DNA from: Chloroflexus aurantiacus J-10-fl
GTDB taxonomy: Bacteria > Chloroflexota > Chloroflexia > Chloroflexales > Chloroflexaceae
Direction: 5' to 3'
DNA length: 64,000 nt
NCBI RefSeq assembly: GCF_000018865.1
Contig: NC_010175.1
Span: 4,216,001-4,280,000 of the forward strand
Numbering within the stretch: position 1 is the stretch's first letter; the number at the start of each line of letters is the position of its first letter. Positions 1 to 64,000 of this stretch are shown here, one piece after another. Under the pieces are notes generated by a model. It saw only the letters and a program-made list of their open reading frames with translations, had not been told where the DNA came from and made no database searches. The translations under genes and the position numbers were made by a program.

Positions 1-89
1 CCCGATCCGGTCACCGCGCCAGGCGGGGTGAAACTACACGCGGAAAGCGCAACCACGAACACGAGTAACCAAACGATAAGTTGTTTCAT
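1..89 (-). CDS. N-terminal fragment of a lipoprotein
   Basis: Only the first 29 codons are inside the window; the gene continues beyond base 1. The reading begins MKQLIVWLLVFVVALSACS, a classical lipoprotein signal peptide with a charged start, a hydrophobic core and a lipobox LSAC, so the mature protein should be lipid-anchored at Cys18 on the outer face of the membrane. The start ATG (89-87) overlaps the stop of the upstream CPBP protease gene as ATGA, and AAGGAG lies about nine bases ahead of it. The two genes are therefore very likely co-transcribed and translationally coupled. Function beyond the signal peptide cannot be judged. Confidence 0.7.
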   Translation of the reverse strand, partial: MKQLIVWLLVFVVALSACSFTPPGAVTGS

Positions 90-868
90 GATGTTTCTCC
101 TTGTTGCCTGTAATGGCAATGATTCACGCGGTTAGGATCGATATCTTCCCTGTAACCGCGCAGCAAATAGACACCGTACAGTGCCATCAGCCCCGAAATA
201 ACGACCTTCAAAATCGGGATGTACAGCGCCACTTCGCCCGCTTCCATGCCGCCTGTGGCGCTGAATTGCAGGAAGTCATTGAAGGCATGGAGCAGCACCA
301 GCGGCACGACACTGTTCAAGCGGATGCGCAGTGCGCCAAGACCGATTGCTCCCAGAAACGAAGCAATGATTTGCGCCAACACGAAGATAGGATCACGCCC
401 GACCAACAGCGAGTTGATATGGATAATGCCAAACAGCCCTGCCGAGATGAGCACTGCGTTCATTACGCCTTGTGGTCTGAGCGCATGCAGCAGCACGCCG
501 CGAAAGATTGCTTCTTCCTGAAAACCGATCAACAGCGTCACAATAAGCAGGACGATGATGTTGCCGGGCGCGGGAAGTTGCGGTTGAAACAAGAGCGTTG
601 GTCCAATCAACAGCACCAGCGGCACGAGTAAAAGGTGTACATTCTGCCATTGCGTTGGCGCGTTGAAGCCTGCCTCGCGCCACCAGCCCAAAACGGAAAG
701 GATGACGATGGCAAGTAGTGCGTTGAGCATCAACAGCGGCAGGTCGAGCGCGACCAGCGGTACACCTGATGCCTTGCTAAAGAAGAACCCCGCCAGAACG
801 AACACTTCAAGCACGAGTATGACGAGCACGGAAAATACCAACGGTTGTCTTGTAATCAGGTTTTTCAT
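86..868 (-). CDS. CPBP-family intramembrane metalloprotease (CAAX protease-like)
   Basis: A 260-residue multi-pass membrane protein. The start is placed at MKNLITRQPL because AAGGAGG lies just ahead of it; a longer reading is possible but has no such site. The CPBP/ABI motifs are visible: an EExxxR element in GFQEEAIFRGVLLHAL, a following histidine in IIHINSLL, and an HAFNDFL element near the C-terminus. These are the residues proposed to coordinate metal and cleave within the membrane in Rce1-type enzymes. The substrate is unknown; bacterial relatives act in peptide processing or immunity. It is followed with a 4-base overlap by a lipoprotein gene, suggesting a two-gene unit. Confidence 0.85.
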   Translation of the reverse strand: MKNLITRQPLVFSVLVILVLEVFVLAGFFFSKASGVPLVALDLPLLMLNALLAIVILSVLGWWREAGFNAPTQWQNVHLLLVPLVLLIGPTLLFQPQLPAPGNIIVLLIVTLLIGFQEEAIFRGVLLHALRPQGVMNAVLISAGLFGIIHINSLLVGRDPIFVLAQIIASFLGAIGLGALRIRLNSVVPLVLLHAFNDFLQFSATGGMEAGEVALYIPILKVVISGLMALYGVYLLRGYREDIDPNRVNHCHYRQQGETS

Positions 869-953
869 TTTTTCCTCCTTGCTGCCAAGTGTAGGGCGGG
901 GAGCTGCTTTTTCCATCTCCCAATCGGGAGATTTCAGTCGGGGGATAAACTAC

Positions 954-995
954 CCCCATCAATCCCTCCATGGGGAGATGGAGGGATTGATGGGG
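954..995. repeat. 18-bp perfect inverted repeat between divergent genes
   Basis: CCCCATCAATCCCTCCAT at 954-971 is exactly complementary to 978-995, leaving a 6-base loop. It lies between the divergent CPBP protease and the 80-residue gene, so it is not a normal terminator position for either. A smaller dyad (ATCTCCC/GGGAGAT) lies at about 915-930. It could be an operator or an extragenic palindrome. Confidence 0.8.
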
Positions 996-1013
996 CTGTA
1001 TTAAGATGAGCAT

Positions 1014-1256
1014 ATGAACACGACACGACAACCATCGTTGTATACAATTCGGCTACGCGGTAAACTGGATCGCGAACAGGCTGCATGGTTTCCAGAGTTG
1101 ACCCATACTGACGACGAAGACGGCAATACCCTGCTGACGGGTGAACTGCCCGATCAGTCGGCACTGATGGGCATACTCTTTCGTGCCCACAATCTCAATT
1201 TGAAGATCTTGTGTGTGAAATTGAAGGTTCCCGTTGAAAGGGATAACAATGGATAA
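1014..1256 (+). CDS. Small conserved-looking hypothetical protein (80 aa)
   Basis: I do not recognise a family. The 80-residue product (MNTTRQPSLYTIRLRGKLDR...) has the composition of a real soluble protein. It ends with a predicted strand-rich stretch containing LNLKILCVKLKVPVE, which resembles a short alpha/beta fold seen in small uncharacterised proteins encoded beside stress or sensor genes. The ribosome site is weak (AAGATGAG), so the start is less certain. It is the first gene in a plus-strand series but is separated from the next by 164 bases. Confidence 0.5.
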   Translation: MNTTRQPSLYTIRLRGKLDREQAAWFPELTHTDDEDGNTLLTGELPDQSALMGILFRAHNLNLKILCVKLKVPVERDNNG

Positions 1257-1420
1257 GTTGTCTGATTCCATGTTCGATAGTTCGGTTTGTACTCCTGTAG
1301 TGTACAGACCTTCTGATCCTCTGCACCCATATGCTCTGGATACTTAAATCCTGGGATAGACGGCATCGCTTCCATCTTCACGTCTATCAGGGCCATGCAA
1401 TTGAGAATTAAGGAGAAAAA

Positions 1421-1762
1421 ATGGAAATGCTGAAGTTATTCAATCGCGGGCTACGTTTCTTACTTGAACTCTGTGGCCTCATCGTGTTTGGGTATTGGGG
1501 ATTCCAAACCGGCGACAACATGATGATGAAATTCCTGCTTGGGCTTGGCGTTCCTATCCTGTTCGCTGTGGTGTGGGGAACATTCCTGGCCCCCAAATCC
1601 ACGCGGCGACTGAGAGAACCATGGCGCTCACTGATCGAACTCATCATCTTTGCGCTGGCGTGTTGGGCATTGTATAGCACAGGTGCAGTCAATCTATCGG
1701 TCGCGTTTGGTGGTATCTATATCGTCAACAAAATATTGACAGTACTTTGGAGACAACAATGA
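1421..1762 (+). CDS. YrdB-like (DUF2568) small membrane protein
   Basis: A 113-residue integral membrane protein with about four hydrophobic segments (ELCGLIVFGYWGFQTG, FLLGLGVPILFAVVWGTF, LIELIIFALACWALYSTG, FGGIYIVNKIL). The FGYWG, VVWGTFLAPKS and final IVNKIL elements match the YrdB/DUF2568 family as I know it; its function is unknown. The ribosome site is strong (AAGGAG seven bases before ATG). The stop overlaps the start of the next gene by four bases (ATGA), so the two are translationally coupled. Confidence 0.8.
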   Translation: MEMLKLFNRGLRFLLELCGLIVFGYWGFQTGDNMMMKFLLGLGVPILFAVVWGTFLAPKSTRRLREPWRSLIELIIFALACWALYSTGAVNLSVAFGGIYIVNKILTVLWRQQ

Positions 1763-2409
1763 ACAAACGAAATTGGCTGGCAGTTTTCGGTGTTGTGTAC
1801 GTGTTGGCCTGGTTGATCGGGTTGGTAATCCCTACAGGCACGCTATCCCCATCTATGCCTGATGCAGAGCTTCGTCAGGCGCTGCTTGCCAATCAAACAG
1901 CGCGCCTGATACAGGTTTATCTCATTGACGGTGTGGCGGGTATTTCCATCCTGCTCTTCGCGGTTGCAGTATGCGGTCTATTCCAGACTCCAGGAGAAAA
2001 GAATCTTGCCCGTGTGGTTTTGAGCGCAGGCATTGCTGCGGGTACAATGTCACTGGTGCAGGCAAGCATTCAGCAGACCATGGTCAATTCGGCTCTACTC
2101 ACTTCCGCCGAAACTCCCTTTCGTACCTTGCTGGTGTTGATCAACCAGATTGACACGTTCAAGTTGATGGCGCTGGCTTTGCTGAGCGTTTCCATCTCCA
2201 CCATCGGTTTGCGCACCCATCTGCTCCCTGCCTGGGTCAACTGGTCTGGTATTGTCCTTGCTATTGCTCTGCTGCTCGGCGGACTCAGTTTCGCCTTTAC
2301 CAATGCCATGCTCACCGTCATTCTGTTCGCTTCCCTCCCCATGCTGCTGATCTGGGTGGGTGCAGTTAGTACGGTGATGATGAACGATTTCAAACAAGGG
2401 ATGAGATAA
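1759..2409 (+). CDS. DUF4386-type multi-pass membrane protein
   Basis: A 216-residue membrane protein with about six hydrophobic spans: an N-terminal one after MNKRNWLAVF, one around GISILLFAVAVCGLF, and later GIVLAIALLLGG and TVILFASLPMLLIWVG. The layout resembles DUF4386 proteins, a widespread family of unknown function. The start is placed at ATG 1759, inside the ATGA overlap with the preceding gene, rather than at an in-frame TTG four codons earlier. The stop overlaps the acetyltransferase start (TAATG), giving a compact three-gene unit. Confidence 0.7.
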   Translation: MNKRNWLAVFGVVYVLAWLIGLVIPTGTLSPSMPDAELRQALLANQTARLIQVYLIDGVAGISILLFAVAVCGLFQTPGEKNLARVVLSAGIAAGTMSLVQASIQQTMVNSALLTSAETPFRTLLVLINQIDTFKLMALALLSVSISTIGLRTHLLPAWVNWSGIVLAIALLLGGLSFAFTNAMLTVILFASLPMLLIWVGAVSTVMMNDFKQGMR

Positions 2410-2924
2410 TGAAAACGATGATCCGCCCTGAAACAGCCGATGATTTCAACGCCATTTACCTGATCAACCAACTGGCATTCAACCGCGAAAATGAAGCGCA
2501 CCTGGTGGAGGAACTGCGCTCTGCTGGAGCGATCATCTTGTCGCTGGTGGCACAGATGGAGGATAGAATCGTCGGCCATATCCTGTTTTCACCGGTTGTA
2601 ATCACCGATGCCGACGCGCACTGGCAGGCTGTCGGATTGGGACCGATGGCAGTCCTGCCTCAGCTTCAACATCGGGGAATTGGTTCAGCCCTCATCCATG
2701 CCGGGCTGGCTGAACTCAACAAGCTCGGTCACGATGTCGTCGTTGTGCTGGGGCATCCCGGCTTCTATCCCCGCTTCGGGTTTAAGCCGTCTAAACCATT
2801 TGGCATTGCGTGGGAGATTGATGTGCCTGAAGAAGTGTTCATGGTGAAGGAATTGCGTAGTGGGGCGCTCAACGGTAGAAAGGGTGTCGTCCGCTATCAC
2901 CCTGCGTTCAATGGAGTTGAATAA
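2409..2924 (+). CDS. GNAT-family N-acetyltransferase (YhbS-like)
   Basis: A 171-residue soluble acyltransferase that should transfer acetyl from acetyl-CoA to an unknown amine. The N-terminal MIRPETADDFNAIYLINQLAF is a typical GNAT first strand and helix. The acetyl-CoA binding motif A is present as LGPMAVLPQLQHRGIGSALI, with the Q-x-x-G-x-G/A signature. The following VVVVLGHPGFYPRFGF is diagnostic of the YhbS subgroup (COG3153). The ATG overlaps the stop of the preceding gene by one base. Confidence 0.9.
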   Translation: MKTMIRPETADDFNAIYLINQLAFNRENEAHLVEELRSAGAIILSLVAQMEDRIVGHILFSPVVITDADAHWQAVGLGPMAVLPQLQHRGIGSALIHAGLAELNKLGHDVVVVLGHPGFYPRFGFKPSKPFGIAWEIDVPEEVFMVKELRSGALNGRKGVVRYHPAFNGVE

Positions 2925-2952
2925 TCACTATTGGTAGGATGTAATTGAAACT

Positions 2953-4002
2953 ATGAACCTGCGCGCCCATCTGGAACAACTGCGAACCGAAATGAACGTA
3001 CCCGCCCTCGCTGCCTTTGTTGTCAGCCATGAGTCCACCCTCGCTGCGGATGTGGTTGGGTTGCGCCACGCTGATCACCCAAACGACCCGCTTACCCTGG
3101 TAGATTACTTCCAAATCGGCTCCAACGCCAAAGCGTTTATCGCCACTACCTGCGCTGCATTGGTCGAAAAAGGGCTTATCACGTGGAATACTCCCGTCGC
3201 CAGCCTGTTTCCCGAACTGTCAGGGGCAATCCTTCCCCCTTACCGCACCATCACGCTGCGACATCTGTTGCAACATCGTTCCGGTTTGCCCGCTTACACC
3301 GACACAGACAGCCCCGATTTCATCCTGCCCGATTTCGATAACGTACCTGATAGCGCACACGTTAATCACTTTGCGATCTGGCTGATGCAAACCTGCCCGC
3401 CACGCGATCCGCCAGGCAGTCAATTCACCTATTCCAATGCCGGTTACAGCCTGGCGGCTGCCATACTGGAACGCGCAGCCGAAAGCCCATGGAATCTTCT
3501 CTTGGACAATCTTGTGCTCAGGCCGCTCAACATCCAGGCGTATCCTGGCATACAACATCCAGCGCGCATAAATGCAGCGCAACCCTGGGGTCATTGGTTT
3601 GAAAACGGCATATATCACCCCTGCGCTGTCGATCAAGAGATTGTTCCACCTTGTTTTGCACCTGCTGGGGATATGTGCATCTCCCTGCCAGACTATGCCC
3701 GCTTTTTGCAATTCCACCTGAAGGGGCTGCAAGGCAAAGACGATCTTCTGCCTGCTGCGCTTATCCAGACTCTTCACAACGACGGAGCATTGGGACAGGG
3801 CATGGGCTGGGGAATCAATGCGCTGCGCGGCATGGAGTCGCTTGGGCGCTGGAGCCTGCACGCCGGTTCAACCGGCACATTTTATGCTATTGCTGCCCTC
3901 TCACATGACTATAACCTGGGCTTTGCTTTATTCACAAATGCTGGTGTGCCTGAGTTAACCTTTGCGCTCAAAAGCCTGATTTCCAATTGGTTTCGCCTGT
4001 AA
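2953..4002 (+). CDS. Serine hydrolase of the class C beta-lactamase/esterase family
   Basis: A 349-residue protein of the beta-lactamase/transpeptidase-like fold (Pfam Beta-lactamase). The three active-site elements are visible: the SxxK nucleophile as S57-N-A-K60, the Y-x-N element as Y160-S-N, and an H-A-G triad near the C-terminus in SLHAGSTGTF. No signal peptide is evident, which argues for a cytoplasmic esterase or peptidase rather than a secreted beta-lactamase. It follows the acetyltransferase after 28 bases and ends the plus-strand run. The substrate cannot be inferred. Confidence 0.85.
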   Translation: MNLRAHLEQLRTEMNVPALAAFVVSHESTLAADVVGLRHADHPNDPLTLVDYFQIGSNAKAFIATTCAALVEKGLITWNTPVASLFPELSGAILPPYRTITLRHLLQHRSGLPAYTDTDSPDFILPDFDNVPDSAHVNHFAIWLMQTCPPRDPPGSQFTYSNAGYSLAAAILERAAESPWNLLLDNLVLRPLNIQAYPGIQHPARINAAQPWGHWFENGIYHPCAVDQEIVPPCFAPAGDMCISLPDYARFLQFHLKGLQGKDDLLPAALIQTLHNDGALGQGMGWGINALRGMESLGRWSLHAGSTGTFYAIAALSHDYNLGFALFTNAGVPELTFALKSLISNWFRL

Positions 4003-4040
4003 ATATCTCTATCAGACGCGCTCCTTCACGCCTTACGGTA

Positions 4041-4112
4041 GTAACTCAGGTTATGCCCATCCTCTGTGTCCTCTGTGTCTCTGCGGTGATAAAGGTAGCG
4101 ACTTGGGTTATT
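4041..4112 (-). repeat. Dispersed HRDTE-type intergenic repeat, copy 1
   Basis: Read on the minus strand it runs AATAACCCAAGTCGCTACC, then TTTATCACCGCAGAGACAC and AGAGGACACAGAGGATGGGC. Close relatives occur at 13883-13945, 14436-14470 and 62436-62505. It lies between the convergent serine hydrolase and the secreted clan CD-like gene. One frame spells HRDTE-like words, which commonly create false ORFs. Confidence 0.75.
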
Positions 4113-4154
4113 ACGGGGGTAGATTGGATATCTACCCCCTGTAGCCTTTTCCTC

Positions 4155-6287
4155 CTAAAACTCCCACCACACCCAATTGTATGATGTCACCGGGAACGGT
4201 CGTGATGGGAAGTCCCCACCCGGCTTGGGCAGTTTGTCGTTAATTGGGTTCACCGTTGTGCTACGGGCGTAGATATAGGCTGGCTTGCCGGCATTCATAT
4301 CAAAGGCGGTCTTCACCCACGCCTGTGCAATCGTAAGTTGTGCCCACGGAAAATCAATCCCCAGGAAGGATGGCATCCGCATGTTGTTCATCAACTGACC
4401 ACCGAATGCGACGTCGGCCATGTTGCTGTTGAAGCCGAGCAGCATATGGGCACCCTGAAAGGCGTTAAACCAGCGTCGGATAGGCTCACTACCGGCTGCA
4501 TATCCCTGTACCCGCAGCGTCTGACACGAGGCGAAGCCGACCCAGCGCAGAGATTGATAACGGGCGTTCGTGCCATCAAACCAGGTGCTATCCTTGTTTG
4601 ACGCCATTGAGATGCCACCTGGTCCACCGTGGCCGGCGTAGTATACGAAGGCCGCCCGATCAACACCGAATGTACAATCAATCCCACCCAGACTGCAATC
4701 ACGCCAGTCGCGCTCCCAGGCTGCCGAATTTGACCAGAAGAAGCGCTGGGTATAGCCGTAACTCAGCATACCGAACCGTAACCCATTGACATCGGGTATC
4801 ACACCGGGCAGATCCGATCCTCCCGTCCCGGCTGGTGGATAGTCCCAGTTGCCTTCGATCCCGAAGGTGTAGCTGGCTTGACTGAGTTCGATCTGCGGTA
4901 TCGCACTGGAACTGGTACCCGCGCGAATGATCACCGGAATATAAAGAAACCGAAAATCGGGAGTCAGGCTAATGCTCGCGTCACGTTGCACGCCATTGTC
5001 GTCGGTCACCCGCAAGATGACGGTTTGAGCGTCTGGTGTCGTCTCGCGCAGACTCGCCGGTAGGGTTGTCGTTAACGTTACTGTGCCGGGAGTGTTGCGG
5101 GTGGCCGGATTGCTCAGCGGTGTCTCATCGCCGAGGAACCACTGATAGGTATACGGAGCGGTGCCATCGGCGATGGTGCCGTTGAAGGTTACTGCACTAC
5201 CCGGCTGAAATGTGCTGCCATTGGTGGGTGAGGTAATGTTGACCGTCGGTGCAAACCCTCCCGATCCACCTGCTGCCAGAGGTACTGAGAACGAGCGGAG
5301 CACAATCTCCTCGCCACCCGGTAGCGTGACCGTGATATTGTCAAATACAGCCTCTGGTTCGATAATAGACTGCTCAACGGCGAAATCGTCAACCTGATAA
5401 CTCAATACCGGATTGGGCACATTCACCGTTGCGCCGGGGTATGATCGCTCGACGGTCTGCTGCACCTCGTTGCGCACCTGGTCGAAGCTCCGCACCGGTA
5501 CCTCTGCTACAAAATCAAGACTCCTGCCATGGAAGGGCATGGCAATCGCCGCTAAACCGGGGACTGAACTATCCAGTGAGTCTCCACCTCCCTGTTGAGT
5601 AAGCAGCGTGTCGGTTGTCGTAAACAGGAGCGATAGATGGCCGCCCGCGCCACCGATAGGGATGAACTGCTGACCATTGACAAAACCAAACGGTACTTCA
5701 ACCACCACACCAACCACCGACTCAGTAACCTGGCCCAGGCCGGCACCGCTGACCGGTACCTGCGCTGCCCGGATGAGGATAGTGCGGCCAAAGTCTTTCG
5801 GGTCACTACACGTGCCTGGTATTGTGGGCAGACGTACCGGATAGTTACTCTGGCTGTTTCCAATCAGTGTGCCGTCGTGGCTGACCAGATCGTTATTCCT
5901 GAGAAAGAGACAGGCCAGGCGTTTGGCTTCCTCTTCATCTACTGCACCAGTCGGCGTTTCACGTCCCAAACCATCAATGTCATACGCGAAAAAACCGCCT
6001 GATGCCTCATATTGAGTCAGCACCGTGCGGTTTTGTTCGTTCAAACGAAAGAGGCGGTTCTTGCCACGGAATTCATCCTGACCCGCGGTTGCGGTACGAC
6101 CAATCCCTTCGAGTAAGCCACCTAACTGTTGGGTGGTGTCATTGCTCACGAGTAATTTTGTTAAGCGAAAGACTGGTAGGAATGTCGTGGTCTGAGCCGG
6201 TGCCGGAGTTGCTGGCCAGAGTGCCAGACACAGCGCACTCATTATGAACAGCGTGAACCATACCTGTGCGCGCACCCTGAGTCTCAT
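4155..6287 (-). CDS. Secreted protein with Ig-like domain and clan CD-like (caspase/gingipain) C-terminus
   Basis: A 710-residue exported protein. The start is at MRLRVRAQVW, preceded by GAGGAG; the signal peptide runs to about residue 31 (ending ATPAPAQ). Residues about 340-450 form an Ig/PKD-like domain (VNITSPTNGSTFQPGSAVTF...). The C-terminal 200 residues carry FVYYAGHGGPGG (His553) and, 35 residues later, WVGFASCQTL (Cys588). A hydrophobic strand ending in His-Gly followed by a hydrophobic strand ending in Ala/Ser-Cys is the hallmark of clan CD peptidases, and the spacing is close to that of gingipain R. It resembles the poorly characterised DUF6345 group. Peptidase activity is inferred from the motifs only. 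It is monocistronic. Confidence 0.75.
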   Translation of the reverse strand: MRLRVRAQVWFTLFIMSALCLALWPATPAPAQTTTFLPVFRLTKLLVSNDTTQQLGGLLEGIGRTATAGQDEFRGKNRLFRLNEQNRTVLTQYEASGGFFAYDIDGLGRETPTGAVDEEEAKRLACLFLRNNDLVSHDGTLIGNSQSNYPVRLPTIPGTCSDPKDFGRTILIRAAQVPVSGAGLGQVTESVVGVVVEVPFGFVNGQQFIPIGGAGGHLSLLFTTTDTLLTQQGGGDSLDSSVPGLAAIAMPFHGRSLDFVAEVPVRSFDQVRNEVQQTVERSYPGATVNVPNPVLSYQVDDFAVEQSIIEPEAVFDNITVTLPGGEEIVLRSFSVPLAAGGSGGFAPTVNITSPTNGSTFQPGSAVTFNGTIADGTAPYTYQWFLGDETPLSNPATRNTPGTVTLTTTLPASLRETTPDAQTVILRVTDDNGVQRDASISLTPDFRFLYIPVIIRAGTSSSAIPQIELSQASYTFGIEGNWDYPPAGTGGSDLPGVIPDVNGLRFGMLSYGYTQRFFWSNSAAWERDWRDCSLGGIDCTFGVDRAAFVYYAGHGGPGGISMASNKDSTWFDGTNARYQSLRWVGFASCQTLRVQGYAAGSEPIRRWFNAFQGAHMLLGFNSNMADVAFGGQLMNNMRMPSFLGIDFPWAQLTIAQAWVKTAFDMNAGKPAYIYARSTTVNPINDKLPKPGGDFPSRPFPVTSYNWVWWEF

Positions 6288-6517
6288 GGTCTCCTCCTCA
6301 CTCCATACTCGCGGAAACAATCCGCCTGAAATGAGGACGAGAAAGAGTTTAAGGTTAGACATTTCAGGCTTTTATGATCTTAAACGTATATCCCAACAGA
6401 AATAATCACCCGAAAGTACTGTGTCATGCATTGATTGCAAGCGGATGTCGTATAATTCTACTGCTATATCACGCTTTGGGAAGTTTGTGTGGCCTATCAC
6501 AACATTGTTATCAGTCG

Positions 6518-6526
6518 TGCTATAAT
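6518..6526 (+). promoter_or_regulatory. Candidate extended -10 promoter of acnA
   Basis: TGCTATAAT matches an extended -10 (TGnTATAAT) about 60 bases before the aconitase start. No good -35 lies at the usual distance, which is tolerable for an extended -10. A second TATAAT lies at 6451-6456. Confidence 0.4.
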
Positions 6527-6586
6527 CGCTCTACCACAAGATGGAATGGCCTTCCGTTGCAAAGGTACAACCGAAGGAGATGACCG

Positions 6587-9328
6587 ATGGCCAACAGTTT
6601 TGGTGCTCGCTCGACTCTCACGGTCGGCGACCGAACCTACGAAATCTACCGACTTGACGCTCTGACTGCCCATGGTGTAAATCTTGCCCGCCTGCCCTAT
6701 TCGCTCCGCATTCTGCTGGAAAATCTTCTCCGTCACGAGGACGGACGTACCGTTACCGCCGATGACATTCTGGCCCTCGCTAACTGGCAACCCCAGGCTG
6801 AGCCGGAACGCGAAGTAGCGTTTATGCCGGCCCGCGTTATTCTGCAAGACTTTACCGGTGTGCCGTGCGTTGTCGATCTGGCGGCAATGCGTGATGCGAT
6901 GGCTGAATTGGGTGGTGATCCTCGTCGCATCAATCCGTTGCAGCCGGTTGAGCTGGTGATTGACCACTCGGTACAGGTCGATGCCTACGGCTCAGAAGCT
7001 GCTCTGTTGATCAACAAAGATCTGGAGTTCCAGCGGAATGTTGAGCGCTATGCCTTCCTGCGTTGGGGGCAGACGGCGTTTGATAACTTCAAGGTCGTGC
7101 CTCCCGGCAACGGCATTGTCCACCAGGTCAACCTGGAGTATCTGGCCCGTGTCGTCTTCACCAGCGACGAGAATCCACGCGCTACCGGGCCGGTACAGGC
7201 CTATCCCGATACACTGGTTGGTACCGACTCACACACCACGATGATCAATGGTCTTGGTGTGTTAGGCTGGGGTGTTGGCGGTATCGAAGCTGAGGCTGCG
7301 ATGCTCGGTCAGCCACTCTCGATGCTGATCCCCCAGGTGGTTGGTTTTAAGCTGACCGGGCGTTTGCGTGAAGGGGCAACCGCGACTGACCTGGTGCTGA
7401 CAGTAACCCAGATGCTGCGCAAGCTGGGTGTCGTGGGCAAGTTTGTCGAGTTCTTCGGTCCCGGGCTGGCCCATCTGCCGCTGGCCGACCGGGCCACGAT
7501 TGCGAATATGGCACCTGAATACGGTGCGACCTGCGGTATCTTCCCGGTCGACGAGGAGACACTCCGCTATCTGCGCTTCTCGGGTCGCAGTGAAGAGCGG
7601 GTGGCGCTGGTCGAGGCCTATTTCAAAGCGCAAGGCCTCTTCCACGATGAGCACACTCCCGAAGCTGAATATTCGACGGTGCTCGAACTCGATCTGAGCA
7701 CGGTTGAGCCGAGTGTTGCCGGTCCCAAGCGGCCAGAGGGGCGCGTGCCGCTGCACGAGGTCAATCGCACGTTCCACATGGCCGTGCCGACAATTATCAA
7801 TCCAACCCAGCCCGATACCGCCCTCTCGGCAGCCGATTTTGCTGCCACAGCGGTAGCCGTGCCCGGTGCCGATTACAAGCTGCATCACGGTTCGGTAGTC
7901 ATTGCTGCGATCACATCCTGTACCAATACTTCTAACCCATCGGTGATGGTGGCTGCCGGCCTGTTGGCCAAAAAGGCGGTTGAAGCCGGTTTGAGTGTGA
8001 AGCCGTGGGTGAAGACTTCACTGGCTCCAGGCTCGAAGGTTGTGACCGAATACCTGACCAACGCCGGTCTGCTGCCCTATCTCGAAGCGCTTCGCTTCCA
8101 CGTCGTCGGTTACGGCTGCACAACCTGTATCGGGAATTCGGGACCGCTCGCCCCGGAAATCAGCCAGACCATCGAGCAGTCTGGTCTGGTCGCGGTCTCT
8201 GTGCTCTCCGGTAATCGCAACTTCGAGGGTCGTGTCCAGCAGGATGTGAAGGCCAACTATCTGATGTCGCCGCCACTTGTGGTCGCCTACGCCATCGCCG
8301 GTCGCATCGACATCGATCTCGACAAGGAGCCGCTTGGGGTTGGTAAGGATGGTAAGCCGGTCTACCTGCGCGACATCTGGCCTTCGCAGGCTGAAGTCCA
8401 GCAAACTATCGAGACGGCCATCCAGTCCGAGATGTATCGCCGTTCGTATGCCAGTGTCTTTGTGGGTGATGAGCGGTGGGAGAATATTCCGGTGCCGGCC
8501 GGTGATCGCTTCGCCTGGGATCCGCAGAGCACCTACGTGCGTCGACCACCCTACTTCGACCAGATGAGTCCAACGCCGCCGGCACGGGTGGCCGAGATCC
8601 ATGGGGCACGTGTCCTGGCGTTCCTCGGCGACAGCATCACCACCGATCACATCAGCCCTGCCGGGAGCATCAAAGTCAACTCTCCCGCCGGCAAGTATCT
8701 GATCGAGCATGGTGTGGCACCGGCAGATTTCAACAGCTATGGTGCGCGCCGTGGTAACCACGAAGTGATGGTACGCGGTACCTTTGCCAATGTCCGTCTC
8801 CGCAACAAGCTGGCGCCGGGTACCGAAGGTGGCTTCACCACCTATCTCCCAACCGGCGAGGTGATGACGATCTACGATGCGGCGATGCGTTACCAGGCCG
8901 ATGGCACGCCGCTGGTGGTGATTGCCGGCAAGGAATACGGCAATGGCTCATCGCGTGACTGGGCAGCCAAAGGGCCGTATCTGCAAGGCGTGAAGGCGGT
9001 TATCGCCGAGAGCTTCGAGCGTATCCATCGCTCAAATCTGGTCGGGATGGGTATTGTGCCGTTGCAGTTTATGCCCGGCGAAAACGCGGCCAGCCTTGGC
9101 CTGACCGGTCACGAAGTCTATGATGTTATCGGTCTGGCCGATGCTATTGCCAGCGGCTTCGCCAACGGGCGCATCCTGACGGTGCGGGCAACTGCCGGTG
9201 ATGGCACGGTGCGCGAATTCCAGGTTCGTGTCCGCATCGACACACCGCAGGAAGTCGAATACTACCGCCACGGTGGTATTTTGCAGTACGTGCTGCGCCA
9301 GTTGCTGGCTGAAGATCAGCAGGGATAA
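6587..9328 (+). CDS. acnA: Aconitate hydratase (AcnA/IRP type)
   Basis: A 913-residue cytoplasmic enzyme that interconverts citrate and isocitrate through cis-aconitate in the TCA cycle. The three [4Fe-4S] cysteine ligands are seen as SCTNTSNP (Cys445) and GCTTCIG (Cys511, Cys514). Other family signatures are [20 protein letters not shown] near the first third and the C-terminal swivel-domain motif [11 protein letters not shown]. The length is typical of bacterial AcnA. AAGGAG precedes the ATG. Before the gene lies a 299-base spacer with candidate -10 elements; after it comes a palindromic repeat rather than another gene, so it is probably monocistronic. Confidence 0.97.
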
Positions 9329-9335
9329 TACCTGC

Positions 9336-9393
9336 GGCAAGGTGAACAGGCACATCCACCACCCGTAGGGGCGGGTTTAGAACCCGCCCCTAC
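9336..9393. repeat. 58-bp direct repeat, copy 1, ending in a GTAGGGGC palindrome
   Basis: The element begins GGCAAGGTGAACAGGCACAT and ends in a 13-bp-arm hairpin with a 3-base loop at 9365-9393 (GTAGGGGCGGGTT/AACCCGCCCCTAC). It starts 8 bases after the aconitase stop and could act as a transcription terminator. A nearly identical 58-bp copy lies at 9713-9770. Confidence 0.85.
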
Positions 9394-9712
9394 GGAACCT
9401 GCCCATTCCGTATAAAGCCGCCGATCTTCACGGATCGTTGCGAGTGGGACGGATAGTCACGGATCACCCCTTTTCTGCGCCCCGGATCAGCGTGTCGCCA
9501 GTGTGGAGTGCGGCAGCCATGCTGCCGCGCCGACCGTACTCCCCGCCCCCAACCGGCGCGCAGCGCCAGCATGGTGGGGATGACACCAAATCTGGTTTCA
9601 TAGAAGTCATAGATAGAAGTCATAGCAAGTTATCTGGAACTCGTTGGTGCGTCTCTGCTATCAAATCTGCTACAATCCAATTTGGCTTCCCGGTTCGCCG
9701 CATCGCTTGTAT
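9394..9712. other. Non-coding segment between two 58-bp direct repeats
   Basis: No credible gene is seen. It contains one copy of the dispersed hairpin core GCGGCAGC-CAT-GCTGCCGC (9510-9528), flanked by GGAGT and CGACCGTACTC as in other copies of the family seen near 14.1, 22.8, 23.0 and 32.8-34.4 kb. Confidence 0.6.
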
Positions 9713-9770
9713 GGCAAGGTGAATAGGCACATCAACCACCCGTAGGAGCGGGTTCTAAACCCGCCCCTAC
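9713..9770. repeat. 58-bp direct repeat, copy 2
   Basis: Same orientation and length as 9336-9393, differing at only a few positions. The palindrome occupies 9742-9770 with one arm mismatch (GTAGGAGC versus GCCCCTAC). It lies 85 bases beyond the bchH stop, on the 3' side of that minus-strand gene. Confidence 0.85.
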
Positions 9771-9854
9771 AGATCACCGCATATTCAGTCCCAGGCAGTG
9801 CTGCACAATGTTATTCAAGATTTGACATAAGAAGTTACACCCTCTTCCACCCCG

Positions 9855-12800
9855 TCACCGCACCCCTTCCAGCCGATCTTCGAGATCGGCATAGATCTCG
9901 CGCAACTGGGCCAGCGTCTCTTCATCGGCTTGCCAGAACCCACGGTTATGGGCTTCGAGGAGCCGTCCGGCAATGCTGGCGGTGGCATGCGGGTTGAGAC
10001 TGGCTAACCGCTCACGCATCGCCGGATCGAGCAGGTAGGTCTCGGCCACTCCCTGGTAGACCCAGTCTTCAACCGCCTGCGCGGTTGCACTCCAGCCGAA
10101 GGTATTGCTCACTCGAATCTCGATCTCGTGGACACCCTCGTAGCCGTGTTTGAGCATCCCTTCGTACCATTTCGGGTTGAGCAACTTGGCCCGACTCTCC
10201 AGACGTACCACCTGTTCCAGCGAGCGAACGCGACTGGCTCCCGGCGTGACTAACTCGGCTACTTCACCCATCAACGTCGTCGGACGCACACCACGGGTCT
10301 TCTCAACGCTCTTAGTCAGGCCACCGAGATACTCGTAGTAGTGGTCAATGTCACTAATGCCATTCTCAACGCTATCAATGTTCTGGAAGGTGACACTCAC
10401 CGTTGCCAGTGCTCGCTCCATCAGGGCGCGTGACTCACTCCATTCACCACCCGGCTGAAGCGCAAAACCCTTGCGTGTTATAAACGCTTCGGCCAGTTGC
10501 CCATCTTCCTCCCACGTACTGCTCTCGACCAGATGGTTGACATTTGCCCCGTAGCTGCCCGAGGCGTTCGAGAAGACACGTGTCGCCGCCGCTTCGACAC
10601 TCAACCCCAATTCAGCAGCCTGGGCTAAGGCATGGGCGCGAACAAAGTTCTGCTCAGGCGGCTCATCGGCGGTAGCTGCCAGTCGAATCGCCCGGTCGAT
10701 CAGACGCGCCTGCGCTGCAAACAGATCGCGGAAAATACCACTCACCGTCAGCACAACGTCGATGCGTGGCCGACCGAGTTCGGCCAGCGGTATCAGTTCG
10801 ACAGTGGTGATCCGACCGAGTTCATCGGCAACCGCACGGGCACCGATCAGCGCCAACGCCTGGGCAATCCCTTCTCCCTCGGTCTTAATGTTGTCGGTTC
10901 CCCACAGCACCATCGCGACCGTTTCAGGGTACGCACCCTGCTCGGCGCGTATCCGTTCCAGGAGTTCATGGGCGACTGCCGTGCCGGAAGTTGCTGCGGC
11001 CTGAGTGGGAATATGGAACGGATCAAAGGCGTGAATATTGCGTCCGGTCGGCACAACGGTAGGATTCCGCACCACATCATTCCCGGCCGAGGGTAATACA
11101 TAGCCGCCATTCAAGGCACGGAGCAGACTGCTCACTTCGCGCTCGGTCGTCATGCGGCGTTGAATATCGAGCAGGTAGTTCCACAGCGGTGCGAGGAGGT
11201 GAGGATTTAAATTGACATAACGCTTCAACGCTTCATCGGCGGCCCGCCCGTCACCGTGCTCGACCAGGGCAGTGATCGCCGCCCGGCAAATCTCTTCGAT
11301 ATGGCGATACTGTTGCTGCGCTGCCGGATCGTGGCGCAGGCGCCCGGTGAGTGCAGCGTAATCCAGTCCCAATGCGCGCCCGACCAATACCGGCAACGGT
11401 TCGAGCGGTGCCTGATTGGGGCCGCCTGGGACACGGGCAAAGGTTGCGATCAGATTAAGCGTATCGATCTGCTCACCGGTCTGTGGCGGCTCGCCAAGCA
11501 CATGCAACCCAACCGGGATCATCCGCTCTTCGACCTGCAATAGCTCGTGACTCAGCGCAGCTACATACGCATCACCTTCACCCTCGGCAACCAGATGCAG
11601 CGCTTCGGCCTGCGTGCGCAGATCGGCAAGCAAGCCAGGGTCAGGCTGAGCGCGGTACCGATCAATACTATCTTTGAGTGCACGTAGCCCTTTGTACAGA
11701 CCGGCTTGCTGTACCGGTGGTACCAGATAACTGATCAGTGTAGCCATACCGCGCCGACGGGCAATGCTGCCTTCGCTCGGATTGTTCACGCAGTAGTAGT
11801 AGAAGTTGGGGAGCGCGCCGATCAGGCGCAAAGGCCAGCATTTGGCACTAAGACCTGCCTGTTTTCCCGGCATAAATTCGAGCGCACCATGCGTGCCAAA
11901 GTGCAGCACGGCGTGAGCCTGGAAGACTTTGCGCAACCAGACGTAATACGCAGCAAAACCGTGGTGTGGTGCCGCGTCTTTGCTCATGAGCAAACGAATG
12001 GGATCGCGTTCATAGCCAAAGCTTGGTTGCAGACCGACAAACACGTTGCCAAAGCGCCGCCCTAGAATGTGCAGACGCTTCCCGTCGCTCAGCAACTCAC
12101 CCGGCGCCGGCCCCCAGTACGGCTCTATATCGACATAATCCGGGAAGAGCCGCCGATACTCCTCAACCGGCAGCGAATCGGCGACATTCCCATCGGTTCC
12201 GTAGAGCAGAGCATTCCCTTCTACCACCATCCGTCGCAGATCATCAACACTTGCCGGCAGATCGACTGTGTAGCCGGCGGCGTGGAGCGCCTGCATCAGG
12301 CGAAAGACACTGGTGAACACATCGAGGTAGGCCGCTGTCCCGGCATTTCCCAGGTTAGGCGGAAAATTGAAGAGCGTGATGGCAATCCGGCGCTCGGCAG
12401 GTGGTGTGCGCCGCAGGGCAACCCGTGCGGCAATTCGCTCGGCGGCCAGATCAATCTCGGCGAGGAGTGGCGTAATCTCTTCGCGTCCGCGTTGCATACC
12501 GCCGACCACCAGCGGGTCGGTGGCACCATCAAGTTCGGGGAGCGATACATTCAGGGCGAGTTGAAATGGAGCAATGCCGCGATCGTCGGTACGCCACTGC
12601 TCGATGTGTTGAAATACCAGAGGGAAGAGATCGAGTGTCGGCGTATCGAGTTGATCAAGCGTAGCGCTGGCCTGATCAGGATCAGTACTGGCCGGTCCTC
12701 CGACCAGAGCAAAACCGGTCGTGTTGACCAGCAGATCGACATCGGCAGTCGGCGCCTGCCCTCGCTGCCGGGCAGGTCTGGTGAAGAACCGTTCGACGGT

Positions 12801-13640
12801 AGGTCGCATATCGAGCGTCGGGCTATATGCGGCGCGCGCCTCGATACCACGGGCTTCGAGGGCGCGAATCAGGGCGTCGAGATGAGCACGATTTCCCGAC
12901 AACGCAAAGGGCCGCATAGTAAGCAGGCCAACACTGCCCTTGTGCAAAGCGTGCCGCTGTTTGCGCCGCCAGGCCCGATAAGTCTCCAGATCGGCGAAGG
13001 GAGCTGGCGACTCAGGGTGAAATACACCCATCTCTGGGATGTCCTGCGGGTCGAGCACCGGTAGCTTTCCTTTATAGCCCGGCACGTAACGTTCGATGAG
13101 CATTAACAACAGACGGCGCAGATTTTCCGGCGAGCTGGCGGCCCAGAACTGATGCGCCATCACGTAAGTGTGAATATCACGCGCCTTACCGGGCAAAAAC
13201 TTCAGCATCTTGCTCAGACCGCGCACCAGCGACATCTGGCGTTGAATTTCGCCGTGCCCGTGTTTGGGTTGAAACTGACTCAGCCACTGCCGAAATGCAC
13301 TCTGCTCGGCTGCGGGTTTGGGGCGCAGATCAAACTTACCGACGCGGGTCTGGCGAATCAGCGAAGGGCTACTCATAATCATACAGACCGGGCAGGACGC
13401 CGACGAGAGAATATCACTCAACGGGCGCACATACTCCTCGCCGAAGAGCATCGAACCAAAGACAAAATCGGCCCGCGCTACAGCGGCTGCCAGGTGTTCC
13501 CAATCAGCCGCGCTGTGCATGTTCGACGGTGTAAAGTAATCAATTGCCAGCCGCAATCCGTACTCACGCTCGATACTCGCGGCTGCCTGCCGTAGAGCGG
13601 GAGCGTTGTTCGCTTCGATACATAAAAACACGAAGCGCAT
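9855..13640 (-). CDS. bchH: Magnesium chelatase large subunit BchH
   Basis: A 1261-residue porphyrin-binding subunit of Mg-chelatase, which with BchI and BchD inserts Mg2+ into protoporphyrin IX at the first committed step of bacteriochlorophyll synthesis. The start is MRFVFLCIEANNA, preceded by AAGGAG; a reading 19 codons longer lacks such a site. The family signature HFGTHGALEFMPGKQAG, the LPNFYYYCVNNPSEG segment and PPVQQAGLYKGL are all present, together with the C-terminal NTFGWSATAQAVEDWVY region. CobN (cobaltochelatase) is the alternative in this family, but the central motifs and the host's evident phototrophy favour BchH; Chloroflexus is known to carry several bchH paralogues. The flanks are non-coding, so it appears to be a single-gene unit. 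Confidence 0.9.
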   Translation of the reverse strand: MRFVFLCIEANNAPALRQAAASIEREYGLRLAIDYFTPSNMHSAADWEHLAAAVARADFVFGSMLFGEEYVRPLSDILSSASCPVCMIMSSPSLIRQTRVGKFDLRPKPAAEQSAFRQWLSQFQPKHGHGEIQRQMSLVRGLSKMLKFLPGKARDIHTYVMAHQFWAASSPENLRRLLLMLIERYVPGYKGKLPVLDPQDIPEMGVFHPESPAPFADLETYRAWRRKQRHALHKGSVGLLTMRPFALSGNRAHLDALIRALEARGIEARAAYSPTLDMRPTVERFFTRPARQRGQAPTADVDLLVNTTGFALVGGPASTDPDQASATLDQLDTPTLDLFPLVFQHIEQWRTDDRGIAPFQLALNVSLPELDGATDPLVVGGMQRGREEITPLLAEIDLAAERIAARVALRRTPPAERRIAITLFNFPPNLGNAGTAAYLDVFTSVFRLMQALHAAGYTVDLPASVDDLRRMVVEGNALLYGTDGNVADSLPVEEYRRLFPDYVDIEPYWGPAPGELLSDGKRLHILGRRFGNVFVGLQPSFGYERDPIRLLMSKDAAPHHGFAAYYVWLRKVFQAHAVLHFGTHGALEFMPGKQAGLSAKCWPLRLIGALPNFYYYCVNNPSEGSIARRRGMATLISYLVPPVQQAGLYKGLRALKDSIDRYRAQPDPGLLADLRTQAEALHLVAEGEGDAYVAALSHELLQVEERMIPVGLHVLGEPPQTGEQIDTLNLIATFARVPGGPNQAPLEPLPVLVGRALGLDYAALTGRLRHDPAAQQQYRHIEEICRAAITALVEHGDGRAADEALKRYVNLNPHLLAPLWNYLLDIQRRMTTEREVSSLLRALNGGYVLPSAGNDVVRNPTVVPTGRNIHAFDPFHIPTQAAATSGTAVAHELLERIRAEQGAYPETVAMVLWGTDNIKTEGEGIAQALALIGARAVADELGRITTVELIPLAELGRPRIDVVLTVSGIFRDLFAAQARLIDRAIRLAATADEPPEQNFVRAHALAQAAELGLSVEAAATRVFSNASGSYGANVNHLVESSTWEEDGQLAEAFITRKGFALQPGGEWSESRALMERALATVSVTFQNIDSVENGISDIDHYYEYLGGLTKSVEKTRGVRPTTLMGEVAELVTPGASRVRSLEQVVRLESRAKLLNPKWYEGMLKHGYEGVHEIEIRVSNTFGWSATAQAVEDWVYQGVAETYLLDPAMRERLASLNPHATASIAGRLLEAHNRGFWQADEETLAQLREIYADLEDRLEGVR

Positions 13641-13882
13641 AGCCGATCTCCTTAAATACGCTGCTACCTGAACTGAGTACATTATATGATATGTCATTAT
13701 AGAGATATAGTCTCAAAATAGAAAGATCGCATCCCAGAATGTCAATTCTGAGTGAAGGTTTGGTAACCGGCCTGGTTTGGATTGGGGTACAGCGAATAAC
13801 AAGGCACAGCGCTCGGCAAGAAGATGCTCAACAACGTACTGACAGCACTGTGTAGTGCCGACTGTTGTAAGACGAATATCGG

Positions 13883-13945
13883 GAATAACCCAAGTGCTAC
13901 CTTTATCACTACAGAGACATTGAGGACACAGAGAATGGGTATAAC
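13883..13945 (+). repeat. Dispersed HRDTE-type intergenic repeat, copy 2
   Basis: Runs AATAACCCAAGTGCTACC then TTTATCACTACAGAGACATT and GAGGACACAGAGAATGGG. It is the same element as the minus-strand copy at 4041-4112, differing by a handful of substitutions. Confidence 0.75.
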
Positions 13946-14029
13946 CCGAAAGGCTCTTAAGGCGTCAAGTAGCACGTGTATGGGAAATGGCTGCCCCCAA
14001 CGGTTCATACAGTTACGCTGCACGGTACA

Positions 14030-14200
14030 GCTTCCAGGCTGCCGGTATGACAGCGAGGAGAGCTGACGACCATCATTGATTCCATCACGCGCTGGATTTG
14101 GTTGCCTTGCCCGCCCATTATGCGCGTGTCGCGTCGTTTGGAGTGCGGCAGCGTGGCTGCCGCGCCAACCGTGCTCAGGCTCAAGGTCTGGTCACAGCGA
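14030..14200 (+). repeat. Diverged single copy related to the 194-bp tandem array
   Basis: Contains CCAGGCTGCCGGTATGACAG, then a GCGCTGGATTTGGTTGCC segment, and the hairpin core GGAGTGCGGCAGCG...GCTGCCGCGCCAACCGT. The same order occurs at the left edge of the array at 32694-32850 (CCAGTCTACCGGTATGGCAG followed by the GGAGTGCGGCAGCC core). Confidence 0.65.
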
Positions 14201-14435
14201 TTTCCGTACCGGTCGCATGAACAATATGCAGAGGTACAGGTGATAGACAAGCGCGGACGGGAAGCATCCCCCTGGAGCGAGGTACCCCTCACTGGCCTGA
14301 TCAGCAGCGATACGTCCATCTGTCCAGCGCCACAGGCCGCCGTCTGCGCTACGTTTGTTACATCACCGAACAGTGCAATTGATCGTATTGACCTCTCTGG
14401 ACAACGCACCGTCCAGGCTCCCAACAGCGGATCTT

Positions 14436-14470
14436 CCTCTGCGCTCTCCGTGTCTCTATGGTCAATCTCC
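14436..14470 (-). repeat. Partial HRDTE-type repeat
   Basis: On the minus strand it reads CCATAGAGACACGGAGAGCG followed by CAGAGG, a degenerate form of the core at 4041-4112. Confidence 0.45.
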
Positions 14471-14524
14471 CTATCCTCACCCGTCTCCACTGATCATTTT
14501 GCGGTATAATTTCATGGCACCTAC

Positions 14525-14553
14525 TTGACAGCATGGCAAGAGTGGTGTATAGT
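14525..14553 (+). promoter_or_regulatory. Sigma-70-type promoter of the sugar ABC transporter operon
   Basis: TTGACA (14525-14530), a 17-base spacer and TATAGT (14548-14553) form a near-consensus promoter reading towards the binding-protein gene at 14850. It implies a long leader of about 290 bases. Confidence 0.7.
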
Positions 14554-14582
14554 TGTTTGCGAAAAGGTTGTAAGCAAAACAA
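14553..14582. promoter_or_regulatory. Possible operator overlapping the transcription start
   Basis: TTGTTTGC (14553-14560) and GCAAAACAA (14574-14582) form an imperfect dyad just after the -10 element, where a LacI-type or similar repressor of a sugar operon could act. No regulator gene is adjacent, so the assignment is tentative. Confidence 0.35.
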
Positions 14583-14603
14583 TGTCAGACACAACTATTA
14601 GTG

Positions 14604-14690
14604 GCAGGGCAAAACCGTACTCAGACTCTCAGTTGCTGCCATTGATGCAGTAACATACCTTGCTTCGGTACCAGACGGTTTTGTTCCTGC
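14604..14690 (+). promoter_or_regulatory. Foldable 5' leader of the sugar transporter mRNA
   Basis: GCAGG-CAAAACCGT (14604-14618) can pair with ACGGTTTTG-CCTGC (14675-14690) as a closing stem with a small internal loop. Inside it sit two hairpins: TTGCTGC/GCAGTAA (14633-14639 with 14647-14653, including one G-U pair, 7-base loop) and TACC/GGTA (14656-14659 with 14667-14670, 7-base loop). The arrangement is a multi-way junction of the kind used by cis-regulatory RNAs. I do not recognise it as a known riboswitch class. Confidence 0.4.
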
Positions 14691-14849
14691 TGCACACAAT
14701 GCTCTGACATAACTGTGTGCCAAAAGGAGGTGGTTTGTCTCTACCGTACCGGGTCTAATGCCTTTTCGATGAATTTGTCTATCTGTTCGTCATTCCAGAT
14801 TTCCGTTGTTGTGCTGTTGTCGTAGAAGACACAGTCAAGGAGTACAACC

Positions 14850-16163
14850 GTGAGTGCAATGAAGCGTGCTTTGATTGCTCTGTTCCTCGCCGCCGCAATG
14901 ATTTTGGCGGCATGTGGTTCGAATCAGACGGCCACTCAGCCGACCACCGCTCCTGCCGAGCAGCCGACCACCGCTCCTGCCGAGCAGCCGACCACCGCTC
15001 CTGCCGAGCAGCCCACCACCGCACCCTCTGCTCAACAGGTTACCATTCGTATCTGGCATCAGTGGGATGGTGCGTATCTGACTGCGATTGAGCAGGCTTT
15101 CCGTGATTACGAAGCCGCCAATCCGAATGTCAAGATCGATCTCTCGAAGCCGGAAGATGTCAGCAATGCGTTGAATGTGGCGATTCCCGCCGGTGAAGGC
15201 CCCGATATTATCGGTTGGGCGAATGACCAGATCGGTCAGCAGGCACTGGTTGGCAACATCGTCGCGCTGAACGATTACGGCATCACCGAGGATTTCCTGC
15301 GCAGCACCTATGAGCCGGCTGCAGTCAATGGTGTGATCTGGCAGGGCAAGATTTGGGCATTGCCGGAGACCCAGGAAGGTATTGCTCTAATCTACAACAA
15401 GGCAGTCGTGGGCGATATGCAGTTGCCGACCAGCCTCGATGAGCTGTTGCAGATGGCGAAGGATTTCCGCGCTGCCAACCCTGACAAGACCTTCGTCTGC
15501 AACCAGGGCTTCGGTGGTAACGATGCGTACCACGTCGCTCCGATCTACTTCGGCTACGGTGTTCCGAGCTATGTTGACGATGAGGGCAATGTCTACGTTA
15601 ACACGCCGGAGATGATCAAGGGTGGCGAGTGGCTGGCCGAGATGAGCAAGGTCTCGTTCAGCGAGCAGAGCTACGACATCTGCAAGGCTGCTCTGGCTGA
15701 AGGCAAGGCGGCTATGTGGTGGACCGGCCCGTGGGCGATTGCCGGTATCGAGCAGGATGGTGTTGATTACGGCATTCTGCCGATGGGCAAGCCCTTCGTC
15801 GGTATCAAGACCCTGATGCTGACCCGCAATGCGGTTGAGCGCGGCAATGCTGAGGTGGCGCTCGATATTATGAAGTACTTCACCAGCGCCGAGGTGCAGG
15901 CGAAGCTGGCCTTGACCAACAAGACGGTGCCCGCAGCGACCGCAGCGCTCCAGAACCCCGAGGTCGCCGCGCTGCCCACGCTGGCCGGCTTTGGTGCCGC
16001 CCTTAATACGGGTGTGCCGATGGCCAACACCCCCTTCGCTTCGGCCCAGTGGGGTCCGGTCGGTGAGGCAAGCGTTGCCATCTGGACCGGTGCGCAGACG
16101 CCGGCTGAGGCGCTGGCCGCTGCCCAGCAGGCGATTGAAGCTGCGATTATGCAGATGAAGTAA
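14850..16163 (+). CDS. Sugar ABC transporter substrate-binding lipoprotein (MalE-like)
   Basis: A 437-residue extracellular solute-binding protein (SBP_bac_1/8, MalE class) that should deliver a sugar or maltodextrin to the permeases encoded next. GTG at 14850 is preferred because AAGGAG lies seven bases ahead; an in-frame ATG follows three codons later. The signal peptide ends in the lipobox LAAC (Cys22). A linker of TTAPAEQP octapeptide repeats separates the anchor from the binding domain, which starts at VTIRIWHQWDGAYL. The C-terminal EVALDIMKYFTSAEVQAKLA is typical of the class. A hairpin with four T residues follows the gene and probably lets only part of transcription reach the permeases, giving excess binding protein. 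Confidence 0.93.
   Translation: MSAMKRALIALFLAAAMILAACGSNQTATQPTTAPAEQPTTAPAEQPTTAPAEQPTTAPSAQQVTIRIWHQWDGAYLTAIEQAFRDYEAANPNVKIDLSKPEDVSNALNVAIPAGEGPDIIGWANDQIGQQALVGNIVALNDYGITEDFLRSTYEPAAVNGVIWQGKIWALPETQEGIALIYNKAVVGDMQLPTSLDELLQMAKDFRAANPDKTFVCNQGFGGNDAYHVAPIYFGYGVPSYVDDEGNVYVNTPEMIKGGEWLAEMSKVSFSEQSYDICKAALAEGKAAMWWTGPWAIAGIEQDGVDYGILPMGKPFVGIKTLMLTRNAVERGNAEVALDIMKYFTSAEVQAKLALTNKTVPAATAALQNPEVAALPTLAGFGAALNTGVPMANTPFASAQWGPVGEASVAIWTGAQTPAEALAAAQQAIEAAIMQMK
14937..15026 (+). repeat. In-frame 24-bp tandem repeat in the lipoprotein linker
   Basis: CAGCCGACCACCGCTCCTGC-CGAG occurs three times without change (14937, 14961, 14985), followed by a diverged partial copy. It encodes the QPTTAPAE linker and is a likely site of length variation. 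Confidence 0.95.
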
Positions 16164-16175
16164 ACCTTCCGTGTA

Positions 16176-16204
16176 GGGGTGAGCAAGGTTCGCTCACCCC
16201 TTTT
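16176..16204 (+). terminator. Hairpin terminator/attenuator after the binding-protein gene
   Basis: GGGGTGAGC (16176-16184) pairs with GCTCACCCC (16192-16200) around a 7-base loop, followed directly by TTTT. It lies 12 bases after the stop and about 130 bases before the first permease gene. Confidence 0.75.
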
Positions 16205-16331
16205 GAACGCCGTCGTTATCAACAACACGAGCCGGACCACGCTGTCCGGCTCACTCACTACACCCGCTGCGCCGGTTGGGCGCCCGGTAGCCGATGACTG
16301 GCCTGCCGGTTGCTTCCAGTGAGGTACGCAC

Positions 16332-17552
16332 ATGGTCTCGTGGTCTAATCGCCGCAAAGCGCTCACCGTTCTGCTCTTCACCGGTCCCACTATCATTGGT
16401 ATTTTGCTGTTCAATATTTATCCTATTCTGCTCAGTGTATATACCTCGTTTACCAATCGTAATCGTTTTCGCCCCAACCCCGATTGTGACGTGTTTCTGA
16501 CCGGTATCCTCGATCCGCTGTGCTGGCCGCAATTCCGTACCAGCGCACCGGTTGGTCTGGGACAGCCGTACCGGTTACAAGACCCTCTCTTTGCGAATTA
16601 CGCGAATCTGATCGGTAATCTCTTTACCCCAGAGGCGTTGTCGGCAATGGCTGCCATTGCCCTCTGCTTTGTGCCCCTGGTCGCGGCTGCGTTCGTGAAC
16701 CGACGCTTGCAGCGCATGATGGAACCGCCGGTCGCGCCGTCGATTGTCTGGTTGGGAGCGTTGGTGCTGGGTTTTATCCTGGCGGCGGTTATCAATGTCG
16801 CCAATGCGTATGAGACGCTGATGCGCAGCGGCGATTTTGTGGTTGTGGTCTTCCGCACGTTGCTCTTTGTGGTTGCACGGGTGCCGTTCAGTTTTCTGCT
16901 TGGTCTGACCTTTGCCCTGCTGCTGAACAGTGACTATCTCCCCGGTCGCACGTTGTTTCGGGTGTTGCTCTTCGTGCCATGGGCTGCATCCTCACTGGCG
17001 ATTCTGATGGCCCTGATCTGGCAGTTCTTCTTCCGCGAACAGGGAACCCTCAATCAGGTGTTGGCGATCTTTGGGATTGACGGCCCGTCCTGGCTCCGTG
17101 ATCCGGTCAGTGCGTTTGCAATTGTGGTGCTGGTTGACACCTGGTTTTCGTATCCCTTCTTTATGATCGTGATTCTGGGTGCGCTGCAGGCGGTTCCTCG
17201 CGATGTGTACGAAGCGGCTGAGCTGGATGGCGCTTCCTGGTGGCAGCAGCTTACCCGTATTACCTTGCCGCTGATCCGTCCGGCAGTACTTCCGGCAACG
17301 GTCTTGACCTCGATCACCGCATTTCAGATGTTCGGTACGGTGTGGGCAATCACTCAGGGTGGGCCGGTGAATGAGGTCGGTCGGCCCGGTGCAACTGAGT
17401 TTGTGATTGTGTACGCCTACAAGCAGATTTTTCAAACTCAGAATTACGGTAACGCGACCGCTTTTGCCGTCATTCTCTTCATTTTCCTGTTTACGGCTAC
17501 CCTCTATAGCCTCCGGTTGACGCGCATCACGAAAGGGGCCTACGAGTCATGA
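16332..17552 (+). CDS. Sugar ABC transporter permease (MalF-like)
   Basis: A 406-residue inner-membrane permease subunit. The first span begins LLFTGPTIIGILLFNIYPIL, typical of MalF/UgpA proteins. Unusually for a short MalF, a soluble loop (about residues 45-90, with CDVFLTGILDPLCWPQF) and two additional hydrophobic segments precede the conserved core. The coupling EAA loop is clear: VYEAAELDGASWWQQLTRIT followed by LPLIRPAVLP, which contacts the ATPase. It overlaps the next permease gene by four bases (ATGA). No ATPase gene is present; a shared MsmX/MalK-like ATPase elsewhere is expected. Confidence 0.92.
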   Translation: MVSWSNRRKALTVLLFTGPTIIGILLFNIYPILLSVYTSFTNRNRFRPNPDCDVFLTGILDPLCWPQFRTSAPVGLGQPYRLQDPLFANYANLIGNLFTPEALSAMAAIALCFVPLVAAAFVNRRLQRMMEPPVAPSIVWLGALVLGFILAAVINVANAYETLMRSGDFVVVVFRTLLFVVARVPFSFLLGLTFALLLNSDYLPGRTLFRVLLFVPWAASSLAILMALIWQFFFREQGTLNQVLAIFGIDGPSWLRDPVSAFAIVVLVDTWFSYPFFMIVILGALQAVPRDVYEAAELDGASWWQQLTRITLPLIRPAVLPATVLTSITAFQMFGTVWAITQGGPVNEVGRPGATEFVIVYAYKQIFQTQNYGNATAFAVILFIFLFTATLYSLRLTRITKGAYES

Positions 17553-18394
17553 TTCGCAAGCCTTCTCGACCGGTGTTGGTGTTGCAGTACACCATCCTTA
17601 TTCTCGGCGTGCTGTTTGCTGTCTATCCGCTCTGGTTTGCTTTTCTCGCCTCTGGTCGTACCGGTGATCGCCTCTACACGCTCAATCTGCTCGGAATGTT
17701 TATTCCCACGGAATGGACGTTCGAGAACTATCGGGCGATGATCTTCGACCGGCCACTCCTGACGTGGTTGCGTAATAGCATCTATGTCGCTGGTGTGACG
17801 ACGGTTGCCTCGCTGGTCATTACTACCTCAGCCGCATTTGCCTTTTCGCGCTTTAAGTTTTACGGTCGCGAGTTTGCTCTGATTTTGCTGCTGGCAATTC
17901 AGACCTTCCCCGGTGTGTTGAGTCTGGTTGCGGTTGCCCAGTTGCTGACGGCGTTGGGGCTGTATGGCAAGCACGAAGGGCTTATTCTGGCTTATACAAC
18001 CGGTACCCTCGTCTTTAGTACCTGGAATATGAAGGGCTATTTCGATACCATTCCGATTGAGCTGGAAGAAGCGGCAATGATCGATGGCTGTGGTCCGATC
18101 CAGTCGTTTATCTTAATCGCATTGCCCCTGGCCCGTCCTGCACTGGCGGTTACCGCACTGCTCGGTTTCCTGGCCGGGTGGGGTGATTTCATCTTTGCCT
18201 CGGTGCTGGTACCGGCTCCCGATAGCATGAAGCTGGTGGTTCCCGGCCTGTTCAGTCTTGCCAATAGCCAGAGCGTGCCGTGGGGTAATTTTGCGGCTGG
18301 TGGTTTGTTGATTATCCTACCGACCATTATTGTCTTTTTGATGCTCCAGCGCTTCCTGGTGTCGGGATTAACGGTTGGTGGTGTAAAGGGATAA
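17549..18394 (+). CDS. Sugar ABC transporter permease (MalG-like)
   Basis: A 281-residue permease with six predicted membrane spans, the partner of the preceding MalF-like subunit in a heterodimeric channel for a sugar substrate. The EAA loop is ELEEAAMIDGCGPIQSFILI, followed by ALPLARPAL. The N-terminal VFAVYPLWFAFLAS-like segment and WTFENYRAMI are typical of MalG-type proteins. The start ATG overlaps the stop of the upstream gene. The next gene begins six bases after its stop, so transcription probably continues. Confidence 0.93.
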   Translation: MIRKPSRPVLVLQYTILILGVLFAVYPLWFAFLASGRTGDRLYTLNLLGMFIPTEWTFENYRAMIFDRPLLTWLRNSIYVAGVTTVASLVITTSAAFAFSRFKFYGREFALILLLAIQTFPGVLSLVAVAQLLTALGLYGKHEGLILAYTTGTLVFSTWNMKGYFDTIPIELEEAAMIDGCGPIQSFILIALPLARPALAVTALLGFLAGWGDFIFASVLVPAPDSMKLVVPGLFSLANSQSVPWGNFAAGGLLIILPTIIVFLMLQRFLVSGLTVGGVKG

Positions 18395-18400
18395 ATCAGC

Positions 18401-20512
18401 GTGCGTTCCGGTGTCTCTCGTGGCCGACTGATCGGCGTGATCGTCCTGGCCGCTCTCTTGCGCTTGTGGGCAGTACTAACGTTGCCGGTTGATTTCGATG
18501 AGCCGGTGTATGTTGGTGCTGCCCTTGATTATGCGAATCTCATGCGCCAGGGCGATTGGGCAGGTGTGATCGATTATCCCGGTAATCGTCAGCATCCGGC
18601 ATTACATAAGTTGATGTATGCTGGTGGCGCGTTACTGCTCGGTGAAGCCGCGAATCAAACCACAGTCCTCTACGTGGCGCGCTTGATGTCCACTCTGCTG
18701 GGGACGGTTGCGGTTGCGCTGCTGGCCTTCACTGCCGGCCCACTGGCAGCCGGTTTGCTGGCAATTCACACCCTTACAGTGAAGTACACGGCACAGGCGT
18801 ACCTCGAAGCATTGCCCCTGGCGCTCTCGATTGCTGCCGTCGGCGCGTGGGAATACGCCTCACGCCGGGAGCCTGCTCGCCAGCGCATCTGGTGGTGGCT
18901 GGGGGCGGTTGCCTGGGGGCTGGCGACCGCTGCCAAGATGAATTACGCCATCATTGCCGCGCCGGCAATGATCGTGTTGTTGATTCAGCGCGGCCAAGCG
19001 CGACGCATACCTGTGCTGGCCGGGATTGCACTTCTGAGTTTTGTCGCGGCCAACCCCACGCTCTGGCGGCAGCCGTTGGAACGCCTGATTGCTATGGCCG
19101 GTTTCTGGACAGCGTACATGCAAGGGAGTGAGGTGCAGGCTGCCGGCTATCCCTGGTATCAGCCGCTCATCTGGTTGGCAACGGCACCGGCTGTGGGCTG
19201 GCATCCAGAGGTTTTCTTCTTCCCCGGCCCCGATCCGTGGTTAACGCTGCTGGCCTGTCTTGCGCTGCCGATGGCCTGGCGTGATCCCCAGCGTCGTTAC
19301 CTGGTTGTCTGGTTCCTGAGCGGCATCCTTATCCTGCTGCTCTGGCCGACGAAATGGCCACAGTATGTGTTGACGCTGGTTACGCCGACCGTCTTGCTGG
19401 CCGCACCCCTGCTGTCGCGTTTCGTGACCTGGCTGTATCAGCTCAATGATTACTGGGGCTGGAGCACCATCATGGCGCTGCGCCCGCCCCGCATGGCATT
19501 AATTGCGCTCGCCTTGCTGGTCGGGTTCATCGGCACGGTGTATGCCAGTGCATTGATTATGGTGACCGTCGGCAGTATCGGGTGGCGTTCAATCCCTCCA
19601 ACAACCGGTGGTCTTCCGCCAGGGCCGGTGTACGCGATCCAGCCCTTGCGCGATGGCCGGGTTGCGTTGGGTGGGGAAGCTGGTCTGACCATCTGGCAGG
19701 CGCCCCTCGTGAGCGAAGATCCGCCACGCTGGCGCCATCTGGACCTGGGACAGGTCTATGCCCTGGCCGAAACGACTGCCGGTCTATGGGTGGCAAGTGA
19801 TCGGGGGCTGGCCCTGGTACAGGGTGATGACGACTGGACGTGGCAAACGCCAGCTTTACCGGAGCTGCCGAATCTGTTGGTTCGTACAGTTGCGGCGGCG
19901 CCGGATGGTACCCTCTGGGTCGGCACGAATGCCGGTGGTATGGTGCGCAGCATTGATGGTCGCTGGCAATGGTTGCCGCAGGCTGGCCGTGGGGGACTGG
20001 TACTGTCGCTTGCTATCGAGCCATCCGGCGCGGTATGGTTTGGTGGGATCGGTGTGCTGAGTCGCTATCTACCGGCTTACGACACCTGGCAACATTTTGA
20101 ACGGACAGCCGGTTTTGCCGGTGCCGGGGTGTCGGCAATTCTGATCGATCAACACGGCGTGGTATGGGCGGCCACGCTGGGCGAAGGGCTGGCGCGTTGG
20201 GATGGAACGCGCTGGGAATGGTTGACCACTGCTAATCGCCGGCTACCGGCGCAGACCATCACGACACTGCTCGAAACTGCTGCCGGTGAGATTTGGGTTG
20301 GGGCTGCCCGGCCATTGACGACGGGCGGCTTTCTGTTGCGTTACGATGGGAGCGAATGGCACTCCTATCTGCCACGCAATTCAGGCTTTACCGGTGCCGA
20401 GCCATTAGCATTGGCGGTAGATCGCTCAAATCTGCTATGGATCGGTACGCGAACTGATGGTATCCTTACCTATCAACTGAGTGCTGATCAGCGGAGTAGT
20501 TTCCTTCCATAG
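18401..20512 (+). CDS. Membrane glycosyltransferase (GT39-like) fused to a seven-blade propeller
   Basis: A 703-residue protein with two parts. Residues 1-400 are a multi-pass membrane domain with the pattern of polyprenyl-phosphate-sugar-dependent (ArnT/PMT-like) glycosyltransferases: an early acidic motif in VDFDEPVYVGAALDY, a long loop and many spans. Residues 410-700 contain seven repeats with WVGT/WVAS/WIGT-type strands, as in two-component-regulator (Reg_prop) propellers, enough for one complete ring, probably facing outside. GTG at 18401 is inferred from position; the ribosome site is weak. It is placed six bases after the permease gene. The acceptor and donor are unknown. Confidence 0.75.
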   Translation: MRSGVSRGRLIGVIVLAALLRLWAVLTLPVDFDEPVYVGAALDYANLMRQGDWAGVIDYPGNRQHPALHKLMYAGGALLLGEAANQTTVLYVARLMSTLLGTVAVALLAFTAGPLAAGLLAIHTLTVKYTAQAYLEALPLALSIAAVGAWEYASRREPARQRIWWWLGAVAWGLATAAKMNYAIIAAPAMIVLLIQRGQARRIPVLAGIALLSFVAANPTLWRQPLERLIAMAGFWTAYMQGSEVQAAGYPWYQPLIWLATAPAVGWHPEVFFFPGPDPWLTLLACLALPMAWRDPQRRYLVVWFLSGILILLLWPTKWPQYVLTLVTPTVLLAAPLLSRFVTWLYQLNDYWGWSTIMALRPPRMALIALALLVGFIGTVYASALIMVTVGSIGWRSIPPTTGGLPPGPVYAIQPLRDGRVALGGEAGLTIWQAPLVSEDPPRWRHLDLGQVYALAETTAGLWVASDRGLALVQGDDDWTWQTPALPELPNLLVRTVAAAPDGTLWVGTNAGGMVRSIDGRWQWLPQAGRGGLVLSLAIEPSGAVWFGGIGVLSRYLPAYDTWQHFERTAGFAGAGVSAILIDQHGVVWAATLGEGLARWDGTRWEWLTTANRRLPAQTITTLLETAAGEIWVGAARPLTTGGFLLRYDGSEWHSYLPRNSGFTGAEPLALAVDRSNLLWIGTRTDGILTYQLSADQRSSFLP

Positions 20513-20538
20513 GCTTTGGCCGAGAAAGAAGATGTTCT

Positions 20539-21348
20539 ATGCCACTATACCGTCATCTCGATCTTCAGAGTCGCTACGTCACTTCTCGTCCGGTCGATGT
20601 CTGGCTTCCCGCAGCAACCGGTGATCAACCGCTACCGGTCATCTACATGCACGATGGCCAAAACCTCTTCGATCCGACACTTCGCGCCGATGGTGAAGTC
20701 TGGGCGGTTGATCAGGCCATCGAGCGGCTGTGCGCTACCTACAACTGGCCCGGTGCGATTGTTGTCGGGGTCTGGTGTACCGATCAGCGCTGGCGCGAGT
20801 ATGCGCCGCAAAAGCCCTTTGCTGCTCTCCGGCAGACGCGAGGCTGGGAAAGCATTGTTGAACGCATGGGTGGCGAACCGGTCTCTGATGCCTACCTCTC
20901 CTTTTTGGTCGAAGAGGTGAGACCGTTTGTTGATCGCCACTATCCTACCCTACCCGATGCCTCAAATACCTTCTTGATGGGATCGAGCATGGGCGGCTTG
21001 ATCTCACTCTATGGCGTGTGCCAGTACCCCGATCTGTTTGCTGGCGCCGGATGTCTCTCGACCCACTGGCCGGCTGGCGGTAATCTGCTGGTCGATGAAC
21101 TGGCAGCCCTCTTGCCGCCTGCCGGTCGCCATCGGTTCTATTTCGACTATGGTACGGTTGGGTTAGATGCAGAATATGAACCCTTCCAGCAGCGTATGGA
21201 CCGCCTGCTGGAGCAGGCTGGTTATCGTCACGGGCATGACTGGCTGACGCGCAAGTTTCCGGGTGCAGCGCACAACGAAGCAGCCTGGCGAGCGCGGGTA
21301 GCTGATGTGATCGCCTTTTTGGTATTGGGAAGGGTGGCCGGCGAATAA
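20539..21348 (+). CDS. Esterase of the enterochelin-esterase/esterase D fold family
   Basis: A 269-residue alpha/beta hydrolase (Pfam Esterase). The nucleophile elbow is G148-S-S150-M-G152. The family's early motif VIYMHDGQNLFDP is present, as is the C-terminal histidine region FPGAAHNEAAWRARVADV. There is no signal peptide, so it should act in the cytoplasm on an ester, perhaps of the imported or glycosylated sugar. It starts 26 bases after the glycosyltransferase-propeller gene and probably belongs to the same transcript. Confidence 0.88.
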   Translation: MPLYRHLDLQSRYVTSRPVDVWLPAATGDQPLPVIYMHDGQNLFDPTLRADGEVWAVDQAIERLCATYNWPGAIVVGVWCTDQRWREYAPQKPFAALRQTRGWESIVERMGGEPVSDAYLSFLVEEVRPFVDRHYPTLPDASNTFLMGSSMGGLISLYGVCQYPDLFAGAGCLSTHWPAGGNLLVDELAALLPPAGRHRFYFDYGTVGLDAEYEPFQQRMDRLLEQAGYRHGHDWLTRKFPGAAHNEAAWRARVADVIAFLVLGRVAGE

Positions 21349-21414
21349 TCACTGCCCCCTTCAGCGGCTGTTCGGCTCAGGCAGTGCATCTGCCATTCTC
21401 GTCCAGAGGGGTCT

Positions 21415-22464
21415 ATGCGGCGATTTCTGGTACTGATTGGCATCGTCGGGCTGGCGTGTGTGCTGATAGGTGGATTGGGTGGCTTTGCCATGTTCTGGTT
21501 CAGACGAGAAGAACAACCGGTCATCGTCTGGGAGCTTGACAATATTAACTCAGCGTTATTCCTGCGCAATGATCTACTCGCTGTTGCAGACGACAGGCAG
21601 ACAACGTTCCGGCGTTTTCCTGACAATCAGGTGCTTCAGACTCTACCGGTCGGCGGTTACCTCGCTTTGCATCCGGATCGCACCCTGCTTGCTATCGGTA
21701 GTTGGGGTACAGTCTGGCTGTACGATCCTGTAAGCGGCGAACGACAAGCAACCTTCAATTGCTGGCCACGGGGTGAGCATGTATATCCAATGAGCCTGGC
21801 TTTTTCCCCTGATGGATCTATCCTTGCTGTCAGTGAGTTTCACCACAGTCGGGGCCAGGAGGTACAGCTTTGGGACGTAATGAATCAACGGCAGATTGAC
21901 TCAATCCTGCTCGCTGATCCTGACGCGGCGACCATCATCGCACTTGCCTTTAGCCCTGATGGTAAACATCTGGTTGTTGGTACCGATGCCAGTGTCTGGC
22001 TGGTTGATGTCGCACAACGCACCGTTAGCCGGCAAATCCAGCCCAGGCCGAGCGGGAGCATTGCGTTTAGTCCCGACGGTTCTCGTCTGGTCCTGGGTGG
22101 TAAGTTTATTCATGTCTACGATACTGCAACCTGGCAGCTCGCGTATAGAATTTCTTTTCCCGGAGAGAAAGAAGAACGTTCACCGCAGGAATTTATCGCT
22201 GCTCGCAAGATGCCAGTGGCGATTAGTCCTGATGGCCGCTGGCTGGCGACTCCTAACCGACCTCCGCCTGGCGATAGCTTCTCGTTTTTCGAGCCAGGTC
22301 CGCCGCGCCAGACCATTGCGCTGCGCAATCCTGCCGATGGTCGGCGAAAACGCATCTTGAGCGGCAGCCCAATTCGCCTGAATATCTTAATGTTTAGTCC
22401 CGATGGGGAGTGGTTGCTGGATGTGGGGTTGAGTGACGTGAGGGCATGGCGGGTTGAGAATTGA
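21415..22464 (+). CDS. Membrane-anchored WD40-repeat protein
   Basis: A 349-residue protein with an N-terminal hydrophobic anchor (LVLIGIVGLACVLIGGLGGF) followed by a beta-propeller. Repeats with the FSPDG signature occur at about residues 128, 184, 220, 269 and 330, and several blades end in WD/YD-type strands (QLWDV, HVYDT, RAWRVE). Such proteins are scaffolds; no catalytic motif is seen. It is last in the plus-strand series beginning at 14850 and is followed by 700 bases without genes. Confidence 0.8.
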   Translation: MRRFLVLIGIVGLACVLIGGLGGFAMFWFRREEQPVIVWELDNINSALFLRNDLLAVADDRQTTFRRFPDNQVLQTLPVGGYLALHPDRTLLAIGSWGTVWLYDPVSGERQATFNCWPRGEHVYPMSLAFSPDGSILAVSEFHHSRGQEVQLWDVMNQRQIDSILLADPDAATIIALAFSPDGKHLVVGTDASVWLVDVAQRTVSRQIQPRPSGSIAFSPDGSRLVLGGKFIHVYDTATWQLAYRISFPGEKEERSPQEFIAARKMPVAISPDGRWLATPNRPPPGDSFSFFEPGPPRQTIALRNPADGRRKRILSGSPIRLNILMFSPDGEWLLDVGLSDVRAWRVEN

Positions 22465-23165
22465 CGCTGAGCCAATCACGCGCTGGACTAAAAATCGTTC
22501 GCGCTCCGTGATGCGCGTGTTGAGTCGTTGGCGTGCGGGAGCCAGGTTTCCGCTTCAACCTTGCTCTACGTCGGTCGCGTGTCACACCGGCTATCTTCAG
22601 GTCAATATGATTAACCAGACGCACTCCTGACCGCTTATTAGCATCAAATCTGGTGCAAGCGACTTCATAACATGTGATCCGATGATCACTCTGGCATCAT
22701 ACTTGAGCGCGGAGGCAGAGAGTCGATCTTTCTGCCATGGACACAGGGGGATTGCATATCAGAGAGGATACCATTGCCAGACAGGATTACTCGTGTCGCG
22801 TGGTATGGTGGAGTGCGGCTGGCACGCTGCCGTGCCAGCCGTACTCGTGATCAGGTATGGGGCGAAGTGGTTTACTCTCGAATCACTGGGACAACATGCG
22901 TACCGGGAAAACCTACCCTGTTCCCGACCCGTTGGTAGAGAGAAGCTCAAGCCGTACCATAACGCGCTGGATTGGTTGCCTTGCCCGCTCGTCATGCGCG
23001 TGGCGCGGCGTTTGGAGTGCGGTAGCCATGCTGCCGCAGCAGCCGTGCTCACGATCCGGTGCGCGTCATGCCGTTGACCTGCCGGTCACGAGGATGCTGT
23101 GCGTACTCGTCACACTCATGGAGACGATCAGTAATGGGAGATGTTTTTTGGAACAGGCTAGATGT
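22465..23165. repeat. Gene-free region with dispersed hairpin repeats
   Basis: No gene is supported in these 700 bases. Two recognisable relatives of the 194-bp array unit occur. Around 22800-22850 lies GGAGTGCGGCTGGCACGCTG with CCGTGCCAGCCGTACTC. At about 22964-23070 lies AACGCGCTGGATTGGTTGCC, then GGAGTGCGGTAGCCATGCTG. A more decayed copy is at 22475-22560. Confidence 0.65.
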
Positions 23166-23926
23166 TTAGGAGTACCGATGCCTTCGTTCTCTCAATGCAG
23201 GGCGGGCTGAATTGAATGTAACCAGGAGTTCCCAGTTTATTTCACCATTGTTGCAGAACTTCTCAATAAATCTTTGCGTAAACTGATTTACAATCGTAGC
23301 GTAAGCCCGATGAAATGCTTCATTTCGCTCTTTTGCTTCAAATCCTAATGGTTCTATAATCTGCGTATACAATTCTTCCACACCATCTGAAATAAATGAC
23401 CAGAAAGCCTGACCACACAGCTTTTGATAATCTCCCTTGTTCCCTGTATCTTGACCGTAACAGCATCCATTCACAGCAAAAATCTGAAGCTCAGGCTGTG
23501 ATTGCCGAATCTCTGCAATTGCTGCCTGAAAGTTCTCGCGCATCTTGCGAATTTGATCGGCGTTTCCCCAGTTCGGTCCTGACTTGATAGATACCAGGTA
23601 GTACTCATTCCCGGTTTGAAACTCTAAGTCAATGCTGGGTCGTTCAGATTTTTTGCCATTAAATGTACGCTTGCAAATGTGAATTGCCAATCCCTCTAAA
23701 AACTCACCAAACATTGTCTCTTCTTGTGAAGAGAGATGTGCATCAAGCAGAGAACGAACAAGATCAGATGCAACTAAAATATTCTTTGCGCGAAAAAGGT
23801 ATGGATTTTTGCGTCTCAAGATCTGCTCTAGCTCCAGGTTTCGCAGACTATTAAGCCTGGCTTCATGAAACTTGCCAATATGTTCCTGGACATATTGTCT
23901 GATGTCTGTCAGTAAAAATTACTCAT
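23166..23926 (-). pseudogene. Frameshifted type II restriction endonuclease (PmeII-like)
   Basis: The intact C-terminal part reads from the RRKNPYLFRAKNIL block to the end; a PD-(D/E)xK nuclease core is suggested by SIDLEF, then YYLVSIKSGPNWGN (D...x-SIK). In the same frame the reading continues upstream as TDIRQYVQEHIGKFHEARLN, ending at an in-frame stop, without any ATG. The natural ATG (23926-23924), which overlaps the methylase stop as ATGA, reads only MSNFY before a stop. Adding one base to the T5 run (A5 at 23914-23918 on the plus strand) joins the two into a protein of about 253 residues. It is therefore a one-base deletion, a phase-variable tract or a sequencing error; a start at an internal TTG or ATT is the alternative. 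Confidence 0.8.
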
Positions 23927-24747
23927 AGGAGTCGTGGTGCTTCTCTGGCAATTTCTTCCTCGGCCAGCGCAAAATACTCAGGTAGTATCTCAATACCTAT
24001 TGCACGACGATTCATACGTCGAGCGACTTTGATCGTAGTACCGGAACCCATAAACGGATCAAGCACCATGTCCCCTTCGCGGGTAAAGAGTTTAATGAAC
24101 CACTCTGGGAGTGCCTCTGGAAATACCGCGCTGTGGCGTCGATTCTTTGTCTCCGTCGCCAAGTGAAGGACGTTGGTCGGGTAGACCATCTCTCGTTCCA
24201 GCCAGTTTGCGACTCGCTTGCCAAAACCGCTCCCTACCCGTGAGTTGTCACGTACCAGATCTGTCTGGCTTAGATTTCTGAGCCGTTTATCTGCCCATTG
24301 TCCCATCGGAATCATCACTTCTTCCTGAAACATTTTGAAGCGTTTTGTTTTGTTAAATTGTAGTAGTCGTTCCTAGGCATCACGGAAGCGGTTCGGCCAT
24401 TTGCCAGGGTAGCAGTTTTTCTTGTGCCAGATGAACTCTTCTGTCCATAACCATCCCTGCTGTCGCAGGGCCAGTATCAGTTCAATGACGTATGTATGGC
24501 GCTCGCCGTTTTCTGCTTTTTCCTTGATATTCAGGATGAATGTGCCATCTGGTTTCAAAACACGCAATAGCTCCCGACCTATTGGCAAGAACCATTCTAC
24601 GTACTTATCAGGATGAATACCACCGTAGGTGTTTTTTCTGCGATCAGCGTAGGGGGGTGATGTGAATATCAGGTCAACCGAGTTGTCCGGTATATCTTTG
24701 AGAACGTCACGACAATCACCCAGGATGAGCGTTGTGTTGTTGTCCAT
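23923..24747 (-). pseudogene. DNA methyltransferase (TSPPY class) interrupted by an in-frame amber stop
   Basis: A beta-type methylase, probably cytosine-N4 or adenine-N6. Motif IV, TSPPY, lies at residues 29-33; the AdoMet-binding motif follows near the C-terminus in LDPFMGSGTT. The reading is broken at codon 125 by TAG (24375-24373); the same frame continues without further stops for 149 codons, and 13 codons separate the stop from the next ATG. The sequence around it is NRFRDA-stop-ERLLQFNKTK, where relatives of this family have Trp (from memory), so TGG to TAG is the simplest change. Total length, about 274 residues, is normal for the family. The restriction enzyme overlaps its stop. Confidence 0.85.
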
Positions 24748-24790
24748 AGCGTCGCAGCCTTGCTACAAAATAAGAACATTGTTTCGTATT

Positions 24791-25846
24791 TTACTGTTTT
24801 CCCGTCTCTTCGTCAACCACAATCACCCGCGTTGCCGCACGGCGCAGGCGATCCCGCAGGGCACGCCCCAGGCCGGCTTCGTCGAGATCGCGGGTAAACA
24901 TGCGATCGGGCTGGCGTTCGTCAAGCGCCCGCAGCGCGGCGTATAGCCGCCGGGCAATGATCGCCGGATCAGAAGTTGGGCCGAGCGATTCCCGCTCAAC
25001 TGGTAAGTCGTGCATCAGCGCGAGGTCTTCCTCTGGCAAAAGGAGACCAACGCGCAGTCCACGGGCCAGCGCTGCTTCGGTTTCGGCGCGTAGCCGGGCG
25101 AGAACCGAGTCCGGTTTGCCACTAAACAACCATAATTCGTGATCGGGGGCATAGTGGCGCTCCAGGAGACCGGGCGCGGTCAGGCCATGCGCTTCATCGG
25201 CGGTAGGTTGTGAACGGAGTTGCACCTCGCCGATCAGGTCGGTCAACGTTTCAAGGCTAATCCCGCCAGGGCGCAAAAGTGTCGGCGGATCGGTGGTGCA
25301 GTCGAGCACGGTTGACTCAATGCCAATCGGCGTCGCCCCACCATCAATCACCGCCGCGATCCGTCCATCGAGATCAGCCAGCACGTGATCGGCAGTGGTT
25401 GGACTGGTGTGTCCGAAGCGGTTGGCACTTGGTGCGGCAACCGGTACACCGGCAGCCCGCAGCAGCTCCTGGGCAATCGGATGTGAAGGTACCCGTACCG
25501 CGACCGTTTCACGTCCGGCAGTCACTGTCAACGGTACACGAGGATGGCGCGGTACGATCAGCGTGAGTGGGCCTGGCCAGCAGGCCGCTGCCAGCCTGCC
25601 GGCAAGTGGTGGAACTGTCGCAGCCACCAGTGGCAGATCGGTGGCTGCCGTGATGTGGACGATCAGCGGATCATTCGCCGGACGCCCCTTCGCGGTAAAA
25701 ATGGCCGCTACGGCACGCTCGTCGAGCGCATGCCCGCCTAGCCCGTAGACCGTTTCGGTCGGGAAGGCGACAAGTTCGCCACGCCGGAGGAGTTCGCCGG
25801 CCATGGCAATTGCAGCGGGTGAGGTGTCGAGCCGTTTGGTATGCAT
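24791..25846 (-). CDS. Threonylcarbamoyl-AMP synthase (TsaC/Sua5 family)
   Basis: A 351-residue enzyme that makes threonylcarbamoyl-adenylate from threonine, bicarbonate and ATP, for the t6A37 modification of tRNAs that read ANN codons. The N-terminal YrdC domain has AFPTETVYGLGGHAL and KGRPANDPLIVHI; VAAPSANRFGHTSPT is also diagnostic. The extra C-terminal domain after LLRPGGIS (about residues 220-350) makes it a Sua5-type rather than a short TsaC protein. The start ATG overlaps the stop of the PEP carboxylase gene by one base (TGATG), so the two are coupled. Confidence 0.95.
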   Translation of the reverse strand: MHTKRLDTSPAAIAMAGELLRRGELVAFPTETVYGLGGHALDERAVAAIFTAKGRPANDPLIVHITAATDLPLVAATVPPLAGRLAAACWPGPLTLIVPRHPRVPLTVTAGRETVAVRVPSHPIAQELLRAAGVPVAAPSANRFGHTSPTTADHVLADLDGRIAAVIDGGATPIGIESTVLDCTTDPPTLLRPGGISLETLTDLIGEVQLRSQPTADEAHGLTAPGLLERHYAPDHELWLFSGKPDSVLARLRAETEAALARGLRVGLLLPEEDLALMHDLPVERESLGPTSDPAIIARRLYAALRALDERQPDRMFTRDLDEAGLGRALRDRLRRAATRVIVVDEETGKQ

Positions 25847-28665
25847 CAGCCTGTATTCTTCAATCCGGCAGCAATGCCGTTGATTGACATCAACAAAACC
25901 GTTTCCAATTCGCCCTGTTCTTCGGGCGGCGCAGCGCGCAATCGGCGGAGCAGTTCAATCTGGACAAAGCTGAGTGGATCGATGTACGGGTTGCGCTGCC
26001 GAATCGCCCGCTGAAGTACCGGTTGATGGGCCAACAGATCGTTGCGTTCGGTGATCTGACAGATCATACGTTCGGTGCGGCGGAATTCGCTCTCGATCCG
26101 CTGAAAGATCCGTTCGGCCAGATGACGATCCGGCACCAGGCTGGCGTAAGCGCGGGCAATGTTCATATCGGCTTTCAGCATGATCATCTGCGCGTTATCC
26201 AGCAGCGTGCTGAAAAAGGGCCAGTGCTGGTACATGGTGCGCAATAGATGCAGGTGATGCGGATCGGCTTCCACAAATGCTTCCAGCGCACTGCCCAGGC
26301 CAAACCAGCCCGGAATCGTGTGCCGACTCTGCATCCAGCTAAAGACCCATGGAATGGCCCGCAGGTCTTCGATCCGATCACTCTTGCGGCGCGAGACCGG
26401 ACGTGAGCCGATGCGTAGCCGGTTGAATTCGGCCACCGGTGTGGCACTGCGAAAATAGATCAGAAAATCCGGGTCTTCGTAAACCAGTTGCCGGTAGACA
26501 GTACGTGCCGTAGTCGCCATCTCCTCCATCGCGGCCAGCCAGGTTGGTTCGGGCTGCCGCGCCATGCCGGGAAAGCCCGCCCGCAACACGGCATTAACCA
26601 CCTGTTCGAGGTGACGATGGGCAGTCCGCGGATCGAGATAACGGTCTGAGATCATTTCACCCTGGTCAGTAACCTTGATCTGACCGTGGAGGGTTCCGGG
26701 TGGTTGGGCGAGGATGGCCTGTCCGGCAGGGCCGCCACCGCGGCCAACAGCGCCACCGCGGCCAACAGCGCCACCGCGGCCATGGAAGAGGCGCAAGCGG
26801 ACGCCGTGCCGATCTGTGACCGCTGTCAGTTCCACCTGTGCCCGGTAGAGTGCCCAGTTTGCAGCCACAAAGCCACCCTCTTTGTTGCTGTCGGAATAAC
26901 CGAGCATCACCTCTTGCAGGTTGTCGCGTAGCGCCAGATGCTCACGGTACACCGGCAAGCGGAGCAGTTCATCCAGGAGCGCCGGTGCGCGTTGCAGGTC
27001 GTCACCCGTTTCAAACAGCGGCACAATATGCAACTGACTGGCCTGACCGGGCTGGTAGAGACCGGCATCGCGGCAGAGCAGCAACACTGCCAGCAGATCG
27101 CTGACCTGACTGGTGGTCGAGATGATGTACGTCTGAAAGATTTCTGGGTCGAGCTGTTCGCTGATTGCCGCTATGACCCGAAAGGTGTGAATGGTTTCCG
27201 CCGTCGCCGGACTGAAATGACTGAGTCGGCTGGGCGTGAGTGGGCGCGGTCGGCGAATTTCCACGCTCAACACCGCAATCCGCTCTGCCTCATCGAGCGC
27301 TTCGTAATCGTCGACCACACCAGCAGCGGCCAGGATTTCGCTCAGGGCTGCTGTGTGCCGGCTGGCGTGCTGGCGCACGTCGAGGGTGGCCGTGTGCAGA
27401 TGGCAAACTGCCACGAGCGTTCGTACATCGCGCAACAGACCCTCGGCGATTAACGTACTGCCGTTATTGCGCAGACTGGCATCGATCAGGTCGAGATCGG
27501 CTAAGAGTTCGCGGCTATGGTAGTAGATGTCGGGTCGCCGTGCGAGCGGTGGATCGATCCCCCAACGAGGCGTGTAGTCCAACGTGTACTGAAGGGTGTT
27601 GTGCAGCCGGGCCTGAATAAAATGGCACAACTGGCGGTATGGCTCGCAGCGGTAATGCGGGTTGAGCGTCGCTGCTGCATCTGGCATCAACTCGCGATAT
27701 TCGGCGATGCGATCAATGATCGCCGTATCCACCTTCACCTGCTGCACCGATTGGCTCAAATCGGTGATCAGCCGATCAAGGCAATCTATCAGATAACGCA
27801 GCATTGCGCTCCGCATCAGCCGTACCGTCTCGACCGTTACCTCTGGCGTCACGAAGGGATTGCCGTCGCGATCCCCGCCCATCCAGCTTCCAAAGCGCAG
27901 AAATGGCGGCAGACGCCAGGGGTGATCCGGATATGCTGCTTGCAGCGCATCACTCATCTCACGATAGATGTGCGGTAGGAGTTCCCAGAGGACGGTTTGA
28001 AAGAAGAACAGTCCATTCTCCACTTCGTCGAGCACCGATGGTCGCCGATTACGCACATCATCGCTCTGCCACAACCCGACGATCTCCCGCTCGATGCGGG
28101 TAAGCGCGGCCTGCCGGTCGGCAGGTAAGACCAACCGCTCTCCAAATGTCAAATCGACCAGCGTATCAAAAATGCGCCGCAGTTTAATCAGGATTGTGCG
28201 CCGGCGCGACTCGGTCGGGTGCGCCGTCAACACCGGCATAATCAGCGCGTGATCCAGCCATTCCTGGATCGCAGGTGCCGGTACTCCGTGACGCTTCAGC
28301 AATTCGATAGCGTCGGCAATACTCTCGGCACGGGGGGCGGGCGCATGGCGTAGATCGCGCGCCCGCAAAACGCGCAGACGTTCAACCCCTTCCGCCAGAT
28401 TGACCAATCCAAAATAGAGCGTGAATGCCTTGACCAGACTGCGTAATTGTGGCAAATCCAGATCGGCAATCAATTGGGGAAGTGCCTGTGGATCGGTGTT
28501 GGTTGGTGCATTGCGGAGGTCTTTAGCCATCCGGCGCACCTGTTCCACCAGTGCCAGTGCTTCGCTACCGTGTTGACCGATAATGACCCGGCCAAGTGCA
28601 TCGCCTAGTGCGCGAATGTTTGCCGATAACAGATCATGTTCGTTAGCAGTGGTTCGTCCGCTCAT
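25846..28665 (-). CDS. ppc: Phosphoenolpyruvate carboxylase with a duplicated catalytic loop segment
   Basis: A 939-residue cytoplasmic enzyme that forms oxaloacetate from PEP and bicarbonate. Active-site elements are present: VLTAHPTESRRRTI with the catalytic His, VMLGYSDSNKEGG, and the glycine-rich FHGRGG loop. That loop reads FHGRGGAVGRGGAVGRGGGP, with six residues more than the usual FHGRGG(S/T)(I/V)GRGG. MSGRTTANEH is chosen as start because it lies five bases after the stop of the preceding phosphatase gene; a reading 17 codons longer would overlap that gene. The enzyme supplies C4 acids for the TCA cycle and, in Chloroflexus-like organisms, complements the 3-hydroxypropionate bi-cycle. 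Confidence 0.95.
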   Translation of the reverse strand: MSGRTTANEHDLLSANIRALGDALGRVIIGQHGSEALALVEQVRRMAKDLRNAPTNTDPQALPQLIADLDLPQLRSLVKAFTLYFGLVNLAEGVERLRVLRARDLRHAPAPRAESIADAIELLKRHGVPAPAIQEWLDHALIMPVLTAHPTESRRRTILIKLRRIFDTLVDLTFGERLVLPADRQAALTRIEREIVGLWQSDDVRNRRPSVLDEVENGLFFFQTVLWELLPHIYREMSDALQAAYPDHPWRLPPFLRFGSWMGGDRDGNPFVTPEVTVETVRLMRSAMLRYLIDCLDRLITDLSQSVQQVKVDTAIIDRIAEYRELMPDAAATLNPHYRCEPYRQLCHFIQARLHNTLQYTLDYTPRWGIDPPLARRPDIYYHSRELLADLDLIDASLRNNGSTLIAEGLLRDVRTLVAVCHLHTATLDVRQHASRHTAALSEILAAAGVVDDYEALDEAERIAVLSVEIRRPRPLTPSRLSHFSPATAETIHTFRVIAAISEQLDPEIFQTYIISTTSQVSDLLAVLLLCRDAGLYQPGQASQLHIVPLFETGDDLQRAPALLDELLRLPVYREHLALRDNLQEVMLGYSDSNKEGGFVAANWALYRAQVELTAVTDRHGVRLRLFHGRGGAVGRGGAVGRGGGPAGQAILAQPPGTLHGQIKVTDQGEMISDRYLDPRTAHRHLEQVVNAVLRAGFPGMARQPEPTWLAAMEEMATTARTVYRQLVYEDPDFLIYFRSATPVAEFNRLRIGSRPVSRRKSDRIEDLRAIPWVFSWMQSRHTIPGWFGLGSALEAFVEADPHHLHLLRTMYQHWPFFSTLLDNAQMIMLKADMNIARAYASLVPDRHLAERIFQRIESEFRRTERMICQITERNDLLAHQPVLQRAIRQRNPYIDPLSFVQIELLRRLRAAPPEEQGELETVLLMSINGIAAGLKNTG
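26735..26781 (-). repeat. 18-bp tandem repeat inside ppc
   Basis: CCACCGCGGCCAACAGCG occurs at 26735-26752 and 26753-26770 without change, followed by 11 bases of a third copy. It encodes the repeated GRGGAV residues at about 628-645 of PEP carboxylase. Confidence 0.95.
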
Positions 28666-28669
28666 ACGT

Positions 28670-29299
28670 TTACTCGCCGCCTTCCGCCACCAGTTCCTCA
28701 AGGTGGGCGACATCATTCATCCGTAATAGCCGCCAGCCACTTCGCCCGCGGACGATTTCGCTCAACGAACCATTGTCGAGCCACAATTTGCTAAAGTTTG
28801 CCAGATCGAGACCGATGATGTGACAGAACAAGGCGCGGATGGAGCCGCCATGCGAAACCACGATAATCGTCTCACCATTGCGGTGAGCGGCCTCGATCCG
28901 GGCAAACGCCCGCAGCACCCTTGCTTGCAATTGGGCATAACTTTCGCCGCCGAGACGCACAGTTCGTGCCGGGTCGCGGTCGTATTCGCGCATATGGTCG
29001 GGGAAGCGCTGATAGAGTTCGTCGGGGGTTAGCCCTTCCCATAACCCGACATCAATCTCGCGCAAATCCGGCATAGCAACCGGTTGCAGATTGACGTGTG
29101 ACCCAATAATCTCGGCTGTCTCCCATGCGCGGGGCAGATCGCTACTGTACAGAGCAACTGCCCCGCTCCGAACCAATCGTATCCCTGCCCGTCGGGCCTG
29201 TTCGCGCCCACGCTCGTTGAGCGGTATCGGCGCGTGACCCTGGTACTGTAACGTTTGATTCCACGGCGTCTCGCCGTGTCGCACAAGAATGAGACGCAT
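28670..29299 (-). CDS. Histidine phosphatase family protein (GpmB/CobC-like)
   Basis: A 209-residue phosphatase of the phosphoglycerate-mutase superfamily. The catalytic RHG motif appears as LVRHGETPWN (Arg7-His8-Gly9), the second catalytic histidine as VSHGGSIRALF, and the acid region as REIDVGLWEGLTPDELYQRF. Members range from phosphoglycerate mutase-like to alpha-ribazole phosphatase; the substrate cannot be fixed from sequence. It lies between the acyl-CoA dehydrogenase (39 bases upstream) and PEP carboxylase (5 bases downstream), so it belongs to the same minus-strand operon. Confidence 0.88.
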   Translation of the reverse strand: MRLILVRHGETPWNQTLQYQGHAPIPLNERGREQARRAGIRLVRSGAVALYSSDLPRAWETAEIIGSHVNLQPVAMPDLREIDVGLWEGLTPDELYQRFPDHMREYDRDPARTVRLGGESYAQLQARVLRAFARIEAAHRNGETIIVVSHGGSIRALFCHIIGLDLANFSKLWLDNGSLSEIVRGRSGWRLLRMNDVAHLEELVAEGGE

Positions 29300-29338
29300 A
29301 ACTCCTGTTGGGCGACGCAGCGCCGCCGTCTACTCTGA

Positions 29339-30478
29339 TCAGCGTACCAGTTCGCGGCTGATCACGAGGCGCTGAATCTCACTTGTCCCTTCGTAAATCT
29401 CGGTAATCTTCGCGTCACGGAAGAACCGTTCCACCGGATACTCTTTCGAGTAGCCGTTTGAACCGTGCAGTTGCACCGCCTTCGTCGCCACCCACATCGC
29501 CGTCTCGGAAGCAAAGAGCTTCGCCATCGAGGCGTCTTTGATGAAATCAAGCCCCTGATCTTTGCGCCAGGCGGCTTCGTAGGTGAGCAGACGGGCCGCT
29601 TTGATACGGGTTGCCATATCGGCCAGCGTAAAGCCGACGGCCTGGAATTCGTGGATCGGTTTGCCGAATTGTTCACGAACTTTGCTGTACTCCAGTGCCG
29701 CCTCGAACGCGCCTTGCGCAATCCCGACCGCCTGTGCCGCAATCCCGATGCGACCGGCGTTGAGAATCGTCATCGCAATCTTGAAACCCTGACCCTCTTC
29801 GCCGAGCCGCCGCCACGCCGGTATGCGGTAGTCGTCATACGCCATCTGGCAGCTATGTGCACTGCGAATGCCGAGCTTGTTCTCGACTTTGACCACCCGA
29901 CAACCTGGCGCGTGGGTGTCAACCAGAAATGCGGTGATGCCTTTCGTACCCTTGCTGGGGTCGGTCATCGCCATCAAGATAATGGTGTCGGCGTGATCAC
30001 CGTTAGTAACCCAGTTCTTGACGCCGTTGATAACGTAATAGTCGCCATCGCGCACAGCAGTTGTTCGTTGGGCTGCGGCGTCCGAACCGGCGCCCGGTTC
30101 ACTGAGCGAGAATGCCCCAAGCATCCGCCCACTTGCCAGCGGTACCAGCAGCTCACGCTTCTGCTCTTCGGTGCCAAACTTCTCGATCCCGTAGCACACC
30201 AGCGAGTTATTCACCGAGGCGATCACACCCAGTGACGGATCAACCCGCGAGAGTTCTTCAATCACTATCGCATACGAGACATAATCCATTCCGGCGCCAC
30301 CGTACTCTTCGCTAACGGCGACACCCATCAGACCGAGTTCACCCATTTTGCGCACCAATTCGGCAGGCCAGCGGGCATGTTCATCACGTTCAGCGACAGT
30401 TGGTTTGGCCTCTTTCTCGGCAAACTGGCGCACCATGTCGCGGAGCATCTGCTGATCTTCGGTAAGCTGGAACTCCAT
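29339..30478 (-). CDS. Acyl-CoA dehydrogenase
   Basis: A 379-residue FAD enzyme that oxidises acyl-CoA to trans-2-enoyl-CoA and passes electrons to ETF. The start is [10 protein letters not shown], preceded by AAGGAGG. Family signatures are [16 protein letters not shown] (FAD binding), [14 protein letters not shown], the [17 protein letters not shown] helix and the C-terminal [18 protein letters not shown]. The glutamate in YEGTSE is the usual catalytic base of the short/medium-chain group. Chain specificity cannot be read off. It is the first of four closely spaced minus-strand genes ending with tsaC/sua5. Confidence 0.93.
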
Positions 30479-30547
30479 GATCGCCTCCTTCATTCGTATT
30501 TGCGCTTGCGCTGACCGCTATATCCCATTCTACGCGAGCTGTTCACC

Positions 30548-31315
30548 TCAAGCAAGCGTTGTCAGCCATTCACGCAGCAGCTCGCTTAGCTGATCGGGCG
30601 CTTCCAACATTGGCATATGGCCGACATTGGCCAGGAGATGGTGTGGTACGCCAAGCCCGCTCGCCAGTTCGGCGCCGAGTTTGGGCGGGGTAAGGCGGTC
30701 GTCGCTGCCGGTGATCACCAGCGCCGGGCAGTGGATGTCACCGAGCCGGTTCCGCACGTCGAACCCATCGCACGCCTGAAAATCGGCCAGCAGAATCGCC
30801 GGGTCAAGCGCGGCGTATTCGGCCCTGGCTTCAGCAAAAAGCGTTGGGTCGGCGGCAGGGCTAAAGAGCCAGGTAACCAGTGTGGTGATGGTTGCCTGTC
30901 GGGTAGCCTCGTCGCCGGCCAACCCATCGAGCAGCGCAGGAGCAACTCGCAAACGGGCAGCACTGCCGAACAGGCCCAGACCGGCAACGATCTGCGGCGT
31001 CGTGATTGCAAGCTGCAAGGCAATCGCTCCGCCCATCGAATGACCGATAATCAGGGCTGGTGGTAGGGCAAGTGCCTGGTGAAGCGCAGCGATCTGCGCT
31101 GCATAGCGTTCAATCGTAATCGGGCCGGCCAGTGGTGACCGACCGTGACCCGGCAGGTCAACGGCGATAAACTGAACTGTTGGCGGCAACAGGGCAAATA
31201 GCCGGCCCCAATGGCGACCACTCCCCCCGGCACCGTGAACAAAAATCAACGGCACCCCGTTCGTGCCTCGCCGCATCACAAACAGATCGCCGGCTGTTGT
31301 CGTCACGAGTGGCAT
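30548..31315 (-). CDS. Alpha/beta-fold hydrolase
   Basis: A 255-residue cytoplasmic hydrolase. The oxyanion region FVHGAGGSGRHW, the nucleophile elbow IGHSMGGAIAL (Ser in GHSMG), the acid in VITGSDDRLTPP and the C-terminal His in ANVGHMPMLEAP complete a Ser-Asp-His triad. The substrate is unknown; relatives include lactonases, esterases and haloperoxidase-like enzymes. The ATG overlaps the stop of the pterin dehydratase gene (TGATG), and the acyl-CoA dehydrogenase starts 69 bases later. Confidence 0.9.
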   Translation of the reverse strand: MPLVTTTAGDLFVMRRGTNGVPLIFVHGAGGSGRHWGRLFALLPPTVQFIAVDLPGHGRSPLAGPITIERYAAQIAALHQALALPPALIIGHSMGGAIALQLAITTPQIVAGLGLFGSAARLRVAPALLDGLAGDEATRQATITTLVTWLFSPAADPTLFAEARAEYAALDPAILLADFQACDGFDVRNRLGDIHCPALVITGSDDRLTPPKLGAELASGLGVPHHLLANVGHMPMLEAPDQLSELLREWLTTLA

Positions 31316-31596
31316 CAGCCCATAATCTCATCAATCGCGGCGGCCAACGCAAAGTCCTTCTCGGTCAACCCGCCGGCATCGTGGGTGGTGAGCGCCAGTC
31401 GCACCCGGTTATAACGAATATCAATATCGGGGTGATGGCCGGCAGCCTCAGCCAGAAACGCAACGTGGGTCACGAACGCAATCGCCGCCGGAAAATTAGC
31501 TAACCGAAAAGTACGGACAATCTCGTTGTTCTCAAGGCTCCAATCGGGTCGCTGAGCCAACTGTTCGGCAATTTCAGCTTCGCTTAAGCGTGGCAT
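31315..31596 (-). CDS. Pterin-4a-carbinolamine dehydratase
   Basis: A 93-residue enzyme that dehydrates 4a-hydroxytetrahydrobiopterin. The family signature is present as AEAAGHHPDIDIRYNRV, with the two adjacent active-site histidines, followed by LTTHDAGGLTEKDFALA. The ATG at 31596 is chosen over a GTG three codons earlier because AAGGAG is better spaced from it. It is commonly linked to aromatic amino-acid hydroxylases or molybdopterin metabolism; neither is nearby. It shares one base with the hydrolase start. Confidence 0.93.
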   Translation of the reverse strand: MPRLSEAEIAEQLAQRPDWSLENNEIVRTFRLANFPAAIAFVTHVAFLAEAAGHHPDIDIRYNRVRLALTTHDAGGLTEKDFALAAAIDEIMG

Positions 31597-31826
31597 AGGA
31601 AACACTACTCCTTGTGACTATCTAACGGGTAGATTGAGAGCGTTATCGCTGATAATGATACCACACTACGCCGGGCAACAAACGCTACTCGTCCAGGTCT
31701 CGCATCCGTATGTTTCGGATTTGGTGTATAGACGCATCACTTCCGTGTCCATCTGCCAGGGGCGTATAGCATACGCCGGCCACCTGCTCGCCCCTGCCAA
31801 TCCAGAGAGGGATCAAAGCGGAAGAC

Positions 31827-32576
31827 TCACGGCAGTTCGGCCAACCGTCGGATCAGACTGGCAAAACTCTCGAACGGAAACGCACCACGCACAATCCGAC
31901 CGTTAATGATAAAGTTCGGCGTTGAGTTAATTCCCAGGCGGGTAGCCGTCTCAACCTCGGCGATGATAGTCGCCTCAGTCGCCGGATCGTCGAGACAGGC
32001 ACGCAACTGCGCTGTATCCACACCGAGTTTTCCGGCCAGCTCGATCAACACATCCCGGTCACGATTGGGCACCCCGCCCCACTCAACATTGTGGGTTTGA
32101 AACAGCATCTCATACACCGGCCAGAACTGCCCCTGTGCAGCGGCGCAATGGGCCACGCCGGCTGCCAGTAATGCCGAAGGGTGGATCGAAGTCAGCGGAA
32201 AGTCACGTACAACGAGCCTGACAACGCCAGTTTCAACGAATTCGCGCACAATCCGGGGGCGCGACTCACTAACGAAGCGGGCACAAAATGGACACTCATA
32301 ATCGGTAAACTCGATCATAAGCACCGGTGCATTCGGATCACCCATCGCCCGTGGATCGTCGTCGGTGAGCTTCAGCAGTTCGACCAAATCAACAGGTGGC
32401 GCAGGAGTAGGTGTCGGACGGCTCAGTTCAGTTGGGGCCGGGGGAACGGTAGGCAAACCTTGCAAGGCTACCTGAGTCTGGCGAAGTTCCACTGCCGAGC
32501 GGGTCGGTACTGGTGGTACTGCACTGCCACAGCCGGTCACAACGAACACGAGTATCAGGAGTAAAGAAAAGCGCAT
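31827..32576 (-). CDS. DsbA/thioredoxin-fold lipoprotein (disulfide oxidoreductase-like)
   Basis: A 249-residue exported protein. MRFSLLLILVFVVTGCGS gives a lipoprotein signal with Cys16; a reading 13 codons longer would spoil this short n-region, so the internal ATG is preferred although its ribosome site is weak. After a Pro/Thr-rich linker, the thioredoxin-fold domain starts near residue 65 with DDPRAMGDPNAPVLMIEFTD. The active site is YECPFC (Cys95, Cys98), as in the BdbD/DsbA-like (Thioredoxin_4) group. The C-terminal LGINSTPNFIINGRIVRGAF supplies the cis-Pro loop. It probably forms or isomerises disulfides in secreted proteins. Confidence 0.9.
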   Translation of the reverse strand: MRFSLLLILVFVVTGCGSAVPPVPTRSAVELRQTQVALQGLPTVPPAPTELSRPTPTPAPPVDLVELLKLTDDDPRAMGDPNAPVLMIEFTDYECPFCARFVSESRPRIVREFVETGVVRLVVRDFPLTSIHPSALLAAGVAHCAAAQGQFWPVYEMLFQTHNVEWGGVPNRDRDVLIELAGKLGVDTAQLRACLDDPATEATIIAEVETATRLGINSTPNFIINGRIVRGAFPFESFASLIRRLAELP

Positions 32577-32749
32577 AATTTTGTCGTGAAGGTAATATAC
32601 TGGAACGTATTTCATACAAACTGAGTGGCCGTGCTACCCGACCATCGCACAGGCGCATGAACCCTTGCCAATCACTAACGACAGTATATCATGCTCCCAG
32701 TCTACCGGTATGGCAGCGAGGAGTGTTAACGACTGCCTCCAGTGCCATC

Positions 32750-34419
32750 ACGTACTGGCGTGGATACAGCTTCCCGACCGGATTGCCCGTGTTGCAGCGT
32801 TTGGAGTGCGGCAGCCACGCTGCCGCGCCAACCGTCCTCTTGCCCAGGCGCGTGGTGCAGCGCATACCCATACCAATCCGCACCCCTGCTGACCGAAATG
32901 CACGAGCGCGGACTGGCGACCTTTTCCCGCTCACACCGTAGAATCACCGCTGGCGTGGATACAGCTTCCCGACCAGGTTGCCCGTGTCGCGAGTTTGGAG
33001 TGCGGCAGCCACGCTGCCGCGCCAACCGTCCTCTTGCCCAGGCGCGTGGTGCAGCGCATACCCATACCAATCCGCACCCCTGCTGACCGAAATGCACGAG
33101 CGCGGACTGGCGACCTTTTCCCGCTCACACCGTAGAATCACCCGCTGGCGTGGATACAGCTTCCCGACCAGGTTGCCCGTGTCGCGAGTTTGGAGTGCGG
33201 CAGCCATGCTGCCGCACAGCCGTCCTCTTGCGCAGACGCGGGTCGCAGCGCGTACCCATACCGATCCGCACCCCTGCTGACCGAAATGCACGAGCGCGGA
33301 CTGGCGACCTTTTCCCGCTCACACCGTAGAATCACCCGCTGGCGTGGATACAGCTTCCCGACCAGGTTGCCCGTGTTGCAGCGTTTGGAGTGCGGCAGCC
33401 ATGCTGCCGCACAGCCGTACTCTTGCGCAAACGCGGGTCGCAGCGCATACCCATACCAATCCGCCCCCCTGCTGACCGAAATGCACGAGCGCGGACTGGC
33501 GACCTTTTCCCGCTTACACCGTAGAATCACCCGCTGGTGTGGATGCAGCTTCCCGACCAGGTTGCCCGTGTCGCGAGTTTGGAGTGCGGCAGCCATGCTG
33601 CCGCACAGCCGTACTCTTGCGCAAACGCGGGTCGCAGCGCGTACCCATACCAATCCGCCCCCCTGCTGACCGAAATGCACGAGCGCGGACTGGCGACCTT
33701 TTCCCGCTTACACCGTAGAATCACCCGCTGGCGTGGATACAGCTTCCCGACCAGGTTGCCCGTGTCGCGAGTTTGGAGTGCGGCAGCCATGCTGCCGCAC
33801 CGCCATCCTCTTGCCCAGGCGCGTGGTGCAGCGCATACCCATACCGATCCGCCCCACTGCTGACCGAAATGCACGAATACAGGCCAACAGCCTTTCGCTG
33901 CCCACACCGTAGGAACACCCGCTGGTGTGGATGCAGCTTCCCGACCAGGTTGCCCGTGTCGCGAGTTTGGAGTGCGGCAGCCATGCTGCCGCACAGCCGT
34001 CCTCTTGCGCAGACGCGGGTCGCAGCGCGTACCCATACCGATCCGCCCCCCTGCTGACCGAAATGCACGAGCGCGGACTGGCGACCTTTTCCCGCTCACA
34101 CCGTAGAATCACCCGCTGGCGTGGATACAGCTTCCCGACCAGGTTGCCCGTGTCGCGAGTTTGGAGTGCGGCAGCCACGCTGCCGCGCCAACCATCCTCT
34201 TGCCCAGGCGCGTGGTGCAGCGCATACCCATACCGATCCGCCCCACTGCTGACCGAAATGCACGAGCGCGGACTGGCGACCTTTTCCCGCTCACACCGTA
34301 GAATCACCCGCTGGCGTGGATACAGCTTCCCGACCAGGTTGCCCGTGTTGCAGCGTTTGGAGTGCGGCAGCCATGCTGCCGCACAGCCGTCCTCTTGCGC
34401 AGACGCGGGTTGCAGCGCA
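32750..34419. repeat. Tandem array of a 194-195 bp unit (8 full copies plus a partial)
   Basis: Taking TGGATACAGC/TGGATGCAGC as the phase marker, units begin at 32761, 32956, 33151, 33345, 33540, 33734, 33928, 34122 and 34317, a constant 194-195 bp spacing. Each unit has the hairpin core GCGGCAGC-CAT/CAC-GCTGCCGC, a TGCAGCGCATACCCATACC-like stretch and ACCGAAATGCACGAGCGCGG. The last copy stops at about 34419 and abuts a palindrome. Apparent long readings run through the array on both strands, but they change frame with the 194/195 period, lack ribosome sites and look like no protein, so it is judged non-coding. Confidence 0.95.
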
Positions 34420-34447
34420 GTAGGGGCGACGCATGCGTCGCCCCTAC
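34420..34447. repeat. Perfect 28-bp GTAGGGGC palindrome
   Basis: GTAGGGGCGACGCA followed by its exact complement TGCGTCGCCCCTAC. It lies at the junction between the 194-bp array and the 3' end of the pucC gene and may end transcription of either. Confidence 0.9.
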
Positions 34448-34482
34448 AACTCGACACCAACGTGTTGACCGACTGCCACCCT

Positions 34483-35833
34483 CTACCCGTCGGCGGCGGC
34501 CAGCGCCGTTGCCGCACCCAATGGTTTGGTTTCACCACGGGCAAAACCGGGCACATCAACCCGTTGCAAAATCACAATACAGACCAGCAACCCAATTGCT
34601 TCCAACAGGAAGACACTGGCGTAAGCAAGAGGCAGCGATCCGCTCATCCAGAGCGCAACATCACGTACTGCGCCGCCGGCGAAGATGCCGAGACCTCGGA
34701 AGAGAAGCTGGGTCATCGACCAGAGGCCAAGATAGGCCGCAGCATGGCGTTCGGTGGTCATTGCGGCCAGCAGCGAGACCGCACCGACTGTATAGATGCC
34801 AAAACCAAGCCCGAACATGACCAGCACCGGGATCAACAGTGCCTGCCATTCGGTAATCGCCAGCACACTCAACAGGAAGGAAGAGCGGCAGCGCAGTCAG
34901 GGCAAGACCCAGCATTGCCACCCCGGTCTGCTCGTGGGCTGCCCGGCGACGGGTAAAGTAGACGGTTGCCAGCAGGCTGATCACCACACCGACGCCCCAG
35001 TAGGCATTGAAGCGTGTTGTCTGACCATTGTCCAGCCCAAACACATCGCCACCAAACGGTTCGAGTACGGCATCCTGGGCGAAGGCGCTGACTGCACCAA
35101 GAGCGAGGAAAAGGAAGAAGCGGCGCGCACGCACATCAGACCACATCTGCCGCAGGAGGGGCAAGAATGGCTCTGGTGGAGTCGGGTCAGTTTCGACCGC
35201 ACTGGCCGGTCGTTCGGCTCGCCAGAGTGCAAAGGCAATAAAGCCAAAGGCGATGCTCATCCCGATCAACACCAGCCGCCAGAAGCTGGCCTGATCGTAC
35301 ACCGGCATCAAACGACCATAAATAACACCGGCCACCGGGAAGCTGATCACCAGGAACACCTGGACAATCGCCAGTGCCTGCCCGCGCCGGGCCGGCGGTG
35401 CACTATCGCGCACCAGACTGAGATAGGTACTCCCTGAAATGAGCGTCCCAACACCGTAAATGAGAAAGGCAAAAAATGCTAATGACCACCCTGCAACCGA
35501 TGCCGGATCGGTTGCCAGCAGAGCCGTCACTATCGGCAATAAAGGCAGTGAAAGCAGCATCGGCAAGCGCCCACCCCAGATGAATGGGAGCCGGCGTAAA
35601 GTGCCCGGCGGGCGCAGATCAGAGCGGTAACCGGCCCAGATGCTGAGCGGAGCAAGCAGGTAGCGCAACGCCGAGAGAAGGGCAACCGGTGTCGCAGCCA
35701 GCGCCAGGTCGGTGATCAGCACTCGATTGAGAACCCCTGATGTCAACAAATCGATGAACGATGAACCGATATGAAAAGTACCCAGCTTGAGAGTCCGTGG
35801 GACATTCAATCGTTGCTCAGTCGTCGGTTCCAC
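34483..35833 (-). pseudogene. pucC: PucC/LhaA-family bacteriochlorophyll-associated transporter, frameshifted
   Basis: A major-facilitator-type membrane protein of the BCH/PucC family, which helps assemble light-harvesting complexes or deliver bacteriochlorophyll. GTG at 35833 follows GAGGAG by six bases; the first reading, from LNVPRTLKLGTFHIGSSF, runs normally to LGLALTALPLFL and then turns into non-membrane sequence. Near 34873 the correct sequence continues one frame over as LSVLAITEWQALLIPVLVMF to the true stop at 34483. Removing one base in TTCCTTCCTG restores a protein of about 449 residues, the normal family size. It is a real one-base insertion or a sequencing error. It sits three bases after its regulator. 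Confidence 0.8.
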
Positions 35834-35836
35834 ACT

Positions 35837-36463
35837 TTACTCCTCTGTTGTTTCATATCCGCTCACAACAGCCAGTTGGACTTCATTAGCCACGCGACTG
35901 ATGCGTCGCAGCAGCCGCGCACTCTCCGAGGGGCGTACACGAGCTTCTTCAGGCAAATCCATCGCCGCCTCAACCAGCGAATCGCGAAAAAAGAGCGCTG
36001 CGGCAATCGCATCTGTTAACGGCAGTCCTGCCGCACGGGCCAGACGGGCATAGCTGTGACCAATCGCCCGTGCCTCATCAAGGAGTGGACTCTGTTCGTC
36101 GTGGGTGCTGACGTAACGCAACACAACACCCATCAACTGCTGGCCAACCCGTCGCCATGCCAGCCACTCCTGCTCGTTCATCGCGTGCATCCAGGCTGGT
36201 GCCGACGACGAATGCGCCAGTTCATTACGGGTCTGGGCCAATGCTTTGCTGGCCAGGACACTACTGATCGATTGCGATGGTAATGGTCGGCGCGAAGCCA
36301 AGGCCAGAATGTCGGCGCGGGCAAAACGACGGTGTCCACCCGGCGTGATATACACCGGCACGGCACCTTCATCTGCCCAGAGCCGGAGGGTTGAGGCATG
36401 CACGCCGAGAAGCTTACTTGCTGCCGACAGCGAAAGATAGGTTGCTGTTTCCTTGTCGCTCAT
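35837..36463 (-). CDS. MerR-type (helix-turn-helix) transcriptional regulator
   Basis: A 208-residue regulator. The N-terminal MerR/excisionase-type DNA-binding domain is YLSLSAASKLLGVHASTLRL, then WADEGAVP, with TPGGHRRFARADIL forming the wing. The C-terminal 140 residues are helical and do not show the D-x-H-x-x-G motif of cobalamin-binding CarH/LitR regulators, so the signal is unknown. The stop is three bases before the pucC start, and the GAGGAG serving pucC is the end of this gene, so the two form one unit. It probably controls pucC and itself. Confidence 0.85.
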   Translation of the reverse strand: MSDKETATYLSLSAASKLLGVHASTLRLWADEGAVPVYITPGGHRRFARADILALASRRPLPSQSISSVLASKALAQTRNELAHSSSAPAWMHAMNEQEWLAWRRVGQQLMGVVLRYVSTHDEQSPLLDEARAIGHSYARLARAAGLPLTDAIAAALFFRDSLVEAAMDLPEEARVRPSESARLLRRISRVANEVQLAVVSGYETTEE

Positions 36464-36471
36464 AGGAGTCT

Positions 36472-36506
36472 TGTTAAATCTGTTTAAACCTATTCAAAGT
36501 ATAACA
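36472..36506. promoter_or_regulatory. Candidate operator ahead of the MerR-type regulator
   Basis: A dyad TGTTA...TAACA (36472-36476 and 36502-36506) encloses two related half-sites, TGTTAAATC and TGTTTAAACC, directly upstream of the regulator start. Autoregulation is plausible; support is positional only. Confidence 0.3.
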
Positions 36507-36568
36507 TATCTCCCGCTGCACCAAAGACGATACAGCGGGAGAAGCGCGTACTTATGCGTAAAGTTGTC

Positions 36569-37399
36569 TTATTTCAACCGAAAACCGAGTCGATGCAGCA
36601 CTTCACGCAGGACATCACGACCCGAAAGGGTATGCGGCCCGGCAACCCGACGTGCCGAGTGATCGACCCAATCGCCTTCTACATTCATCTGTTGGGCCGC
36701 GTAAAAGGCGCTCATTGTCGCGTTGTAACGTTCGACAGCAGGTGGTATCTGCTCTGGCCGGTAGACTTCCCGGTGAAGTACCGCCTCCTGGGGCAAACGT
36801 GGTTTAATCGCTGCCGGTCGTGCCGGATTGGGACGACCCACACACATCCCGAACACCGGCATCACCATCGGTGGCAGTTGCAATTCAGCCGCTACCTCCA
36901 GTGGATGATTGCGAATGGCGCCAATGTAGACGGTACCGAGGCCGAGCGACTCGGCGGCAACGACAGCATTCTGTGCTGCCAGGGCCGCATCTATCACACC
37001 CACCAGCCACATTTCCAGGTAGTCAAGCCCCTCGTGTGGCATCTGCCGGGCATCAGCCGCCTGGGCAATGCGGTGCAGATCGGCCAGCCAGACCAGGAAA
37101 AGCGGTGCCCGCCGAATCTGGTTTTGATCACCGGCCAGGGTCGCCAGGCGATGCTTTCGTTCGGGGTCAGTCACCGCAACCACACTCCACGTCTGGAGAT
37201 TTGATGATGTGGCCGCAGATTGGGCCGCTGCAATCATCGTTTCAAGCGTGCCTTCCGGCAGTGGTTCGTTACTGTACGAACGTACAGAACGGTGACTCAG
37301 TAACAGGTCGATGATCGGGGTGCTGATGATGGATGGCGGAATATCATTGCCGTAACGCTGGTGTAAGAGTTCTTGCGTTGTGGTTGTGGTATCGGTCAT
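36569..37399 (-). CDS. Nitroreductase-family NADPH-dependent oxidoreductase (NfsA-like)
   Basis: A 276-residue flavoenzyme. The start is MTDTTTTTQELL (37399), with AGAGGA about 11 bases upstream; a reading 24 codons longer has no site. The FMN-binding first motif is LSHRSVRSYSNEPLPEG, followed by AAQSAATSSNLQTWSVV and IDAALAAQNAVVAAESLGLG, then IGAIRNHPLEVAAELQLP. This arrangement is that of NfsA/FRP-type flavin reductases, dimeric FMN enzymes reducing nitro compounds or quinones with NADPH. It is followed by about 100 bases before the MerR-type gene; the two may be separate units. Confidence 0.9.
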   Translation of the reverse strand: MTDTTTTTQELLHQRYGNDIPPSIISTPIIDLLLSHRSVRSYSNEPLPEGTLETMIAAAQSAATSSNLQTWSVVAVTDPERKHRLATLAGDQNQIRRAPLFLVWLADLHRIAQAADARQMPHEGLDYLEMWLVGVIDAALAAQNAVVAAESLGLGTVYIGAIRNHPLEVAAELQLPPMVMPVFGMCVGRPNPARPAAIKPRLPQEAVLHREVYRPEQIPPAVERYNATMSAFYAAQQMNVEGDWVDHSARRVAGPHTLSGRDVLREVLHRLGFRLK

Positions 37400-37899
37400 A
37401 GATAATGGTTCCTCTACATGATTGGTTGTTAAGTCAAAGATATGCCGATTATACACGAAACTGCGCGACAATCCGGTAACAGGATAGACACTGCAACGGT
37501 TAACTTATCAGCTTCATCTGTGGGCGGTGATGTCCATATCGTGTAGCGTGGAGTGGTGTACAAGCACATCTGGGAGTGCGTGTCTCCGGCGCACCCCACT
37601 GGAGAGACAACCGGGAGCGCGTGCCTCCGGTGCGCCCCCTCCTGGAAACACGGCCATGAGCGCACGCCTCCGGCGCGCATCCAACCAGGTGCGGCAAGCT
37701 ATGTCTACTTCCACCAGAGTATCGCCCTCCTGCACCAGCTCGCGCTAGCGAGAGCCATCCGGCCCCGGCACTTCCCGCCCCTAGCGGGTGCGGGTGGAGC
37801 AGCGGCAATGCCAACGCGGCAGGTGGATATTCCCATGGAACGTAGGGGGCGGACAGATACCCATACCGGCTGCGGTGGTGGTATGGTCTATACAACACA
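37400..37899. other. Gene-free region with short 41-43 bp direct repeats
   Basis: No gene is supported. Three related blocks start at 37572 (GGGAGTGCGTGTCTCCGGCG), 37613 (GGGAGCGCGTGCCTCCGGTG) and 37656 (ATGAGCGCACGCCTCCGGCG). The region separates the nitroreductase promoter from the 3' end of the FtsH-like gene. Confidence 0.6.
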
Positions 37900-37928
37900 A
37901 AGCGGGGCGAATGTTCATCGCCCCGCTT
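37900..37928 (-). terminator. Hairpin terminator of the FtsH-like gene
   Basis: An 11-bp perfect stem (AAGCGGGGCGA/TCGCCCCGCTT) with a 7-base loop lies 25 bases after the stop; on the minus strand it is followed by TGTGTTGT, only weakly T-rich. Confidence 0.6.
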
Positions 37929-37953
37929 CGTCGCCACCCGATTGCGTACATTA

Positions 37954-39930
37954 TTACCCGTTAGACGGAGCAGGTGGCGTCTCACCGCCGGCTTCATTGC
38001 GCCGCTGAGCATCGATGATCGTAATCTCCGGTGCAGGCCGCTCTGGAGCCGGCAACACAACCGGTTCACGGCGACGGCGTACCAGCGTGGTCTGCGAGCG
38101 CGACAGGGCAGCGGCAAAACCGAAGGCCGGTCGTTCAGGCTTCTCGTTCGGTGGTAGGTAAGGATGCTCTGCCTCCACCCGTGCCAGAATCTCCTTCACA
38201 TCGATGTCAGTCAACTCGTTACGCAGGATCAGCGCCTCAGCGATAGCAATCACCGCCATGCGATTCTGTTCGAGCATCTGCTTCACGATGCGGTACTGCT
38301 CTTGCAGAATCGCTTCTACGCGCGGTTTGACATCAGGTGCCGACAAGCCCTGCATCCCAAAGAGCAGGTACGAGAAGAAGCTGTTATCCATCCCATACGC
38401 ACCGACCATCATCGCCGCAATGCCGGTAGCGCTCTGTAGATCACCGGTTACACCGCTCATCTGGGTACCGAGGAAGAGTTCTTCCGCAGCCCGGCTGGCC
38501 AGTGAGATCTTGATCCGATCCAGCAGCTCCTCGCGGGTACGGGTGTGAATCTCTTCTTCCGGTTTCCATGCCGCGAAGCCAAGGGCATTGCCGTGACGGA
38601 CAATAGTCACCTTCGTGAGGCGCTCTTTCTTCAACAGCTTCACCGCAGCGTAGGCGTGACCTGCTTCGTGATACGCGATTCGGCGCCGCTCTTCATACGA
38701 CATACTGCGAATCGGCTGCTTCAAGCCCCACTCGTGAATTTCACGCGCCTGGGTGAAGTCCCAATAATTGATTGCAGCCCGACCGTCAAAGTGCGCATGA
38801 ATGGTTGCCTCATTGATCACGTACTTGATCGCAACCGGGGTGTAGCCAATGGTGTCGGCAACCATCCGGTCAATAGGCATTGGTTCATGCTTCACCTTGC
38901 TCAGATAGTACTCGATCACCTCACGGCGTCCATCGGCATCGGGCGGCTCAACCGCGATCTTGCGATCAAAGCGACCAGGACGGAGCAGTGCGGCATCGAG
39001 AGTCTCGGCAAGGTTAGTGGCTGCCATCGTAAGCACTGGTGGCATCTCTGCCTTACCACGGCGTAAACCGACCAGACGCAGCAGCTTACCCCACCAGGTC
39101 TGCTCTTGCGGCGGTGGATCCATCTGGAGCAGCAACTCATTGAGCAGGCTGCTACCACCACCCATCATACCGCCAACCCCCATCACCACATTCTCGCGGT
39201 TATTCATCCCGGCACCAGCAGCTCCTGTCCCCATCAGGTTTGAGCTGCGCGCCATTCCAATCGCATCAATTTCATCAATAAAGAGGATGCAGGCACCGTA
39301 CTCACGGGCAAGACGGCGGGCTTTGCGGTACAGATTCATCACCTTAATATTGCCCATGCCCATCCAGGCCGAGAGTAGCGAGGGCGCGCTCAGATACCCA
39401 AACGGCACCCCGGCCTCGGTCGAAATAGCCTGCGCCAGATAGCTCTTCCCGGTACCAGGTGGGCCAATCAGCAGAATGCCACGGGTGACTTCACCACCCA
39501 TCTGCTTAAACTCTTTGGCACCTTTCAACAGGGTAACCACCCGACGAGCCGCTTCTAGTACCTCTGGATTACCGCGATAATCCTTAAAGCTCACGCCTGT
39601 CTCTCCCGGCTTAACCCAGTAGATGCGGGTACGGGCCATGAAGAAGTACATGAGCCAGAACTGAAAGCCGATAAAGAAGAAGAGGTAAACGGCCACCGGG
39701 ATGATCTGCAAGATGAGATCACCGATTTCACCGGTGATGATGATGTTGAAGATACCCGGTAGGAGATTAGCCGCCAGCCAGATACCAATCGCCAGGAAGA
39801 TCATTGCTCGCAGGAAACGGAATAGCTTCCAGTTCCAGCGCTCGAAGAGCTTGGCGATCTTCTTCTCCAGCTCTTGCTCGCGATTGGTAGCGGAAGAATC
39901 GGGGGTTGGGCGGTAAGGCTCAATTGCCAT
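37954..39930 (-). CDS. Membrane AAA ATPase/M41 metalloprotease, FtsH-like
   Basis: A 658-residue membrane protease. Two hydrophobic segments (about 41-61 and 75-97) are separated by only a dozen residues, so the large external domain of classical FtsH is absent. Walker A is GPPGTGKS (156-163), Walker B CILFIDEID (214-222), and the zinc-binding motif HEAGH lies at 421-425. Between Walker B and the second region of homology is a Gly/Met-rich insertion (about 232-260, with GVGGMMGGG). The product should unfold and degrade membrane or cytosolic proteins using ATP. It is distinct enough from FtsH to be a paralogue. It is transcribed alone; the plus-strand binding-protein gene is divergent. Confidence 0.9.
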   Translation of the reverse strand: MAIEPYRPTPDSSATNREQELEKKIAKLFERWNWKLFRFLRAMIFLAIGIWLAANLLPGIFNIIITGEIGDLILQIIPVAVYLFFFIGFQFWLMYFFMARTRIYWVKPGETGVSFKDYRGNPEVLEAARRVVTLLKGAKEFKQMGGEVTRGILLIGPPGTGKSYLAQAISTEAGVPFGYLSAPSLLSAWMGMGNIKVMNLYRKARRLAREYGACILFIDEIDAIGMARSSNLMGTGAAGAGMNNRENVVMGVGGMMGGGSSLLNELLLQMDPPPQEQTWWGKLLRLVGLRRGKAEMPPVLTMAATNLAETLDAALLRPGRFDRKIAVEPPDADGRREVIEYYLSKVKHEPMPIDRMVADTIGYTPVAIKYVINEATIHAHFDGRAAINYWDFTQAREIHEWGLKQPIRSMSYEERRRIAYHEAGHAYAAVKLLKKERLTKVTIVRHGNALGFAAWKPEEEIHTRTREELLDRIKISLASRAAEELFLGTQMSGVTGDLQSATGIAAMMVGAYGMDNSFFSYLLFGMQGLSAPDVKPRVEAILQEQYRIVKQMLEQNRMAVIAIAEALILRNELTDIDVKEILARVEAEHPYLPPNEKPERPAFGFAAALSRSQTTLVRRRREPVVLPAPERPAPEITIIDAQRRNEAGGETPPAPSNG

Positions 39931-40085
39931 GCGCGACTCCCATTTCTGAATTGACGTAATAACTGCGTATGACGACAGTAATTACAAAGGGGAATAGGCC
40001 GTGATTGATGCAATAGCTTTATAATGAAGTATACCGACAGAGTATTATTCGGTCAAGGCGAGAAAAATGAGAAAGCGTTAAGGAA

Positions 40086-40883
40086 ATGCAGTGGCGCGAC
40101 TGGCGGCGATGGCTTGATGGTCTGTCAGTAGTTGTGTTGCTGGCCTATGGCTGGCTGGCCTGGAGTGTGCAAACTGGTACGACTGCCATTGATCCGGTTT
40201 ATGCCGATCTCCGTGCGCGTGGGGTATTGCGGGTAGCGGTTGATGCCGGTTACCGGCCCTTTGTCGAGGAGCGAGGTGGCCGGCTGGTGGGGTTTGACAT
40301 CGATCTGATTACGGCGCTGGCCAACGAATTAGGGTTTGAGGTTGTGTTCGTGCGGAGTGGGTTTGATGCACTCTACGACCAGTTAACCAGTCGTCAGGCC
40401 GATCTGATTGCCTCGGCTCTGCCTTACGCGCCAGAGCAAGGGTACCGTGCGCGCTTCTCCCAGCCTTATTTCGATGGTGGCTTGATGCTACTGACCAGGA
40501 ACGATAGCACTATCGCTGATCTTGCCGATCTGCGAGGGCAACGTATCGGTGTGGTACTGGGAAGTGAGGGTGACGCGCTGGCGTATCGCTTCGCGCAGAC
40601 AACTCCGCTGCACCGCTATACCGCTGATGAAGCCGCCCCCCTGATCGAGGCATTGCAGCGCGGTGAAGTTGATGCGATTATTCTCGACCACGTTACCGCA
40701 TTGGGTGCATTGGCGACCGGTGATCTGCGGATTGCTACCGCTCTCAGCTACGAGCCGTATGTGCTGGTTATGCCGGCGTCAGCTTTTCAATTGGAAAGTG
40801 AAATTAATCGTGCGCTGGATCGGCTGAAGGAACAGGGTGTGCTACACGAGTTGCAACGGCGCTGGATGCTGAAGGGTGAGTAG
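40086..40883 (+). CDS. Amino-acid-type ABC transporter substrate-binding protein
   Basis: A 265-residue member of SBP_bac_3 (periplasmic binding protein family 3). The N-terminus (LSVVVLLAYGWLAWSVQT) is a signal anchor without a lipobox, so the protein is probably tethered. The family signature is GRLVGFDIDLITALANELGF, followed by DALYDQLTSRQADLIASALP and GQRIGVVLGSEGDALAYRF. No permease or ATPase is adjacent, so it may be an orphan receptor or a sensory binding protein. AAGGA lies very close to the ATG; this start is nevertheless the only good one. Confidence 0.85.
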   Translation: MQWRDWRRWLDGLSVVVLLAYGWLAWSVQTGTTAIDPVYADLRARGVLRVAVDAGYRPFVEERGGRLVGFDIDLITALANELGFEVVFVRSGFDALYDQLTSRQADLIASALPYAPEQGYRARFSQPYFDGGLMLLTRNDSTIADLADLRGQRIGVVLGSEGDALAYRFAQTTPLHRYTADEAAPLIEALQRGEVDAIILDHVTALGALATGDLRIATALSYEPYVLVMPASAFQLESEINRALDRLKEQGVLHELQRRWMLKGE

Positions 40884-40905
40884 TATATGTCATACGGCGG
40901 GCCTT

Positions 40906-40933
40906 GTAGGGGCACGGCATGCCGTGCCCCTAC
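40906..40933. repeat. Perfect 28-bp GTAGGGGC palindrome
   Basis: GTAGGGGCACGGCA joined to its complement TGCCGTGCCCCTAC, 22 bases after the binding-protein stop. It may act as a terminator between convergent genes. Confidence 0.9.
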
Positions 40934-41024
40934 GTCTACGCCGACGAAAATCCGGCAGATCGGTCACGTGCAGCCGTGCCCCTACGTCTACGCCGACGAA
41001 AATCCGGCAGATCGGTCACATGCA
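40921..41024. repeat. 52-bp tandem repeat, two copies
   Basis: GCCGTGCCCCTACGTCTACG starts both units (40921 and 40973), which are almost identical over 52 bases. The first unit reuses the right arm of the adjacent palindrome, so the duplication arose from that element. Confidence 0.9.
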
Positions 41025-41149
41025 GCCAGATGTGCCAGCGGCACGCCGTTCCCCTACCGCACGCCGACGACAACCCACGAGCGACCAGGCGTATGATGGT
41101 ACGTTGCTCGCCGGTCATGGGCACGACAAGTGGGCGATGCGGTAGCCTT

Positions 41150-41827
41150 CTACCCACCATCATTGAATCGATAACCGACATGTGGCTCGGTAATGATGTA
41201 GCGCGGATGCGAAGGGTCTGGTTCAATCTTCACCCGTAAACGGCGAATAACCCCTTTGACGTAGTCAGTTGAATCGGTATACTGTGGCCCCCATACTCTC
41301 TGCACTATCTGTCGCGCAGTGACGACACCATCGCGGTGCGCGACTAGTTCGGCCAGTACCGCGTATTCTATCGGCGTTAGATTGATCGTCTCCCCCTGAC
41401 GCTGCACAATACGGCGGTTTGTATCAATCACCAGATCGGCACATTGAATAACCGTCTGTTCACTACGGCCACGACGTAAGACTGCCCGGATGCGGGCCAG
41501 CAGTTCGCTCAACCGGAAGGGCTTAACCAGGTAATCATCGGCACCGTTATCAAGGGCGGTGACAATATCCGCTTCGGCACCTTTCACACTAATCACAATG
41601 ATCGGGGTTGAACGTTGCTGGCGGATTCGCTGACAGACAGCAATGCCGTGCAGCGATGGCATGACGAGATCGAGGAGCACCAGATCGGGAACAAGGTGAC
41701 TAAACTTCTGCAATGCGCTCTCGCCGTCGTGCGCGATAGCAATGTTGTATCCCTGTGCCCGCAGTGAAGGCGTGATCGCAGCAACAATTCCCGGATCATC
41801 GTCGACGATAAGGATGCGCTGGTTCAT
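41150..41827 (-). CDS. Response regulator with OmpR/PhoB-type output
   Basis: A 225-residue transcription factor. The start is MNQRILIVDDDPG, preceded by GGAGGAGAGC; a reading 12 codons longer lacks a site. The receiver domain has the acidic pocket VDDD, the phospho-acceptor Asp in LVLLDLVMP and the switch Lys in VKPFRLSELL. The C-terminal winged helix (LTPIEYAVLAELVAHRDGVV to EPHVGYRF) binds DNA. The start overlaps the stop of the sensor kinase by four bases, so they form a two-component pair, with the kinase upstream. The closest familiar output type is KdpE-like. The divergent amidohydrolase operon is the obvious candidate target. Confidence 0.93.
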   Translation of the reverse strand: MNQRILIVDDDPGIVAAITPSLRAQGYNIAIAHDGESALQKFSHLVPDLVLLDLVMPSLHGIAVCQRIRQQRSTPIIVISVKGAEADIVTALDNGADDYLVKPFRLSELLARIRAVLRRGRSEQTVIQCADLVIDTNRRIVQRQGETINLTPIEYAVLAELVAHRDGVVTARQIVQRVWGPQYTDSTDYVKGVIRRLRVKIEPDPSHPRYIITEPHVGYRFNDGG

Positions 41828-44262
41828 ACCTGCTCTCCTCCGTGAAACTCCAACGGGCACCACGCAGTTGGTTGGTCGTTGATGAACGGTAGGGTAATCC
41901 GAAATACGCTGCCACCTCCCGGTCGTTCGTCTACCCAGATGCTTCCCTGATGGGCAGTAACGATACCATGACAGATCGCAAGCCCTAACCCACTCCCGCT
42001 CCGGTGACTGCGTCGATCACGCTCTAAGCGGTAAAATCGGTCAAAGATGCGGTGCCGTTCGCTGGCCGGAATGCCCGGCCCGCGATCACCAACACTCAGC
42101 ACCAGATCGGTATGGGTACAGAAGGCTTCCAGCGTAATCGGCCCCTCAGATGGCCCATACTTCTGAGCATTTTCCAGCAAATTCCATAGCACCTGCGTGA
42201 TAAGTGACGGGTCGATATACAGCAGTGGCAGTGTCGGTGATACGCATACCTCAACGCGACAGGTCGGATATTGCTGGTGAAAGCTGGTGACAACGTCTTG
42301 TACCAGAGCATTGAATTCCACCCACTCGCGGTCGAGCGGGAGTGTCCCTGCTTCAATTCGCGAGAGATCGAGCAGTTGATCGACAAATCGACTCAGGCGT
42401 GCTGTTTCCCGAGCAATATTCGATAGCAGGGCACGATGTTCACCAGGTGATACGTGATGTTGCCGCTCTAGTAAATCTTCGACCGAGGCGCGAATTGCGG
42501 TCAACGGCGAGCGAAGGTCGTGCGATACACCGGCCAGGAAGGTGCTCTTCAAATGGTTCGCTTGCCGTAGGGCTTCATTCTCGCTTGCTACCTGACGCAG
42601 GCGGGCATTACTCAGGGTCAGCCCCAATTGTTGGGCAATGGTCAACAGCAGCGTCAGGTCTTCACCGCTGATATGACGATGCGCACGACTTCCAATTACC
42701 AGGGCACCGGCATTGGTGGCGTGGAGGATCAAGGGCAACGCCACCAGATCACAAAATCCATGAAGCGGCAACAGGGCGGCTTCAGGGGCAACAGCGTGTT
42801 GACGACACAGCCAGATCGGTTGGCCTGTGCTGATGACGGTGTCGATTAAGGCCAGCATGTGCGTCTGATCAATGGCGATCTGCGGGACGGCAGTGACTGC
42901 CAGTTGTTTCTCTTCTTTGAGCACAATAATCCCTACATCGAGATTGGTGAGCGCCAGAATGCGTTGCAGGACAATATCGATCTGGCGAATCGGATCGAGG
43001 AGGGTGCTGAGAAACAGGGCCAGGGTATTCAGCACTTCGGTCTGTGCTGCGTATGCCTGTAAGTCGGTGTAGAGACGCGCATGCCGCAAGATGGCTGCAC
43101 TGTGCGTTGCCAGCGTTGCGCCGCTCTGTTGGTCAATCTCGGTCCAGGGCTGTGTCGGTAGACGAACGGCCAGGATGACGCCACTAATGTCGGGTAGTGG
43201 GAATCCGATGACTTCGGCGGTGGGGGTTAATGTACGCTTGAGAAACGGGCCAGGCGAAGCGCGCCAGGTCAGAATGGTTGGATCATTGATAGCCCGTTGG
43301 AGCGAGGCCAGCGCGTGACGTCCAATTTCTCCTGGTGCATGCCAGACGTGCGTGCATAGTGTGTCTCCCGGAGGACCTTCCACGAGCATCACACCACTGG
43401 CATTGAGTAAGCGACCCATCTGTTCTGTGATTACGTTGGGGGCGTGAGCTGGATCGATCACACTACTCACAATCCGTATCGCATCGGTTAGGCGCTCAAG
43501 AATGTTCGATGGCTCACCACTCGTCGTTGTTGCATTGGTCGTTGCTGGTGGTGTCCAGCCGGGAAAGGTGCGTGGTCGGATCGGTTGTTTGATGCGCTCC
43601 AGGCGGTACCGACGCTGAACCTCAGCCGCAGCAGCAGCCATAATGCCGGTTAAAAAAGGGCGTACCAGCCGATAGTCGCCGGTAATATCGAGCACGCCAA
43701 TCAACGACCCATTATCAGGGTGGAACACCGGTGCCGCCGTGCAGGTTACGTCTTGCCAGCCGCTGCAATAGTGTTCGGCGCCTACCAGTTGCACCACATG
43801 GCCGGTGGCCAGCGCCACACCTATCGCATTGGTTCCGGCTACCGCTTCACTCCAGTTGCTACCCGGCAGTAAGCCTTTGCGAGCAAGTTTACGGCGACAG
43901 GCAGGATCGCCATCGACATCGAGCAGCGTTCCCTCGGCATCACTGATCGCAACGACGTAGCCAGCATTACCGAGTGTTGCTCGTAAGCGGAGCAATACCG
44001 GACTGGCAGCACGCAGGAATGCCACGTTCAGCTCGTGCAGATCGCGCAATTGTTGATCGCTGGTGGTCGCAAAGCGGGCCAGATTGAGATCGGCATTGAC
44101 GGCGAATGCCCGACACCGTTGCCACGACTCGCGGATGACGGTACGCATCGGTGAGAGATCGACCTCGGTATTGGCGAGAAACTGTTCACGTAGCGTCGCA
44201 ATCTGCCACACCAGGGGGTCAAGATCGGCCATGGTCGTTATATGCAGCGTTGCTCCGCTCAT
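41824..44262 (-). CDS. Sensor histidine kinase with AcoR-type N-terminal sensor and GAF domains
   Basis: An 812-residue kinase with no membrane span. The start is MSGATLHITTMAD, preceded by GGGAGG. Residues 1-240 look like the sensor of AcoR/DhaR-type sigma-54 activators: ESWQRC (45-50), AGTNAIGVAL (142-151), a Cys-x-AAP element (174) and GVLDITGDYRLV (189-200). One or two GAF domains follow to about 570. The kinase core has SHDLRSP with phospho-His581, the N-box in LLENAQKYG (Asn about 698), and the G-boxes DRGPGIP and GSGLGLAI. The sensor normally drives sigma-54 activators, so finding it on a kinase is a domain fusion. The ligand is not predictable but is likely a small organic molecule. 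Confidence 0.92.
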   Translation of the reverse strand: MSGATLHITTMADLDPLVWQIATLREQFLANTEVDLSPMRTVIRESWQRCRAFAVNADLNLARFATTSDQQLRDLHELNVAFLRAASPVLLRLRATLGNAGYVVAISDAEGTLLDVDGDPACRRKLARKGLLPGSNWSEAVAGTNAIGVALATGHVVQLVGAEHYCSGWQDVTCTAAPVFHPDNGSLIGVLDITGDYRLVRPFLTGIMAAAAAEVQRRYRLERIKQPIRPRTFPGWTPPATTNATTTSGEPSNILERLTDAIRIVSSVIDPAHAPNVITEQMGRLLNASGVMLVEGPPGDTLCTHVWHAPGEIGRHALASLQRAINDPTILTWRASPGPFLKRTLTPTAEVIGFPLPDISGVILAVRLPTQPWTEIDQQSGATLATHSAAILRHARLYTDLQAYAAQTEVLNTLALFLSTLLDPIRQIDIVLQRILALTNLDVGIIVLKEEKQLAVTAVPQIAIDQTHMLALIDTVISTGQPIWLCRQHAVAPEAALLPLHGFCDLVALPLILHATNAGALVIGSRAHRHISGEDLTLLLTIAQQLGLTLSNARLRQVASENEALRQANHLKSTFLAGVSHDLRSPLTAIRASVEDLLERQHHVSPGEHRALLSNIARETARLSRFVDQLLDLSRIEAGTLPLDREWVEFNALVQDVVTSFHQQYPTCRVEVCVSPTLPLLYIDPSLITQVLWNLLENAQKYGPSEGPITLEAFCTHTDLVLSVGDRGPGIPASERHRIFDRFYRLERDRRSHRSGSGLGLAICHGIVTAHQGSIWVDERPGGGSVFRITLPFINDQPTAWCPLEFHGGEQV

Positions 44263-44477
44263 AGCGCCTCCCTGCGCCTGAAACCTGTTATCCACCTGTC
44301 TGGTTGCGGTAATCTGGTTATACCACACCTCAATCAGAGCGTCTACCACTTGCACCCGTTTTTTCACCACTTTTTCACCGCACCCCATCTCCGCCCCTGC
44401 TACGATGAAGCCATCCCACTTCCCACGAATCCAGTCACAAGGTCGGTGATCAGTGTCATTGAGGACAGGAGGCGCTT

Positions 44478-45524
44478 ATGTATCGCACTGCTGATGGTCG
44501 TGAGATCTTCGTTATTGATGCCCACACCCATTTGTGGGATGCCAGCCCAGAGAATCAGCGCGGTAAGCTGGGGAAAGGCTGGATCGATTGCTTCTACGCT
44601 TACCACAAGAATCTGTCACCCGCCGATAAGGTTTGGACGCTCGAACACTATCAGCGCTATTCGGTGACCGATATGGCGCGTGATCTGTTTGTCGAAGGGT
44701 ACGTTGATATGTGCATTCTTCAGTCAACGAACCTCTTTGATTTCTACCACACCGGCTTTAACCCTATCGAACGTAATGCCCAGTTGAAAGAGGCGTTTCC
44801 TGAGCGGGTGATCCTGAACGGTTCATTCGATCCACGCCATGGCGAAGACGGCCCACTTGGTCTGAATGCCCTGCGCCGGGCAAAAGCACAATATGACATT
44901 CAGGGTGTCAAGCTCTACACCGCAGAGTGGCACAATGGCTCGCGTGGCTGGAAGTTGAATGATCCGGCAGCTTACCGCTTCTTTGAAGAGTGTGAGCGGC
45001 TTGGCATCAGGAACATTCACATCCACAAAGGCCCCACCATCTGGCCGCTTGATCGCGATGCGTTTGATGTTGCCGATGTTGATCATGTGGCGACCGATTT
45101 TCCCGGCCTGACCTTTATCGTCGAGCATTGTGGTTTGCCGCGCCTGGAAGACTTCTGCTGGATTGCAACCCAGGAGACCAATGTCTGGGGTGGCCTGGCG
45201 GTGGCAATGCCGTTCATTCACTCGCGCCCGCGCTATTTTGCCGAAGTGATGGCGAATCTGCTCTACTGGCTCGGCCCGGATAAGCTGACCTTTGCCAGCG
45301 ATTACGCTCTCTGGACGCCGGGCTGGCTGATCGATAAGTTCATGGCGTTTGAGTTACCGGCGGATCTCGAGGCTGAGTTTGGAGTAAAGCTCACCATGGA
45401 GACTAAGGAGAAGATTCTCGGTCTGAATGCTGCCCGTCTCTACGGTATCGATGTTGAGGCGAAGAAGGCTCAACTGCGGAATATGCCGGTTGTGCTTGAT
45501 GGTGCGACACCTGCGGTTGCGTGA
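44478..45524 (+). CDS. Amidohydrolase-family metal-dependent hydrolase
   Basis: A 348-residue TIM-barrel enzyme of the amidohydrolase-2 (ACMSD-like) family. The metal site H-x-H is VIDAHTHLWD (His16, His18), later metal-binding positions include HIHKGPTIWP and IVEHCGLP, and the terminal catalytic Asp is in FASDYALWTPG. The ribosome site AGGAGG precedes the ATG. The next gene starts 13 bases after the stop. Homologues of this kind are encoded in propane and alkane monooxygenase operons, where their role is not settled. Its substrate cannot be assigned here. Confidence 0.85.
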   Translation: MYRTADGREIFVIDAHTHLWDASPENQRGKLGKGWIDCFYAYHKNLSPADKVWTLEHYQRYSVTDMARDLFVEGYVDMCILQSTNLFDFYHTGFNPIERNAQLKEAFPERVILNGSFDPRHGEDGPLGLNALRRAKAQYDIQGVKLYTAEWHNGSRGWKLNDPAAYRFFEECERLGIRNIHIHKGPTIWPLDRDAFDVADVDHVATDFPGLTFIVEHCGLPRLEDFCWIATQETNVWGGLAVAMPFIHSRPRYFAEVMANLLYWLGPDKLTFASDYALWTPGWLIDKFMAFELPADLEAEFGVKLTMETKEKILGLNAARLYGIDVEAKKAQLRNMPVVLDGATPAVA

Positions 45525-45537
45525 AAGGTACCTGCCA

Positions 45538-46314
45538 ATGCCGACACTTACCGAGATTTATCGTGCGCTGGCCGAGGTGTACGATCCCGAACTTGATACA
45601 CCGATCACCGAATTGGGGTTTGTCAATGAGGTGCATGTGGCCGATGGTCATGTCACGGTGACCTACACGGTGCCTACATTCTGGTGTGCGCCAAACTTCG
45701 TCTTTATGATGTCGCAAGACATTCGCCACGAGGTAGCGCAGGTTCCGGGCGTGACCCAGGTTACCGTGATCGTCCACAACAATTGTCTGGAAGACGAGAT
45801 CAACCGTGGGGTGAATGCCGGTCGCAGCTTCGCCGAGACCTTCCCCGACGACGTTGATCGACAGGCCGATCTTGAAGCATTGCGTCATACGTTCACCGTC
45901 AAGGGTTTTCTGGCGCGGCAGGATGTCTTGATTCGGCGAATGCGTCAGGCCGGCCTGGCCGACGCGGTGATTCTGGCCTTGCGCATCGGTGACGTGATGG
46001 TACAGGGAGAGGATCTGTTGCTGCAAACGACCCCACCGCAGCGAGTGGCGCTGGCCGCAGCCGATTTACGCCGGTATCTTCACAAACGACGCCGGTTGCA
46101 TCTGGCAATAACCGCCGATGCCTACCTGTTCACAACCGTTGAAGATCGCCCTATTACAGAAGCTGAACTACCTGCCTATCTGCGCTACTCGCGCTCGGCC
46201 CGGCTCAACATTGCCTTCAACACCAGTCTTTGTGAAGGACTGTTGCGTACACAGTTCTTTCCTGAACGTCAGTACGACTATTCCAGTGTGGGTGATCGCC
46301 TGATGATTGGATAG
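45538..46314 (+). CDS. DUF59/MIP18-type metal-sulfur cluster assembly protein with C-terminal extension
   Basis: A 258-residue protein. Residues 1-100 are a DUF59 domain (IYRALAEVYDPELDTPITEL with the DPE motif, then a conserved Cys in PTFWCAPNF), as in SufT/PaaD-like proteins that mature iron-sulfur or diiron enzymes. The remaining 150 residues are a less familiar domain. ATG 45538 is chosen on the start of the family domain and AAAGGT ahead of it; a reading that begins 37 codons earlier overlaps the amidohydrolase gene. It sits between the amidohydrolase and the alcohol dehydrogenase, in one operon. Confidence 0.8.
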   Translation: MPTLTEIYRALAEVYDPELDTPITELGFVNEVHVADGHVTVTYTVPTFWCAPNFVFMMSQDIRHEVAQVPGVTQVTVIVHNNCLEDEINRGVNAGRSFAETFPDDVDRQADLEALRHTFTVKGFLARQDVLIRRMRQAGLADAVILALRIGDVMVQGEDLLLQTTPPQRVALAAADLRRYLHKRRRLHLAITADAYLFTTVEDRPITEAELPAYLRYSRSARLNIAFNTSLCEGLLRTQFFPERQYDYSSVGDRLMIG

Positions 46315-46327
46315 AGAGGACAAACCT

Positions 46328-47371
46328 ATGCGTGCTGCCCGTCTCCACGAGTACGATGAACATCTTAATGTCCAACTGCAACTCGAAGACGTGCCATTGC
46401 CGAAGATCACCAAACCCGGTGACGTTATCGTTCGCATCGGTGCAGCCGGCCTGTGTCGTACCGATCTGCACATCATCGAAGGGGTTTGGAAAGATATTCA
46501 AGACCCCCAACGCACGCTGCTCCCCTACATCCTCGGCCACGAGAACGCAGGTTGGGTCGAAGAGGTTGGGCCTGGCGTGACCTCAGTCAAGGTCGGTGAT
46601 CCAGTTATTTGCCATCCGTTACGCTCGTGTGGCGTCTGCCTTGGTTGTCGGCGCGGTGAGGACATGTACTGCGAGCACGGTAGTTTCCCCGGTCTCAACT
46701 GTGATGGTGGGTTCGCCGAGTACATGCTCACCAACGAACGGGCGTTGATTAAGCTCAATCCCAACGTGGCTCCGGTTGATGTTGCACCCCTGGCCGATGC
46801 GGGCATTACCGCCTATCGGGTAGCCAAAAAGGCTGCCCGGAAATTAAATCCCGGCCAGTACTGTGTTATTCTCGGTGTTGGTGGATTGGGACATATTGCA
46901 CTGCAATCGGTACGCGAATTGTGCGGGGCACGCATTATCGCCATTGATCGTTCAGAGGCGGCTCGTCAGTTAGCTCGTAATTTGGGGGCGCACTACGTGC
47001 TCGATGGCAGTGATACCATTGTGCAAGAGGTGAAGGAGCTAACGCACGGTGGCGCTCACGTGGTGATTGACTTCGTCGGTGAACTGGGTGCTGAACAGGT
47101 CTCGTGGCAAATGCTGCGACAGGGCGGAACCCATTTTGTGGTTGGCTATGGTGGGGCGGTTCACGTGCCAACCGTGCACATGATCATTACCGAAATAGCC
47201 ATTGAAGGTAGCTTGGTCGGTAACTACGTCGAGCTGGTTGAACTGATGGAACTGAATGCCGAAGGTCGGGTTAAGCTTCACGGTCAGCAATACCGGCTTG
47301 ATCAGATCAACCAGGCGATTGACGATTTCAAGAACCGACGAATTGCCGGTAGAGCGGTGATTGTGCCCTAG
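46328..47371 (+). CDS. Zinc-dependent alcohol dehydrogenase
   Basis: A 347-residue medium-chain dehydrogenase that oxidises alcohols with NAD(P)+. Catalytic zinc ligands are in GLCRTDLH and LGHENAGWVEEVG; structural zinc cysteines are the four in CGVCLGCRRGEDMYC. The nucleotide fold has GVGGLGHIALQ. ATG 46328 (MRAARLHEY) is preferred over an upstream TTG, with AGAGGA eight bases ahead. Similar enzymes are encoded at the end of propane monooxygenase operons, where they oxidise 2-propanol. It is the last gene of the three-gene unit; a strong hairpin follows 42 bases later. Confidence 0.92.
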   Translation: MRAARLHEYDEHLNVQLQLEDVPLPKITKPGDVIVRIGAAGLCRTDLHIIEGVWKDIQDPQRTLLPYILGHENAGWVEEVGPGVTSVKVGDPVICHPLRSCGVCLGCRRGEDMYCEHGSFPGLNCDGGFAEYMLTNERALIKLNPNVAPVDVAPLADAGITAYRVAKKAARKLNPGQYCVILGVGGLGHIALQSVRELCGARIIAIDRSEAARQLARNLGAHYVLDGSDTIVQEVKELTHGGAHVVIDFVGELGAEQVSWQMLRQGGTHFVVGYGGAVHVPTVHMIITEIAIEGSLVGNYVELVELMELNAEGRVKLHGQQYRLDQINQAIDDFKNRRIAGRAVIVP

Positions 47372-47413
47372 GCGATAGGCTGAACCGTTGTCATTGGGAT
47401 AATCGGGCACGTC

Positions 47414-47459
47414 ACATTACCGGGCAGGTAGAGGCATGGCCTTGTCTGCCCGGTAATGT
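47414..47459. terminator. 14-bp perfect-stem hairpin after the alcohol dehydrogenase gene
   Basis: ACATTACCGGGCAG (47414-47427) is exactly complementary to 47446-47459 with an 18-base loop that contains a small AGGC/GCCT hairpin. It lies between convergent genes and can serve either strand, although no long T run follows. Confidence 0.6.
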
Positions 47460-47511
47460 TGACCCGGATGATACGGCAGCTTGCGATCCTTGATGTTTGG
47501 CGTGTGTGGTG

Positions 47512-47540
47512 GTAGGGGCGGGTTCCGAACCCGCCCCTAC
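47512..47540. repeat. GTAGGGGC palindrome with GGGTTC core
   Basis: GTAGGGGCGGGTTC and GAACCCGCCCCTAC flank a single central base. The same arms occur at 9365-9393. Confidence 0.9.
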
Positions 47541-47597
47541 GGTCGTTGTGTGTTCCAGACTACATTGCCATCGCGATGGATCATCAGAGCGTAGAAC

Positions 47598-47621
47598 AGG
47601 GGCGCACAGTCGTGCGCCCCT
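47598..47621. repeat. Related AGGGGCGCAC palindrome
   Basis: AGGGGCGCAC and GTGCGCCCCT flank a 4-base loop; a further TAC follows on the right but the left arm lacks its partner. It is a variant of the GTAGGGGC family. Confidence 0.75.
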
Positions 47622-47682
47622 ACTGATGTGATGTTACCACGACGTTACTATCGGTGCGAAATGCTTTGGGCAAACGGAGATT

Positions 47683-47708
47683 GGCAGGAAGGGTAACTCC
47701 TTCCTGCC
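47683..47708 (-). terminator. Hairpin after the 274-aa envelope protein gene
   Basis: GGCAGGAAGG and CCTTCCTGCC form a 10-bp stem with a 6-base loop, 8 bases after the stop of the minus-strand gene. No clear T run follows. Confidence 0.5.
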
Positions 47709-47716
47709 GGTGTTCT

Positions 47717-48541
47717 TCAGCGCTCGGTCGGATTGGAGAGAAGCTGCCGCAACAATTCTTCCCTTGATGCCGGTGGTGTGGTCAACAATTCGGCGAGAAG
47801 CTGATCTGCGCGCGGCGCCGAAGGGCGACGCACCGGCCAGAATTGCAACCCCAGACCTCCGACCAGCAAGATGAAGCCAACCACGAACCAGAATGAGGCG
47901 TTGAACGGTGTGTTTGTGGCTGTGCGGGGCAGGCGATTCGGCAACTGATTGCTATTCCCTGCTGGTGCCGACTCGCTGTCGGTATCAATACCGGTAAAAG
48001 GCAGTTTTGGTGGAATGGACTCAGGTATGGCCGGAGCTACTGCTGGTGGTGGAACTGGTGCCGCCGTTGGAGCTTCCACGGTCAGCCCTGACTCTGTGGC
48101 GTTATTGGGAGCCGGACTGGTAAAGAAGAGATGGGCAACCACCGTATCGCCAGGGCCAACGGCAATCTCCAGCGGTGGCTGGCCGGGTGATCCCTGCTCT
48201 GGGGTTAATTGCAGGGCCAGCACATAGAACCCCGACTCAACCCAACGATCATAATTACCATTATTGTCACTGTAAACTACTGCATCACCAACTTGCACAG
48301 CGATATTGGGTGCAGGTGCATGGGTTCGCAGATCTATAATCGTCCCGGTAACCCGACCCATCGGTACTACCGTTGGCTCGCTGGTAGGCACGATATTGAC
48401 CGGCGGTATAGTTGGGCGTGGCGATGGTTGCAGCGCTGGTGCTGCGGTCGACGGCGTGGGAAGTGGTAGCAACGTAAAACCAATGACCATTGCGATCACG
48501 CCGCAAATCATCATACCAAAGCTGATCATTCGTCGTTGCAT
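47717..48541 (-). CDS. Envelope protein with carboxypeptidase-regulatory-like domain and C-terminal anchor
   Basis: A 274-residue protein of unknown function. The start is MQRRMISFGM, with AAGGAG six bases ahead. A signal anchor (residues about 10-27) is followed by a Pro/Thr-rich linker. A small beta-domain (GRVTGTIIDLRTHAPAPNIA to GFYVLALQL) resembles a CarboxypepD_reg/Cna-B-like fold. After a Pro/Ala-rich stretch comes NRLPRTATNTP, a membrane span (FWFVVGFILLVGGLGLQF) and a short Arg-containing cytoplasmic tail. LPRTA is reminiscent of a sortase signal, but about 45 residues follow the span and no sortase is nearby, so simple membrane anchoring is more likely. It lies next to the giant surface protein. 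Confidence 0.75.
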   Translation of the reverse strand: MQRRMISFGMMICGVIAMVIGFTLLPLPTPSTAAPALQPSPRPTIPPVNIVPTSEPTVVPMGRVTGTIIDLRTHAPAPNIAVQVGDAVVYSDNNGNYDRWVESGFYVLALQLTPEQGSPGQPPLEIAVGPGDTVVAHLFFTSPAPNNATESGLTVEAPTAAPVPPPAVAPAIPESIPPKLPFTGIDTDSESAPAGNSNQLPNRLPRTATNTPFNASFWFVVGFILLVGGLGLQFWPVRRPSAPRADQLLAELLTTPPASREELLRQLLSNPTER

Positions 48542-48698
48542 AAGCAACTCCTTACCCCTTTAGCGGTTGCAAGTGTGGCTGGCGCAGACAACAATCGCCA
48601 CGGAGACAATTGTAACATCAGCCGCTCTGTTATGCTATATCACCGTTGTGTCCTGCGGGTTGTATGGCAGGTGTGCTGACAACCCGCAGGGTATTGAC

Positions 48699-51600
48699 CT
48701 ATTCTGATACCACGATAGTGATGTCAGCGCGATTGTTTGTCTCATTACCCTCTTCGATGGCGCCGAACGGTGACCGTATATCACCCGATACGTTGCGGTT
48801 CCAGCTATCGACGTAGACATAGATTGTGTTGCGGCCAGGTGGCAGGCGTCCATTCCACGTCGGTGAACTGGCAGCCGGATCATATCCGAACGGGTTAGTC
48901 GTACTGCGTGGGAAGCTGATCAGGGTCACGCTCTCGCCGGGCTGGAGCGTGCCATCAAAGAACCAGGCGAGTCCTTGCCGTGCCAGCTCGTTCCACGGCT
49001 CGTTAACGTTCGGTGGTCGGCTGGGGTTGACGTAAAGATCAACCCAGAAGTTGCTGGCTGGTTCGCGGCCTACATTGGTGACCGTGACGCGATAGGTGAC
49101 CGGTATATTCTTGTTCGGGCTGGTTGGCGTTGCCTGTACGCTGACGATCAGATCCGGCGGACCTTGCGCGATGGTCATTGGCAAGAAGAGCATGACCCGC
49201 GGGTAGTAACCCATATCTATGGTGACACTCTGTCCGGCATTGAGCGTGAAGGTTACTTCAGGTCCGTCACTATCGGTAGCGTCATCGCCGACATTGGGTT
49301 GTGCCGACAGGTAACCGAGCCGATTGACAAAGATAACAGTAACCTGACCCGGCGGTAAACCGGCTACGGAGTAGGTACCATTGGTATCGGTGGCGACTTC
49401 AACTGTCTGCGGCAGTGTTGGCGTCAGGGTTGGCGTGTAAATGACGGTGACTCTGACGCTGCTGGCACGGTTGGTTTCCGATGGATCACGGATGTTGTTT
49501 TCATTGGTGTCGAACCATGCGATACCGTTCACGTTGCCGGTTCCGCGCAAGCCAGCGTCGATGCCTGCCAACGCCTGTCCACTGGTGAGAGTGAAGGTCG
49601 CGGTTGTGCCATCATTGCGGAAATCGTTGTCGTTGTCAACGGTGATGGAACCGCTGCCGTTGTTGGTGGTCGCGTAGCCGGCGGGCAGGCTCAACTGCAA
49701 CGAATAGCTGCCTGGGGTGAGATTGCTGAACGTGTAGCTCCCATTTGCCAGAGTCTGTGTGGTTGCCACCGCTGTTCCACCACCATCACGCAGCGTGATG
49801 GTGATGCCAGGCAGGCCAGGTTCACCACTGTCGAACAGTCCGTTACCGTTGACATCAAGCCAGACGGTATCGCCAACAGCCGTTGTGCGATAGAGGCCAA
49901 AGTCAATTGTCGTGTTGTTGGCGTTGAGCGTGACACTACTGCCAACGGCATTGCTATCGGTGGCCGGGTTACCACCCTGGTTAGCTGCACTTAAGAGATA
50001 ACCGAACCGCTCAACTGTCTGGATCGTTACTGTGCTGCCGGGTGGAATGTTGCCAATGGTGTAGTTAGGATTCAAACCACTGGCAGTGGTCGAGACGGTG
50101 CTCAATGTGAACGATGGGTTGGTTGTGTTAATGACATTACCGGTCGTCGTGACGAGAACTGTCACCGTTACACCATCGAGCGCCTGCTCGCCGCTATCCT
50201 GGATGCCGTTGGCATTGGTGTCCTCCCACACCAGGTCACCAATGGCTAGCGTACCGCGCAGACCGGCATCAATGTAGGTAATGTTTGCCGCTGAGGCAAC
50301 GGTAAAGGTAGCAGTACAACCGCTTGAGTCAATATCACTGTTATTGTCGGTCGTGAGTGTGCTACCCTGGGTTGTTGGCGTAAAGCCGGTTGGAAGCGTG
50401 ATACAGATCTGGTATGTCGTGTTAGTCAGACCGGTCGGTTCGATGCCGGTGATGGCGAATGCACCGTTCACGTCAGTCGTAACCGGAGTACCGGGGCCGC
50501 TGCTACTTCCGATCAACCTGACGCTGATACTTTCCATCCCAGGTTCACCGCTGTCGAACAGGCCATCGCTGTCGGTATCGAACCAGACAGTGCCACTGAT
50601 CTGGGCTGTGCGGTAGTAACCAAACGGTACTGCTGCTGTTTGCCCGCTCAAAACCGGGCCAGTGCTGGCCGTGCCGGTATTACCCGGCGAACGAGTGAAA
50701 CCGGAAGGATCGCTAACGATGCTTACCGTGTAGGTGCCGGGCGGGCCGCTGAAGGTCGCAATGCCAGAGAGATCGGTCTGTATCGTGCCACTAACCGGGC
50801 CGTTGAACGACACTGGAATCAGTCGGATGCCGGCTTCACCGCTCTCAAAAGTATTGTTAATCGTCACTGTTTCGTTGAATACCCGTGCGCTGACGGTGAC
50901 ATTCTGATAGTACCCCTGGTCGCGACTTTCGGTCGCACCGGCGTTCAGCGTCTGATTAGTCAGTTCTGCCGTCCCATCGCTGTCGGTTGCATTACTTCCC
51001 TGGTCGGCCGGCGTGATCTGATAGGCTGGGGTCGCCGTCGGCGGCGTGAAACTCAGCGAGAAGGTGGCGGCAGGCAGGCCGCTAAAGCTGTAGTTTCCAC
51101 TGCTATCGCTGGCTACACTGCGTGTGATGGTAGTGTTCAAATTGGGCAAACTGACTGTTGCCGTCAGATTGACCGTGACATTTGCCAGCAGTTCGTCGTT
51201 GGTACCACCGCGCTGCCCATCATAGTCGCCGTCAACGAAGGTGATACCGTTGACAGTACCGGTGCCGATCATGGCTGCCGAGCGATTCGTGGTTTGACCA
51301 TCGGTGACCGTGAACAGATCGGTGCGTCCATTGTTTCCAACAAGCGTCGCAACGCTGTTGTCGCCGGTATTCGCTGCCACGAAGCTGACATTGGTCGAGT
51401 CGGGATTGACAAATTCGAGCCGATAGCTTGCTCCCTCAACATTATTGATGGTGAAGTTACCGTTGCTATCGGTTGTTGTGGTTGATACGACGGTGTCTGT
51501 TGTATCAAGCAATCGTACCGTTACCCCACTGATCCCTGGCTCACCACTGGCCAGGTTGTCTGCCGGGCCGGCGGTGCCGTCAAAGAAGACCCGTCCGCTG

Positions 51601-54600
51601 ACCGTGCCAAAGGTATAGAACCCGAAGACGTTGGTCGTACCCGGCGGTGTTGTTTCAGTTTGCGAACTACCACCGCTACTCAATGGTGAACCGGCTACCG
51701 GCACAGCGGCTGTTGAGCCTGATGAGGGCAGGAGACCACTGAGTGCACTGGAGCCTTCATCAACATTGAGGTTATACGAACCCGGGCGGATGGTAAAGGT
51801 TACCAGACCACCGGTTGTCGTGGTTCTGGTCAGTACCGGTGTGCCGCCTTGTTCGAGGAAGACACGAACGCCGACAATCCCATTTTCTCCGCTATCCCAC
51901 TGATTGTTGCGTCCAGCCGATGGTTCGCGGAAGACGCGGGCGGTGATGGTTACGTTACGGAAGTAACCCTGATCGACATTCGTAATCGTTCCGCCAGCCG
52001 CGGGATTAGTGATGGTGACGGTCGGGCCATCGCTATCAATCGTATCGTCACTGCCGACATTGGCGTCACTGGCAATATAGGTAGAAGATGGCGGAGCAAA
52101 GATTACGGTGTAGCTCACGCCGTTGCCACCGGGTAAGTTGTTAAAGGCATAGGTGGGGGCAGGCGTGTTGAGGGTTGCCTGATAGGTGGCGACCAGATTG
52201 GTCAGATTCGCGGTTACCGTCAATGTGACGGTGGCACCACTCAGATTGGTGTCGCCGGCATCTTGCAGATTGTCGGCATTGTTGTCTTCAAAGATACGAC
52301 CACTGACCGTTGTTTGACCTCGGAAACCGGCATTGATGTTGGTCAGAGAACCGTTATAGGGGACGGTCAGCGTATTCGTGCTACTGGTGGCAACATTTCC
52401 GGCGGTAGTTACATCGCTATCACCACCGGTGATAAAGACATAGTTGCCGGTATCTGGATTGGTGAAGCGCACCGTGTAATCGGCAGGCAGAATATTGTTG
52501 AATGTATACGTACCGTTTGTCGCAGTCGTTGTGGTAGCAACTACGGTATTAGACGTGTCAACAAGTTCAACGGTAACATTGCGTAGACGTGGCTCGCCGC
52601 TGTTAGCCAGACCATCGGCATTGGCATCGAAGAAGGTAAGCCCACTGATGCTACCCGGACGGTAGTAGCCAAAATCCGCGTTCACTGCTGCCTGGCTATT
52701 CAAATTCGCGAAGCTAACACTACCGGTATTACCGGGGGAAGCCAGATAACCGGTTGGTGTGGTGACCGTGACCGTATACGAACCGGGGCGCAGATTAAAG
52801 ATGGCTTCTCCACCGATATTTGTGGTGAGCGTCTGCGCTTCGGTGCCGGTGACTTGAACGGTGACCCCGCTAATTCCAGGTTCACCACCTTCAAGCGTGT
52901 TGTTGATCGTCACTGTCTCACCAAAGACACGGACGACAATGCGTACTGGACGATAGAAGCCGGCATCAATGCCATTGTTTGCTGTGTTTAAGGTCGGGGT
53001 AAAAATGTCGGTACGCCAGACGCTGCCACCGACGTTAGATATGAGATCGCTGTAGTCTGGATATGTGGTCTCAGTTGGATCAATCGTTGCACCGGATGGC
53101 TGTAGACTACCGACGAAACCGATGTATCCGGCACCGGCGGTTGAGAGGTCAAAGGTGGCATAGATCGGCTCGGCAGGCAGGCCAGGGAGGTTGTAAAATC
53201 CACTGGCGTTACTTGTGGCAGTGCCCAGAAGCGTGTTGTCGCTGGCTCGATAGGCACTAATCGTAACATTTGGAATGCCTGCTTCACCCGCATCGAACAC
53301 GCCATCCCCATCCGCATCTTCAAACACCCGGTTACCGATACTGGCTCTTGTCATGCCGAAGTCGACAGTGGTATCTTCGGGTGTGGTGTCGTTGACGGTC
53401 GTTACACGATAAACGTAGCGATCACCGTTGGTGTTAGTTGCAGCAGTTCCTGTAGAATTACCCAGCCCTACCAGCGCCCCGCCGGGTTGGAAGTTGGTCG
53501 GGTCAAGCACGATGCGATACGTGCTCCCTAACGGTAAATCATCGAACAGGTAGTAGCCAGGTTGGCTGGTATTGGGATTATTGGAGGTAACGGTAGCAAT
53601 CTCTCCGCCATTGCGAATGCCGTCGTTGGCGATACCACCGCCGCGACCATCGTCAACAAAGACGGTCACGCCATTGATGCCGGCTTCACCAGTGTCTTGA
53701 GTACCATCACTATCGTCATCAAGCCAGACAAAATCGCCAACCACACCCTTGTAGAAGCCAAAGCGCTGATCGGTGCTGGTATTGGTTGTTGCGTTCAGAG
53801 TGATGGATGGCCCGGTAACATCACCCGCAGGTACACCGTCTGGCGAACCCACATCACCGCCGGTCGCGTTTGGTGAATTGGCTGCGCCGAAGAGCAGGGC
53901 ACCACTGGCAAACTGACTGTTTGGAATCACCACCTGATACGTTGTGGCAAGGGGGAGATTGGGGAAGACGAAGATACCCCCTTCTTCAGGCTGGGTTGAG
54001 CCGATGCGCTGGCGGGTGGTGGTCGTTGCGACAGTGGTTGACGTTGACGTGTTTACCAGTTGGACAGTAACCCCGTTCAGGCGAGGCTCGGTCGTATCCC
54101 ACAATCCATTCCGGTTGTTATCGCGCCAGACGAAACCACTGATGGCACCACGGGTGAAACCGATGTCAACATTGTCGATATTAACGCCGCGTCCGGTGTT
54201 GGGGAACGATGCTTCGACGTTGCCACCGGTCAGCACTGCATTTGAGTCACGGATACCGGGGTTGGGATCGCCGTCGTTGACAAAGGATTGGGTGACGATG
54301 TAGCCCGTAGGGATGTCAGCCGCCAGGATACGCACCCGATACCCGGCACCGGTCGGAGCGTTGTTGAACGTGGCCCGGCCCAGTGAGTCGGTATTTACCG
54401 GCCCGGCAACCGTGTTGCCGATGCTGTCAACCAGGCGGACCGGCAGACCACTGAATGCCGGCTCGCCGGCATCCTGAATTCCATCGGCATCACTGTCGTC
54501 CCAGACCCGCACCGAAATGCTGCGGGTACCTGCCGGAGCACCGGTATCTATCGAACCGCCGTCAAGCTCTCGCAGACCAATGCGTTGGGTGACGGCACCG

Positions 54601-54995
54601 CCGGCAATGGTTACAAACGACAACAAACCGGGGTTGTCTGGCCCCGGTACTGACACAACGCGGGCGCCGATATTGCTAACCTCGATGCGGTAATTACCAT
54701 CGGGAAGCGCGGGGAAGACAACCTGCCCGCCGGTATCAGTCGTGTTCAGCCCAACGATCACACTCTCAGCAGAGTAGACGGCGATTTGAACCCCACCGAT
54801 CCCGGTCTCACCACTGTCGAATGTACCGTCACGATCACTATCCAGATAGACCTGAACAGTTAGCGTACCGGCAGCGAAGACCGACAGGGCCGCGCCAAAG
54901 ATCATACTGATTGTACAGACAAGAATGAGGGCAAGAAGGAACAATCGTTTTCTGGCAGGTGTGGTCTGGATTCTGGCGAGTGTCTGGTGAGCCAT
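48699..54995 (-). CDS. Giant secreted surface protein with about 16 SdrD B-like modules and a C-terminal CARDB domain
   Basis: A 2098-residue exported protein. The signal peptide ends about residue 42 (SVFAAG). It is followed by about 16 modules of around 110-130 residues, most starting with a D-x-D-x-D-G type calcium-like motif and the DSGE/DAGEPG signature, for example YLDSDRDGTFDSGETGIGG and VWLDVNGNGLFDSGEPGLPG. Three modules begin differently, as RVFxE...NN...GE. About residue 1945 onward is a CARDB-like domain (PPDLIVSVQATPTSPNKNIP to EEGNETNNRADITIVV). No sortase signal or terminal span is seen. Such proteins act in adhesion, gliding or sheath structure; that is inference. Confidence 0.9.
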   Translation of the reverse strand: MAHQTLARIQTTPARKRLFLLALILVCTISMIFGAALSVFAAGTLTVQVYLDSDRDGTFDSGETGIGGVQIAVYSAESVIVGLNTTDTGGQVVFPALPDGNYRIEVSNIGARVVSVPGPDNPGLLSFVTIAGGAVTQRIGLRELDGGSIDTGAPAGTRSISVRVWDDSDADGIQDAGEPAFSGLPVRLVDSIGNTVAGPVNTDSLGRATFNNAPTGAGYRVRILAADIPTGYIVTQSFVNDGDPNPGIRDSNAVLTGGNVEASFPNTGRGVNIDNVDIGFTRGAISGFVWRDNNRNGLWDTTEPRLNGVTVQLVNTSTSTTVATTTTRQRIGSTQPEEGGIFVFPNLPLATTYQVVIPNSQFASGALLFGAANSPNATGGDVGSPDGVPAGDVTGPSITLNATTNTSTDQRFGFYKGVVGDFVWLDDDSDGTQDTGEAGINGVTVFVDDGRGGGIANDGIRNGGEIATVTSNNPNTSQPGYYLFDDLPLGSTYRIVLDPTNFQPGGALVGLGNSTGTAATNTNGDRYVYRVTTVNDTTPEDTTVDFGMTRASIGNRVFEDADGDGVFDAGEAGIPNVTISAYRASDNTLLGTATSNASGFYNLPGLPAEPIYATFDLSTAGAGYIGFVGSLQPSGATIDPTETTYPDYSDLISNVGGSVWRTDIFTPTLNTANNGIDAGFYRPVRIVVRVFGETVTINNTLEGGEPGISGVTVQVTGTEAQTLTTNIGGEAIFNLRPGSYTVTVTTPTGYLASPGNTGSVSFANLNSQAAVNADFGYYRPGSISGLTFFDANADGLANSGEPRLRNVTVELVDTSNTVVATTTTATNGTYTFNNILPADYTVRFTNPDTGNYVFITGGDSDVTTAGNVATSSTNTLTVPYNGSLTNINAGFRGQTTVSGRIFEDNNADNLQDAGDTNLSGATVTLTVTANLTNLVATYQATLNTPAPTYAFNNLPGGNGVSYTVIFAPPSSTYIASDANVGSDDTIDSDGPTVTITNPAAGGTITNVDQGYFRNVTITARVFREPSAGRNNQWDSGENGIVGVRVFLEQGGTPVLTRTTTTGGLVTFTIRPGSYNLNVDEGSSALSGLLPSSGSTAAVPVAGSPLSSGGSSQTETTPPGTTNVFGFYTFGTVSGRVFFDGTAGPADNLASGEPGISGVTVRLLDTTDTVVSTTTTDSNGNFTINNVEGASYRLEFVNPDSTNVSFVAANTGDNSVATLVGNNGRTDLFTVTDGQTTNRSAAMIGTGTVNGITFVDGDYDGQRGGTNDELLANVTVNLTATVSLPNLNTTITRSVASDSSGNYSFSGLPAATFSLSFTPPTATPAYQITPADQGSNATDSDGTAELTNQTLNAGATESRDQGYYQNVTVSARVFNETVTINNTFESGEAGIRLIPVSFNGPVSGTIQTDLSGIATFSGPPGTYTVSIVSDPSGFTRSPGNTGTASTGPVLSGQTAAVPFGYYRTAQISGTVWFDTDSDGLFDSGEPGMESISVRLIGSSSGPGTPVTTDVNGAFAITGIEPTGLTNTTYQICITLPTGFTPTTQGSTLTTDNNSDIDSSGCTATFTVASAANITYIDAGLRGTLAIGDLVWEDTNANGIQDSGEQALDGVTVTVLVTTTGNVINTTNPSFTLSTVSTTASGLNPNYTIGNIPPGSTVTIQTVERFGYLLSAANQGGNPATDSNAVGSSVTLNANNTTIDFGLYRTTAVGDTVWLDVNGNGLFDSGEPGLPGITITLRDGGGTAVATTQTLANGSYTFSNLTPGSYSLQLSLPAGYATTNNGSGSITVDNDNDFRNDGTTATFTLTSGQALAGIDAGLRGTGNVNGIAWFDTNENNIRDPSETNRASSVRVTVIYTPTLTPTLPQTVEVATDTNGTYSVAGLPPGQVTVIFVNRLGYLSAQPNVGDDATDSDGPEVTFTLNAGQSVTIDMGYYPRVMLFLPMTIAQGPPDLIVSVQATPTSPNKNIPVTYRVTVTNVGREPASNFWVDLYVNPSRPPNVNEPWNELARQGLAWFFDGTLQPGESVTLISFPRSTTNPFGYDPAASSPTWNGRLPPGRNTIYVYVDSWNRNVSGDIRSPFGAIEEGNETNNRADITIVVSE

Positions 54996-55194
54996 TCGTG
55001 TTCTCTCATCACTTACACAAGAGCAGGTACACTATGAATTACAATGCGCAGTACAACGATTTTATTGTACTGCGCACCAGTATCAGAGTGCAATAGTTAA
55101 TTATTCCTTCTCGACGTTAGTACTACATTGGTGATTGCAATGAGATGCTCAATGGTCTGACCACAGGAGTTTTGTTTAAGGGTCAGAGATACTA

Positions 55195-56484
55195 TTACTG
55201 CGTTCCTGATTGAAGTGGGAAGCGCAACGACTCGGCTAACGCTTCACCGCGCCGGACATGGTAGACATCGATCCGTAAGCTGGTGAGATGGTTGAGGAGT
55301 GGAGTTGGGTCATTCCATCCGCCATAACTGCGCGGATCGATAAAAATCACAGCAGCCCGTGCCCCACGGTAGAGGTGTTGTTGCAGGGCAGTAATCCAGC
55401 GAGGGTCGAGATCGGACGTAATAATGATCAATGTCGTATCACGCCCGAAGCGCTGCCCCTCGGCGATCAGGAGTTCGGCCAGCGAATGTTGCCCGACGGC
55501 GCGTAGTACGGCCAGCAATTCGAGCATCTTCCAGAGCTGACGCTCCTCACGTTCAGCCGGAATGACCTCAAGTCGTTCACTCCAGGCGAGCAGGCCAACG
55601 ATCCGGTTTTGGGCGAGCAGGGTACGGGCAAGCGAAGCAGCAACATACACTGCATGCTCTTCCGTGGAGTCAGGTGGTGGGCGATGGCGAGGTGGAGGTT
55701 GGCGCTGCCACCAGGGAGCGCTCTGCCGTTCATCGCGTTCCGGTTGTGCTGATGGCATACGCACGACCGCTCGCTCATGGCAATCGAGAATGAGATAAAT
55801 GTCGGCGAACGGGTCTAGCTCGAATTCTTTGACCATCAGCCGTCCGTGGCGGGCAGTACTGCGCCAGTGAATGCGGTTCAGGCTATCGCCGGGTTGATAA
55901 TCACGGATCGTCGCAACATTGGGGGTCATCGTATGTGTGCGGATGAGGCTCGACGATCCACCGATCAGGTCGGCACCGGGCAGCCGAACATCGGGCAAGA
56001 CCTCGGTGGGTGGATAGACGATGATCTCGCCACCACCGGCAATCAGGCGAGAGAAGCGGAAGAGGCCGAACGGATCACTGCTGATGATCCGGGTTGGGCC
56101 GAGTCTGAACCGTCCGCGATGGGTACATAGCGTGCGTGTTGTCCAGCGTGTTGTCTCGCGGCTACCCAGATAGGTGACGAAACCGGCTTCGTGGTTGGGG
56201 AGATCCGACTCGTCTTGTAGTTCGATCCACAGTTTGGGTAACCACCAGCGGTTACGAATCGTAATTCGTTCCCGCGTATATTCACCAACGCTGGCGCGGA
56301 GGCTGGAGTGTTCACGCTCGACGCTTAGACCACGCAAATTGAGCCACGTCCAGGTGAGCGCTACCAGAGGTAAACCGTCCAGAATGTAGCTCAGGTGGAA
56401 AAAGAGGCGTTGACCGGTGCTTTGGGCAGCCAGATAACTGGCACCGGCGAGGAGCAAGATTAAGAGTGGGCGGGTAACATTCAT
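55195..56484 (-). CDS. DUF58 domain-containing membrane protein
   Basis: A 429-residue protein. Two N-terminal hydrophobic segments (LLILLLAGASYLAAQ and FFHLSYILDGLPLVALTWTW) are followed by a soluble region. The DUF58 core is clear: IRDYQPGDSLNRIHWRSTAR with GRLMVKEFELDPFADIYLIL, a vWA-like strand ending in LDCH. Family members usually occur with a MoxR AAA ATPase and a transglutaminase, neither of which is present here. ATG 56484 is chosen; the ribosome site is weak. The function is unknown, probably a chaperone-like role at the membrane. Confidence 0.88.
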   Translation of the reverse strand: MNVTRPLLILLLAGASYLAAQSTGQRLFFHLSYILDGLPLVALTWTWLNLRGLSVEREHSSLRASVGEYTRERITIRNRWWLPKLWIELQDESDLPNHEAGFVTYLGSRETTRWTTRTLCTHRGRFRLGPTRIISSDPFGLFRFSRLIAGGGEIIVYPPTEVLPDVRLPGADLIGGSSSLIRTHTMTPNVATIRDYQPGDSLNRIHWRSTARHGRLMVKEFELDPFADIYLILDCHERAVVRMPSAQPERDERQSAPWWQRQPPPRHRPPPDSTEEHAVYVAASLARTLLAQNRIVGLLAWSERLEVIPAEREERQLWKMLELLAVLRAVGQHSLAELLIAEGQRFGRDTTLIIITSDLDPRWITALQQHLYRGARAAVIFIDPRSYGGWNDPTPLLNHLTSLRIDVYHVRRGEALAESLRFPLQSGTQ

Positions 56485-56529
56485 GTTGGAACCGTAAGCA
56501 TTATGATACGTCTTATCGAATTGTAGCAC

Positions 56530-57100
56530 AACGTGAGGTGGGAATGGGGAGTGGGGAACTGTCGTTGCAGACGACCTTCACGATGATGAGCGCGGGAAGG
56601 TGTGAGTTGATGAGAACACCGGTGGCGCTGACCGGCAGTCGGGCAGGGAAGGGTGCGGTGCGGTGACAGCAGTGGTGGCACTGACCGGCAGTCGGGCAGG
56701 GAGGCACGGCGCTGACCGGCGGTCGGGCGGGGGAAGGCGCGGCAGCCTGGCTGCCGCACTCCAAAAAGCAGTGATGGCAGTGGTAGCGCTGACTGGCGGT
56801 TGGGCGGGGATGCGGTGTGGTGACGGCAGAAGTGGCGCTGACCGGCGGTCGGGCGGGGGAAGGCGCGGCAGCCTGGCTGCCGCACTCCAAAAAGTGGTGA
56901 CGGCAGCGGTGGCGCAGACCGGCAGTTGGGTGGGGAGTGCCTGGCAGCGAGCAGGCTTCTAGCCTGCTCCAAGCTTGCTACGGCGGGCTGCGGGTTCGCA
57001 CGTGCGAGATGAGAGCGAGTACTGACGATCTTGCGAATAGTTTTTTATGCTATAATTGCGTATGCAACGAAATAGATGATTGAGCGACTTGAGGTGGCAC
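56530..57100. repeat. Gene-free region with CTGACCGGCRGTCGGGC repeats
   Basis: A motif close to GCGCTGACCGGCAGTCGGGC appears about six times between 56628 and 56930. Two longer blocks, starting at 56709 and 56835 (126 bp apart), also contain GGCGCGGCAGCCTGGCTGCC followed by GCACTCCAAAAAG, the array-type hairpin core on the opposite strand. No gene is supported. The last 100 bases before 57101 are AT-rich (TTTTTTATGCTATAATTG) and probably hold the malQ promoter. Confidence 0.75.
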
Positions 57101-58591
57101 ATGAGCGGTCGGCGGGTTAGTGGTGTTCTCCTCCATCCTTCGGCGTTACCGGGCAGCGGAGGGATTGGCGATATTGGTGACATGGCGTACCGGTTTGTAG
57201 ACTGGCTGGCAACGGCGAAGCAGCGACGCTGGCAGATTATGCCACTTGGGCCAACCAGCTATGGTGACTCGCCGTATGCCGGTTTGTCGGCACTGGCAGG
57301 GAATCCGTTGCTCATTTCACTTGAACAACTGGTGCAGATGGGATGGCTTGATGAGGGGGCGCTGGTTGGGGCACCGGGTAGCAACGGTGATTGGATCGAC
57401 TACGGTGCGATCATTCCCTGGAAGCTGACTCGTTTAGAGTGGGCGTTTGCCCGTTTTCTTGCGCATGGTAGTGCAGATCAGCGGGCGGCATTTGCGCGAT
57501 TCTGTGACGAACAGCATGCGTGGCTAGACACATTTGCCCTCTTTGCGGCGCTGAAGGAAGCCTACCGGGGTGCGCCATGGAACCGCTGGGATGCGGCTCT
57601 GGCGCGACGTGAACCGACGGCTCTGGCAGAGGCTCGTCAGCGGCTGGCGGATCGCATTCGCTTTCAGCAATTCTTGCAATGGCTCTTTTTCAGCCAGTGG
57701 GCTGCACTGCGCCAGTACGCGAATGAGCGTGGTATTCAGATTATCGGCGATCTACCGATTTTTGTAGCGTTCGACAGTGCCGATGTCTGGGCCAATCCCG
57801 ATATTTTCCATCTGGATGATGCAGGTAATCCAACCGTCGTTGCCGGTGTGCCACCAGACTACTTCAGTCCTACCGGTCAACGCTGGGGTAATCCGCTCTA
57901 CCGCTGGGATCGGCTGGCGGAACGGCAGTATGACTGGTGGATTGAGCGATTTCGGGTGCTCTTGCAGTTGGTAGACATTGTGCGTATCGATCACTTCCGT
58001 GGCTTTGCAGCGTATTGGGAAGTGCCGGCAATGGCGGAAACGGCGCTCGAAGGGCGCTGGGTGCCCGGCCCTGGCGCAGCCCTCTTTGAAGCGGTACAGG
58101 ACCGGTTGGGTTCGTTGCCAATCATCGCTGAGGATTTGGGCCTGATTACGCCTGATGTGGAAGCGTTACGCCGGCAACTCGGTTTTCCCGGCATGGCAGT
58201 TTTGCAATTTGCCTGGGGTGGCGACGCGACCAGTAACTACTTACCGCACAACTATACCCATGACCTCGTGGTGTACACCGGTACTCACGATAATGATACG
58301 ACGGTAGGCTGGTGGTCAACGCTGGATGAGCGTACTCGCCAGCACGTGCGGGATTATCTGGGCGCACGTGACGATCATATCGCGTGGGATTTTATTCGGG
58401 CGGCCTTGATGTCGGTCGCTGATACGGCCATTATTCCCATGCAAGATGTGTTGGGATTGGGTTCATGGGCACGGCTTAATCTGCCGGGCAGAGCGGAGGG
58501 TAATTGGGCGTGGCGCATGCGAAGAGACCAGCTCAGTTTCGATCTGGCGCATCATCTGGCGTACCTGACCGGGTTGTACGGGCGGGTGTAG
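57101..58591 (+). CDS. malQ: 4-alpha-glucanotransferase (amylomaltase)
   Basis: A 496-residue GH77 enzyme that transfers maltooligosaccharide units between 1,4-glucans, in glycogen or maltodextrin use. Signatures are YGDSPYAGLSALAGNP near the N-terminus, VRIDHFRGFAAYWEVP with the catalytic Asp, IIAEDLGLITPDVEALR with the catalytic acid, and VYTGTHDNDTTVGWW. ATG 57101 is chosen with GAGGTGG a few bases ahead; a TTG seven codons upstream has no site. The length is normal. It is a single gene, divergent from the DUF58 gene, and works in the same pathway as the sugar importer at 14.8-18.4 kb. Confidence 0.96.
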   Translation: MSGRRVSGVLLHPSALPGSGGIGDIGDMAYRFVDWLATAKQRRWQIMPLGPTSYGDSPYAGLSALAGNPLLISLEQLVQMGWLDEGALVGAPGSNGDWIDYGAIIPWKLTRLEWAFARFLAHGSADQRAAFARFCDEQHAWLDTFALFAALKEAYRGAPWNRWDAALARREPTALAEARQRLADRIRFQQFLQWLFFSQWAALRQYANERGIQIIGDLPIFVAFDSADVWANPDIFHLDDAGNPTVVAGVPPDYFSPTGQRWGNPLYRWDRLAERQYDWWIERFRVLLQLVDIVRIDHFRGFAAYWEVPAMAETALEGRWVPGPGAALFEAVQDRLGSLPIIAEDLGLITPDVEALRRQLGFPGMAVLQFAWGGDATSNYLPHNYTHDLVVYTGTHDNDTTVGWWSTLDERTRQHVRDYLGARDDHIAWDFIRAALMSVADTAIIPMQDVLGLGSWARLNLPGRAEGNWAWRMRRDQLSFDLAHHLAYLTGLYGRV

Positions 58592-58934
58592 GGCGTCTGC
58601 CGGTTAAAACCTGGTAGCGTAGAGGCAAAGACACACCAGATACCGATTACTGCGAAGGTGGTAGGGGCACGGCATGCCGTGCCCCCTGCGTCGCCAACAC
58701 CCACTGGCGACTTGCTGGTGGCATAACCCGCTAACGCTTCTGCACAAGGATCAAACATGAACGATGCACATTGTTGAGCAAGATTTGTATTATCTGTGAA
58801 TGTCCGGTATTGTATTAGTGGCTGATGTTTTGGGAGCGTTAGCGGCGCGTGCTGTCAGATGTGACATAATGCGAGAAGGGCGACACACATGTCGCCCTTC
58901 GCTGTTCTCCCGGTATCTGTTTGTGAGACCACTT
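58592..58934. other. Intergenic region between convergent malQ and the sigma factor
   Basis: No gene is supported. At 58661-58687 lies an imperfect member of the GTAGGGGC palindrome family (GTAGGGGCACGGCATGCCGT then GCCCCCTGC). The sigma-factor terminator is listed separately. Confidence 0.6.
58875..58900 (-). terminator. Hairpin after the sigma factor gene
   Basis: GAAGGGCGACA and TGTCGCCCTTC form an 11-bp perfect stem with a 4-base loop, 34 bases beyond the stop. There is no clear T run on the minus strand. Confidence 0.55.
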
Positions 58935-60017
58935 CTAGTCAAGATAGCTATGTAACCGCTGACCAACGCTGGGATGGCGCAGGCGACGTAACGCTTCGGC
59001 CTCGATCTGGCGGGTGCGTTCGCGCGTGATGCCAAACGTTGCCCCAACCTCTTCGAGGGTGCGGCGTTGACCATCAATCAAGCCGTAGCGCAACTGGAGA
59101 ATCTTGCGTTCACGTTCCGGCAGCTCGTTCAGAGCAGCCGTTAACTCGGCGTGAAGCATCTTCTGCTCGGCGATCTCCATCGGTGAAGCCACCGTCTCAT
59201 CAGCCAGTGTTTCGCTCACCCGACCTTCCTGCTCGTTGTTGAGCGGTTGTTCGAGCGAGATAGGCTGAGTTGAAGCGCGGATCAGGCGCTTGACTTTGCG
59301 CACACTCATATTGAGGGCGTGAGCCAGCTCCTCGGCAGTTGGTTCGCGCTCCAGCTCCTGTTCAAGGCGATAGATGGCGCGGCGCAGATGCACAATCGAC
59401 TCGCTGAGATGAACGGGGAGACGGATAAGACGGCTCTGCTCGGCGATAGCCCTGGTTACGGCCTGGCGGATCCACCAGGTGGCATAGGTGCTGAAGCGAT
59501 TACCCTTCGTGTAGTCAAACTTCTCGACTGCACGCATCAGGCCGATGTTCCCCTCTTGCACGAGATCCATGAAGGCCATCGGACTGCCGATATACTTCTT
59601 CGCCACACTCACCACCAGGCGCAGATTGGCCTGAATCAGGCGCCGCCGCGCCTCTTCACCGCGAGCCATTTCCATCTCCAGCCGCATCCGTTCGCGGTCG
59701 TTGGCGAAATCCTCGTTGCGTAGACGTTGCCGTGCCTCTTTACCGCGACTGTACTGCCGGGCCAGCTCTACTTCCTCTTCGGCGGTAAGCAGTGGAACCT
59801 GACCGATCTCTTGCAAGTAGAGCTGTACCGAATCCTCAACTGGCTCAAAATCACCCTCGCTCTCGAGGTCATCGAGTGGCTCCAGTTCTGCTACCTCGAG
59901 ATCCTCTGGTTCGGGATCAACATCGCCATCCCACTCAGCATCGAGTTCGGTGGCCTCCGCGGACAATTCCGGCTCCATTTCACTATCGGCTGCGTGCTTT
60001 TGAGGGAAGGCTTTCAC
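58935..60017 (-). CDS. RNA polymerase sigma factor, RpoD/SigA family
   Basis: A 360-residue sigma-70 factor. GTG at 60017 follows AAGGAG. An acidic N-terminal extension of about 60 residues precedes region 1.2 ([20 protein letters not shown]). Region 2 carries [34 protein letters not shown] and [20 protein letters not shown], which melts and reads the -10 element. Region 4.2 ([20 protein letters not shown]) reads the -35. All key elements of a primary or group 2 factor are present. The short acidic N-terminus leaves open whether this is the main housekeeping factor or one of several paralogues. It is transcribed alone. Confidence 0.93.
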
Positions 60018-60183
60018 GGCAGTACTCCTTCATCTCCGGTTGACGGCAACGATTCCGCGACCGTTCTTTGCGAGGCGTTAATAATTCGCTATCTGGATAT
60101 ACGCCTCCTCAAAGATTTTGGATGAGTATATTTTCGATCTTTGCACAGGTTTTGTCAAGATCATGTACGGATTAATTTTGCAC

Positions 60184-60894
60184 TCATTTTCGGGCGTGGG
60201 CATCAATCGTCTGCCCGGTCTGGCTTCGAGGAGGCAGTGCAGCCAGTTCAACCACCGCCGGCCCGATCTCGTCGGGGCTAAGCAGACCGGTGCGCACCTC
60301 TGGTACTGTTGTACGTACCATATGCGTATCGGCGAAGCCACCGGGATGCACGATATTGACATTAATCCCGAAGCGACGAAGGTCTTTGGCCATCACCCGG
60401 GCCAGGCCATCGACGCCGGCTTTGGCCGCATAGTAAGCGGCAAAACCGGGTACAGCGATGCGTTCAAGCGGTGCGCCAATGACGATAATGTTGCCACCAC
60501 CAGCTTCAATCATCTGGGGAATGACTGCACGAGCGCTCAGGAACACTCCTTTGAGAAGCGTATCGATCACTGCATCCCACTGCTCTTCGCTGGTCTCCTG
60601 AATCGGGGCACGCAGGCCAACACCAGCAGCCGCAACCAGTACGCGGATGGGGCCAAAGTGGTCGTAAGCCTGAGCCACGGCCTGGTTCAGTTGAGCACGG
60701 TCACGCACATCAGCCGTCAGCCCCAAACCGCTCTGGCCGCTTTCTTCAATGAGCCAGACCGTTTCGGCAACCTCGTCGGCACTGCGGGCTAATACCGAAA
60801 CCTGGGCACCGGCACGGGCCAGCGCCAGCGCACTGGCCCGACCGAGACCACGACCACCACCGGTCACCAGAGCATGTATGCCGTTTAACGTCAT
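60184..60894 (-). CDS. SDR-family protein lacking the catalytic serine
   Basis: A 236-residue short-chain dehydrogenase/reductase-fold protein. The start is MTLNGIHALVTGGG, preceded by AAAGGAG. The cofactor motif is TGGGRGLG (11-18), the NAG-like strand is VLVAAAGVG and the catalytic pair is Y154-x3-K158. At the position of the usual catalytic Ser, 13 residues before the Tyr, there is Ala141 (VIGAPLERIAVPG), and the codon is GCA without ambiguity. It may be catalytically altered or a binding protein. A classical FabG-like role is therefore doubtful. It is transcribed alone, with the sigma factor downstream. Confidence 0.85.
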   Translation of the reverse strand: MTLNGIHALVTGGGRGLGRASALALARAGAQVSVLARSADEVAETVWLIEESGQSGLGLTADVRDRAQLNQAVAQAYDHFGPIRVLVAAAGVGLRAPIQETSEEQWDAVIDTLLKGVFLSARAVIPQMIEAGGGNIIVIGAPLERIAVPGFAAYYAAKAGVDGLARVMAKDLRRFGINVNIVHPGGFADTHMVRTTVPEVRTGLLSPDEIGPAVVELAALPPRSQTGQTIDAHARK

Positions 60895-61242
60895 AACCCT
60901 TCTCCTTTTGTCAATGTTTTGCAAATATTTTGCACTACACCATCGTTATACCACACTTTGCCGCAGCGAGGGACGCAATGATGGTTGTTATGACGACATT
61001 GTATGAATTTAGCTCATTCATCACCGGTAGGCCAGACAATCGTGACGGTTATGCGCGTCGTACCTGTGACCGGCACGACCAGCGTCTGGAGCATGGTGGG
61101 GGAAGCTGTGCATACGCATGCCGGGTCACGCGACACCTGCATCGCGGATCGTGGATGGTGCAGCTTTATAAGTTCATGTCAGGTGGGTTATAATGCAAGC
61201 GTATTTTCACCGGTTCTCAGGCAAGTTAGCGAGAGCAAAGCA
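60895..61242. other. Intergenic region between divergent genes
   Basis: No gene is supported. A direct repeat TTTTGCAAATATTTTGCA (60917-60934) lies close to the SDR start. The segment must hold the promoters of both the SDR gene and the PAS-STAS gene; no clear consensus was found. Confidence 0.5.
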
Positions 61243-62370
61243 ATGCTGGATACTTTACCGTTGCCGACCGCCTATGCACCTGATGGAGGGTCGGTGCAGT
61301 GTAATCGTTTATGGCTGGAGTTGAGTGATGGCGGAGGAGTTGCGAGAGACCTGGTGGAAGCCTGTGCACAGATTCTGGCCTGGAACGAGTCTGAGGTTGC
61401 AGCAGCCAGGCAATGGATTGCGACACTCTCTGCCGGCGATCCGCCGCTGCAACTGGCAGCGCCGTTGCGCCGTGACCCGACACGTCATGTTCAGATCATG
61501 ATCCTACGCAGTGAGGCCGCATTGACCGCTCAGGTTGTCGAAGTGACAGCGCTGTTGACTGCGCAACGTGCAGCTCAGCATCAGCTTGATGTGATTTTGA
61601 GCGCACTGGACAGTCTGGAAGAGGGCTTTCTGCTGCTTGATAAAGATGATCGGATCGTCTTCTGCAATCGACGCTACCGTGAATTGTATGCCATCAGTGC
61701 TGATCTCGTGACACCTGGCCGTCCATTTGCCGAAATGATTCGGATTGGCGCCGAGCGAGGGCAGTACGCTGAAGCGATTGGGCGGGTTGACGAGTGGGTT
61801 GCGGAGCGGTTGCGGAAACATGCCGCACTTGAACCGGTCGAGCAACATCTCGCCGATGGGCGCTGGATTCGGATTGTTGAGCGAAGAACTGCCGATGGGG
61901 GGATCGTCGGATTGCGGATTGACATCACTGAATTGAAGAAGGCAGAGGAGCTGCGCCGGCAACTGGCAGTGCGCGAAGAGGTCATTGCAACCCAGGCTGC
62001 ATTGCTGGCTGAGCTGTCGACACCCTTACTCGAAGTTGCCACACGAGTACTGTTGGCACCAATGGTCGGCGCATTCGATAGTGCACGGGTGGCGACGTTA
62101 ATCGAGTCACTCTTACAGGCAGTGCAGCGCCGACAGGTACGCATTGTTGTGCTCGATGTAACCGGGGTGCCGGTGATTGATACGCAGGTTGCGCATGCTA
62201 TTTTGCAGTGCGCTACGTCGTTGCGCTTGCTCGGTGCTCAGTTGGTGATCACCGGGATCCGTCCTGATGTTGCGCAGACTCTGGTTGCGCTTGGTGTTGA
62301 TCTAAGCACGATTGTGACCCGTGCCGATCTACGTGATGGAGTGCAGTATGCGTTGCGGCAGAGCAGGTGA
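61243..62370 (+). CDS. PAS-STAS regulatory protein (RsbR-like)
   Basis: A 375-residue cytoplasmic signalling protein. An N-terminal region of unknown type (1-115) is followed by a PAS domain (SALDSLEEGFLLLDKDDRIV to RIDITELKKA) and a C-terminal STAS domain (about 265-375), with AELSTPLLEVATRVLLAPMV and VVLDVTGVPVIDTQVAHAIL. STAS proteins of the RsbR group bind partner switching kinases, with phosphorylated Ser/Thr in the VTGVPxxDT region. ATG 61243 is chosen; the same frame is open 80 codons further upstream but that part looks non-coding. No RsbS/RsbT/RsbW genes are nearby. Confidence 0.85.
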   Translation: MLDTLPLPTAYAPDGGSVQCNRLWLELSDGGGVARDLVEACAQILAWNESEVAAARQWIATLSAGDPPLQLAAPLRRDPTRHVQIMILRSEAALTAQVVEVTALLTAQRAAQHQLDVILSALDSLEEGFLLLDKDDRIVFCNRRYRELYAISADLVTPGRPFAEMIRIGAERGQYAEAIGRVDEWVAERLRKHAALEPVEQHLADGRWIRIVERRTADGGIVGLRIDITELKKAEELRRQLAVREEVIATQAALLAELSTPLLEVATRVLLAPMVGAFDSARVATLIESLLQAVQRRQVRIVVLDVTGVPVIDTQVAHAILQCATSLRLLGAQLVITGIRPDVAQTLVALGVDLSTIVTRADLRDGVQYALRQSR

Positions 62371-62435
62371 GGTGTCGCACACCCAGGATGTCTCTATCCG
62401 CAGGTGAGAGCGCTGTGTGTGGCAGTGTTTACGTA

Positions 62436-62660
62436 AACTATAACCCAAGTTGCTACCTTTGCCACCACAGAGTCACGGAGGACACAATTATAACTCGAGT
62501 TGCTACCATGAAATGCGAAGTAGTGCGTCGATGGGAACTGGCTACTACCCACATGGTTCATACCGTTACAGCGCACGGTGTTGTGCGCAGTGTCGTGCTG
62601 TTCATCCTGGCAGTCAGCCTCCGTAGCCTGCTCACAGCGTAGGTGGCAACTTGGGTTACC
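62436..62660. repeat. Dispersed HRDTE-type repeat, copy 3, and inverted end
   Basis: ACTATAACCCAAGTTGCTACC then TTTGCCACCACAGAGTCACG (62436-62485) matches the copy at 13883. The reverse end GGTGGCAACTTGGGTTACC lies at 62643-62660, so a segment of about 150 bp is bounded by inverted copies of the element's end. The middle part also shares GGTTCATACCGTTACAGCG-like sequence with 14004-14030. Confidence 0.65.
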
Positions 62661-63530
62661 TCAAGCGTTGTCCTTTTCCCCTCTTGCGCGCCTCTCATCT
62701 AACAGGATATGCAAGGCGGAATGATCCAGTTCACCCAGGCCGCGCTCTACCAGTGTTTCGTAGCGTGCGATGGTGTCGTTAAGATGTGGTAAAGCAATGC
62801 CTGCTGCCGATGCCATTGCTGCGGCCATGCGCAGATCTTTGAGCTGGGTGGTTACCTTGCCGCCAGGGGTGTAGCGTCGCGCTGCCATGCGCTGGCCGTG
62901 GATCTGGAGCACTTTTGAGTCGGCAAAACCGCCGGCCAATGCTGTTCGTAACAGTGCCGGGTCGATCCCGTAGGCTTCGGCCAGAACCATCGCCTCGGCG
63001 ACAGCCTGGATTGTCAGGCCGACAATAAGCTGGTTGATGACTTTTACTGTATGTCCGGCACCCGGCGGGCCAACGTGGGTTGGGCGCCCCAATGCACGAA
63101 GGATCGGTTCTGCCCGTTCGACATCGCTGGCCGTGCCGCCAACCATGATGGCCAGTGTTCCGGCAGCCGCACCCTCTGGCCCGCCTGAAACAGGTGCATC
63201 AACCCAGCCGATGCCGCGGTTTGCCAGGGTTGTGGCATGGGTCTGGGAGTGACGTGGATCGGAGCTGCCCATGTCGATGATTAACTGCCCCTCGCGCAAG
63301 AGAGGATCAAGCCGGCTTAAGAGTTCAGCGACTGCCGTTGAGTCGCTGAGCATCAGGATGAGGGTCTCGGCCTGAGCCGCTTCAGCCAGTGTTGCGGCCA
63401 GTGGTATCCCTTCAGTGAGCGCGGGGTCGAGTGGTGAGCGATTCCAGCCGGTAACGTTGAATCCTGCCTTCAACAATGTACGCGCCATTGGCCTTCCCAT
63501 TAAACCCAGGCCGATTAATGCAATCTTCAT
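62661..63530 (-). CDS. NAD(P)-dependent oxidoreductase, 3-hydroxyisobutyrate dehydrogenase family
   Basis: A 289-residue beta-hydroxyacid dehydrogenase. The nucleotide-binding N-terminus is IALIGLGLMGRPMARTLLKA; the substrate-binding motif is WVDAPVSGGPEGAAAGTLAI; the catalytic Lys is in GAGHTVKVINQLIVG. Family members oxidise 3-hydroxyisobutyrate, tartronate semialdehyde or related 3-hydroxy acids. The ATG overlaps the stop of the upstream SAF-domain gene (ATGA), so the two are coupled and probably act in the same sugar-acid or amino-acid pathway. Confidence 0.93.
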   Translation of the reverse strand: MKIALIGLGLMGRPMARTLLKAGFNVTGWNRSPLDPALTEGIPLAATLAEAAQAETLILMLSDSTAVAELLSRLDPLLREGQLIIDMGSSDPRHSQTHATTLANRGIGWVDAPVSGGPEGAAAGTLAIMVGGTASDVERAEPILRALGRPTHVGPPGAGHTVKVINQLIVGLTIQAVAEAMVLAEAYGIDPALLRTALAGGFADSKVLQIHGQRMAARRYTPGGKVTTQLKDLRMAAAMASAAGIALPHLNDTIARYETLVERGLGELDHSALHILLDERRARGEKDNA

Positions 63531-64000
63531 TGGCTTGTCTCCGTCAGCATGGTGCGCTCCATAAGGCGGCGTAGTCGTACTGTTGGATGATTGGTCTCGT
63601 AGGCAACATCGTCCCAGCGCACGACTGCACCGGCAGGAATGGGGCGAAGGGTGCGGATGTTGTGGGCCAGGCCAATCGGGAGTGCGCCCAGCGCAACCGA
63701 GTCGGCTGCCGGCATCAGTTTGCCGTAGACAGTGTAGCCACCTTCGCCATCAAGGGTCTCGCCTTCGATCAGATCGCGTTTGGCAACCGCAACCACGTCG
63801 CCGAGGAATGCCTGTGGGTATCCGGTTGGCTCCTGCCGTAAGCCGACCCGCAATACGGAGATTGGTAATTCCAGTCCAATGAGGTGGGATGGCCGATACA
63901 GGGCACTGTACGTGCCGCTGGCGTCGGTCACCAGACCGTATTCGGCAAAACAGCGCCGCACGTAGTCGTCAGGGGCTGCGAAGACGACGTAAACGCCCCA
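63527..64000 (-). CDS. C-terminal part of a homoserine dehydrogenase-like SAF-domain protein
   Basis: The reading is open to the window edge, so the N-terminus is missing; 157 codons are visible. The start of the visible part, GVYVVFAAPDDYVRRCFAEY followed by GLVTDASGTYSALYRPSHLIGL, and the later FLGDVVAVAKRDLIEGETLD and GGYTVYGKLMPA belong to COG4091-type proteins, annotated as putative homoserine dehydrogenases with an SAF (antifreeze-like) domain. Their real reaction is not settled; the linkage to a hydroxyacid dehydrogenase suggests sugar-acid metabolism. Confidence 0.8.
   Translation of the reverse strand, partial: WGVYVVFAAPDDYVRRCFAEYGLVTDASGTYSALYRPSHLIGLELPISVLRVGLRQEPTGYPQAFLGDVVAVAKRDLIEGETLDGEGGYTVYGKLMPAADSVALGALPIGLAHNIRTLRPIPAGAVVRWDDVAYETNHPTVRLRRLMERTMLTETSQ

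Follow-up and report, generated by a model that had tools for sequence, protein, structure and literature searches.

An apparently private, recent in-frame duplication lengthens the active-site loop of one of two phosphoenolpyruvate carboxylases in Chloroflexus aurantiacus

Phosphoenolpyruvate carboxylases (PEPCs) usually carry one GRGGxx unit and then GRGGGP after a catalytic histidine, i.e. two GRGG motifs, whereas a ppc gene in the 64-kb stretch of C. aurantiacus DNA analysed here (the window) encodes three. This raises the questions of whether the third motif is real, how it arose and what it means for the enzyme of a hot-spring photosynthetic bacterium that is presumably a model organism of the 3-hydroxypropionate bicycle. 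The gene occupies a minus-strand open reading frame (ORF; 25846–28716, 956 residues), which was assigned as ppc from NF000584, PF00311 and the starts of its relatives. Its identity as a PEPC, first proposed from the letters of the sequence, is borne out by full-length matches above the curated cut-offs of both the NF000584 equivalog (987.5 bits, cut-off 815, model positions 1–898) and PF00311 (1045.1 bits, cut-off 22.4, model positions 1–919). Both catalytic histidines are present: the counterpart of E. coli His138 is His166 in the motif TAHPTE (28219–28221, minus strand), and that of His579 is His645 (26782–26784, minus strand), the coordinates being computed from the ORF start. The last residue, Gly956 (25849–25851, minus strand, likewise computed from the ORF), is invariant across 37 aligned sequences, and across the 36 that remain when the window protein is set aside. 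ORF residues 1–17 (28666–28716) probably lie outside the conserved protein; the relatives begin at MSGRTT, which corresponds to residue 18, so the true start of the window gene may be Met18. Matches in two congeners (G004 and G006) do reach residue 2, and a TAG stop lies inside those matches. The available part of the genome paper describes a 5.3-Mb genome with two ppc genes, Caur_3161 and Caur_3888 (PMC3150298); gene order would make the window gene Caur_3161. In the related C. aggregans, ppc transcripts are reported for the daytime in the part of the study available (PMC8004040).

After His645 the window PEPC reads GRGGAV-GRGGAV-GRGGGP, within a translated context of RLRLFHGRGGAVGRGGAVGRGGGPAGQ, and the six-residue in-frame insertion described in the original prediction is read directly in the translation of the 956-residue ORF. 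The underlying DNA is an exact tandem repeat, as had been claimed: Tandem Repeats Finder reports a period of 18, 2.8 copies and 100% matches (26733–26782), and the codon-aligned repeat is perfect over 2.7 copies of 18 bp (26734–26781), which upholds the end of the interval first given (26735–26781) and moves its start by one base. On the minus strand, unit 1 (18 bp, 26764–26781, GRGGAV, residues 646–651) was read directly, and the coordinates of unit 2 (18 bp, 26746–26763, GRGGAV, residues 652–657) and of a partial third unit (12 bp, 26734–26745, GRGG, residues 658–661, then GP) follow from it. Given the amino acids, and a codon usage taken from five window genes (ppc and four neighbors), the probability that the copies agree by chance at every synonymous codon is about 1e-5; the identity of the copies at the DNA level is therefore not explained by codon bias.

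The short loop is found in the PEPC of all seven other Chloroflexus genomes compared, and the DNA match of each of these congeners is 18 bases shorter than the window query. At the protein level the congener PEPCs (L003–L009 and L032–L036, some of which are probably the same genomes from two collections) are 84–90% identical to the window PEPC, have identical residues flanking the loop, and all carry the short form FHGRGGAVGRGGGP. An insertion spread through the family, which the original prediction had named as an outcome that would count against it, is not what the relatives carry: those whose loops were read (L047, L064 and L072 were not among them) have the short loop, and these readings, together with the match lengths, rule out a genus- or family-wide trait.

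Loop length was then surveyed more widely, with rows 18 bp short judged by match length save at loci whose loop was read. The loop and its surroundings, a 121-residue segment, were compared with 400 Chloroflexota genomes, 198 of which matched; among the matches listed (150 rows), 148 fall exactly 18 bp short, the window alone covers the full length, and one row 21 bp short (G213) proved to have a normal loop when read. In the phylum of an Acidithiobacillus locus (L045; by inference Pseudomonadota), 118 of 299 genomes matched and 109 of 121 rows are 18 bp short; ten further rows of other match lengths were read and have loops of normal length, two short, weak rows (G726 and the second match of G625) being left out. 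Since all 11 of these odd-length segments (G213 and the ten) have normal loops, their length differences lie outside the loop. In the phylum of a Bacillus sp. locus (L040; by inference Bacillota), 13 of 299 genomes matched, with eight rows at −18 bp and five at −15 bp; one of the latter (G885) has a normal loop and the other four carry FHGRGTSTARGGGGTAGRAI. Seven further named-record genomes contributed eight rows, all 18 bp short (by subtraction). No second case of the insertion was found in Chloroflexota and the two further phyla sampled (Cyanobacteriota and Actinomycetota lie outside this sample), mostly on the evidence of match length, and a scan of the first 72 loci for three spaced GRGG-like motifs returned only the window's own. 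The 12 PEPC sequences in the PDB listing give matches each six residues shorter than the query, and in the alignments displayed (five of the 12) the gap falls within the loop. Among the relatives sampled, and with one assembly of the species, the insertion is apparently private to the window gene.

The FHGRGTSTARGGGGTAGRAI PEPCs, from four of the 13 matching genomes of the L040 phylum, have at the equivalent site a core of normal length made of other residues, and their one extra residue of match seems to fall just past this core. Four PEPC genes (L125–L128) have FHGRGTSTARGGGGTAGRAI in place of GRGGxxGRGG and represent an alternative loop form that occurs in nature. Comparison of these genes shows, at the level of sequence, that the loop's own residues can vary.

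In E. coli PEPC (1fiy/1jqn), His579, Arg581 and Arg587 lie in FHGRGGSIGRGGAP, at the place equivalent to the window loop. The two enzymes are alike in the counterparts of His138 and His579, in the GRGG arginines, in the C-terminal glycine and in predicted fold, but the window PEPC has three GRGG motifs, not two, after the catalytic histidine, and six more residues. When Arg587 of E. coli PEPC is replaced, hydrolysis of PEP persists and carboxylation is lost. The arginines of the window loop are Arg647, Arg653 and Arg659, and the exactness of the repeat makes their register relative to Arg587 unreadable. Maize PEPC has an arginine of its own at position 647, which we take, from the maize numbering, to be the second GRGG arginine. 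In the parts of the respective papers available, His138, His579 and Arg587 of the E. coli enzyme are described as important for catalysis with reference to mutagenesis papers (PMC11832675), and maize Arg647 is reported as the pairing partner of the C-terminal carboxylate (PMC6521631) and listed as an aspartate-binding residue (PMC7569800). A search of open-licence papers found no loop insertion, tandem duplication or special form, and nothing relevant on the Arabidopsis A651V variant; the insertion goes unmentioned in the available portions of six papers (PMC3150298, PMC11832675, PMC6521631, PMC7569800, PMC8004040 and PMC3521007).

Structure prediction suggests that the fold tolerates the extra residues. 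Alignments for this purpose covered 36 of 41 loci (L047, L058, L059, L064 and L072 were left out), and with these 36 relatives AlphaFold2 modeled the window PEPC with a pLDDT of 88.3 and a pTM of 0.88; the C. islandicus PEPC, a control with a normal loop, reached 90.9 and 0.90. The window model superimposes on maize PEPC 5vyj (Z 40.0, rmsd 2.2, 878 residues) and on E. coli 1jqn (Z 38.4, rmsd 2.5, 856 residues), and against the 23 listed PEPC entries from plants and E. coli its Z scores range from 37.1 to 40.0; the barrel of the window PEPC is thus predicted to be intact. Within the loop itself the pLDDT falls below 50 in the window model (648–661) and in the control (631–638) alike, so poor order is predicted for the loop whether or not it carries the insertion. 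The control loop (631–638) has a short helix of low confidence that is missing from the window model, while the flanking strand and the next helix are kept. Beside the conserved GGDRDGNP, residues 281–290 have a block mean pLDDT of 59 in the window model compared with 88 and 94 in the control blocks, which may be a weak hint of a disturbance in the window protein.

The normal gene appears to provide ready material for such a duplication. Of 83 distinct PEPC loop contexts, 12 (the window among them) have two identical GRGG-coding 12-mers 18 bp apart, and in another 21 the pair has a single mismatch; sequences on which slippage or unequal exchange could act are thus common. Slippage between two similar 12-bp GRGG stretches of the normal gene is the likely origin: 18 bp would have been duplicated in frame by replication slippage, or by unequal exchange, between these stretches. 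The event seems recent, as had been proposed from the exactness of the copies. Their 16 four-fold codons hold zero synonymous differences, for which a simple Poisson estimate gives a ceiling of ~0.19 substitutions per site, a soft one because repeated slippage could keep the copies alike, against a dS of 1.36 between the window ppc and its closest congener.

The second PEPC of the genome (G000:C1:5197997-5200663) is 37% identical to the window PEPC and has a loop of normal length, FHGRGGTISRGAGP; the two genes lie at 4.24 and 5.20 Mb. Its presence weakens the case for a physiological consequence of the insertion, for which the original prediction had proposed changed kinetics or regulation, or instability. 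Two PEPC matches were found in all eight Chloroflexus genomes, the loop of the second gene being fully read in the window genome only. PEPC activity in C. aurantiacus extracts is mentioned in the available part of the genome paper as unpublished work that does not tell the two genes apart (PMC3150298).

Taken as a whole, these observations are probably best explained by a recent duplication that is tolerated in an enzyme which is redundant, still folds and is somewhat impaired. In one of the two PEPCs, the duplication lengthens the glycine-rich loop at the active site; the barrel would still fold with the catalytic histidines in place, and either Arg653 or Arg659, the duplicated arginines, could occupy the position of Arg587. 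The longer loop probably closes less well, leaving the PEPC modestly impaired or altered, and the cell would tolerate this thanks to its second PEPC, whose loop is of normal length. The most likely state is an enzyme that is folded and still partly active, in which one of the duplicated arginines is in place and the loop closes less efficiently.

A more severe outcome, in which the insertion abolishes carboxylation, the gene is entering decay and the other PEPC does all the work, is in our view rather unlikely. Loop length is nearly constant in the samples, from which it can be argued that six extra residues cost function, perhaps all of it; the counterpart of Arg587 is displaced or ambiguous, and the two PEPC genes found throughout the genus would permit such a loss. 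However, the reading frame is intact, the loop still offers three arginines, the window protein keeps every column that is invariant in the 36 relatives, and dN/dS is about 0.05. In a comparison of the window with 10 loci, dN/dS against the seven congeners is 0.046–0.061, compared with 0.039–0.076 for pairs of congeners, values that record the gene's past and are blind to a very recent loss. Private protein changes, counted for the window and its closest congener, number 38 and 27 with L009 as reference and 30 and 35 with L008 (both references being congeners), and 19 and 19 (L010), 21 and 20 (L012) and 20 and 22 (L016) with the others. This comparison was also searched for signs of gene decay, namely an elevated dN/dS or rates that differ consistently, and neither was found. 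The extract activity noted above, unpublished and with the genes not separated, also speaks against decay (PMC3150298, available part).

There is a slim likelihood that the repeat is a cloning or assembly artefact, or a change that became fixed in the sequenced laboratory culture alone. One assembly represents the species, the repeat is GC-rich with CCGCGG palindromes, and the genome sequence came from clone libraries of 8 and 14 kb (PMC3150298, available part). Against this, the same source gives 58,246 reads at ten-fold coverage of a 5.3-Mb genome, from which we calculate reads of ~900 bases, far longer than the 48-bp repeat; it also states a final coverage of 11-fold and fewer than 1 error in 100,000 (PMC3150298, available part). 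A special hairpin was sought at the repeat and not found, the folding energy of the strand being unremarkable (z −1.14, equalled by 21 of 200 shuffles). An artefact within the 48-bp repeat is unlikely.

It is improbable that the extension is adaptive, tuning affinity, effector response or thermal behavior in this lineage. The change is confined to the active-site loop, and a longer loop could alter contacts of the kind described for maize Arg647 with the C-terminal carboxylate (PMC6521631) and aspartate (PMC7569800), as far as the available parts of those papers go; however, it is found in one genome only, and selection on the remaining protein gives no sign of change. The broader proposal that the doubled GRGGAV is functional, with loop length deciding how carboxylation is weighed against effector response and with a copy number reversible by slippage, appears very improbable. 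A reversible in-frame switch, by which slippage would vary cells between one and two units, is scarcely credible: the repeat is perfect and in frame, and the frame would be open in both states, but there are just 2.7 copies and none of the seven congeneric genomes has the second unit.

The window gene, read as a tolerated duplication, is a real, young variant of a known enzyme, private as far as sampled. It would be a natural loop-length mutant, for which the comparisons made here lend no support to an adaptive role. As the length of the loop after the catalytic histidine hardly varies in the PEPCs sampled, a natural variant with six additional residues amounts to a ready-made experiment, and setting the one-unit form against the two-unit form would reveal to what extent carboxylation is limited by loop closure. 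Otherwise, the finding is of a single, apparently private mutation affecting a housekeeping function that is duplicated.

The window holds other repeats. A 24-bp tandem repeat (14937–15022) has 3.6 copies with 98% matches. An array at 32755–34419 comprises ~8.6 copies of a 194-bp unit (92% matches), and a perfect 14-bp inverted repeat with no spacer (34420–34447) abuts its end. The 194-bp unit contains a hairpin-like motif, GCGGCAGCC-N2-GCTGCCGC, which also occurs elsewhere, at 9510, 14145, 23019 (with one mismatch), 56739 and 56865. Counting both strands, the motif has 27 matches at 14 places where 0 are expected and, given its occurrence beyond the array, is probably a dispersed repeat of the genome.
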